Positions 1 through 34,782 of a DNA stretch of 34,782 bases are shown here, piece by piece (position 1 is the first letter of the stretch; each line of letters begins with the position of its first letter). The translations under genes were made by a program, and so were the position numbers. The notes under the pieces are model-generated. The model did no database searches, had not been told where the DNA came from, and saw nothing but the letters and a program-made list of their open reading frames with translations. This DNA is from Nitrospinota bacterium. GTDB lineage: Bacteria; Nitrospinota; Nitrospinia; Nitrospinales; Nitrospinaceae. The stretch spans positions 1-34,782 of the forward strand of contig JAOUPX010000020.1 of the NCBI GenBank assembly GCA_029879645.1, in the 5' to 3' direction.

Positions 1-1164
1 ACCGGCGGAGGAGATGTACCGGGGTTGAACCCGGCGATCCGTGCCGTCACTCTTCGCGCTTTGCGCGAGGGCTATCGCGTGGTGGGCATCCGCAAGGGCT
101 GGGAAGGGATGATCCGCATCGACCGCGACCGCCCGGCGGAGGAACAGGAGTATTGCCAGGTGCTGAACGGCCAGATGGTCAACAAGGTCGGCCGCACCGG
201 CGGTACGTTTCTGCACACCTCGCGCACCCAGCCGTCCAAAGTGAAAAAACAAAATGTGCCGAATCATCTGCAACAGCATTATACGGACGAGATCAACGAC
301 CTGACGCCGGAGGTGATCAAGAACCTGGATCATCTCGGCATCGATCACCTGATTCCCATCGGCGGTGACGACACGTTGAGCTACGCCACGCGTTTGCACG
401 AGGAGGGGTATCCGGTGGTGGCGATTCCCAAGACGATGGACAACGACGTGGCGGGCACCGATTATTGCCTCGGTTTCAGCACCTGCGTGACGCGCACCAT
501 CGAGCTGGTCAATCAATTGCGCACCTCGGCGGGATCGCACGAGCGGTTTCTGGTGGTCGAAGTGTTCGGGCGTTATGCCGGATTCAGCGCGCTTCTGCCC
601 GCCATGGCCGGGGCCTGCAACCGGTGTATCATTCCTGAACATCCGTTCGATATCGAAGTGCTGGCCGAACTGCTGTCGGAAGACCGGCGGCGGAACCCCA
701 GTAACTATTCCATCGTCATCATTTCCGAAGGCGCGATGTTCGCCGATGGCGATATGGTATTCGAAGGCGAAGAAGCCGACGCCTACGGCCATAAAAAACT
801 CGGCGGCATCGGCGAGCAGGTGGCGGCGCGACTCAAACAACTGTCGCCGAAGTACAACGACGGCGAGCAGGTCGGTATCATCAGCCAGAAACTGGGATAT
901 CTTGTGCGGTCGGGTCAGCCGGACGCCATCGACTCCATTGTGCCCGTCGCCTACGGCAACATGGCGCTCAACCTCATGCTGGGGGGCAAGAGCGGGCGGC
1001 TGGTGAGTTTGCGCAATGGCAAGTACTGCGATGTCGATTTAAAGGAAGTCACCGCCAGCAACAAGCGGGTGAACATCGAAAAACATTACAATGCCGACCG
1101 CCTCCGCCCCGACTACCAGAACTTCGAAAGCAAACCCCTGTTCATCATGTCCTGCGACGACTGA
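1..1164 (+). CDS. pfp: Pyrophosphate-type 6-phosphofructokinase, 5'-truncated by window edge
   Basis: This enzyme phosphorylates fructose 6-phosphate at C1 in glycolysis, and the PPi-dependent form is reversible. The reading frame is open from base 1, and its first residues (TGGGDVPGLNPAIR) are the phosphoryl-donor loop normally found close to the N-terminus. The true start is therefore just outside the window, and the TTG at 25 is internal. About 387 residues are visible. The donor-specificity signatures are readable: GGDDT, where ATP enzymes usually have GGDGS, and PKTMDND, where ATP enzymes have PGTIDND. An Asp after GGD and a Lys in PKT are the known marks of PPi use. Later family motifs (EVFGRYAG, IISEGA, KLGGIGEQVA) are present. 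Donor specificity is inferred from these residues, and family assignment is secure. Confidence 0.93.
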   Translation, partial: TGGGDVPGLNPAIRAVTLRALREGYRVVGIRKGWEGMIRIDRDRPAEEQEYCQVLNGQMVNKVGRTGGTFLHTSRTQPSKVKKQNVPNHLQQHYTDEINDLTPEVIKNLDHLGIDHLIPIGGDDTLSYATRLHEEGYPVVAIPKTMDNDVAGTDYCLGFSTCVTRTIELVNQLRTSAGSHERFLVVEVFGRYAGFSALLPAMAGACNRCIIPEHPFDIEVLAELLSEDRRRNPSNYSIVIISEGAMFADGDMVFEGEEADAYGHKKLGGIGEQVAARLKQLSPKYNDGEQVGIISQKLGYLVRSGQPDAIDSIVPVAYGNMALNLMLGGKSGRLVSLRNGKYCDVDLKEVTASNKRVNIEKHYNADRLRPDYQNFESKPLFIMSCDD

Positions 1165-1509
1165 CCGGGCAGGCAAAATCCGGGGAGCAGCCTGTCCTTT
1201 TCCAGGACAACCTAGATTCTTTGTCGCTGATCACTCATCAGAATGACCAAACCGGGTTTTTAAATGTCATTCTGAACGAAGTGAAGAATCTGTGTTTTAT
1301 GTCACCAGCGGAGATACTCCACCCTTGCCTGCCCTTGTGGGTTGTGGTAAGCTATCGCCACAGCTCTATATCGTGTTAAAAACACATTAAAGCACTGTTT
1401 TTTCAATCATTTATCTCACACGTTGCCGGACTGGAGCAGGGGTGACCGCAAGGTTTCTGCGCCGGAATGAAGGGAACGGTGGAAACAACCCGATTCTTAA
1501 GGAGAATTT
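1165..1509. other. Intergenic region with repeat and rpsB leader
   Basis: This 345-bp gap contains the inverted-repeat element at 1214-1291 and then the leader of rpsB. A weak sigma-70-like pair can be drawn (TTGTGG at 1342-1347, with CTATAT near 1366), but the match is poor and I do not claim it as a promoter. The last 60 bases are GC-rich and could fold. In other bacteria the rpsB leader is a target of S2 autoregulation. I see no gene here. Confidence 0.6.
1214..1291. repeat. Dispersed inverted repeat, 'AGATTCTTC...CAGAATGAC' family, copy 1
   Basis: The left arm (1214-1247) starts AGATTCTTTGTCGC and ends CAGAATGAC. The right arm (1266-1291) is GTCATTCTGAACGAAG followed by TGAAGAATCT. The arms are imperfect inverted complements around an 18-bp spacer. 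The same arm pair recurs at 24439-24514 and 34036-34110, always in gaps between genes. I know similar CATTCTGAGCGAAGCGAAGAATCT-type repeats from several unrelated bacterial genomes, but their function is unknown to me. Confidence 0.85.
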
Positions 1510-2466
1510 ATGTCAGAAGTTACCATGAGTCAATTGCTGGAGGCCGGTGTCCATTTCGGTCATCAAACCACGCGCTGGAACCCCAAAATGAAGAAGTATA
1601 TTTACGGGGCCCGCAACGGAATCCATATCGTCAACCTCCAGAAAACGCTGACTCATTTCAAGGAAGCGGAAAAATATTTAAAGACCGCCACCCAGCAGGG
1701 CAAAAAAATTCTGTTCGTCGCGACCAAAAAGCAGGCCCAGGACCTGATTGCCGAGCAGGCGGAACGGGCCGGGATGTATTACATCAATCAACGCTGGCTG
1801 GGCGGTACGCTGACCAACTTTTCCACGATCCGAAAGAGTATCCAGCGTCTGCTGGAGCTGGAGCGGCTGGAGGAGGAAACCCAGTTTGAACAGTTGCGGA
1901 AAAAGGAAGCCCAGAACAAGCGGAAGGAAATCGAGAAGCTCAATAAATTTCTCAAAGGCATCAAGAAGATGAAGGATCTTCCGGACATCATGTTCGTGGT
2001 GGATACCCGCAAGGAGCGGATTGCCATGGCGGAAGCGGTTAAGCTGGGCATCAAGGTGGTGGCCCTCGTCGACACCAACTGCGATCCGGACGGGATTGAT
2101 TATGTGATTCCGGGCAACGACGACGCCATTCGCTCGATCGACCTGTTTGCAGGCCGCATTGCCGAAATCTGCCTGGAAGGCCAGGAAGTTTACAAAGCCC
2201 TCCAGAAAGAGAAACAGGAGGCGGCGGCCAAGGAAGCGGCTATTAAAGAAGCCGCCGCAAAGGAAGCCCAGGCCAAGAAAGAGGCTATCGCGAAAGCCGC
2301 CGCGGCCAGAAAAGCCGCCGCAGACGCGGAAAGAAAACAGGCCAAGCAGGAAGCGAAAAAAGCCCAGGCCAAGAAGGCTGAAAGCCCGGCCGCTGAGCAG
2401 GCTGCCGAAACGCCGGCTCCTGCCGAAGCAACCGCCAAAGCGGACCCGGCTACGGATTCCAATTAA
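1510..2466 (+). CDS. rpsB: 30S ribosomal protein S2 with long Ala/Lys-rich tail
   Basis: This is a small-subunit ribosomal protein that binds at the head-platform junction together with S1. The start is fixed by AAGGAG about 6 bases upstream of ATG. The N-terminus ([22 protein letters not shown]) and the motifs [23 protein letters not shown] and [18 protein letters not shown] are canonical S2. The family is usually about 230-260 residues, but this protein has 318. From about residue 235 it carries an extra tail of KEAAAKEA-like segments, probably a charged helix, followed by a Pro/Ala/Glu-rich end (about 85 residues). Extended S2 tails are known in some lineages, and the role here is unknown. 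The gene order rpsB-tsf-pyrH-frr is the widely conserved one. Confidence 0.98.
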
Positions 2467-2717
2467 AACGCTGAGGAAAATCCCGTTTCCGCTTGAGGGA
2501 AAATCGGGGATGTTCCCAGTCCGGGCCAGAGTCATTTTTCCAAATCATATTTATTTAAGTGATTACAGGGCCATGCCGGGTACGTCGGCAACCGGCCCTA
2601 TGATCATGACCGTACCTGGACTTTAGAGGCGCGGGGAAGCACGGGGCTCAAGAGCCTTCCGCCCGGTCCATTAACAAAATTTTCAGTGAAGCTTTTCGAT
2701 AGAGGAGAAATCAGAGC
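2467..2717. other. Structured rpsB-tsf spacer
   Basis: This 251-bp spacer is unusually long for this operon. It contains potential hairpins: AGGGCC (2567-2572) with GGCCCT (2594-2599), which has an inner GCCG/CGGC pairing, and GGCTC-AA-GAGCC (2645-2656). Neither is followed by a T-run, so they are not typical terminators. They could be processing or regulatory structures in the tsf leader. A purine-rich GAGGAG lies about 10 bases before the tsf start. Confidence 0.4.
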
Positions 2718-4045
<1,328 letters not shown>

Positions 4046-4046
4046 T

Positions 4047-4601
4047 ATGGATAAATTGATTAATGATTCTGAACGTAAAATGAAGGTGTCCATAGAACAC
4101 CTGCACGCCGAGCTGGGCAAGGTGAGAACCGGTCGGGCTTCAGTGGCTCTGGTTGAGGATATCAAGGTAGAATTTTACGGGAACCCCGCCCCGCTGTCGC
4201 AAACCGCGACCCTGGGCGTCCCCGACAGCAAAACCATCACCATCGCTCCCTGGGACGCATCCATGGTGCCGGTGATCGAGAAAGCCCTTCAGGCCTCGGA
4301 CCTGGGGTTGACGCCTTCCAATGACGGCAAAGTTATTCGTCTGACCATTCCCCCGCTGACCACGGAGCGGCGGCAACAGCTCACGAAAGTGGTCAAGAAA
4401 TACGGCGAGGATTGCAAAGTCGCCATCCGGAATATCCGGCGCGAATTCAACGACAAGCTCAAGGCCATGGAAAAAGACGGTTCCGTCTCCAAGGACGAAG
4501 AGCGCAAAGGCCACGATCAGATTCAGAAAGCCACCGACAAATATGTGGCGGAGGTGGACAAGATCATTCAGGGCAAGGAAAAAGATGTCCTCGAAGGCTG
4601 A
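4047..4601 (+). CDS. frr: Ribosome recycling factor
   Basis: With EF-G, this factor splits post-termination ribosomes. The 184-residue length is standard. The helical-bundle signature KVRTGRASVALVEDIKVEFYG and the domain II segment PLSQTATLGVPDSKTITI are clear. The C-terminal motif KKYGEDCKVAIRNIRREFND is the conserved RRF helix. The start ATG is 1 base after the pyrH stop, and a hairpin-T tract follows the gene at 4639-4664, probably closing the rpsB-tsf-pyrH-frr transcript. Confidence 0.98.
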   Translation: MDKLINDSERKMKVSIEHLHAELGKVRTGRASVALVEDIKVEFYGNPAPLSQTATLGVPDSKTITIAPWDASMVPVIEKALQASDLGLTPSNDGKVIRLTIPPLTTERRQQLTKVVKKYGEDCKVAIRNIRREFNDKLKAMEKDGSVSKDEERKGHDQIQKATDKYVAEVDKIIQGKEKDVLEG

Positions 4602-4638
4602 TGCATGCCGTATAATATTGATTAGCTGAATACAGGAA

Positions 4639-4664
4639 TCCGGCGGCCCTGCCGGACTCTTTTT
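4639..4664 (+). terminator. Rho-independent terminator after frr
   Basis: TCCGGC (4639-4644) pairs with GCCGGA (4651-4656) around a six-base loop. It is followed by CTCTTTTT. The stem is short but GC-rich, and it lies 38 bp after the frr stop. Confidence 0.65.
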
Positions 4665-4696
4665 GCTGAGTCAATTTTTGTTTACGGAGTTGTTCC

Positions 4697-5452
4697 TTGC
4701 CTGACCCCGCATTGATCAATCAAATCGACCCCAAACGCCTGCCGCGCCACATCGCGATCATCATGGACGGCAACGGGCGCTGGGCCAAGCGCAAATTCCT
4801 GCCACGCGTGGAGGGTCATCGCCGCGGCGTCAAAACCGTCGATAAAATCGTTACCCTGTGTGCCGAAATGCACATTGAAGCGCTCACCCTGTATTCCTTC
4901 TCCGACGAAAACTGGAACCGCCCCGCCAGTGAAGTGGAAGCCCTCATGAAAATTCTGGACCAGTACCTGAACAAGGAACTGGAACGCATGAAACGGGAAA
5001 ACATCCGATTCAACACCATCGGCCGGATTCATGAACTGCCTGCCGCCATTCAACAACGCATCCGTCACGCCGAGGATTATACCCGGAGCAACGACGGGCT
5101 GATTCTCACGCTGGCGTTGAGTTATGGCGGACGGCAGGAAATCATCGACGCCGTGAAGAAAATTGCGCGGCAGGTCAAGGAAGGAAGTCTGCCGATTGAG
5201 GATATCGATTTCCCGGTGATGGAGAGAAGTCTGTACACCCACGGTCTGCCCGAACCGGACCTGCTGATTCGCACCAGCGGTGAAAAACGCATCAGTAATT
5301 TTCTCCTGTACCAAATGGCTTACACTGAACTGCATTACACCCAGGTGTTATGGCCCGAGTTTACCGAAGACGATCTGCTGAAGGCCATCATCGATTTTCA
5401 GAACCGGGAACGGCGGTTCGGTTTGATCGGCGACCAGATCGTCAAAGCCTGA
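4697..5452 (+). CDS. uppS: Undecaprenyl diphosphate synthase (cis-prenyltransferase)
   Basis: This cytosolic, membrane-associated enzyme elongates farnesyl-PP with isopentenyl-PP to the C55 lipid carrier for peptidoglycan and O-antigen. The N-terminal catalytic motif HIAIIMDGNGRWAK is present, with the Asp and the Gly-Asn-Gly-Arg pyrophosphate loop. It is followed by RVEGHRRGVK, and YSFSDENWNRP is the usual region III. The C-terminal motif is RTSGEKRISNFLLYQMAYTE, with ELHYTQVLWPEF after it. The length of 251 residues is normal. The start is TTG at 4697 with CGGAG upstream. It begins the uppS-cdsA-dxr run common in bacteria. Confidence 0.97.
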   Translation: MPDPALINQIDPKRLPRHIAIIMDGNGRWAKRKFLPRVEGHRRGVKTVDKIVTLCAEMHIEALTLYSFSDENWNRPASEVEALMKILDQYLNKELERMKRENIRFNTIGRIHELPAAIQQRIRHAEDYTRSNDGLILTLALSYGGRQEIIDAVKKIARQVKEGSLPIEDIDFPVMERSLYTHGLPEPDLLIRTSGEKRISNFLLYQMAYTELHYTQVLWPEFTEDDLLKAIIDFQNRERRFGLIGDQIVKA

Positions 5453-5535
5453 CAACCCCAAACCCATTCCCAAAAAAAATTCCTTATGATGCTCGTGCTG
5501 ATGCCGCTGAATGAAATGACACTGGAGAACGCCAG

Positions 5536-6321
5536 GTGAAGCGCGTGTTGAGCGGTCTGGTTCTTATCCCCGTAGTGCTGGGAATCGTTCAATACGGATC
5601 CCCCCTGCTGTTTCTGACTCTGGTCACCGCCGCCGTGCTGACCGGATGGTATGAATACGTCCGCCTGGTGCGTCATATCGGAATCCATATCAATCCCATT
5701 GTCGGCGGGGCGATGTGCCTCTTGCTGGTCTTTTGTTTTTACCGCAATGATTTTTATCTGGTCTGGCTGGCAGGATGTCTGATGTCGCTGTTCATTGCGT
5801 GGTATGCATCGGGCGCCGACCTGGAGGATTCACTCAATCAGGTGGCCTATTCGTTTCTGGGGGTCGTTTATGTGTCCGGCCTGATGAGTTATTTTATTCA
5901 TCTGCGGGGGATGGAGCACGGCAACTTCGTTCTCTATTTTCTTTTTATGGTGGTCTGGTCGGGGGACATCGCCGCGTATTATGTCGGGAAAAATATTGGA
6001 AAAACCCCACTTGCACCGAAAATCAGCCCCGGCAAAACCATCGAGGGATCGGTCGCCGGACTGGCTGGAAGCATGGCCGGCGGAGTGGCCGCCAAATACT
6101 TGTTTTTCGAGACTCTCCCGCTCAACCACGGTTTGATTATGGCCCTATTATGCGGTACCATGGGTCAAATAGGGGATCTTGCCGAATCACTGTTCAAGCG
6201 GCGGGCCGGGGTCAAGGATTCCGGATCGTTGATTCCAGGCCATGGAGGGGTTTTGGACCGTTTGGACAGCCTGATGTTCGCTGGGCCTGTCTTTTACATT
6301 TACCACAGATTATTTTTTTGA
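5536..6321 (+). CDS. cdsA: Phosphatidate cytidylyltransferase (CDP-DAG synthase)
   Basis: This integral membrane enzyme makes CDP-diacylglycerol from phosphatidate and CTP, the entry point to phospholipids. The GTG start (5536) follows GGAG. The protein is 261 residues and largely hydrophobic, with about seven or eight candidate membrane segments. The diagnostic motifs are SGDIAAYYVGKNIGKTPLAP, then ISPGKTIEGSVAG, and the C-terminal signature running from GDLAESLFKRR through KDSGSLIPGHGGVLDRLDS. It is located between uppS and dxr, as in many genomes. Confidence 0.97.
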   Translation: MKRVLSGLVLIPVVLGIVQYGSPLLFLTLVTAAVLTGWYEYVRLVRHIGIHINPIVGGAMCLLLVFCFYRNDFYLVWLAGCLMSLFIAWYASGADLEDSLNQVAYSFLGVVYVSGLMSYFIHLRGMEHGNFVLYFLFMVVWSGDIAAYYVGKNIGKTPLAPKISPGKTIEGSVAGLAGSMAGGVAAKYLFFETLPLNHGLIMALLCGTMGQIGDLAESLFKRRAGVKDSGSLIPGHGGVLDRLDSLMFAGPVFYIYHRLFF

Positions 6322-6408
6322 TCGAAAAATAAGGGTTCTTTTATATTTTTTCCCGGTTGTGGTTTATCCTGTTACCAACACGAGCGTACTAACTGACCGC
6401 GAGCACTT

Positions 6409-7560
6409 ATGAAAAAAATCTCCATCCTGGGATCCACAGGATCTATTGGCGTTAACACGCTGGATGTCGTTGACCGCAACCCCGGGAAATTTGAAGTCGT
6501 GGGCCTCGCCGCCGGACGCAATATTGAAGTCCTCGCGCAGCAAACCAAAAAATTCAAACCCAAAATGATTTCCCTGCACGACACCTCGCGCCTGGGAGAA
6601 TTGCGTCAATTGATCGGCGATCAGAAAGTGGAAATCCTCACCGGTGTGACGGGAGCCACACAGGTCGCCACCCTGCCGGAAGCGGATATCGTGGTTTCTG
6701 CCGTGGTCGGATGCGCCGGACTGGTGCCCACTTACGCGGCGGTGAATGCCGGAAAAACACTGGCGCTCGCCAACAAGGAAACCCTGGTGGTTGCGGGTGA
6801 GCTGGTCCTCAGGGCCGCGCAGGGAAAATGCGATATCATTCCCGTCGACAGCGAACACAGCGCCATTTTGCAGGCGTTGAACGGAGAAAACCGCGACCGC
6901 ATACGACGCATCATCCTCACTGCCTCGGGCGGACCCTTCCGCACCTATAGCCTGGAACAGATGGAGCATGTCACCGTCAAGGACGCTCTCAAGCATCCCA
7001 ACTGGGACATGGGCGACAAGATTACCATCGACTCCGCCACCATGATGAACAAGGGGCTGGAGTATATCGAAGCGAAATGGCTGTTCGGGCTGGACACGCA
7101 GGTGGATATCATCGTACACGCGCAGAGCATCGTGCATTCGATGATCGAGTTTGTGGACACTTCCATCATCGCGCAGTTGGGGATCCCCGACATGCGTGTG
7201 CCTATTGCCTATGCCTTGTCCTATCCGGATCGGATCGACTGCCAACTGCCGTCGCTGGATCTGTCGGCATTGTCGAAACTCACGTTCGAGCCGCCGGATT
7301 TCACACGTTTCCCCTGTCTGCAGTTGGCGATGGATGCGATGAATATCGGCCAGACCATGCCCGCCATTCTCAACGGGGCCAACGAGATTGCCGTGCAGGC
7401 TTTTCTGGATGGTGAAATCCCCTACAAGGATATCGCGGATATCATTCGCCTGGCGATGAATAATCACAACCCCCGGCCGGTCACCTGCATCGAAGATGTG
7501 CTGGAAGCGGACCGCTGGGCCCGCGAAGAAACCCGAAAACTGATCACCGTCACTCTCTAA
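6409..7560 (+). CDS. dxr: 1-deoxy-D-xylulose 5-phosphate reductoisomerase
   Basis: This is the second step of the MEP isoprenoid pathway: NADPH-dependent rearrangement and reduction of DXP to MEP. The nucleotide-binding loop GSTGSIGVNTLDVV is at residues 7-20. Catalytic and metal motifs include ALANKETLVVAGELV, PVDSEHSAILQAL, ASGGPFRTYS and MNKGLEYIEAKWLF. The C-terminal domain has LNGANEIAVQAFLDGEIPY. The length of 383 residues is typical. It is followed after 56 bp by ispF, so two MEP-pathway enzymes are adjacent and probably cotranscribed. Confidence 0.98.
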   Translation: MKKISILGSTGSIGVNTLDVVDRNPGKFEVVGLAAGRNIEVLAQQTKKFKPKMISLHDTSRLGELRQLIGDQKVEILTGVTGATQVATLPEADIVVSAVVGCAGLVPTYAAVNAGKTLALANKETLVVAGELVLRAAQGKCDIIPVDSEHSAILQALNGENRDRIRRIILTASGGPFRTYSLEQMEHVTVKDALKHPNWDMGDKITIDSATMMNKGLEYIEAKWLFGLDTQVDIIVHAQSIVHSMIEFVDTSIIAQLGIPDMRVPIAYALSYPDRIDCQLPSLDLSALSKLTFEPPDFTRFPCLQLAMDAMNIGQTMPAILNGANEIAVQAFLDGEIPYKDIADIIRLAMNNHNPRPVTCIEDVLEADRWAREETRKLITVTL

Positions 7561-7616
7561 TATTATTTCACCCTTCGGCACGCCCCGGGTGACTTACCTG
7601 CAAGAGATTTCATTTT

Positions 7617-8099
7617 ATGAGTTCATTTCGAATCGGAAACGGATACGACGTGCACCGCCTGGTGGAAGGGCGTAAGCTGATCCTGGGCGGTGTGGACATC
7701 CCGCATCACAAGGGCCTCGACGGCCATTCAGACGCCGACGCACTGTGCCATGCCCTTTGCGATGCGCTGTTGGGAGCGGTGGGCGCCGGGGACATCGGTC
7801 ATTACTTTCCCGATACCGACCCGCAATGGAAAGGTATTTCCAGTCTGGTGCTGTTGGAAAAAGTCGGCCGGGTGGTGAAGGAGCAGGGGTATAAAATCAG
7901 CAACACCGACGCCACGCTGATCGCCCAGCAACCGAAGCTCGCCCCCTACATCGACAAGATGAAACAGAACATCGCCAAGGCGCTGGCCATCGGTCCGGCG
8001 CAGGTGAACGTCAAAGCCACGACCACCGAAAAACTCGGCTTTCCCGGCCGCGAAGAAGGCATCGCCGCAGACGCCGTGGCGCTGGTGGAGAAAATCTAG
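7617..8099 (+). CDS. ispF: 2-C-methyl-D-erythritol 2,4-cyclodiphosphate synthase
   Basis: IspF cyclises CDP-ME 2-phosphate to MEcPP, releasing CMP, in the MEP pathway. It acts as a trimer with active sites between subunits. The zinc-binding N-terminus [15 protein letters not shown] is present, as is the signature [19 protein letters not shown], and [15 protein letters not shown] follows. The C-terminal [19 protein letters not shown] is the conserved nucleotide-binding stretch. The length of 160 residues is normal. The ispD partner usually found beside or fused to ispF is not in the window. The ribosome-binding site is weak. Confidence 0.98.
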
Positions 8100-8583
8100 T
8101 CTGGGAGATATTCTGACAGCTACTCTATCGATCACAGCTTAATTTCATATCGTGTACTTCGGCCGCCACCTCGTGGAGATTGTATTTGAATTTTGGCCAG
8201 TTGTGCTTCATGAACCGATTATTGTACCTATTCGGCTCAATGATAAATGATTTTTGAGTCGAATATAGAGATCCTTCGAATTACTGGCAAAAACTCCGGT
8301 CTCCGTCAGAATGGGACCTGATGGCTCTAAATGCCGGTAACTTTTAATTTTTTGAGGATTTTCTTCCAAAACAACCTTTTCCAATAGATACCGAAACATG
8401 CCACACATGTTTGAAAAATCTCCAAAGATTTTGGTAAACAACTCCAGTCCTCTTCCCAATGCTCGTTTTTTATGCTAAATTATCCGATTCTAAAGTTTAG
8501 ACTTTGCTTTATTTTTCAACGCCATCCTGTTCAGGGTTTGAATCCAATACATCCCCGACACTTGTACTCTATGGAAGTTTGTT
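8100..8583. other. Low-GC gap between ispF and the acyl/polyene locus
   Basis: This 484-bp stretch is clearly more AT-rich than the genes either side. It holds a decayed minus-strand reading frame (8125-8459), and its last ~100 bases are presumably the promoter region of the ketosynthase gene, though I see no convincing -35/-10 pair. The composition change and the gene fragment suggest an insertion or loss scar at the edge of the acyl/polyene locus. Confidence 0.5.
8125..8459 (-). pseudogene. Possible frameshifted remnant of an unidentified protein gene
   Basis: On the minus strand a frame open from 8459 reads 83 residues, including NMCGMFRYLLEKVVLEENPQ and SGPILTETGVFASNSKDLY, and stops at about 8208. 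In the next frame the reading continues without interruption as FMKHNWPKFKYNLHEVAAEV, then HDMKLSCDR and a stop at 8125-8127. Both parts look protein-like, as if one coding region carries a frameshift near 8212-8220. The 5' end is also truncated, with an in-frame stop just upstream and no ribosome-binding site. I do not recognise the family with confidence. Confidence 0.3.
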
Positions 8584-9822
8584 ATGCGGCCTGAAGACCG
8601 TATCGTCATTACCGGAATCGGCCTGACGGCCCCCAACGGCAACACGCTTGCGGAGTTTCGCAAGAACCTGCTGGAGGGCAAATCCGGCGTCACTCACTTT
8701 GAGACCCGTTTCATGGGCGAAGTGCTGGCGGGGGTGTGCAATTTCGACGAGCTCAAATACCAGAAAAAGAAAAGCCTGAGGCGCGGCACCCGGGCGGGCT
8801 CGATCGCCATCTACTGTTCACAGGAGGCGGTTGCAGACTCCGGCATGGCGTTCGACTCGGTGAACAAGGCACGCGTCGGGGTTTACCTCGGCACCACCGA
8901 GCACGGCAATGTGGAGACCGAGAACGAAGTCCACGCCATCAGCAAATACGATTACGATACCAAATACTGGTCGCACCACCACAATCCGCGGACGGTTGCC
9001 AACAACCCAGCGGGCGAGGTGACGCTGAACATGGGCATCACCGGACCGCACTATGCCATCGGCGCGGCCTGCGCGGCGGGTAACCTGGGAATCATTCAGG
9101 GGATGCAGATGTTGCGGCTGGGCGAAGTCGACCTGGCCCTGGCGGGCGGCGTTTCGGAAAGCATTCGCACCTTCGGCATATTCGCCAGTTTCAAGAGCGA
9201 GGGCGCTCTGGCGCACCATGAGGATCCGACCAAAGCCAGCCGTCCGTTTGACAAAAACCGCAACGGCATTGTCTGTTCCGAGGGCGGATGCGTTTACACG
9301 CTCGAACGTCTGCCCGATGCCGAAGCGCGGGGCGCTAAAATCTACGGCGAAATTGTCGGTCATGCCAGTAATTCAGACGCCTTCGACTACATCCTCCCGG
9401 AGCCGGGGCGGCAGGCCGAGTGCATGCGGCTGGCGCTGGATCGCGCCGGGCTGAAGCCGGAGGATATCGACATTCTCAACACCCACGCCACCGCGACTCA
9501 ACTGGGCGATATCCAGGAATGCAAGGCGGTGCGTGAAGTGTTCGGCATGGATGGCCGCACAAGGATCAATAATACAAAGAGTTATATGGGGCACACCATG
9601 GGGGCCGCAGGGGCGCTGGAGTTGACCGGCAATCTGCCCGCGTTCGAGGACGGCTACGCCCACCCGACCATCAACCTCGACGAAATCGACCCGGAATGCC
9701 GGCTCAACAATCTGGTGGCGAACACCCCGGAGAAGCTGGATGCGGTGAATATCATCATGAATAATTCATTCGGAATGTTTGGCATCAATTCCGTTCTGAT
9801 CGTGCGTAAATATCAAAAATAG
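8584..9822 (+). CDS. Beta-ketoacyl-ACP synthase (FabF-like, specialised)
   Basis: This is a thiolase-fold condensing enzyme that joins an acyl group to malonyl-ACP with loss of CO2. The C-H-H triad is legible: Cys163 in GAACAAGNLG, His301 in NTHATATQLGD and His337 in TKSYMGHTMGAAGALE. The motifs deviate from housekeeping FabF. NTHATAT stands in place of NAHGTST, and SEGG in place of GEGA. At 412 residues the length fits FabF/KAS II. GGAAG lies 6 bases before the ATG. It is the first gene of a colinear locus (KS, ACP, two CrtI-like proteins, FabG, FabZ, FabI types), so it probably serves a dedicated chain rather than bulk fatty acid synthesis. Confidence 0.92.
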   Translation: MRPEDRIVITGIGLTAPNGNTLAEFRKNLLEGKSGVTHFETRFMGEVLAGVCNFDELKYQKKKSLRRGTRAGSIAIYCSQEAVADSGMAFDSVNKARVGVYLGTTEHGNVETENEVHAISKYDYDTKYWSHHHNPRTVANNPAGEVTLNMGITGPHYAIGAACAAGNLGIIQGMQMLRLGEVDLALAGGVSESIRTFGIFASFKSEGALAHHEDPTKASRPFDKNRNGIVCSEGGCVYTLERLPDAEARGAKIYGEIVGHASNSDAFDYILPEPGRQAECMRLALDRAGLKPEDIDILNTHATATQLGDIQECKAVREVFGMDGRTRINNTKSYMGHTMGAAGALELTGNLPAFEDGYAHPTINLDEIDPECRLNNLVANTPEKLDAVNIIMNNSFGMFGINSVLIVRKYQK

Positions 9823-9876
9823 TGTTGAAATTCAGGCAGTTTTGCCCTACCATCAAGTTTTAGGAGAACATGCTGA

Positions 9877-10140
9877 ATGACCAGGGAACAAGTTCGACAA
9901 GCCATCCTCAATATCATCTCCGACATTGCTCCGGATGAAGATTTAGCTTCCATCAAGGATGAAGAAAAACTGCGGGACCAGTTCGATCTGGACTCGATGG
10001 ATTTCCTCGATATCGTGATGGAGTTGCGCAAACGCTTCAATCTGGAAGTACCGGAAAAGGACTACCAGGAACTGGTGTCGATGGCGAGCAGTGTCGAATA
10101 CCTGTTTCCGCGCCTGAAAGACAACGAACTGGTCAGCTGA
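9877..10140 (+). CDS. Dedicated acyl carrier protein
   Basis: This small acidic 87-residue carrier holds the growing acyl chain on a phosphopantetheine arm. The attachment site is Ser40 in the motif FDLDSMDFLDIVMELRKRF, which is DSM rather than the usual DSL. It is 54 bp after the ketosynthase, with AGGAG about 10 bases before ATG. An ATG at 9870 is in another frame. The sequence is divergent from the typical housekeeping AcpP, and its place inside the locus indicates a partner ACP for the neighbouring KS and tailoring enzymes. Confidence 0.93.
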   Translation: MTREQVRQAILNIISDIAPDEDLASIKDEEKLRDQFDLDSMDFLDIVMELRKRFNLEVPEKDYQELVSMASSVEYLFPRLKDNELVS

Positions 10141-10235
10141 AGCCGGGGTTTCCCACCCTTTCCTCCTGATGAATACCGATCCTCAACCGCTCTAGCGGTT
10201 TACTTGATTTCCATCCCCAAATTACTATCGCGCCC

Positions 10236-11648
10236 ATGAAATATGACGTCATCATCCTAGGGGCCGGTCTGTCCGGACTGGCGGCGGGCATTCGTCTGGC
10301 GCTGTTTGACAAAAAAGTCCTGATCCTCGAAAAACATGTCGAGGTCGGCGGACTCAATTCCTTCTACACCCGCAAGCAGAGAACGTTCGACGTGGGTCTG
10401 CACGCGATGACCAATTACACGCCGAAGGGCGTGCGCACTTCGCCGCTGGGAAAACTCCTCAAACAATTAAGGTTCCGGCACGACGAGTTCCGCCTGTGTC
10501 CGCAGGAAATGTCCGAAATCCGCTTTCCCGGGAAAGCGCTCCGGTTCACCAACGAGTTTGAATTTCTGGAGCAGGAGATCGCCGAGCAGTTTCCCTCCCA
10601 GATCGACGGGTTCCGGAAACTGGTTGCCCGCATCCGCGAATTCGACGAACTCAATCTCGACGACAGCCAGCGCATCCCTTCGCGCGAGGTTCTGGAAGCC
10701 TGCCTGACCGACCCGGTCCTGATCGACATGTTGTATTGCCCGCTCATGTATTACGGCAGTGCGTCGGAAGGCGACATGGATTTCTACCAGTTCGTGATTA
10801 TGTTCAAGAGCATTTTCATGGAAGGATTCGCCAAGCCGGTGGGCGGCATGCCTTACATTCTGAAACTGCTGGTCGATAAATACCAGGGTCTCGGCGGAGA
10901 ACTGCGCATGGGTGCCGGGGTCGAAGCCATCGAGCACAAGGACGGCGCCCTGCAATCGGTGCACTTGGAGAATGGAGAAACGCTGACGGCGGACAAGGTG
11001 ATTTCTTCCGCCGGAGCCATTGAAACCCTGCGTCTTTGTCGTCCCGCAGTAATCGAGGAATCGAATCTGGAGACCGGTCAGATGTCCTTCATGGAATCGA
11101 TCTTCGTGCTGGACCGCCTGCCGAAGGAAATCGGATACGACAAAAGCATCGTGTTTTACAGCACCGAACCCCGCTTCAAGTACCGTGTTCCCAGCGGGTT
11201 GACCGATGTCACCAGCGGCGTTTTATGCTGTCCCAACAACTTTCAGTATCCCGAACCTTCATCGGAGGGGGTGATCCGCCTCACCAATCAGGCGAATTTC
11301 GGGCTCTGGGATGGAATGACGCGGTCCGACTATCGCGCCGCCAAAAAGGAATACCGCGAGCGGGGAGTGAATGCGTTGTTGACATATTTCCCTGATTTCA
11401 GCGATCATATTATATATATTGATTCATTTACGCCCAAAACCATATTCAAATATACCGGCCACCTCAACGGCGCGGTCTACGGTTCCCCCACCAAAATCAA
11501 GAGCGGGCGGACCCCTGTAAAAAACTTATTTATTTGTGGGACAGATCAGGGTTTTTTGGGTATTATTGGGGCGACACTGAGCGGAATTTCAATGGCTAAC
11601 CTGCATATCCTGCAGGCGGAGGCCAAATCCGAAACGGGGAGAAATTGA
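10236..11648 (+). CDS. CrtI/phytoene-desaturase-like FAD oxidoreductase 1
   Basis: This FAD-dependent amine-oxidase-superfamily protein of 470 residues resembles carotenoid desaturases and isomerases. The N-terminal dinucleotide loop is [20 protein letters not shown] (residues 4-23), followed by [18 protein letters not shown]. The C-terminal FAD-binding stretch is [20 protein letters not shown]. No crtB/phytoene synthase is nearby. The neighbours are an ACP and fatty-acid-type enzymes, so an acyl or polyene substrate is more likely than phytoene. It overlaps the next CrtI-like gene by one base (TGATG), implying translational coupling. Substrate and reaction (desaturation, saturation or isomerisation) cannot be read from the sequence. 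Confidence 0.88.
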
Positions 11649-13099
11649 TGTCTAAAGACTGGCTGAAGGGAATTAAATCGGCTTACGATACAATCATCAT
11701 TGGCAGTGGTCTGGCAGGTTTGACCGCCGCCAACAAGCTGGCCAAACTGGGACACAAGGTCCTCATACTCGAGCATCACTACAATCTGGGTGGACTGGCC
11801 ACCTGGTTCAAACGCAAGGGCGGTCATATCCTGGATATTTCCCTGCACGGGTTCCCGACGGGTATGATCAAAACCTGTAGGAAGTACTGGACCCAGGAAA
11901 TCGCCGACTCCATCGTACGCCTCAAGAATATCCGCTTCGACAACCCTCAATTCTCCTTCTGGACCAATTTCGATAAAAACGATTTTACCCGTCTGATGAA
12001 AGACCGGTTCGGCATCGTCAAGGAAACCATCGACGAGTTTTTCGCCACGGTACGCGCGATGAATTTTTATGACGACCTGTCGATGACCACCCGCGAATTG
12101 TTCGAAAAGTTTTTCCCCGGCCGCACCGACGTCCACCGCCTGCTGATGGAACCGATCACCTACGCCAACGGTTCCACCCTGGACGACCCGGCGATTACCT
12201 ACGGAATCGTATTCGCCAATTTCATGGACAAGGGCGTTTATACGTTTAAAGGCGGCACCAACGAATTGATCAAAAAAATGAAAAAGGAATTGCTGAAAAA
12301 CGGAGTGGATATCCGCACCCATTGCATGGTCGAGCGCATAGTGGTGGACGAGGATAAAACCGTTCAGGGGGTGGAAGTCCAGGGCCGCATGATCCCGGCC
12401 AAAACCGTGCTGTCCAATTCCAATATTTTAAACACCGTTCAAAAGCTGGTCGGAGAAGAACAGTTCGCTCCGGAATTCGTCAAAGAGGTTAAAAAGGTCC
12501 GGCTGAATGACAGCAGTTGCCAGGTGTATATCGGACTTAAAAGGGGAGAGACGATCGATAACGTGGGCGATTTACTGTTCACCTCGCAGGAAAAGGAATT
12601 CAGCTCGGAATCCCTTCTGGAACCGGAAACCACCAGCCGGACGTTCAGTTTTTATTATCCCGAAACCCGGCCCGGACTGAACATGTACTCCATCGTGGCC
12701 TCCACCAACGCACGGTTCAAGGACTGGGCGCACCTGACCAAGCAGGAATACGAAAATAAAAAGGAAGTTTTGATCGAGCGGACATTGGATGCTCTGGAAA
12801 AATACGTGCCCGGCGTCCGCAAAAAAGTCGGCCATCTTGAAGCCTCCACTCCGATGACATTCAAACGGTATACCACGCATCCGGGCGGCGTATCGTTCGG
12901 AACCAAGTTTGAAGGACTGGCGATCAGCAAAGACCTCCCCAGACAGATTGGAGGATTGTTTCATGCCGGTTCGGTGGGAATCATCATGTCCGGCTGGCTG
13001 GGCGCTGCCAATTACGGAGTGATCGTGGCCAATGAAGTGGATAAATTTCTGCATTCTGTACGTGAGCCTCAACCAGAGCTGGAAACTGTCAGCGTTTGA
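11648..13099 (+). CDS. CrtI/phytoene-desaturase-like FAD oxidoreductase 2
   Basis: This is a second member of the same FAD superfamily, 483 residues from the ATG at 11648. GGGGAG sits 6 bases upstream, so this start is preferred over the TTG at 11645. The FAD loop is [20 protein letters not shown], followed by [21 protein letters not shown]. The C-terminus contains [20 protein letters not shown]. It is clearly diverged from gene 1 (different motif details), so this is not a recent duplication. The pair may act as a heteromer or in sequence on one ACP-bound or free chain. A GC-rich hairpin without a T-run follows at 13111-13135. Confidence 0.88.
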
Positions 13100-13110
13100 A
13101 TTCCCGAAAC

Positions 13111-13135
13111 GGCCCGTTCGCTTTCCGAACGGAGC
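13111..13135 (+). other. Intercistronic hairpin
   Basis: CCGTTCG (13114-13120) pairs with CGAACGG (13126-13132) around a five-base loop, with possible extension by GGC and GCC. There is no T-run, so it is more likely an mRNA processing or stability element between the CrtI-like and FabG-like genes than a full terminator. Confidence 0.5.
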
Positions 13136-13175
13136 CTGATTTCCATCTTGCCTTCTTTAAACCAGTCCATCAATC

Positions 13176-13919
13176 ATGAACTTCAACTTTAAAGATCAAA
13201 CCGTCATAGTAACCGGCGGTACGCGCGGAATCGGAAAAGGCGTGGCCGAAGCGTTTCTCCAGGCCGGTGCGAAAGTTATCGCCACCTACCGGTCCGACGC
13301 TAACGCGGCGCAGGATTTTCTGGAGAGCGGGGAACAATACGAAGGCCGGCTCACCGTCCGCCAATTCGATGTCTCGGAACATAATGAAGTCGTTGCCTTT
13401 TTCCGGTACGTGGAAGAAAACTTTGAGCACTTTGAAATTCTCGTCAACAATTCAGGGATCAGGCGCGACTCGGTGGTTGGAATGATGCCGGTTGACGATT
13501 GGAATGATGTCATCAGAACCAATTTGACCGGAACGTACCACATGAGCAAAATCGCCGTTCAGCACCTGATGCGGCAGAAATATGGAAGAATCATCAACAT
13601 CACTTCACCCATCAGCCGTTTCGGCTTTCCCGGCCAGGCCAATTACGCCGCCAGTAAAGCCGGGCAGGAAGCCTTCACCCGGTCCCTGTCCAAGGAAGTC
13701 GCCAGCCGAAACATCACCGTCAACTGCGTGTCGCCGGGATTTATCGATACCGATTTCATCGCCGATCTTCCTGATGACCAGAAACAACAGTATCTCAGCC
13801 AGGTGCCGATGAAACGTTTCGGCACAGTGGAGGAAGTGGCCCGGGCCGTGCTGTTTCTGGCCGACCGCGATTCCGCTTATGTCAGCGGCGCCGTGCTGGA
13901 GATCACAGGCGGTTTATAA
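13176..13919 (+). CDS. 3-oxoacyl-ACP reductase (FabG-like SDR)
   Basis: This 247-residue short-chain dehydrogenase/reductase probably reduces beta-ketoacyl-ACP with NADPH. Rossmann loop VTGGTRGIGKG is at residues 12-22, and LVNNSGIRRDS matches the NNAG motif. The catalytic set is Asn116, Ser144 (NITSPIS), Tyr157 and Lys161 (YAASKAG). PGFIDTDF and the C-terminal SAYVSGAVLEITGGL follow the FabG pattern. The stop overlaps the next start (TAATG). Position and motifs support a reductive step for chains made by the local KS/ACP. Confidence 0.93.
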   Translation: MNFNFKDQTVIVTGGTRGIGKGVAEAFLQAGAKVIATYRSDANAAQDFLESGEQYEGRLTVRQFDVSEHNEVVAFFRYVEENFEHFEILVNNSGIRRDSVVGMMPVDDWNDVIRTNLTGTYHMSKIAVQHLMRQKYGRIINITSPISRFGFPGQANYAASKAGQEAFTRSLSKEVASRNITVNCVSPGFIDTDFIADLPDDQKQQYLSQVPMKRFGTVEEVARAVLFLADRDSAYVSGAVLEITGGL

Positions 13920-14347
13920 TGCAGGAAGAAATCCTGAACGCCATTCCCCACCGTCCTCCCTTTCTGTTCGTCGATGAAATTATCGAGCAGACCGAAAGCC
14001 ATATCCTTACCCGCAAGTACATCGGTCCGGAGGAACCCTTTTTTAAAGGACACTATCCCGGTTACCCGATCATGCCGGGGGTACTCATTTGCGAGGCCGT
14101 GTTCCAGTCCGGCGCCATTCTCATGTCGAAAAAGCTGGAAATGCCCGAAGGGCAGGTGCCTGTCATGTCCCGAATCCAGAACGTTAAATTCAAAAATCCC
14201 GTGTATCCCGACAGTGTTCTGGATATCCGGGTGGACCATGGAGAAAGCGTCGGGCCAGCCCATTATATGAAAGGTAAGGTGCAGGTGGCGGGCAAAACCA
14301 TTTTGACGGTAGAGTTTACCGCCATGCTGATGGAGGAGTCGCGTTGA
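13919..14347 (+). CDS. 3-hydroxyacyl-ACP dehydratase (FabZ-like hot-dog)
   Basis: This 142-residue hot-dog dehydratase removes water from 3-hydroxyacyl-ACP to give the trans-2-enoyl form. The FabZ hallmarks are [13 protein letters not shown] near the N-terminus and [20 protein letters not shown]. The catalytic His45 and Glu59 keep the 14-residue spacing of FabZ. It overlaps the FabG-like gene by 1 base and the next gene by 4 bases, so the three are coupled. The rather diverged C-terminal half suggests a pathway-specific paralogue rather than the housekeeping FabZ. Confidence 0.94.
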
Positions 14348-15147
14348 GTTTTTTGAACCTGGAAAATAAAACCATTCTGGTCAGCGGCGTCGCCAATAAA
14401 AAAAGCGTCGCCTATCATATCGGCAAAACCCTCGAAGCCGAAAACGCCAACGTGCTGTACAGCGTGCGCTCCGAAGAGCGGAAAGCCAGCGTCGCCAAAC
14501 TGATCGACCCCGCCCGCACGTTTGTCTGCGACGTGGAGCGGGAAGGGGATATCGCCCGGCTGAAAACAGAGGTCTCCGCGCAAACCAGTGTCCTGCACGG
14601 GCTGGTGCATTCCATCGCCTTCGCCAACTTTTCCGAAGGCATGAAACCGTTTCATGAAACGTCGAAAAAAGATTTCCTGCAATGCGTCGACATTTCCTGT
14701 TATTCGCTGATCCAACTGTCCAACGCCTTCAAGGATCTGATGGATGCCAATGCCTCGGTGGTGACCGTTTCCATCTCCACCACACGCATGGCTGCGGAGA
14801 ATTACGGGTTCATGGGACCCGCCAAGGCGGCTCTCGATTCGTCCCTCTGCTTCCTCGCCAAATCGTTCAGCGCCTTTTCCAAAGTACGATTCAATTCCGT
14901 CAATGCCGGGTTGTTGAAATCCTCCGCCTCGGCCGGTATCCCCGGTTATATCGATTCCTACCTGCACGCCGAGCAGTCCACCCTGCGCAAACAGGCCCTG
15001 ACGACGCAGGAGGTGGCCAATGCGGCTGTTTTTCTGTTGAGCGAACGCGCCAGCGGCATCAACGCCCAGGGCATCGTGCTCGATGCCGGCATGTCGGTCA
15101 ACTATTTCGACAAGGACCTCGTCCGCAAATCCCAGCGTCCGGACTGA
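14344..15147 (+). CDS. FabI-like enoyl-ACP reductase (SDR) lacking Tyr146 equivalent
   Basis: This 267-residue SDR is of the FabI/InhA type. The NADH loop [14 protein letters not shown] (residues 15-28) matches the FabI pattern GIANxx[11 protein letters not shown] at 89-96 corresponds to HSIGFAP. The catalytic Tyr154 and Lys161 in [12 protein letters not shown] keep the seven-residue FabI spacing. The first FabI tyrosine (E. coli Tyr146) is Ile144 here, inside VTVSISTT. Initiation is at TTG overlapping the fabZ-like stop (TTGA). It probably reduces the enoyl intermediate or a variant substrate of this locus. No clear terminator follows. Confidence 0.88.
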
Positions 15148-15616
15148 ACGCCGTCCCCCTCATCTGATAATTAGCTCCTTTAGGCCCCTTTTTTAAAAAC
15201 TAAAATTCCAACGCTCGCCCCCTAAGTCACAGATAGCTTGCCAGTATTCCAGAAACAACCATGAAAAAAAATAAATTCGTGAATCTTTCGTATCAACATG
15301 GTATAGGCCTGATCAATTTATTCAAACTGCAAAATTCGGTTATAGGATGTTAAGGTCATAATGGACTGTTTTATTTTAACTTTTCAGCATGCCAAATATT
15401 GGTGATTCGATATATTCGGATTATTGCGCTTTTGACTCTTTCCCGGTAGACAAGCCCTTTTATGCCTATTACACTTATTGTATAGGAAAATGTAATTTAT
15501 GCAGGCTGGGGCGCATGGTTCAAAAGGCCCGTTCCGTTGGATTATCCGGTTACCCTGAACGACACAAATTTCATACTGGCTAAACTTAAAAACACCTTTT
15601 TGAGGAAAATGGCGCA
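15148..15616. other. AT-rich gap before chemoreceptor 1
   Basis: This 469-bp region contains no gene I can support. It includes a 64-codon plus-strand frame (15389-15583) with no ribosome-binding site and no recognisable product. The promoter of the chemoreceptor must lie here, but I found neither a clear sigma-70 pair nor a flagellar sigma-28 (TAAA-N15-GCCGATAA) site. The end of the acyl/polyene operon has no obvious hairpin terminator. Confidence 0.5.
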
Positions 15617-18019
15617 ATGGAAAAGACAATGAGTATTTTTAGTTTCGGCAGGAATATATCCCTGAAGTGGAAACAAGTTATGAGTTACTTGTTTGCAGGC
15701 ATGGTACCCCTGATTGTTGTGATGATGATCAGTAGCAATTCGTTTGAGGAAATTCGAACGATGAATGCCTCCAACCTGCAAACCCATGCCCAGAATCTGG
15801 CAGATAAAATAGACCGCAACCTGTTCGAGCGTTATGGCGACGTTCAGGCTTTTGGCCTGAATCAGGTCCTCCTGAACCGTAACTATTGGTATCAGCCGGC
15901 CAGTCCCATTGTCGATGCCATGAACAGTTATGTCGACACCTATGATATTTACTATCTGACGGTCCTGGTCGATTTGGAGGGTAAGGTCATTGCTGTGAAT
16001 TCCAAGGACCAGGATGCCAAGGGGATTAATACCGCCGCCCTATATTCCAAAAACTACTCTAGAACAGATTGGTTTAAAGATGTGATGTCCGGCCGGTTTT
16101 ACACCAGCCAGGAAGGCAACGTGGGCGGGTCCAGCGCCTTCACCGGCACAGCCATTGTCCCTCTTCATATTAATGAAGAAGTGAAAGGTATTTACCGTGG
16201 AGATGACGGACTCACCGTAAATTTTGTCGCTCCGGTATACGACGACGAGGGCAAAGTGATCGCCGTCTGGAACAACTATGCCAAGTTTTCCCTGGTAGAG
16301 GATATTTTCCTTGATGCTTACCGTGACTTGAAAACCAAGGGGCTTGGGGAAATTGAATTGACGCTTCTTAATGAAAACGGAACCGTGGTGATAGATCTGG
16401 ATCCCGCCTTCGGTCGCGGTTCGGAATCAAATATCGCTCATGATTTTGAGGTACTGTTTAAACTGAATCTGGCCGAAAAAGGAGTAACGGCGGCGATCAA
16501 ATCGGCCAAGGAAAAGCAGGTGGGGTTTGAGTATGCCCTGCATGCCCGTAAAAAAATCACCCAGGCCGCCGGTTTTGCCAGGCACAAAGGAGCTCTCGGG
16601 TTTCCCGGTATGCCCTGGTCGGTGTTGGCGCGGGCTCCGGATGCCGTCGTAAACGCCGGCATTATTGCCATTGAAGAAAAATTGTTTCAGGTGGCGATCA
16701 TTTTCGCCGGTATCATCGTGGTTTTCGGTTTCTGGCGATCACGCGCCTTGACGAAGCCCGTTATCAAATTGACCGAGAGTCTGGAAAGCTTTGCCAATGG
16801 TGAATTAAAAAGTTTGGACAATGTGAACGTGTCCAGCGGCGATGAAATCGGTCGTCTGGCCAAATCCTACAACGGCCTTTTGAAAGGAGTCCGGGTATTT
16901 CTTAATCAGGCGGACGATCTTCTGAAAGGCAAAGTCTCTGAGTCACGTAATTTTGGCTTGAAAGGTGAATTTGAAGAAAAACTGCAAAGCATGCATGACA
17001 TTGTGGTCGAGCAAATTGAAAACGATCGCAAGATCAAAGAAGCCAACCAGCGCGAGCTGGCCCAGGCCGAGAAACTGAAGAGTGACGTCAATGAAATGCT
17101 GTCCGTGGTCAACGCCGCCAGCCAGGGCGATTTGACCCGGGAAATCACCATATCCGGCCAGGATGCCATCGGCCAGATGGGCGAGGGCCTGAGCAAATTC
17201 ATCCAGGATCTGCGCGAGAGCATTTCCGACATCAACCGCAACGCCCAGGAACTGGCCGGCGCTTCCCAGCAGTTGACCTCTACCAGTCAGCAGATGGCGA
17301 ACAATGCGGAAGAGACCTCGGCCCAGGCCAATTCGGTTTCCGCCGCTTCCGAGCAGGTCAGCCAGAACGTGGAAACGGTTGCTACCGGTACCGAAGAAAT
17401 GGGCTCCAGCATCAAGGAAATCGCACGCAACGCCACCGAGGCGGCGACGGTTGTTTCGAAGGCGGTGGAAATCACCAAACAAACCAACGAAATGATCCAG
17501 GAGCTGGGAACCAGCAGTACCGAAGTCGGCGACGTCATCAAGGTCATCACCTCGATTGCGGAACAGACCAACCTGCTGGCGTTGAACGCGACCATCGAAG
17601 CGGCGCGTGCCGGTGAAGCGGGCAAGGGCTTTGCGGTGGTGGCCAACGAGGTTAAAGATCTCGCCAACCAGACCGCCCAGGCGACCGAGGATATCAGCAG
17701 GAAGATTCAGGATATCCAGGCTAAAACCACCAGTTCGGTGGAAGCCATTGCCGAGATCACGCAGATCATTCACCAGATCGACGATATCTCGAACACCATT
17801 GCCAGTTCGGTGGAAGAGCAGACGGCGACGACTGCCGAGATCGGACACAATGTCGGTCAGGCCGCCAAGGGCACCGGGGACATCGCGAACAACATCAGCG
17901 GTGTGGCCGATGCGGCAAGAAATACCGCCCAGGGCGCGAGCGAAACCCAGAAAGCCTCGGGTGAGTTGTCACGCATGGCCCTCGAACTGGAAAAAATCGT
18001 TACCCGCTTCAAGATTTAA
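15617..18019 (+). CDS. Methyl-accepting chemotaxis protein 1 (dCache-type sensor)
   Basis: This is an inner-membrane chemoreceptor of 800 residues. It has a short cytoplasmic N-terminus and a membrane segment at about 21-41 ([16 protein letters not shown]). A large periplasmic region of about 300 residues resembles a double-Cache sensor. A second membrane segment is at about 356-373 ([15 protein letters not shown]), then HAMP and a second HAMP-like stretch, then the signalling domain. The hairpin tip [20 protein letters not shown] and [17 protein letters not shown] is canonical. There is no C-terminal CheR-tethering pentapeptide. GAGG lies about 12 bases upstream of ATG. Residues ~478-800 are the same as in chemoreceptor 2. 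The ligand is unknown. Confidence 0.95.
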
Positions 18020-18022
18020 TCT
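17048..18022 (+). repeat. ~975-bp near-identical direct repeat, copy A
   Basis: This stretch of chemoreceptor 1 matches 20216-21190 of chemoreceptor 2 at a constant offset of 3168 bases. Comparing by eye I found three mismatches in about 975 bases, all synonymous (CTG/TTG near 17075, GCG/GCC near 17938, GAA/GAG near 17991). Identity runs 3 bases past the stop codon and then ends abruptly. Upstream the genes differ completely. Confidence 0.95.
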
Positions 18023-18038
18023 GGTTTCAAATAAAACC

Positions 18039-18110
18039 GAGAGTCGCAAGACTCTCTGTTTAGCTACACATTGCCTGGGAGAGTGTTAACACTCTCCCAG
18101 CTTTTTTTTT
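18039..18110 (+). terminator. Double hairpin terminator after chemoreceptor 1
   Basis: The first hairpin is GAGAGTC-GCAA-GACTCTC (18039-18056). The second and stronger one is CTGGGAGAGTG (18075-18085) with CACTCTCCCAG (18090-18100) around TTAA, followed by C and nine T. This is a classic Rho-independent terminator and separates the two chemoreceptor transcripts. Confidence 0.9.
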
Positions 18111-18574
18111 GGAATCTCCTGGCGTAAGAATCTACCGGACAGTTTGATAATTTTTATAAAACAATCGTACTTTGTTTATCTTTACCTGGGAAAAACCCTT
18201 TTCTCAAGCTCCGCTCGACGGCCAACCTCAATCACCTACCCGGTTTATGAATAACAAAACCGAATACCTTTTTGAATATTGTAGTGCCAAATCATTTACA
18301 TAGGGCGTCCATAGTTTAGGAATGGCCCATAAAGCCCCAACACGAATATTGGTTGTCCATATAAATCGGAACGCCAATATTTGCTCATTTTTTAAAAATC
18401 AGTGACTTTTACATTGTCTTTTCATTTATATAAATTACACTCAATGTATATGAAATTTAATTTGTTGGGCTAATTTTCTTTAAATGGACCGGATGACATT
18501 GACTGGGGTTGGGGGAAGCAGACCCCAAAAAATTTAATCAACCAAGTATTTTAAAATATATTTATGGAGAGAGC
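18111..18574. other. AT-rich promoter region of chemoreceptor 2
   Basis: This gap has no supported gene. It contains a candidate operator-like inverted repeat, AATATTGG (18345-18352) and CCAATATT (18374-18381), separated by 21 bp, and a smaller CGGTTT/AAACCG hairpin at 18241-18262. No confident promoter hexamers were found. It differs from the region upstream of chemoreceptor 1, so the two genes are probably regulated separately. Confidence 0.45.
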
Positions 18575-21187
18575 ATGAAACCGTTAGATCGCCCGGAAGG
18601 TAGTAGCAGTACTTATGATTCAAAGGATGATGGTTTAAAGTGGACCATTCGAAAAAAACTGGTCACATTATTTTTAATTGCAGGTCTGGTTCCTCTGCTT
18701 TCTTATTCACTGATTTCCATGTCTCGGGTGAATTCCGAAATTCGGGAAATCAGCAAAAGCCGTCTGATTTCATTACGGGACCAGAAAAAACAACAGATCG
18801 AGGATTACTTCAAATTTGTTCAGAATCAGGTTCTCACGTTTTCCGAGGACCACATGGTGATCGATGCCATGAAAGAATTCTCCGGCGCCTGGGATAAGAT
18901 TCTCCCGGAAGTGGGCCACAACTATGGAGAATTGCAGGCCTCCAAATTGAGAGACCGTTACAACTATCAAGTCAAAAGCACCCATGGCGCTGAATCCAGC
19001 TCCTTCAACAAGTGGTTTCCACGGGACCAAACCAGCCAGGTGCTTCAATCTATTTATATTTCTGAAAATAGCAATCCTATTGGAGAAAAACATCGATTGG
19101 ATTATGCGCGGGATGGCAGTTCGTATAGTCAGGCCCATAAACAATTTCATCCCACTATTCGCGATTATCTGGAAAAGTTTGGTTACTACGACATCTTCCT
19201 GGTCGATGCTAAAACCGGTAATGTTGTTTACTCGGTTTATAAGGAAGTTGATTTTGCCACCAGCTTAGTTGATGGTCCTTATTCCGAAAGCGGTATCGGA
19301 AAGGCGTTTAAATCCGCAGTCAGCGCCAGGGATAAAGGCCAATTTTCCATGGTTGATTTCTCAAGCTATGCACCTTCATACAACGGGGCGGCATCCTTTA
19401 TTTCATCTCCCATCTTTGATAATGGAGAGTTGATTGGTGTCCTTATTTTCCAGGCGCCCGTTGATAATATCAATATGACCATGACCAGTAACAATTCCTG
19501 GAAAGAAGTCGGGCTCGGAGATTCCGGTGAGGTATACCTGGTCGGCTCCGATTTTAAAATGAGAAATAACTCTCGATTTTTGATTGAGAATCCCAATGGT
19601 TTTTACGCCATGCTCAAGGAGGTGGGTGTTGCCCAAACGGTAAGCGAGCAAATGAAAGCTCTGGGTACATCCATTGGATTCATGGAAGTAAAAACTCAGG
19701 CAACCGAAAAGGCTCTTCAGGGCGCTACCGGTTTCGATATTATTCCCGACTATAGGGGCGTATCGGTACTCAGCGCCTTTGCGCCGGTAAAAGTTATGGG
19801 TGTGCAGTGGGGCATCATGGCAGAAATTGACAAGGATGAGGCATTTGCCGTCCAGGATTCTCTGATCACCATGTCCCTGATCCTGGCCATCGTGTTAATC
19901 GGTCTCCTCGTTGGATTCGCAATGTTTATAGCAGGCTGGTTTTCCAAGCCGATCCTGGCTTTGTGTAATCGGGCCAGGGAAATTGTAGGCGGGCAGTTGA
20001 GCCAGGAGCCTCTTCGAATAGGAACTACCGATGAGCTGAACCTCCTGGGTAATAATTTCAACACTCTGTTGTCCAGGCTTCAGGGTTTCATTTCAAGCTC
20101 AGAGAATATCCTGAGCGGTAAAGAGACCTCCAGCACAAACTTCAATCAGGAAGGCGATTTCCAAAAATCTCTTGAGGGTATGCTTCAACAGTCCGTTCAA
20201 ATCAAAGAAGCTAACGAGCGCGAGCTGGCCCAGGCCGAGAAATTGAAGAGTGACGTCAATGAAATGCTGTCCGTGGTCAACGCCGCCAGCCAGGGCGATT
20301 TGACCCGGGAAATCACCATATCCGGCCAGGATGCCATCGGCCAGATGGGCGAGGGCCTGAGCAAATTCATCCAGGATCTGCGCGAGAGCATTTCCGACAT
20401 CAACCGCAACGCCCAGGAACTGGCCGGCGCTTCCCAGCAGTTGACCTCTACCAGTCAGCAGATGGCGAACAATGCGGAAGAGACCTCGGCCCAGGCCAAT
20501 TCGGTTTCCGCCGCTTCCGAGCAGGTCAGCCAGAACGTGGAAACGGTTGCTACCGGTACCGAAGAAATGGGCTCCAGCATCAAGGAAATCGCACGCAACG
20601 CCACCGAGGCGGCGACGGTTGTTTCGAAGGCGGTGGAAATCACCAAACAAACCAACGAAATGATCCAGGAGCTGGGAACCAGCAGTACCGAAGTCGGCGA
20701 CGTCATCAAGGTCATCACCTCGATTGCGGAACAGACCAACCTGCTGGCGTTGAACGCGACCATCGAAGCGGCGCGTGCCGGTGAAGCGGGCAAGGGCTTT
20801 GCGGTGGTGGCCAACGAGGTTAAAGATCTCGCCAACCAGACCGCCCAGGCGACCGAGGATATCAGCAGGAAGATTCAGGATATCCAGGCTAAAACCACCA
20901 GTTCGGTGGAAGCCATTGCCGAGATCACGCAGATCATTCACCAGATCGACGATATCTCGAACACCATTGCCAGTTCGGTGGAAGAGCAGACGGCGACGAC
21001 TGCCGAGATCGGACACAATGTCGGTCAGGCCGCCAAGGGCACCGGGGACATCGCGAACAACATCAGCGGTGTGGCCGATGCGGCAAGAAATACCGCCCAG
21101 GGCGCCAGCGAAACCCAGAAAGCCTCGGGTGAGTTGTCACGCATGGCCCTCGAACTGGAGAAAATCGTTACCCGCTTCAAGATTTAA
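18575..21187 (+). CDS. Methyl-accepting chemotaxis protein 2
   Basis: This is a second inner-membrane chemoreceptor, 870 residues from ATG 18575, which has GGAGAG 5-8 bases upstream. An upstream TTG at 18509 would add 22 residues but has no ribosome-binding site. Membrane segments are at about 28-50 ([20 protein letters not shown]) and 428-452 ([20 protein letters not shown]). Between them is a ~370-residue periplasmic sensor, Cache-like, with [20 protein letters not shown] and [24 protein letters not shown] and the signalling domain follow. The last ~323 residues are identical to chemoreceptor 1, while the sensor is different. No CheR pentapeptide is present. Confidence 0.95.
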
Positions 21188-21190
21188 TCT
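20216..21190 (+). repeat. ~975-bp near-identical direct repeat, copy B
   Basis: This is the partner of 17048-18022. It covers the post-HAMP region and the complete signalling domain of chemoreceptor 2. The near-absence of differences, even at synonymous sites, implies recent duplication or ongoing gene conversion. Confidence 0.95.
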
Positions 21191-21209
21191 TGCAGCAAAA
21201 GTACAATTC

Positions 21210-21291
21210 GGGTCCGGGGAAAAATTACCCCGGACCCGTCCAAACACAAAAGGCCTGGGAGTATAAGTAACTCACTCCCAGGCCTTTTCTT
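21210..21291. terminator. Hairpins between convergent chemoreceptor 2 and triheme cytochrome; second is a bidirectional terminator
   Basis: GGGTCCGGGG (21210-21219) pairs with CCCCGGACCC (21228-21237). A second, longer hairpin is AAAAGGCCTGGGAGT (21248-21262) with ACTCCCAGGCCTTTT (21274-21288). It has T-rich sequence on the plus side and an equivalent A-rich flank for the minus strand. It is placed exactly between convergent genes, so it can serve both. Confidence 0.85.
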
Positions 21292-21336
21292 TATAATAAT
21301 TTCCTTCCTGTTTTTTCCGCAGCTAATTTATTACTT

Positions 21337-22185
21337 TTATTCCTCCTCCCAGGTTTCCTGGATGATGGCATATGACCGGTGTGTCAAATGGCATTGCTTG
21401 CAACCGAGCTTTCCTATGGTTCCAACGTTCTTCCAGAAGTTTCCGGGATTCGGTTTGGCGGCGGTCAATTCCCTGGCCAGATTATCAAACGCCTCGGCGA
21501 TCGGCTGGCCCACAAAGAACTCCTTCACCGCGTCGTTGGTATGGCACTTCGAGCAGGTGGACTTCAATTCCATGTAGCGCTTTTTGAAATCCCTCAGCGC
21601 TTTGGAGGACCGATCGTACTGCCCCTCACCAAAATTAACCGTCACCCCTTTAAATGTTCCTGAAATCTCGTGCATGAATTTTCCGTAAGTGAGTTCCTTA
21701 TCGGTAACGGGGTCTACCATTTTGATCTGATCCACTTTCGGCCAATGGTACCGGGTCCATACCGCCACCGTCTGCTCCCCGTGGCATTTGCCGCAGGTTT
21801 TACCCACAGGGCCCGAGGCCTTGCCGATTTTGGCGGGATCGCGCGATGGCACCGCCGCCGCAAATTCCTTCACCGCTTTCAGGTCGAAGTAATCCTTCCA
21901 TTCCGGAACCATTTTGGATGTTTCCTCATACGCTTCGACAAATGCCTGGGCCTTTTTCTCGGCGTTCTCCCAGTCTCCTTCCTTCATATTGACGAACACC
22001 CCACCAAACGATCCGGACATTTTATGCATCTGCTGGATGAATTGGGGTTCTTTGGATTGCGGCGGATACAGTTTATCCAGCGAGGCGGGTGGTTTTTTGA
22101 GAACCATGTCTTTGGCCGGCAACGTTCCGGGAAACGCAAACAGGCTGACCGCCAGGACCATAAAAAAGGAATAATAACGTGCCAT
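21337..22185 (-). CDS. Periplasmic triheme c-type cytochrome with internal duplication
   Basis: This is an exported electron-transfer protein of 282 residues. The start at 22185 is set by GGAGG just upstream. The signal peptide is ARYYSFFMVLAVSLFAFPG. Three CXXCH sites are visible: Cys131-His135 (CGKCH), Cys211-His215 (CSKCH) and Cys262-His266 (CKQCH). Residues ~49-139 and ~170-269 are repeats of each other: MHKMSGSFGGVFVN against MHEISGTFKGVTVN, LKAVKEF against NDAVKEF, GPVGKTCGKCH against GTIGKLGCKQCH. The first repeat has KMVPEWKDYF where the second has the CSKCH site. The partner is unknown. It lies 79 bp downstream of the pentaheme gene, so the two probably act together. Confidence 0.9.
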   Translation of the reverse strand: MARYYSFFMVLAVSLFAFPGTLPAKDMVLKKPPASLDKLYPPQSKEPQFIQQMHKMSGSFGGVFVNMKEGDWENAEKKAQAFVEAYEETSKMVPEWKDYFDLKAVKEFAAAVPSRDPAKIGKASGPVGKTCGKCHGEQTVAVWTRYHWPKVDQIKMVDPVTDKELTYGKFMHEISGTFKGVTVNFGEGQYDRSSKALRDFKKRYMELKSTCSKCHTNDAVKEFFVGQPIAEAFDNLARELTAAKPNPGNFWKNVGTIGKLGCKQCHLTHRSYAIIQETWEEE

Positions 22186-22264
22186 GAATACCTCCGAAAA
22201 AGAATGGGGCAATGGATCGAAAAAACTTTATTATAAAGAAATTCGGGAACGGGTCCAACTCTGA

Positions 22265-23245
22265 TTAACGCTGGACTGTCAGGCTCACTACGTCGGATCT
22301 CTCTTTTCCCCATGCGGGTTGGTAGCGGAGTACAATGCGGGCCGATTGAGTTTGGGTGGGAGGAAAAAACTGCAAGTCCACCGGTTTCTGGTAAATCAGT
22401 GCCGTGTCCTGCTGGGGCGAGAGAATTTCCCGGTCCCCGTCCAGCTCCCCGCCCTTTTCATCCATAAAGGTGACTTGAACAAACAGGCGCGGGTCTCCGT
22501 TGTCCGCCGTGGGAACCCGGTGCGGAACGGTGGTGTTGACCAGCCGGACCATGAAAGCTGCATCGGTAAAGGAGCCCTGAACATACAGGCTATCCGTGAC
22601 CAGGTCCCCTTTCGGGAAACTGTGGTCCGCCACTTCCCTTTTAACGTGCATCCAGTTGAGCGGGAATTTTTGTGTCAGTCGTCCCCCCCGGCGTTTCATG
22701 TGGCAGGACTGGCAGGTTTGCCTGCTTCCGGTGTCGCTCCATTCCTTGAATGTTTTCTGGTGACAGGTACTGCAGAATTTTGACGACCGGTAATCTGCGT
22801 TTTTGCGCGTCGGGTGCGGGGGCGAGAATAGATCGTAGGGACCGTTCATGGCGCCGTTACGCACATGGCAGGGAACACAGTAGATGCCATCGTCCCTCTG
22901 CTGTAACCGGGGATCGGGTTTTACGCCGGGGACAACCTCTTTGGGAACATGGCACGCCAGGCATTTTTCCTTGGAGCGGTTTTCTGAGTTTTTGATGTAG
23001 CTTTCGCTGACCCAGGCCAGGGAGTGGCGGCTTTTCTTCCAGGCCTCGAAAATTTCCTGATGACAATCGGCGCAACGCCTGGCCTCCGGGTACTCCAACA
23101 GGTCCGGCTGGCGCACCTGTTCCACCAGGAAAGCGGGAATCAGGCGGGGTTGTTCATTGATGAGTTTGAACAGGGCAAGACCAGCCAGGACGGCCAGCGC
23201 CAGCAACAGGAAACTCCATCGGATCCATCGGATTCTGATTTTCAT
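22265..23245 (-). CDS. Membrane-anchored pentaheme cytochrome (c554-like)
   Basis: This 326-residue protein has an N-terminal membrane anchor (SFLLLALAVLAGLALFKLI, residues 11-29) after an Arg/Lys-rich start, so most of it is periplasmic. Five CXXCH sites are present: Cys58, Cys95, Cys123, Cys158 and Cys178. The start RRCADCHQEIFEAWKKSRHS followed by LAW matches the c554-type multiheme pattern, with extra His available as axial ligands. From about residue 205 the sequence is heme-free and beta-rich (AFMVRLVNTTVPHRVPTADN). Its function may be quinol- or periplasm-linked electron transfer, which is an inference. Its partner is probably the triheme cytochrome. Confidence 0.9.
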   Translation of the reverse strand: MKIRIRWIRWSFLLLALAVLAGLALFKLINEQPRLIPAFLVEQVRQPDLLEYPEARRCADCHQEIFEAWKKSRHSLAWVSESYIKNSENRSKEKCLACHVPKEVVPGVKPDPRLQQRDDGIYCVPCHVRNGAMNGPYDLFSPPHPTRKNADYRSSKFCSTCHQKTFKEWSDTGSRQTCQSCHMKRRGGRLTQKFPLNWMHVKREVADHSFPKGDLVTDSLYVQGSFTDAAFMVRLVNTTVPHRVPTADNGDPRLFVQVTFMDEKGGELDGDREILSPQQDTALIYQKPVDLQFFPPTQTQSARIVLRYQPAWGKERSDVVSLTVQR

Positions 23246-23353
23246 CCGGTTTTCATGACGAGGTTGTGAAATTGAAACAGGATGCTGACGGTGGTCTTAC
23301 CGGACTCTGCCGGGAAGGTGTGAGCGTTCCACCCGGCCCCGCCGGGAAAGCCG

Positions 23354-24364
23354 TTAAAACTGGCTGAGAAAGCGCAGATCGTTCTCGAAGAACAGGCGGA
23401 TGTCGTTGATGCCGTACTTGAGCATGGCGATGCGTTCGATACCCATTCCAAAGGCGAAGCCCGTCCATTTTTCCGGATCGTAGTTAACGGAACCGAATAC
23501 CGCGGGGTCGACCATACCGGCGCCGAGAATTTCCAGCCAGCCGGTTTGCGAACACACCCGGCACCCCTTGCCCGAACACATCACGCATTGAATATCGACC
23601 TCCGCACTGGGGCTGGTGAAGGGGAAGAAGCTGGGACGGAACCGCACTTGCGTTTTCTCGCCGAAGATTTGATGCACGAAAATATTCATGACGCCTTTGA
23701 GATCGCTGAACGTCACCTTCTCGTCAACCATCAGCCCTTCGATCTGGTGGAACATCGGCGTGTGGGACACATCCGAATCGCACCGGTACACCTTGCCCGG
23801 CGCTATAATGCGCAGGGGAGGCGGTTGTTTTTCCATGACGTGAATCTGCACCGGAGAGGTATGGGTGCGCAATACTTTGGCGCCGCCGATATAAAAGGTG
23901 TCCTGCATGTCCCGCGCGGGATGATCCTTGGGGATATTGAGAGCCTCGAAATTATAATAATCCGATTCCACCTCCGGCCCTTCCGCCACCTCAAACCCGA
24001 GGCTGATAAAGATGGTGATGAGTTCCTCCATGACCTGCGTGATGGGGTGCAGCGAGCCGCGGGCTTCCGTGCGGCCGGGCAGGGTAGGATCGAAAACGTT
24101 CTCGGTTCCCTGAGTGGACGATCCGGCCAGCTTTTCGGTTTTCTCCCGGATCTGGTTTTCAATCCAGTTTTTGAGTTCGTTGATGTGCCGCCCCACTTCC
24201 CTTTTTTGCTCAGAGGAAAGCTCGCGCATATCCTTCATCACCTGCGTCACCCGGCCTTTTTTTCCGAGAAAGTCGGTGCGCAATTGCCGCAATTCATCTC
24301 CCAGACCGATGGCGGCGATGCGGTCTTCAAATTCTTTCTGGTATTGTTTGATTTTGTCGATCAT
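23354..24364 (-). CDS. pheS: Phenylalanyl-tRNA synthetase alpha subunit
   Basis: PheS is the catalytic subunit that charges tRNA-Phe, working as an alpha2-beta2 enzyme with PheT. The 336 residues begin with the coiled-coil arm (to about 85). The class II core follows, with RGSLHPITQVMEELITIFIS, FHQIEGLMVDEKVTFSDLKG, FRPSFFPFTSPSAEVDI and motif 3 GFAFGMGIERIAMLKYG. pheT is normally immediately downstream, but here the next genes on this strand are cytochromes. No Shine-Dalgarno sequence is visible before the ATG at 24364 (upstream is pyrimidine-rich). A terminator at 24584-24617 isolates pheS from rplT. Confidence 0.97.
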   Translation of the reverse strand: MIDKIKQYQKEFEDRIAAIGLGDELRQLRTDFLGKKGRVTQVMKDMRELSSEQKREVGRHINELKNWIENQIREKTEKLAGSSTQGTENVFDPTLPGRTEARGSLHPITQVMEELITIFISLGFEVAEGPEVESDYYNFEALNIPKDHPARDMQDTFYIGGAKVLRTHTSPVQIHVMEKQPPPLRIIAPGKVYRCDSDVSHTPMFHQIEGLMVDEKVTFSDLKGVMNIFVHQIFGEKTQVRFRPSFFPFTSPSAEVDIQCVMCSGKGCRVCSQTGWLEILGAGMVDPAVFGSVNYDPEKWTGFAFGMGIERIAMLKYGINDIRLFFENDLRFLSQF

Positions 24365-24402
24365 GTACAGGATAAAGGAAAGTAGAACTTAAATAACTTA
24401 GG

Positions 24403-24579
24403 AGCTTTGCATAAGTAACCTGTTAAATATCTAAACACAGATTCTTCGTCGCCTCTGGCTCCTCAGAATGACGGAGAAATACGTATTGTCATTCTGAGCG
24501 TTAGCGAAGAATCTATGTTTGCACCCCGCCTCATAAAAAGACAACTTCAAAAGAAACACTAATAACTATGCAAACGTCT
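24403..24579. mobile_element. MITE-like element with TTTGCATAA ends
   Basis: The left end is AGCTTTGCATAA (24403-24414). The right end, read inward on the other strand, is AGACGTTTGCATAG (24579-24566). Inside it lies copy 2 of the AGATTCTTC/CAGAATGAC inverted repeat (24439-24514). The same terminal motif (AGACCTTTGCATAA) bounds the element at 30501-30693. There is no coding capacity. CTTA occurs outside both ends and could be a target duplication, but the exact end is uncertain. Confidence 0.55.
24439..24514. repeat. Dispersed inverted repeat, 'AGATTCTTC...CAGAATGAC' family, copy 2
   Basis: The left arm is AGATTCTTCGTCGCC...CAGAATGAC (24439-24472). The right arm is GTCATTCTGAGCG...CGAAGAATCT (24488-24514). 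The family is the same as 1214-1291 and 34036-34110. Confidence 0.85.
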
Positions 24580-24580
24580 T

Positions 24581-24617
24581 AAACAAAAAAAGCCTGATTC
24601 CCGCAAGGAATCAGGCT
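24581..24617 (-). terminator. Rho-independent terminator after rplT
   Basis: Read on the minus strand, AGCCTGATTCC pairs with GGAATCAGGCT around a five-base loop and is followed by a run of T. It closes the thrS-infC-rpmI-rplT operon ahead of pheS. Confidence 0.9.
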
Positions 24618-24670
24618 CATTAAAACTTGGGTGCGATTGGGGCCGGTGCAGGGCCGGAGGCTCCCCACAA

Positions 24671-25030
24671 TTACCCGCCTAACTGGGCGCGGGCCGTATC
24701 CATCAAGGCTTTAAAGGATTGCTCGTTGTGGATGGCCATATCGGAAAGCACTTTCCGGTCCAGCTCGACACTGGCTTTTTTCAGGCCGTGCATGAACTGG
24801 CTATAGGTCATTCCTTCATTACGGACGGCGGCGTTGATGCGGGCGATCCACAATCGGCGGAAATCACGCTTGCGCGCGCGCCGGTCCCGATAGGCATAAC
24901 ACAGCCCTTTTTCCACCGACTCCCGCGCTTTACGGAACACCTTGCTCCGCACACTTCGGAACCCCTTGGCCATCTCGAGGACTTTTTTTCTTCGCCTCCG
25001 CGACACGGTTCCATTCACTGCTCTGGACAT
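24671..25030 (-). CDS. rplT: 50S ribosomal protein L20
   Basis: L20 is a large-subunit assembly protein that binds 23S rRNA. In many bacteria it is also the autogenous repressor of this operon. The 119-residue length and the motifs [40 protein letters not shown] and [20 protein letters not shown] are typical. AGGAGA precedes ATG. It follows rpmI after 17 bp. Confidence 0.98.
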
Positions 25031-25047
25031 TACTTTCTCCTATTCAA

Positions 25048-25242
25048 TCAATAAGGCAGAAGCGCCTGGATACGTTTGGCATCCCCGCCCGTAAGAATCT
25101 TTCCCTGCCTTAAGTTACGTTTGCGTTTAGTCGTTTTGCTGGTCAGGATATGGCTGGTAAATGCGGAATTCCGCCTGATCTTACCCGTGCCCGTTTTACG
25201 GAAACGTTTGGCCGCTCCTTTATTGGTCTTCATTTTAGGCAT
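25048..25242 (-). CDS. rpmI: 50S ribosomal protein L35
   Basis: This is a small basic large-subunit protein of 64 residues. [20 protein letters not shown] followed by KIRR and [20 protein letters not shown] is the standard L35 sequence. TTGGAG lies about 8 bases before ATG. It sits between infC and rplT as expected. The 133-bp leader upstream could contain regulatory RNA structure for L20 control, which I could not verify by eye. Confidence 0.98.
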
Positions 25243-25375
25243 TTAAAATTCTCCAACGGAAACCGGTTGCTTGCGCCAACCCGATTCCCGGCAATAGCCC
25301 CTTGTAAACATGTGATTAAGGGAATTAAATTTCTCAAGCGGAAACCGAGTATCATACATGAACTTTGAACCCGAG

Positions 25376-25921
25376 TCAACTCTCAGAATCCACTGAACTT
25401 TTGGTTTCTTTCTTTTTAACCTTGGGAACCAGAATCATGGTCAGGGTCCGGCCTTCCTGCTTGGCGCTTTGCTCTACGATGCCATGATCCTCCACCGCCT
25501 GGGCCACACGTTCCAGAATCTTTTCGCCTCCCTCGCGGTGAACGATTTCCCGTCCCTTGAAAAAAATCACCACTTTGGCCTTGTCCCCCGCTTCCAGGAA
25601 CCTCAGCACATGCTTGACTTTGAAGTTGAAGTCGTGCTGGTCGGTATTGGGCCGGAATTTCACCTCTTTAACGTGTATAACCTTTTGATTTTTCTTGGCT
25701 TCGTGGGCGCGCTTGTTTTGTTTGTATTTGTGTTTGCCCCAGTCCATGATCCGGCAAACGGGCGGGATTGCATTGGGGGAGACTTCCACCAGATCTAAAT
25801 CCTGCTCCTGGGCCATCGCGATGGCTTCCCGGGTGGGGATGGTGCCTAATTGCTCCCCGTCCGAGGCGATAACGGAAACTTCCTTGACGCGAATCATATT
25901 GTTTATTCTTTGCTTCTTGAT
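25376..25921 (-). CDS. infC: Translation initiation factor IF-3, probable AUC start
   Basis: IF-3 binds the 30S subunit and rejects wrong start codons. The body is clear: IRVKEVSVIASDGEQLGTIP, DLDLVEVSPNAIPPVCRIMD, and the C-domain HVKEVKFRPNTDQHDFNFKV. The first ATG (25897) has no ribosome-binding site. In the same frame upstream is the sequence KKQRINNMIRVKEV, matching the conserved IN..IR start of the family. Eight bases before the ATC at 25921-25919 is a perfect AAGGAG. I therefore place the start at AUC, giving 181 residues. Non-AUG infC starts are known to mediate IF-3 autoregulation (AUU in E. coli). thrS ends 22 bp upstream. Confidence 0.95.
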   Translation of the reverse strand: MKKQRINNMIRVKEVSVIASDGEQLGTIPTREAIAMAQEQDLDLVEVSPNAIPPVCRIMDWGKHKYKQNKRAHEAKKNQKVIHVKEVKFRPNTDQHDFNFKVKHVLRFLEAGDKAKVVIFFKGREIVHREGGEKILERVAQAVEDHGIVEQSAKQEGRTLTMILVPKVKKKETKSSVDSES

Positions 25922-25935
25922 ACAGTTGTCTCCTT
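25919..25935 (-). promoter_or_regulatory. infC ribosome-binding site with AUC start codon
   Basis: On the minus strand AAGGAG (25935-25930), an 8-base spacer and ATC (25921-25919) form an ideal initiation site with a rare start codon. The next in-frame ATG is 24 bases downstream, with no purine-rich sequence at a useful distance. Confidence 0.75.
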
Positions 25936-25943
25936 GCTAGGGG

Positions 25944-27698
25944 TTATTCGGGATCGACCGCTTTGGTATCGATCAACTCGTTCAATTCTTTGAGGAAATC
26001 CTCCACCGGCATGACCCGGGTTTCCTTGGATTTCCGCTTCCTCACCGCCACGGTTTTGGCCTGGACTTCCTGATCGCCCAATACCAGCATGTAGGGGATT
26101 TTATTGAGTTGCGCTTCCCTTATCTTGAACCCAATCTTTTCGTTTCGCAAGTCTTTTTCAACGCGAATACCCTGCTCCTCAAGCCCCGCAGCCACTTCCT
26201 CGGCGTAGGGGGCCTGGCTGTCGGTAATGGGAAGCAGGATCACCTGAACCGGCGCCAGCCATACCGGAAATGCCCCGGCATAATGCTCGATCAGACAGCC
26301 GAAAAACCGCTCCAGAGAGCCCATAAGAGCCCGATGGATCATAATGGGCCGGTGCTTGTGGCCGTCTTCGCCGATATAGCTCATCTCGAACCGCTCGGGC
26401 AGGTTGAAATCGACCTGGATGGTGGACACCTGCCAGTAACGGTTGAGACTGTCCTTGATCTTGATATCGATTTTCGGGCCGTAAAACACGCCTTCGCCGG
26501 GATCTTCCTCGTAGGGCAGTTCCGCCCGCTTGAGTGCCGCTTCCAGGGCCGAGGTGGCGGTTTGCCAGTCCCCGTCGGAACCCACGGATTTTTCCGGCCG
26601 GGTACTCAGATACACCTTGTATTCCCAGAAACCGAACGACCGCAGGATGAACAGCACGAATTTGAGGACGGTGGCCACTTCGTCTTCCAACTGGTCCTGA
26701 CGGCAGAACAAATGAGCGTCGTCCTGCGTAAATCCGCGCACGCGTAACAGGCCATGCATAACGCCCGACCGCTCGTAACGGTACACCGTGCCCAGTTCCG
26801 CCCAGCGCAGGGGCAGGTCGCGGTAACTCCTCAAACCGGTTTTGTAAATCTGAATATGGAAAGGGCAGTTCATGGGCTTCATGACGTACTCTTTGCCCTC
26901 GATATCCATCGGCGAGAAAATATTCTCTTTGTAGAATTCCATGTGCCCGCTGATTTTCCAGAGATCGGTCTTGGCGGCGTGCGGCGTATAAACCAGTTCG
27001 TAGCCGTTGTTGTAATGCTCCTTCTTCCAGAACTCCTCCATCAGGTAGCGGATGCGCGCGCCCTTGGGATGCCACAAAATCAATCCCGGACCGACCTCTT
27101 CCGACGTGGAATACAGGTCCAGTTCTTTGCCGAGTTTCCGGTGATCGCGCTTCTTGGCTTCTTCCAGGCGGTTGAGGTACGCCTTCAATTCTTTTTTATC
27201 GTGCCAGGCCGTGCCGTAAATACGCTGGAGCACCGGGTTGCGCTCGTCGCCGCGCCAGTAGGCGGCGGAGGCGTGAAGCAGTTTGAACACCTTGAGGTCT
27301 TTCGTGTTCTCGACATGCGGACCGCGGCACAGATCCGTAAACTCTCCCTGCGTGTAGGCGGAAACGATCTCGCCTTCCGCGAAATCTTCAATGATCTCCA
27401 CCTTGAAATTTTCACCCATCGCGCCGAACATGGTCTTCGCCGCTTCGGGCGAAAGCTCTACGCGCTGGATTTCCAGTCCCTCTTTGGCGATCTGGTGCAT
27501 CCGGTGCTCGATCTGTTCGAGATCTTCCGGCTTGAACGGATCTTCTCGATAGAAATCGTAGAAGAACCCGTCCTCGATCACCGGACCAATGGTGATCTTC
27601 GTATCCGGATACAGTTGCTTCACCGCCTGCGCCATCAGATGCGCGGTGCTGTGACGCAGGGTTTCAAGATCGTATTGTTTTTGATTCGGATTGCTCAT
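25944..27698 (-). CDS. thrS: Threonyl-tRNA synthetase without TGS domain
   Basis: This class II synthetase charges tRNA-Thr. The ATG at 27698 has AGGTG 8 bases upstream and gives 584 residues. A longer frame to 27911 runs through the tRNA-Val gene and is spurious. The protein begins directly with the editing domain (HSTAHLMAQAV, later CRGPHV). The catalytic core follows, with MKPMNCPFHIQIYKTGLRSY, RYERSGVMHGLLRVRGFTQD and DFNLPERFEMSYIGEDG. The anticodon-binding domain closes it (VWLAPVQVILLPITDSQAPY). E. coli ThrRS (642 residues) has an N-terminal TGS domain of about 60 residues that is absent here. Confidence 0.97.
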   Translation of the reverse strand: MSNPNQKQYDLETLRHSTAHLMAQAVKQLYPDTKITIGPVIEDGFFYDFYREDPFKPEDLEQIEHRMHQIAKEGLEIQRVELSPEAAKTMFGAMGENFKVEIIEDFAEGEIVSAYTQGEFTDLCRGPHVENTKDLKVFKLLHASAAYWRGDERNPVLQRIYGTAWHDKKELKAYLNRLEEAKKRDHRKLGKELDLYSTSEEVGPGLILWHPKGARIRYLMEEFWKKEHYNNGYELVYTPHAAKTDLWKISGHMEFYKENIFSPMDIEGKEYVMKPMNCPFHIQIYKTGLRSYRDLPLRWAELGTVYRYERSGVMHGLLRVRGFTQDDAHLFCRQDQLEDEVATVLKFVLFILRSFGFWEYKVYLSTRPEKSVGSDGDWQTATSALEAALKRAELPYEEDPGEGVFYGPKIDIKIKDSLNRYWQVSTIQVDFNLPERFEMSYIGEDGHKHRPIMIHRALMGSLERFFGCLIEHYAGAFPVWLAPVQVILLPITDSQAPYAEEVAAGLEEQGIRVEKDLRNEKIGFKIREAQLNKIPYMLVLGDQEVQAKTVAVRKRKSKETRVMPVEDFLKELNELIDTKAVDPE

Positions 27699-27869
27699 TA
27701 AACAAACACCTGTAAACCTGATCCGGTCAGGTGGCCTTTTTAACAGTGTAATGGATTTGGGATTGATCCGTGAGTGTACTTTGGCGGAACAGGAATCCCG
27801 CCCGAAAAATGTACACTCCGCCAGAATCGAAACATTCAGGAGTGGATCGGATAACCCGCTGGAAAACCA

Positions 27870-27941
27870 TAGGCGCGGGCGGTTTCGAACCGCCGACCCC
27901 TTGCATGTCAAGCAAGTACTCTACCCCTGAGCTACGCGCCT
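27870..27941 (-). tRNA. tRNA-Val (anticodon GAC)
   Basis: Read on the minus strand, the acceptor AGGCGCG pairs with CGCGCCT, the D arm is GCTC-AGGGGTA-GAGT, and the anticodon stem CTTGC/GCAAG encloses loop TTGACAT with anticodon GAC. The T arm is GGCGG-TTCGAAA-CCGCC. The discriminator is A, and CCA is not encoded. It lies 171 bp upstream of thrS in the same direction and could share its transcript. Confidence 0.95.
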
Positions 27942-28314
27942 GTTAATCCAAAATTCCGATGCGGATGAAACGACATTCTAAGACCTGCTGTCATTTTGTC
28001 AAGGCCGAATTCTATCGGACAAAATCCTCAAAAACCCTTGAAAAACAGCATGTTGAACTATTTACGCTCAAAAGTCAACTGGAACCGCGTCTGTCGATCA
28101 AAAGAGGGAGCGGATGCATGAAAACGGGCACTTTCTGCATTGCGCCGACTCCCCGCCGCCGGTCCTCCCATCGACTCTTCAGCATGAATCTCATTGTTTT
28201 TAGCCGGGTTACAATTATTTTCAGATTCCCTGTCAACCGATTCCCCTCCCGCGCGTTGTACTGGATAACGGCTGCGAATCCGTTAAACTATTTTAAATAT
28301 AAAGGAGAGGTATC
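27942..28314. other. Gap between tRNA-Val and secreted repeat protein
   Basis: This 373-bp divergent intergenic region must hold promoters for tRNA-Val/thrS (minus) and the repeat protein (plus). An open plus frame (27959-28321) has no protein-like character. An inverted repeat TAACGG (28266-28271) / CCGTTA (28280-28285) lies 30 bp before the start codon and could be an operator. A good AAGGAGAGG ribosome-binding site precedes 28315. Confidence 0.45.
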
Positions 28315-28722
28315 ATGTTGAAGAAAACGATATTGGGAGCATTCAGTCTGTTGATCGCCATCCCCGCCACCACCGCCCTGGCCGACGGTCCCGGCCAGAG
28401 AATCGAAAACCGCCTGGATCACCGGGGTGACGTCATTAACCAGCGCCTGGATCAACGCGGCGCGAATATCAATGACCGGCTGGATCAACGCGGATCCAAC
28501 ATCAACGATCGGCTCGACCAGCGGTCCCAGCAGGCTTGGGAGAATGGCAAACCGAGACTGGCCAAACGTCTCGACCGCAAAGGGGACCGGATTGAACGGC
28601 GCCTGGACCGCAAAGGTAATCGCATCGAACGCAGGCTCGACCGCAAAGGCGACCGCATCGACCGGCGCCTCGACCGCAAGGGCAAACGTATTCATCACAG
28701 AATGCACCACCGCGGACATTAA
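28315..28722 (+). CDS. Secreted hendecad (11-residue) repeat protein
   Basis: This 135-residue protein has a signal peptide (residues 1-23, LKKTILGAFSLLIAIPATTALA). The rest is built on an 11-residue repeat of the form xxRLDxxGxxI. Four early copies are Gln/Asn-rich (NDRLDQRGSNI). After a short break (QQAWENGKPRLA) come four strongly basic ones (RRLDRKGDRIE), ending in a His-rich tail. An 11-residue period suits a right-handed or straight coiled coil, with alternating Arg/Asp for salt bridges. I do not recognise a family. It has AAGGAGAGG before the start and its own terminator after, so it is probably a single-gene transcript. Confidence 0.88.
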   Translation: MLKKTILGAFSLLIAIPATTALADGPGQRIENRLDHRGDVINQRLDQRGANINDRLDQRGSNINDRLDQRSQQAWENGKPRLAKRLDRKGDRIERRLDRKGNRIERRLDRKGDRIDRRLDRKGKRIHHRMHHRGH

Positions 28723-28734
28723 GCGGGTTAAAAT

Positions 28735-28772
28735 TCCGGCGGGGGGAGGGTTACCCCTCTGCCGGATTTTTT
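28735..28772 (+). terminator. Terminator after the repeat protein
   Basis: TCCGGC (28735-28740) pairs with GCCGGA (28761-28766), with inner G-rich/C-rich pairing, followed by TTTTTT. It separates the repeat-protein transcript from the sigma-factor module. Confidence 0.85.
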
Positions 28773-28797
28773 ATGTTGAATCTTTTTCAGGAAATGA

Positions 28798-29349
28798 ATG
28801 CGGATGGACCGCCCGGCAATGGACGACTTTCTGGCTACGGTAGAGCGCAAGGCTTTCCGCATGGCCGAGTTCGCCACCCGCAATTCCGATGAGGCATTGG
28901 ACATCGTGCAGGACGCCATGATACGTTTGGTTAAGAACTATGCCGCCAAACCGGAAACGGAATGGCAACCGCTGTTCTACCGGATTCTGCAGAACGGCAT
29001 CCGCGACTGGGCACGTAAAAAAAAGGTGCGCGACCGTTGGGACGGCTTGCGAAACTTATGGCGTGGCGGCAGTGAGGAAAATCGGGAAGACCCGATTCAA
29101 ACCCTGGCCGATCCGCACGGGAAACATCCCGGCGAGCAGGCGGCGCTCAAGGATTCATCCGCCGCGCTGGATACGGCCCTGAAGACCCTGCCCCTGCGGC
29201 AACAGCAGGCGTTTCTCCTGCGCGCCTGGGAAGAAATGAGCGTTGCGGAAACCGCGCAGGCCATGAACTGTTCGGAGGGTTCGGTGAAAACGCATTACTC
29301 CCGCGCCTTGCAGACTCTGCGCGACCTATTGGAAGATCATTGGCCATGA
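28798..29349 (+). CDS. ECF-type RNA polymerase sigma factor
   Basis: This 183-residue group 4 sigma factor redirects RNA polymerase to special promoters. Region 2 is at about 10-75 (AFRMAEFATRNSDEALDIVQ, then DAMIRLVKNY and FYRILQNGIRDWARKKK). Region 4 is at about 125-180 (LPLRQQQAFLLRAWEEMSVA, then CSEGSVKTHYSRALQTLR). AGGA lies just before ATG. The stop overlaps the next start (ATGA). The following genes (a TM protein, a small secreted protein and a DUF3106-like protein) reproduce a module known from Proteobacteria, where the second gene is thought to be the anti-sigma. Confidence 0.93.
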   Translation: MRMDRPAMDDFLATVERKAFRMAEFATRNSDEALDIVQDAMIRLVKNYAAKPETEWQPLFYRILQNGIRDWARKKKVRDRWDGLRNLWRGGSEENREDPIQTLADPHGKHPGEQAALKDSSAALDTALKTLPLRQQQAFLLRAWEEMSVAETAQAMNCSEGSVKTHYSRALQTLRDLLEDHWP

Positions 29350-29708
29350 ACGATCAGGAAAAAGAAAAACAATTTATCGACAACGTCAAAAAGGCGTTGG
29401 ACCTCGATGCGCAGAAACTCGACGCGGGCACGCAATCGAAACTCAACCGCATCCGCCAGAAAGCGCTGGACGCGGGCGAACGAAAGAGTTTCGACATTCG
29501 GCGATGGTTCACTCTGCCGGTAGCGGGCTGGGCGGCCACCGCCTGTCTGATTGTGCTGGGACTGACTCTATATATGAAACCCTCCAATGGAACGCTCCCG
29601 CCGCTGGAAGACATCGACCTGCTGGCCGCGGAAGACAATCTGGAATTTTACGACAGCCTCGAGTTCTACGCCTGGCTGGCCGAGGAAGAAGTCGATGCCG
29701 CCGGGTAA
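29346..29708 (+). CDS. Single-pass membrane protein, DUF3619-like putative anti-sigma factor
   Basis: This is 120 residues from the ATG at 29346, overlapping the sigma stop by 4 bases. A charged cytoplasmic N-terminus (KKALDLDAQKLDAGTQSKLN) precedes one membrane helix at about 57-77 (LPVAGWAATACLIVLGLTLY). The C-terminus is acidic and aromatic (EDNLEFYDSLEFYAWLAEEE). The layout fits DUF3619-type proteins encoded directly after ECF sigma genes, and also fits an anti-sigma factor. That role is inferred from context, since no zinc anti-sigma motif is present. Confidence 0.8.
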   Translation: MNDQEKEKQFIDNVKKALDLDAQKLDAGTQSKLNRIRQKALDAGERKSFDIRRWFTLPVAGWAATACLIVLGLTLYMKPSNGTLPPLEDIDLLAAEDNLEFYDSLEFYAWLAEEEVDAAG

Positions 29709-29943
29709 GGCGACACTGTGGGGCGCGATCTTCCTGCTGGGATGGTTAAGCGGTCCGGCCCTCGCGCAGGAACAGGGCATTGACCCTGCCGGACAGGAGG
29801 ATATGGAAATGCCTTCCCTGGAACTGCTGGAGTTTCTGGGAAACTGGGAAACGGACGACGGCGAATGGATCGATCCGGAAGAAATGGAGCAAATCGCTCT
29901 GGGCGATGAGGAAAAGACGAATGGCGATGCAACACACAAATAA
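29695..29943 (+). CDS. Small secreted acidic protein of the sigma module
   Basis: This 82-residue protein starts at ATG 29695, 14 bp inside the preceding gene, with GAGGAAG upstream. The signal peptide is LWGAIFLLGWLSGPALA. The mature part is strongly acidic and carries SLELLEFLGNWETDDGEWID, a segment I associate with short proteins accompanying such sigma modules. It overlaps the next gene by 23 bp. Its function is unknown. Extreme acidity opposite the very basic DUF3106-like neighbour suggests they could bind each other, which is inference only. Confidence 0.75.
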   Translation: MPPGKATLWGAIFLLGWLSGPALAQEQGIDPAGQEDMEMPSLELLEFLGNWETDDGEWIDPEEMEQIALGDEEKTNGDATHK

Positions 29944-30463
29944 ACTGGCGGCCCTGTTGGGATTTTTTATATGCCTGATGATTGTATCCCCGGCGGGTTG
30001 GGCCCAGCAGTCCGGAGTGCCGTGGGACCGGTTGAGCCCCGACGAACAAAAGGTGTTGCAACCGTTTGCCGACCGTTGGAATCAACTGCCGCCGGACAAA
30101 CAGGCGCACCTGCAAAAAGGTGCGAACCGCTGGCGCAACCTCACCCCAGACCAGCGCCGCAACATGAAACAAAGGATGAAAACCTGGCAACAGATGACAC
30201 CGGATCAGCGCCAGCGGGTCCGGAGAAAGTTCGAACACTTCAGCAAACTGCCGCCTGAAGAACGCAAACAACTGCGCCGCTCCCGCCAATGGTTCAACAA
30301 CCTGCCGCCGGAAAAAAAACAGCGACTGCAAAAACGCTGGCGCAATATGCCGCCTGAACAACGCAAACAATTCCTGAAACGCCAGCACCCCAGGCAGTCC
30401 ATGCAACGCAAACATCGCAACATGACACACCAGCCACCGCGACAACAAAGCCGCCACCGGTAA
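29921..30463 (+). CDS. Secreted DUF3106-like basic repeat protein
   Basis: This is about 180 residues from ATG 29921 (GAGGA 8 bases upstream; ATG 29906 or 29927 are alternatives). The signal peptide is KLAALLGFFICLMIVSPAGWA. The mature protein is a series of W/L-x-LP/TPDQR units, such as NQLPPDKQ, RNLTPDQRR, QQMTPDQRQ, SKLPPEERK, NNLPPEKKQ and RNMPPEQRK, which is the pattern of DUF3106. It is very basic (Arg/Lys/Gln) and ends in a His/Arg-rich tail. DUF3106 genes commonly follow ECF sigma/DUF3619 pairs, and the role is probably envelope stress related. Confidence 0.85.
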   Translation: MAMQHTNKLAALLGFFICLMIVSPAGWAQQSGVPWDRLSPDEQKVLQPFADRWNQLPPDKQAHLQKGANRWRNLTPDQRRNMKQRMKTWQQMTPDQRQRVRRKFEHFSKLPPEERKQLRRSRQWFNNLPPEKKQRLQKRWRNMPPEQRKQFLKRQHPRQSMQRKHRNMTHQPPRQQSRHR

Positions 30464-30500
30464 AATCCGGCAACGGCAACCGCCGCCCCTCATGATTAAG

Positions 30501-30693
30501 AGACCTTTGCATAATTAATATTAATGAGGTCAGGATTCTTCCCCTCCTTACGAAGGAGGGGATACAGGGGAGGTTATGGTGCCCCTTTCCTTGCATTAAA
30601 AGGTTTTTGCCTTGTTACGAAACCCGCACCCCACCTGTATCCTCCCCTCAGCAAGGGGAGGAATATTGAAAGGCGGTTGTTATACAAAGGTCT
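30501..30693. mobile_element. 193-bp MITE-like element with AGACCTTTGYATAA ends
   Basis: Terminal inverted repeats are AGACCTTTGCATAA (30501-30514) and, on the opposite strand, AGACCTTTGTATAA (30693-30680). Internal inverted arms carry CCCCTCCTTACGAAGGAGGG (30541-30560) and, in inverse orientation, CCTCCCCTCAGCAAGGGGAG (30641-30660). There is no ORF of note. A partial relative lies at 32655-32708 and a TIR relative at 24403-24579. The ends recall TIRs of some IS5-type elements from memory, which is unverified. Confidence 0.7.
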
Positions 30694-30733
30694 ACATGAT
30701 GAATGCAGTTGTGCCCTGCCTGCGGGGAGCCGG

Positions 30734-31708
30734 TTAATTTTCTTTTTCTTTTATCTTGAGGGCAATGGGAAAATGATCGCTGAACCCCTCATCATCGAAA
30801 CCGGATTTAGAGGGCCGTCCGAAACGCCGTGGTACCTTAAACTTTCCTTTCACCATATCGTCGAACTGGATCACTGTCACGGACTGGTCGACCACCGAGA
30901 ACGCTCCGCTTTTGGCCAGAAACCCTTTCGACACCAAAAACTGATCCAGCATGCTGGGAAAATTATTATGATAATAAGAGGGCGTATCCATCAGCGGCCA
31001 CATCAAATTCAGCAGACGGGGAGCCACAGTGGAACTCGATACCTTCTTCCGACTTCGGGTACTCAAGGCGTAGTCGGTCATGGAGCGGTGGAACGGTTCG
31101 TCGTTAAAATCTCCCATTACCAGAATCGGTACATCTCGTCCCTTGTTTTCATGAATGCGTAAATTCCAATAAGCCAGCGTTTCCCCTGCGACAATGCGGT
31201 AGGGCTCGGTTTCATATTGGCCGCTCATTCGAGACGGCCAGTGATTGCCCACCACTATCAAGTCGTTGTTGCCGGATTTGGTCAGGAAGTTGACCTGAAA
31301 CAGATCGCGGGTGGAGGAACGTTTGATCACCTCATGGGAAAAGATTTTATCGGTTTTGAATTTCCTGCCGTCATAAATAAAAGCGATGTCGATGCCCCGC
31401 ATGTCCTTTGTATTCTGGTGCGCGACTTTATAATCCCGCGCCGGCACATTGAGCGTCAGGATCAGCTGGTCCAGCACCCTTTGGTTTTCAATTTCGCAGA
31501 CTCCCAGAATATCGGGCCCCAGGCCATCATTCATTCTTTCAATCACAGACGCCAGTTGTTTCAGTTTTTTGTTCAAAACTGCTTGCGTCCATCCTTTGAG
31601 CTCACTCTTCAGAGATTTCTGTAAATGCTCGGGACGGTCCGGGCCACCGGTATTGGCAACATCGAACAAGTTCTCAACATTCCACCAGGCAATATAGTAA
31701 GTCGGCAT
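30734..31708 (-). CDS. Endonuclease/exonuclease/phosphatase (EEP) family protein
   Basis: This 324-residue metal-dependent phosphohydrolase has the DNase I-like fold. The family motifs are in order: IAWWNVENLFD near the N-terminus, DILGVCEIENQRVLD (metal-binding Glu), RGIDIAFIYD, VVGNHWPSRMSG (catalytic His), VMGDFNDEP (Asp/Asn) and FSDHFPIAL (final Asp-His). No signal peptide is visible, so it should be cytoplasmic. GAGGAGG lies about 8 bases before ATG. The substrate (nucleic acid, phospholipid or sugar phosphate) cannot be told. It lies next to the tRNA-Asn element but outside its repeats. Confidence 0.92.
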   Translation of the reverse strand: MPTYYIAWWNVENLFDVANTGGPDRPEHLQKSLKSELKGWTQAVLNKKLKQLASVIERMNDGLGPDILGVCEIENQRVLDQLILTLNVPARDYKVAHQNTKDMRGIDIAFIYDGRKFKTDKIFSHEVIKRSSTRDLFQVNFLTKSGNNDLIVVGNHWPSRMSGQYETEPYRIVAGETLAYWNLRIHENKGRDVPILVMGDFNDEPFHRSMTDYALSTRSRKKVSSSTVAPRLLNLMWPLMDTPSYYHNNFPSMLDQFLVSKGFLAKSGAFSVVDQSVTVIQFDDMVKGKFKVPRRFGRPSKSGFDDEGFSDHFPIALKIKEKEN

Positions 31709-31864
31709 TTTCGATCCCTCCTCTTATAGGCTTGCAGGATATAAATTTACCATACCGAACTCTGAAATATAAACCCAAAACTTCCGCGCTTTTCAAAGCT
31801 CAATCTAATTAGGGTGTAAGATTTTGCGGATGCCGCAGGATAAGGATGGGCCCCTGAAGACCCA

Positions 31865-31920
31865 AAAAAAACCCGCCTCCCTTTTGGGGATGGCGGGTTT
31901 TATATTCTGGCTCCGGAGAC
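31865..31920. repeat. 56-bp perfect direct repeat, distal copy (attachment-site-like)
   Basis: This copy is identical to 32745-32800 and 880 bp away from it. Read on the minus strand it contains the last 13 bases of tRNA-Asn, including the encoded CCA, and the hairpin terminator that follows the tRNA. The rest of the tRNA is absent here. This is the arrangement left by integration at a tRNA 3' end. Confidence 0.95.
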
Positions 31921-31960
31921 CAACCGCGTACTGCGAAATACCTGTAATTTTCCCTGACAT

Positions 31961-31996
31961 TTGACTAATGTATATGGGTATCATATACTTATTTTA
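31961..31996 (+). promoter_or_regulatory. brnT promoter with overlapping palindromic operator
   Basis: -35 TTGACT (31961-31966), a 17-bp spacer and -10 TATACT (31984-31989) form a near-consensus sigma-70 promoter. A perfect palindrome GTATATG-GGTAT-CATATAC (31970-31988) covers the spacer and most of the -10, ideal for repression by the BrnA antitoxin. The brnT ATG (31996) is 7 bases after the -10, where transcription should begin, so the mRNA is predicted to be leaderless. Confidence 0.85.
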
Positions 31997-32313
31997 TGGA
32001 TACCCATGACCTCTTGCGGAAATGTACCGGGTTTGAGTGGGACGAGCACAACACTGATAAAAACTGGCAAAAGCATCAAGTAACTTCATCCGAGTGCGAG
32101 GAGGTATTCTTCAACCGGCCTCTGGCGGTTGCGGATGATGTCAGACATTCTGAGAAGGAAAATCGTTTTTATGCTCTGGGGAATACAAACGCCGGAAGGT
32201 TTCTTTTTGTGGTCTTTACCATCCGCAGGAGTCAGGTCCGTGTCATTTCGGCAAGGGACATGAACCGGAAAGAGAGAAAGGTATATCAATCCCATGAAGA
32301 AGAGAGTTCCTGA
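31996..32313 (+). CDS. brnT: BrnT-type ribonuclease toxin
   Basis: This 105-residue type II toxin cleaves RNA and is neutralised by BrnA. The family pattern is visible: FEWDEHNTDKNWQKHQVTSS, then FFNRPLAVADD, RFYALGNTNAGRFLFVVFTI, and RVISARDMNRKERKVY. There is no ribosome-binding site because the predicted transcript starts at or next to the ATG. It overlaps brnA by 20 bp, the usual toxin-first order of this family. It sits inside the repeat-bounded segment at tRNA-Asn. Confidence 0.9.
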   Translation: MDTHDLLRKCTGFEWDEHNTDKNWQKHQVTSSECEEVFFNRPLAVADDVRHSEKENRFYALGNTNAGRFLFVVFTIRRSQVRVISARDMNRKERKVYQSHEEESS

Positions 32314-32563
32314 GTTCAAAAGCGAAGACGAGGAGAGGAAGTTCTGGGCAACCCGCGACTCGACCGAGTACGTGGACTGGAAGAAGGCCAAACGGGTCGT
32401 CCTGCCCGAGCTTAAGCCCTCACTCAAGACCATATCCCTCAGGCTTCCTGAATCCATGCTTGAGGAACTCAAACTTCTGGCCCATAAGAAGGATGTTCCT
32501 TATCAGTCGCTCCTCAAGATATTCCTGTCAGAAAAAATCCGGGAAGAGTTAAAGGCGCAGTGA
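32294..32563 (+). CDS. brnA: BrnA-type antitoxin (ribbon-helix-helix)
   Basis: This 89-residue antitoxin and autorepressor has an N-terminal toxin-binding part with FWATRDSTEYVDWKKAKRVV. It is followed by a CopG-like ribbon-helix-helix segment LKTISLRLPESMLEELKLLA and then VPYQSLLKIFLSEKIREEL. It starts within the end of brnT (AAGAG upstream). The 19-bp palindrome over the brnT promoter is its likely operator. Confidence 0.9.
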   Translation: MKKRVPEFKSEDEERKFWATRDSTEYVDWKKAKRVVLPELKPSLKTISLRLPESMLEELKLLAHKKDVPYQSLLKIFLSEKIREELKAQ

Positions 32564-32654
32564 GCCTGAACAATAACCCTCCTCCTTTTAAACTGCGCCC
32601 AGAGATTACCGCCTGAGGTCAACCGACAGCATTTTTACCGTCCCTTTGGAAAGA

Positions 32655-32708
32655 AGAGCTTTATACCCGGCTTTCAATATTCCTCCCTTTGCTGAAGGAG
32701 GGGGATTA
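32655..32708. mobile_element. Fragment of the AGACCTTTG MITE family
   Basis: AGAGCTTTATACCCGG followed by CTTTCAATATTCCTCCCTTT and GCTGAAGGAGG matches, with small gaps, the inverse of the right end of the element at 30501-30693. Only one end is present, so the copy is truncated. It lies between brnA and the proximal direct repeat. Confidence 0.6.
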
Positions 32709-32744
32709 TCATAAATTCTCCCACCGGTAACCGTCCCGGGCAAT

Positions 32745-32784
32745 AAAAAAACCCGCCTCCCTTTTGGGGATGGCGGGTTTTATA
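32745..32784 (-). terminator. Terminator of tRNA-Asn
   Basis: On the minus strand ACCCGCC and GGCGGGT pair, with inner TCCCC/GGGA, followed by a T-run. The hairpin is also flanked by T on the plus side, so it may work both ways. The same sequence is duplicated at 31865-31904. Confidence 0.85.
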
Positions 32785-32800
32785 TTCTGGCTCCGGAGAC
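32745..32800. repeat. 56-bp perfect direct repeat, tRNA-proximal copy
   Basis: This is the partner of 31865-31920. On the minus strand it runs from the T-stem end and acceptor strand of tRNA-Asn through CCA into the terminator hairpin ACCCGCC...GGCGGGT with its T-run (32745-32784). Here it is joined to the complete tRNA. Confidence 0.95.
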
Positions 32801-32862
32801 AGGACTCGAACCTGTAACATTTCGGTTAACAGCCGAATGCTCTACCATTGAGCTACTCCGGA
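32788..32862 (-). tRNA. tRNA-Asn (anticodon GTT)
   Basis: On the minus strand acceptor TCCGGAG pairs with CTCCGGA, the D arm is GCTC-AATGGTA-GAGC, the anticodon stem TTCGG/CCGAA has loop CTGTTAA (anticodon GTT), and the T arm is ACAGG-TTCGAGT-CCTGT. The discriminator G is followed by encoded CCA (32790-32788). Its 3' end forms part of the direct repeat bounding the brnTA segment. Confidence 0.96.
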
Positions 32863-33007
32863 ATGGTATTCAGATGCAGTTGGATTTGGGTCCAAGGCTC
32901 CCTAATTTAAGGAAATTTTCAGCCTTGGTCAAGGGAAAAGAACCACTTCCTCTGTTCCCCGTCAACCGGCTCAGGATGACACAACTCTGGGGCCAGCGGT
33001 ACGCGGG

Positions 33008-33610
33008 TCAGGTATCGATTTCCATGCGGCCTTCCATTGATTTTTTGAGGGTCACGGGATCGGCATATTCGATATCCCCGCCCACCGGCAGGCCGCGGGC
33101 GATTCGGGTCACCTTCACCCCCGATCCCTTGAGCATGCGGGCGATATACATAGCGGTCGATTCGCCCTCCATATCCGGATTGGTCGCCAGGATCACCTCG
33201 CGGATACCGTTTTTTCCGGCTTTGGCTTTCAAATCTTCGGTGGTCAGATCCTGCGGTCCGATGCCGTCGAGCGGCGAAATCACCCCCATCAGCACGTGAT
33301 ATTCGCCCCGGTAGTCGCCCATGTTCTCCATCACGTACACGTCGTACGGCTCCTCCACCACGCAGATCAGGTTATGGTCGCGTTTCGGGTCCTGGCAGAT
33401 GTCGCACGGGTCGACTTCAGTGATGCCGTGGCAATTGGAGCAAAGGATGACCTTTTCCTTGATGTTGAGAATGGTGCGCGCGAGGTTTTGCACCCGCTCC
33501 TTCTCGCCGCGCATCAGGTAAAACGACAGACGCTCCGCCGTCTTCTGGCCGATCCCCGGCAGGCGTTTCAATTCTTCGATCAGTTCTTTAACCGCGGCGG
33601 GTCGTTTCAT
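33008..33610 (-). CDS. recR: Recombination mediator protein RecR
   Basis: RecR forms a DNA-clamp ring and with RecF/RecO loads RecA at gaps. The 200 residues contain the N-terminal helix-hairpin-helix (ELKRLPGIGQKTAERLSFYL) and a C4 zinc site (Cys57, Cys60, Cys69, Cys72 in CSNCHGITEVDPCDIC). A Toprim domain follows (LICVVEEPYDVYVMEN, TNPDMEGESTAMYIARML), then the C-terminal GLPVGGDIEYADPVTLKKSM. It is third in the conserved dnaX-ybaB-recR order. Confidence 0.98.
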   Translation of the reverse strand: MKRPAAVKELIEELKRLPGIGQKTAERLSFYLMRGEKERVQNLARTILNIKEKVILCSNCHGITEVDPCDICQDPKRDHNLICVVEEPYDVYVMENMGDYRGEYHVLMGVISPLDGIGPQDLTTEDLKAKAGKNGIREVILATNPDMEGESTAMYIARMLKGSGVKVTRIARGLPVGGDIEYADPVTLKKSMEGRMEIDT

Positions 33611-33690
33611 AGTGTCAATTGCGAGTGGTTTTTAATCGTTCCATCCATCGTCGGGAAAAGTCAGGCTGGCAGTGTCGAGTGTTGCGGGAA

Positions 33691-34008
33691 CTACGGGAAT
33701 ATTCCGGGAATTTTGATGCCGCCGGTGAGCTTGGTCATTTCTTCCTGCGCCAGGTCCTTCACCTTGCGGTGCACTTCGTTGACGGCGCCGGCGACCAGGT
33801 CTTCCAGAATGGCGCGGTCGTTCATGTTGATCAGCTCTTCGTCAATATGAACGTGCAGGATTTCGTTGTTGCCGTTGGCGGTCACTTTCACCATGCCGCC
33901 GCCGGTGGAGGCTTCGACCTGTTGCTTGGCGAGTGCTTCCTGCATCTCGGCCATCTTTTCTTTCATCTGTGACGCCTGCTTGAACAGGTCGCCCATGCCT
34001 TTAAACAT
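33691..34008 (-). CDS. ybaB: YbaB/EbfC nucleoid-associated protein
   Basis: This 105-residue DNA-binding dimer is of the YbaB/EbfC family. The N-terminal helix is FKGMGDLFKQASQMKEKMAE, and the core is GGGMVKVTANGNNEILHVHI followed by DLVAGAVNEVHRKVKDLAQE. The C-terminus GGIKIPGIF is typical. It is encoded between dnaX and recR, as in most bacteria, 80 bp before recR. Confidence 0.97.
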   Translation of the reverse strand: MFKGMGDLFKQASQMKEKMAEMQEALAKQQVEASTGGGMVKVTANGNNEILHVHIDEELINMNDRAILEDLVAGAVNEVHRKVKDLAQEEMTKLTGGIKIPGIFP

Positions 34009-34198
34009 AAATTTCCTTATTCAGTTTTATAACCCAGATTCTTCGCTACACGATGTTCCGCTCAGAATGACAAATAAAAAACAGGTCATCCTGAGTGAAA
34101 CGAAGGATCTCGGTTTTCTAAATTTTTAAATTCCTCAATTACGCCTTTCAATTCTCTGTTGGCGTTAACATTCAGCAAGCTCCCCCTCCGGGGAGGAG
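34009..34198. other. dnaX-ybaB gap with repeat and hairpin
   Basis: This 190-bp spacer is unusual for this normally tight gene pair. It holds copy 3 of the dispersed inverted repeat (34036-34110) and a hairpin CTCCCC-CTCC-GGGGAG (34180-34195) that resembles the CCTCC-type cores of the MITE-like elements. Confidence 0.6.
34036..34110. repeat. Dispersed inverted repeat, 'AGATTCTTC...CAGAATGAC' family, copy 3
   Basis: The left arm starts AGATTCTTCGCTAC and ends CTCAGAATGAC (34036-34071). The right arm is GTCATCCTGAGTGAAACG...AAGGATCT (34085-34110). It is inserted between dnaX and ybaB. Confidence 0.85.
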
Positions 34199-34782
34199 TC
34201 AACGGATCACCATACCGCCGAACACATCCAGCGCGTCTTTTAAAATTTCTTCTTCCGAGGCGGAAGCATTTTGGCCCGGCGTTTTTGGGCGAGGCCGGTC
34301 CTCTTCGGGCGGCTCGGGGACGTTTTCCGCCGGAGCGGATGCGGTCGCCGTATCCAACTGCAATTTGATTTTGATATGCGGCTTGCCGCACACTTCAGCC
34401 ACGGCTTCCTGCAATGCCGAGAGGTTTTCCTCTTTTTCCACCTGCCCCATCGTAAACGGATCGGGAAAACTGATGCGCATCTCTTTACCGTCGAGCGCGG
34501 TCAACCGGCAGTTATCGAGATAGGTACCGAGCGGACGCTTGATCGCGCTGGCGGCGGTACGGATTTTCTGCCACGCCTCTGACGCCGGCGAAGCGCCGGT
34601 GCTCATTTCGCCTGCCGGTTGCGGTGCGGACGGGGCCGGGTCCTGCGGTTCCACAGGATCGTGCCTTGCCGGTGCGGATTGCGCGGGAGCAGGAGATGCC
34701 TTTCGGACCGGTATCGATTCGCCTCTCGCCGGGAGAGGCGCCCTAGGGTCCGCCGGGGCGGGGCCCTCCATTGTATTGATCT
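34199..34782 (-). CDS. dnaX: DNA polymerase III gamma/tau subunit, C-terminal part only
   Basis: The frame is open to the window edge, so only the last ~194 residues are seen and the AAA+ ATPase part lies outside. The Pro/Ala-rich linker is followed by a compact domain (EAWQKIRTAASAIKRPLGTY, MRISFPDPFTMGQVEKEENL, ALQEAVAEVCGKPHIKIKLQ). This is the pattern of the tau C-terminal region that contacts the polymerase. The end is DALDVFGGMVI. The identity is supported mainly by position ahead of ybaB-recR. Confidence 0.85.
   Translation of the reverse strand, partial: INTMEGPAPADPRAPLPARGESIPVRKASPAPAQSAPARHDPVEPQDPAPSAPQPAGEMSTGASPASEAWQKIRTAASAIKRPLGTYLDNCRLTALDGKEMRISFPDPFTMGQVEKEENLSALQEAVAEVCGKPHIKIKLQLDTATASAPAENVPEPPEEDRPRPKTPGQNASASEEEILKDALDVFGGMVIR

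Follow-up and report, generated by a model that had tools for sequence, protein, structure and literature searches.

A predicted helical hairpin of 11-residue repeats encoded behind the promoter box of an apparently unstudied ECF sigma factor

Introduction

The periplasmic proteins Spy and CpxP are small, exported, all-helical and basic, fold as a dimeric four-helix cradle, and are controlled by CpxR/BaeR. Long antiparallel helical hairpins are found in the chemoreceptors (MCPs), in which the two arms gain or lose repeats together; these hairpins are built of heptads, are cytoplasmic and linked to the membrane, and carry a conserved signalling tip. A period of 11 residues, in turn, is a feature of the apolipoproteins A1, A4 and E (PF01442) and of other amphipathic 11-mer helices. 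Spy, which is induced by envelope stress, is described as binding negatively charged clients with a concave, predominantly positive surface (PMC8144458), while CpxP is described as a negative-feedback inhibitor of the Cpx system, cpxP being the most induced Cpx target (PMC4985592). Boxes reported for other ECF sigma factors include TGATCC...CGTA and GGAATA/GT (PMC5507510, PMC6180224).

Here we analyze a gene, called RLD, within a 34,782-nucleotide stretch of a Nitrospinota genome (contig JAOUPX010000020.1, assembly GCA_029879645.1), referred to as the window. Its product resembles Spy and CpxP in being small and, by prediction, exported, all-helical and basic, and its position as first gene of a stress-sigma operon invites comparison with the induction of the one and the feedback of the other. 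Unlike the four-helix cradle, however, RLD is predicted to form a long, straight hairpin of 11-mers whose length varies, and what precedes it is an ECF sigma box, as against the CpxR/BaeR control of Spy and CpxP. It differs from the MCP hairpins in being made of hendecads and in being a tiny, free and putatively exported protein. With the apolipoproteins it has the 11-residue period and weak profile matches in common, but its hydrophobic strip is thin, its arms are matched in length, and its score falls below the cut-off. The surrounding genes look like other ECF sigma/anti-sigma modules, with a sigma factor above the cut-off, a membrane-spanning anti-sigma candidate behind it and a box heading the operon; they stand apart in the box itself, TGTCAACC-N15-CGTT, of which the genome holds one perfect copy.

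A putatively exported protein of 11-residue repeats

The RLD gene (28315–28722, + strand) has homologues and encodes a protein of 135 residues, a signal peptide followed by 11-residue repeats in two arms of four units each. The ATG start is preceded by AAGGAGAGG. The signal peptide, assigned by eye to residues 1–23 (28315–28383, +), runs from MLKK through a hydrophobic stretch to ...TTALA|DG, and pLDDT over these residues is below 50. The initial annotation had proposed a signal peptide followed by an array of hendecads, and the periodicity bears this out. Self-identity of the mature protein is 0.55 at lag 11 and 0.44 at lag 22, compared with a best value of 0.256 over lags 3–24 in 5000 shuffles, and the hydrophobic moment peaks at 1.16 at 98.2 degrees (11/3), compared with 0.44 at the heptad angle of 102.9 degrees.

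The array consists of four units, a break and four further units, with partial flanks. The N-arm (28411–28542, +) contains four RLDxRGxxINx units, the last of which is degenerate (RLDQRSQQAWE); the turn NGKPRLAK (28543–28566, +) breaks the register by 8 residues; and the C-arm (28567–28698, +) contains four RLDRKGxRIxx units. Net charge, taken as K+R minus D+E, is 0 for the N-arm, +11 for the C-arm and +16 for the mature protein, whose pI is 11.6. The neutral first half and basic second half noticed earlier are therefore real, and in 60 of 64 hairpins of the family the charge per unit is more basic in the C-arm than in the N-arm. The accompanying switch from Gln-rich to Arg-rich composition is also present, but it does not fall along one rod as had been supposed: its boundary lies between two arms, at a conserved Gly break.

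The C-terminal tail of the window protein has 5 His among its last 15 residues. In the tails of 59 homologous ORFs, the last 15 residues contain a mean of 1.73 His versus 0.48 expected from the body of the protein, with at least three in 18 of the 59; Cys is absent from these tails, and the His residues are not conserved, many members having none.

The opposite strand is also open across the array, as a by-product of the repeat codons, for 143 codons (28288–28719, −). Since this reverse-strand ORF is longer than the RLD gene, gene callers that rely on length may choose it. We rejected it as a real gene, the + strand being favoured by the homologues, the signal peptide and the start context.

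Two arms that change length together

In 64 arrays from the 59 homologous ORFs, the repeats run in register, are offset by 8 residues, and run in register again, with units such as RLDQRGANIND in the N-arm and RLDRKGNRIER in the C-arm. The unit before the break is degenerate, its repeat Gly being replaced by Ala or Ser in 61 arrays, and the Gly of the turn that follows is kept in 62. Units were counted with a PSSM-based parser that assigned the degenerate turn unit to the N-arm; no hairpin was parsed in three of the 59 ORFs (two from L093, one from L095), which stand outside every arm count. Arm length ranged from 2 to 7 units.

The two arms were equal in 41 of the 64 hairpins (4/4, n=20; 5/5, n=9; 3/3 and 6/6, n=5 each; 7/7 and 2/2, n=1 each), compared with 17.9 on average, and never more than 34, over 20000 shuffles. 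Exact equality depends on the assignment of the degenerate unit to the N-arm; the correlation and slope given below do not. By the same parser 23 hairpins were unequal, for example 4/6 in L008 and 7/4 in L102. Because shuffling ignores relatedness, independent contrasts were added, using the first hairpin of each of 42 loci and a 42-row maximum-likelihood tree built from the sigma factors that accompany them. N-arm and C-arm lengths were correlated with r=0.86 and a slope of 0.96 (p=2e-13; reached by 0 of 2000 tip permutations), the sigma tree serving as a proxy for the history of the RLD gene and being weak at its deep forks. A sign test over supported branches yielded 4 independent pairs, too few for significance; the C-arm changed in the same direction in 3.6 of them on average and in the opposite direction in 0.0.

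Copy-number variation, which the initial annotation had named as something to look for, is seen within the window's own genus, where members with 4/4, 5/5 and 7/7 arms occur, together with 3/3 in a paralogue. Two tandem members (L006, L007) contain two hairpins in series. A second RLD paralogue, with 3/3 arms and a basic tail, lies downstream of a 4/4 member in the same genome (L004:3953–4541, also L046). The coupled arms make a clear example of a repeat array in which folding seems to set the copy number, two arrays within one gene being kept equal.

Predicted structure

AlphaFold2, run with 16 aligned sequences from the window and the loci, modelled the window protein as two helices, 26–76 and 80–134, with a mean pLDDT of 81.7, a pTM of only 0.60 and block pLDDT of 87–97 over residues 31–130. 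An ordered structure, the absence of which would have spoken against the initial annotation, is thus predicted. The tandem member L006 was modelled as four helices of like length (18–74, 78–130, 138–194 and 198–248; pLDDT 77.5, pTM only 0.51). Helical repeats are easy for AlphaFold2, and the coupled arms are therefore stronger evidence for a hairpin than the model. Taken together, the equal arms, the near-invariant Gly of the turn and the model indicate that RLD very probably folds as an intramolecular helical hairpin, in place of the single rod first envisaged.

Comparison of the model with the PDB returned only generic long hairpins among the matches listed, MCP chains included, with a best Z of 10.8; for long helices a Z under about 13 may mean nothing. 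Spy and CpxP were not among the 50 matches listed, an absence that is not evidence against them. A sequence search of solved structures with RLD gave no match below E 0.5.

Family status and distribution

No Pfam or NCBIfam model matched the window protein at its cut-off, in agreement with the earlier remark that no named family was known for it. The apolipoprotein model PF01442 scored 25 bits (cut-off 90) and matched 15 of 16 RLD members with a best E of 8.7e-12, the 11-residue period being held in common; the SpiroCoCo coiled-coil model NF047514 scored 14.4 bits (cut-off 75) and matched 4 of the 16, with E down to 1.1e-6. Cross-matches of this kind are common for charged helices. LTXXQ (PF07813) matched neither the window protein nor appeared among the families matched by the 16 members.

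RLD proteins were found in 19 of 77 Nitrospinota genomes, in 37 of 369 gammaproteobacterial genomes (the class of a Chromatiales genome), 29 of them at E 1e-15 or better, and, for the Desulfobacterota group, in 13 of 148 genomes of the class that includes a Syntrophobacter genome. The other eight gammaproteobacterial matches were weak (E 1e-8 to 1e-3) and were excluded from the 29; none occurs in the list of genomes with DUF3106, a family discussed below. The plasmids searched yielded no RLD protein. One contig labelled as a Halobacteria archaeon (L009) carries an RLD–sigma pair of bacterial type, probably through a binning error in that MAG.

A literature search returned no description of the RLD protein or its module, the main ECF classification lying outside the scope of that search, so that the sigma group may already be numbered. 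Neither DUF3106 nor DUF3619 was found in any paper by this search, and the sole match for TGTCAAC together with ECF was a DksA study in P. aeruginosa. In the libraries searched the RLD family has no name, and the ECF sigma system that goes with it appears not to have been studied.

The promoter box

An ECF-type box, TGTCAACC-N15-CGTT followed by GTA, lies upstream of the RLD gene at 28231–28257 (+). The 3.2 Mb genome has no other perfect copy and no site with one mismatch; 9 further sites have two mismatches, compared with 20 for the reversed control.

In 44 of 47 RLD loci outside the Desulfobacterota group, the pattern TGT(C/A)AAC(C/G)-N14-16-CGTT lies no more than 450 nt upstream of the first repeat; L145, whose upstream sequence is too short, is not in this count. 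These 44 are the only matches in the 1.06 million strand-bases of the 47 loci, where the reversed pattern gave 0, and two of the three loci that missed carry, by eye, a box with one change. Where the sigma gene of gammaproteobacteria lies away from RLD, the same box heads the sigma operon in six of seven cases (L188–L192 and L195, the exception being L193). Two of these boxes, those of L188 and L192, fall inside the 5' end of a stop-to-stop frame, ahead of a sigma factor of normal length. In the Desulfobacterota group, 6 of 7 RLD genes are preceded by a variant, GTAAACC-N15-CGTC, which also precedes sigma in 5 of the 9 sigma/DUF3106 regions examined (L237–L241). The presence of the variant at both places indicates that the box of the target and the box of the sigma operon change together. 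Among 40 gammaproteobacteria chosen for DUF3106, TGTCAACC-N15-CGTT occurred at 55 sites compared with 9 for the reversed control, mostly one or two per genome.

Judged from these sequence patterns, the RLD gene is very likely a target of this ECF sigma factor, and among the apparent targets of its stress-type sigma it is the most constant one in three bacterial phyla. An odd repeat protein would so become the signature target of an ECF stress system, apparently unstudied, that Nitrospinota share with many Gammaproteobacteria, and the promoter box, combined with the hairpin rule, is concrete enough for the regulon to be found in any genome.

The sigma operon

The ECF sigma factor encoded downstream of RLD (28798–29349, +; 183 residues) matches NF006550/PRK09047 with 236.9 bits (cut-off 173), as well as Sigma70_r2 (28.3 bits) and Sigma70_r4_2 (65 bits), both above cut-off. 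It is followed at 29346–29708 (+) by a putative anti-sigma factor with a cytoplasmic N-part, one membrane helix and an acidic C-tail, assigned from its position after sigma, which is kept across loci; its match to DUF3619, at 16.1 bits, is below the cut-off of 22.2. Next comes a small acidic exported protein of 82 residues (29695–29943, +) with a conserved LLEFLG-W motif, whose family is present in most sigma-bearing loci, and then an exported, strongly basic DUF3106 protein (29921–30463, +; PF11304, 108.8 bits, cut-off 24.3). The products fall into two charge classes. Median charge is −11 over the last 40 residues of the anti-sigma family and −15.5 over the last 55 of the small acidic family, and +25 over the last 120 of the DUF3106 family and +13 for the RLD family. 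The idea that the small acidic protein is a homologous mimic of the acidic anti-sigma tail found no support, as profile comparison gave a probability of 0.4 of 100; charge alone is shared.

The initial annotation had placed the repeat protein next to a sigma module. The relationship proved closer: RLD is the first member of the module and carries its promoter box. In 35 of 51 loci, RLD is directly followed by sigma on the same strand, namely 14 of 14 in Nitrospinota, 21 of 30 in a mostly gammaproteobacterial group and 0 of 7 in the Desulfobacterota group. These figures are a by-hand count with profiles of four neighbour families over loci with at least 500 nt downstream, for which L055, L056, L121 and L143 were left out; L002–L005 and L010, which are the same places as L048, L044, L046, L047 and L045, respectively, were used once, and L059, L060 and L061, with no ORF of three or more units, stand outside the neighbour counts. 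In 15 of 18 genomes where sigma was not adjacent or the contig ended, DUF3106 was present elsewhere. Across the 369 gammaproteobacteria, DUF3106 occurs in 24 of 29 with a strong RLD match and in 77 of the 340 others (odds ratio 16, p=1.2e-10, relatedness ignored). The 77 genomes with DUF3106 and no strong RLD match indicate that the module can do without RLD.

In the window, a hairpin with a T run resembling an intrinsic terminator lies between the RLD and sigma genes (28735–28774, +). A conserved RLD–sigma terminator was nevertheless rejected as a general feature, since a comparable structure is present in only 14 of 35 loci.

Other proteins behind the box

Further proteins are encoded behind copies of the box. 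DUF4382-like lipoproteins, directly behind a box copy in five gammaproteobacterial genomes (L252, L279–L282), are a likely second target; the one compared with Pfam scores above the cut-off, and the other four look alike by eye. One box is followed by an LTXXQ/Spy-like exported protein at 19 bits, below the cut-off of 24.3, and further extra copies stand before an exported protein rich in Gly and before a DUF3106-like one; no obvious exported product lies behind some others (for example, L263, L265 and L267).

Genomes without RLD have other exported repeat proteins (L220, L227, L230) or nothing in the slot between box and sigma. The Gly-rich exported repeat protein of gammaproteobacteria, which has no Pfam match, occupies the sigma promoter slot in L220 and sits behind a separate box in L274. 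In L238 and L240, of the Desulfobacterota, an exported heptad protein of DRKEL type with a central SGASKAEIA-like turn lies between the variant box and sigma, and may be the counterpart, in heptads, of the RLD hairpin. In L209 and L210, from another family of Nitrospinota, the protein behind the same box is built of a different 11-residue repeat, RRDARKEKVQD, and has no Gly turn. The filling of one promoter slot by unrelated exported repeat proteins suggests selection for a physical kind of protein and not for one sequence.

Proposed role and alternatives

The reading that we put forward, at about even odds, is that a dedicated envelope-stress sigma factor has RLD as its main target, and that RLD is a basic periplasmic hairpin that works in the manner of Spy and CpxP. 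An envelope signal would release sigma and lead to strong synthesis of RLD, its export and its binding. Transcription of RLD would start from the TGTCAACC-N15-CGTT promoter, and in the window's genus read-through of a leaky terminator would add sigma, anti-sigma, the acidic protein and DUF3106. The exported protein would fold into an antiparallel helical hairpin with an equal number of repeats in each arm, about 8 nm long for 4+4 units at 1.5 Å per residue, in which the L/G/I hydrophobic strips of the hendecads pack between a near-neutral arm and a strongly basic one. RLD would then be a stress-induced, ATP-independent periplasmic binder that holds acidic or unfolded envelope clients; it may also, or instead, close a negative feedback loop by binding the anti-sigma factor at its acidic tail in the periplasm. 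The opposition of basic RLD and DUF3106 to the acidic anti-sigma tail and small acidic protein suggests such a partner. This charge pattern, together with the positive surface of Spy and the feedback by CpxP, leads us to favour, by analogy, a Spy/CpxP-like role as chaperone or in feedback, to which, taken by itself, we give somewhat less than an even chance. That further products behind the box are likewise exported, one of them weakly Spy-like, points the same way; against it stands the absence of any sequence kinship between RLD and Spy or CpxP.

The main rival, which we regard as unlikely, makes RLD a spacer or polyanion-binding rod in the envelope, its basic arm lying on lipopolysaccharide, exopolysaccharide or peptidoglycan and the length of the hairpin setting or bridging a distance, as a shield or spacer made under stress. 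The net charge of the mature protein and the conserved basicity of the C-arm would suit such binding, and a span of 2 to 7 units with both arms still matched, as well as the members with two hairpins in series, would suit a rod. The occurrence of 4, 5 and 7 units within one genus, however, is ill-suited to a fixed distance; Pfam and NCBIfam matched no lipid anchor, peptidoglycan-binding domain or beta-barrel, and about 2 in 11 residues of each unit are aliphatic, few for a membrane-binding helix.

Families such as ZraP and CnrX respond to metal stress, and RLD could be a binder of this type, its His-rich C-terminus holding Zn, Cu or Ni and its sigma sensing metal. The enrichment of His in the tails over the body, the five His of the window protein and a weak EF-hand-like match in a product of the same operon slot (L230) point in this direction, but with tail His not conserved and Cys absent, we consider it improbable; a metal transporter may lie nearby, beyond the few neighbours run against Pfam. 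Less probable still is an amphipathic 11-mer helix that coats lipid surfaces like apolipoproteins or alpha-synuclein: the PF01442 matches share its period, but the window protein scores far below that cut-off, its hydrophobic strip of L, I and Gly is narrow, and the coupled arms argue that the helices are packed on each other and not on lipid. That the array is a chance, low-value and unstable repeat without function, expressed by accident of location, would fit its varying copy number and the open reverse strand, but is highly improbable given that turn, arm coupling and promoter box are all shared by Nitrospinota, Gammaproteobacteria and a Desulfobacterota class.

If the favoured reading of RLD as a Spy/CpxP-like target of a dedicated sigma factor is extended, an admittedly speculative and rather unlikely picture can be drawn of an undescribed envelope-stress response in Nitrospinota, Gammaproteobacteria and Desulfobacterota, with a dedicated ECF sigma and an almost single-site regulon. 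The length-matched RLD rod would be both effector and gauge, its arm length (2–7 hendecads, about 3–12 nm) being selected as a periplasmic ruler or binding platform; stressed envelope surfaces and the acidic anti-sigma tail would titrate its basic arm between them, and other exported repeat proteins take the same slot in lineages that lack it.

Other features of the window

Downstream, at 31996–32563 (+), the window encodes a BrnT toxin and a CopG/BrnA-type antitoxin, both above their Pfam cut-offs; PADLOC gave no match for this pair. The RLD region lies between two tRNA genes on the reverse strand, tRNA-Val(gac) just upstream (27870–27941) and tRNA-Asn(gtt) downstream (32788–32862).

Follow-up and report, generated by a model that had tools for sequence, protein, structure and literature searches.

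A small brnTA segment between att-like repeats at the 3' end of a tRNA-Asn gene in a Nitrospinota bacterium

Known elements at tRNA genes and the brnTA locus

Additive flexible genomic islands, described in Ca. Actinomarinales (PMC7771536) and, as fGI-2, in the Methylophilaceae (PMC10872708), consist, according to the sections of these papers that deal with them, of foreign genes located at a tRNA gene and accompanied by direct repeats that match the end of this gene. In the Methylophilaceae account, the repeats correspond to the last 20 nt of tRNA-Lys, and the islands range from 330 bp to 42 kb (PMC10872708). Tycheposons, as they are described in the same paper, are elements of 4-200 kb with a tyrosine recombinase. 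CIMEs (cis-mobilizable elements) are decayed ICEs or IMEs that keep attL and attR and have lost their integration and transfer genes (PMC5704250), and Islander-type islands are integrase-encoding islands at tRNA and tmRNA genes, for which Islander distinguishes three crossover subsites, one of which lies at the T-stem/acceptor-stem junction (PMC4383910).

Here, we analyzed a stretch of 34,782 nucleotides (the window), which is the whole of contig C134 in the draft genome of a Nitrospinota bacterium (G000; 3.2 Mb, 215 contigs), and compared it with other genomes of the same genus (G001 and following numbers). The repeat junction described below rests on one assembly. The features of the locus are the following:

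28200-30424, plus strand: ECF sigma factor operon block, the ancestral flank, which directly follows tRNA-Asn in empty-site relatives (blastn to G001-G004, G006, and G007)
30734-31708, minus strand: endonuclease/exonuclease/phosphatase gene (PF19580), just outside the outer repeat and absent from all other genus members
31865-31920, minus strand: outer (distal), attR-like 56-bp copy, comprising the displaced 13-nt tRNA 3' end and terminator, 100% identical to the inner copy
31921-32744, no strand: cargo segment of 824 bp between the repeats; brnT in 0 of 7 same-genus relatives
31961-31989, plus strand: promoter-like -35/-10 site (TTGACT-17-TATACT) over the palindrome GTATAT..ATATAC, from a consensus scan in which about 1 such site is expected by chance
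31996-32313, plus strand: brnT, 105 aa, ribonuclease toxin of a type II toxin-antitoxin (TA) pair (PF04365, E 6e-27; PDB toxin 7vd7, E 4e-6)
32294-32563, plus strand: brnA, 89 aa, CopG-type antitoxin, overlapping brnT (PF12441, E 5e-34; NCBIfam BrnA below cut-off)
32641-32698 (about), plus strand: repeat unit of REP/MITE type within the tail of the cassette; at least 11 further matches in G000
32745-32800, minus strand: inner (tRNA-proximal), attL-like 56-bp copy, comprising the last 13 nt of tRNA-Asn and the terminator (repeat search; hairpin on both strands)
32788-32862, minus strand: intact tRNA-Asn(GTT), the target gene (ARAGORN; Rfam tRNA, 75.4 bits)

The two 56-bp copies form a 100% identical direct repeat with a start-to-start distance of 880 bp, the sole strong direct repeat in a search of the region from 30.5 to 34.8 kb. 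A chance origin of the pair is excluded, because its BLAST E value is about 1e-27, whereas matches with E<=1e-5 are rare at control positions. The rest of the genome holds no further copy, and a dispersed repeat carrying the terminator is rejected on the ground that the 56-mer occurs only twice genome-wide. Read along the tRNA, the 56-mer opens with the last 13 nt of tRNA-Asn (GTCTCCGGAGCCA), which cover the final two T-stem bases, the 3' strand of the acceptor stem, the discriminator base, and the CCA end, and it continues with 43 nt of downstream sequence. Whichever strand is read, this tail is predicted to fold into a terminator-like hairpin with T runs (-23 to -25 kcal/mol; z-scores of about -4.4 to -5.3). 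The inner copy runs on into the intact tRNA-Asn gene, and the outer copy holds the tRNA tail and terminator only. These findings confirm a preliminary description of the locus, which had reported a perfect repeat with one copy fused to an intact tRNA-Asn gene and the other reduced to the last 13 bases and the terminator.

The same description had placed brnT and brnA, a MITE fragment, and no integrase between the repeats. The Pfam matches confirm the gene pair, and there is no integrase gene among the open reading frames of the interval 31921-32744. The REP/MITE-like unit is also present, although its truncation is uncertain, since its tail looks like that repeat in a shorter version; this family, which includes sequences at 30520-30700, has at least 11 further matches in G000 and one each in two relatives. 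The BrnT toxin and the BrnA antitoxin are encoded in one operon, and the overlapping genes with their own promoter resemble known BrnTA type II systems, from which the pair differs in location alone. The palindrome is a probable BrnA operator, and the palindrome and promoter region is shared with foreign brnTA modules from position 31961 onward.

The gene brnT is absent from all seven other genus members, its best relative is found in a Nitrospirota MAG (79% amino acid identity), and its nearest relatives belong to other groups. At the DNA level, similarity to foreign brnTA modules is limited to the operon (31961-32564). By these sequence relationships, the operon is shown to be foreign to the lineage, as is the content of additive-island cassettes at tRNA genes. 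Linkage to tRNA genes is not a general property of brnTA: a tRNA lies at 5 of the 87 loci with brnT relatives, one of them being the G000 locus itself, and no donor locus in which brnTA comes after tRNA-Asn was found among them. A virus source is rejected, with neither an attP-like match nor a BrnT relative in viral contigs, no viral contig bearing an attP with the same repeat, and no BrnT relative in phages; so is a plasmid source, all BrnT relatives on plasmids having less than 60% identity.

By analogy, the segment fits the tRNA-flanked, integrase-free cassettes known from marine bacteria, or CIMEs, and is notable for its small size. It shares with additive-island cassettes, as described in the relevant sections, foreign genes at a tRNA, repeats of the tRNA end, and a site that is empty or otherwise filled in relatives; their sizes reach down to 330 bp and 1 CDS, they grow by successive insertion (compare tRNA-Asp of G006, below), and those sections name no linked integrase for them. 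It differs from them in the organism, in a repeat that includes the whole terminator, and in having a TA pair as its only cargo. As in CIMEs (PMC5704250), attL- and attR-like copies are kept, integration and transfer genes are absent, the target gene is restored, and tandem cases occur; however, no related ICE or IME was found at tRNA-Asn in the relatives, nor an autonomous one with the same att site, and the segment is very small (0.88 kb). With Islander-type islands (PMC4383910), it has in common an intact tRNA gene, a displaced 3' fragment that lies downstream and points the same way, and a repeat whose 13-nt boundary matches subsite J, but there is no tyrosine integrase between its repeats and its 880 bp fall short of the 2-200 kb length range, so that the database filters would reject it. 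Tycheposons likewise have tRNA-flanked cargo, according to their description in PMC10872708, but the segment has neither their 4-200 kb size nor their tyrosine recombinase.

Empty and occupied tRNA-Asn sites in the genus

In G001, G003, G004, and G006, tRNA-Asn is followed by a single terminator copy and then by the conserved sigma block, which starts 117-266 bp beyond the tRNA gene. G007 also has one terminator copy, with the sigma block at +752 and about 600 bp of extra sequence in between; no second terminator copy was found. This extra sequence (+40 to +750 after tRNA-Asn) has partial similarity to a repeat-rich protein gene at 28315-28722 of the window. A single copy in the relatives supports one terminator copy as the ancestral state and an insertion in the G000 window. 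Simple tandem duplication of the terminator is rejected, given single-copy relatives and foreign intervening DNA.

At the same tRNA-Asn, G002 carries an unrelated 3.0-kb insertion with genes for a PepSY-like protein, a response regulator, and a histidine kinase, as named from their sequences alone. At its outer end, a decayed stretch of 31 nt from the 3' half of the tRNA precedes another copy of the terminator (34 identical bp), beyond which the flank resembles, by eye, that of the empty site in G004. In a genus tree built from thrS, infC, recR, and the sigma operon, G002 and the empty G004 are grouped at 99% UFBoot, and for G000 and G002 as sisters the AU p value is about 0.04 (1000 replicates). 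Because the nearest relative of G002 has an empty site, the simplest view is that G000 and G002 acquired their insertions independently; a common ancestral insertion is disfavored by the tree and by the differing contents. The empty sites anticipated in the preliminary description thus exist in four relatives, and its reading of the locus as an insertion at a tRNA 3' end with an att-like duplication is strengthened by them and by the unrelated insertion in G002.

In G000, the outer copy and the ancestral block are separated by 1.4 kb, which contain the endonuclease/exonuclease/phosphatase gene and a longer REP/MITE-like unit. Because the ancestral block does not directly follow the outer copy, the locus took up foreign DNA at least twice, or else once as a larger piece that had an att-like copy inside it, and the 880-bp unit may be one component, the inner one, of an insertion that was larger or took place in two steps.

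Two further observations concern the remainder of the window. A rearrangement breakpoint is likely at 27942-28200: in G000, a distance of 5 kb separates tRNA-Asn from thrS and tRNA-Val, which share its orientation, and in G001 and G006, thrS is 64-70 kb from tRNA-Asn on the same contig and in the opposite relative orientation. Adjacent chemoreceptor-like genes at 15617-18019 and 18509-21187 have nearly identical C-terminal halves, suggesting a recent duplication or gene conversion.

Integrase-free segments at other tRNA genes and the search for a recombinase

We searched the sequence downstream of about 160 tRNA genes, from four genomes, for further copies of the tRNA 3' end. In a comparison with controls, matches with E<=1e-5 were obtained for 11/141 3' ends, several of which reflect terminator or tRNA-cluster similarity and not insertions, compared to 2/141 5' ends and 1/279 random positions. 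Hence, duplication is commoner at tRNA 3' ends than at 5' ends or at random positions. Downstream of tRNA-Asp in G006 (contig C40), a 41-bp, 97.6% identical copy is located at +2035, with one histidine kinase gene in the intervening 2.0 kb, and a third copy, which begins 12 nt before the tRNA end, exactly as in the window, follows after another 6.6 kb (+8645). The conserved flank begins at this third copy, leaving two tandem integrase-free segments, and the 6.6-kb block appears, by eye, to encode transglutaminase-like, ATP-grasp-like, and channel proteins. At tRNA-Lys of G000 (contig C120), a decayed 35-nt copy of the 3' half lies 7.2 kb downstream (+7205), and the genes in between resemble, upon reading of their sequences, a dab-type set for inorganic-carbon uptake (NDH5-like, large DUF2309-like, and PII-like). 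Between the copies at tRNA-Asn of G002, tRNA-Asp of G006, and tRNA-Lys of G000, neither an integrase nor a recognized TA pair was seen.

G000 encodes four tyrosine recombinases (C38, C54, C152, and C155), one beside tRNA-Glu and none linked to tRNA-Asn. Directly after tRNA-Glu (contig C54), complete and shortened tyrosine integrase-like genes are arranged in tandem, marking a conventional island. No homologues of the integrases of the genus were found downstream of tRNA-Asn in 20 relatives, for which up to about 10 kb was available; an integrase-bearing island at tRNA-Asn, or any larger island with the same repeat, was likewise not seen within this range. Inspection by eye gave no convincing match to integron attC or Xer dif-like sites.

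Origin of the segment and its significance

We regard it as likely that the brnTA segment represents an integrase-less tRNA cassette of minimal size, brought to the 3' end of the tRNA gene by site-specific integration. Incoming DNA bearing a tRNA-Asn 3' end and terminator would have undergone a crossover with the tRNA-Asn gene already present, at the T-stem/acceptor-stem junction, so that the tRNA was rebuilt on one side and the old 3' end and terminator came to lie on the other. The enzyme responsible, presumably a tyrosine integrase, would no longer be linked, having either been deleted or acted in trans, and the product would be the foreign brnTA operon and its promoter, left between att-like copies. 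The 13-nt boundary of the repeat argues for this route, since it falls at a known crossover subsite. The tyrosine integrase, a circular intermediate, and any present mobility of the segment are what we infer from the arrangement, and a cassette moved in trans and a remnant of a larger island both fit it.

Homologous or illegitimate recombination, in which a foreign fragment with a related tRNA-Asn tail and terminator (for example, from a relative with brnTA after tRNA-Asn) entered by a Campbell-type crossover and needed no site-specific recombinase, is an unlikely alternative with some points in its favor: a recombinase is linked to none of the four to five cases, the whole terminator in the duplicated part offers ready homology, and the extents of the repeats vary among cases. 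However, RecA-dependent integration usually needs more homology than 56 bp, the loci of brnT relatives revealed no donor in which brnTA comes after tRNA-Asn, and a similar 3'-end boundary recurs at two tRNAs of the genus.

A special case of the integrase-less cassette, and compatible with it, would be a larger tRNA-Asn island pared down to the TA pair, whose loss would be lethal. The brnTA pair looks intact, with a promoter and an operator-like palindrome, and the island SGI1 is, by analogy, reportedly maintained by a TA pair (work cited in PMC5704250, as summarized there). Nevertheless, we judge this course of events improbable: no larger version was seen at tRNA-Asn within up to about 10 kb in 20 relatives, and retention by toxin addiction, possible but unsupported, is weakened because the comparable segments at tRNA-Asn of G002, tRNA-Asp of G006, and tRNA-Lys of G000 persist without a recognized TA pair.

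That the 56-bp repeat, which has the size of common assembly k-mers, misjoined two contigs of a 215-contig draft is highly improbable, as the repeat family in the cassette tail, abundant in G000 and rare in relatives, ties the cassette to this genome, and the same architecture is present in other assemblies (G002 and G006).

In a more far-reaching reading, the genus would possess a class of cassettes that are all very small and free of an integrase and that a tRNA-specific recombinase moves in trans at tRNA 3' ends and terminators, with the brnTA unit as a self-maintaining TA cassette of this class; we put this forward as a speculation with a small chance of being correct. What the genus does contain is four to five integrase-free tRNA segments, including two at tRNA-Asn that apparently arose independently, and these cases supply att sites for seeking a recombinase that acts in trans. 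Because standard island finders reject such elements for their size and missing integrase, the share of gene gain due to such cassettes is probably underestimated.
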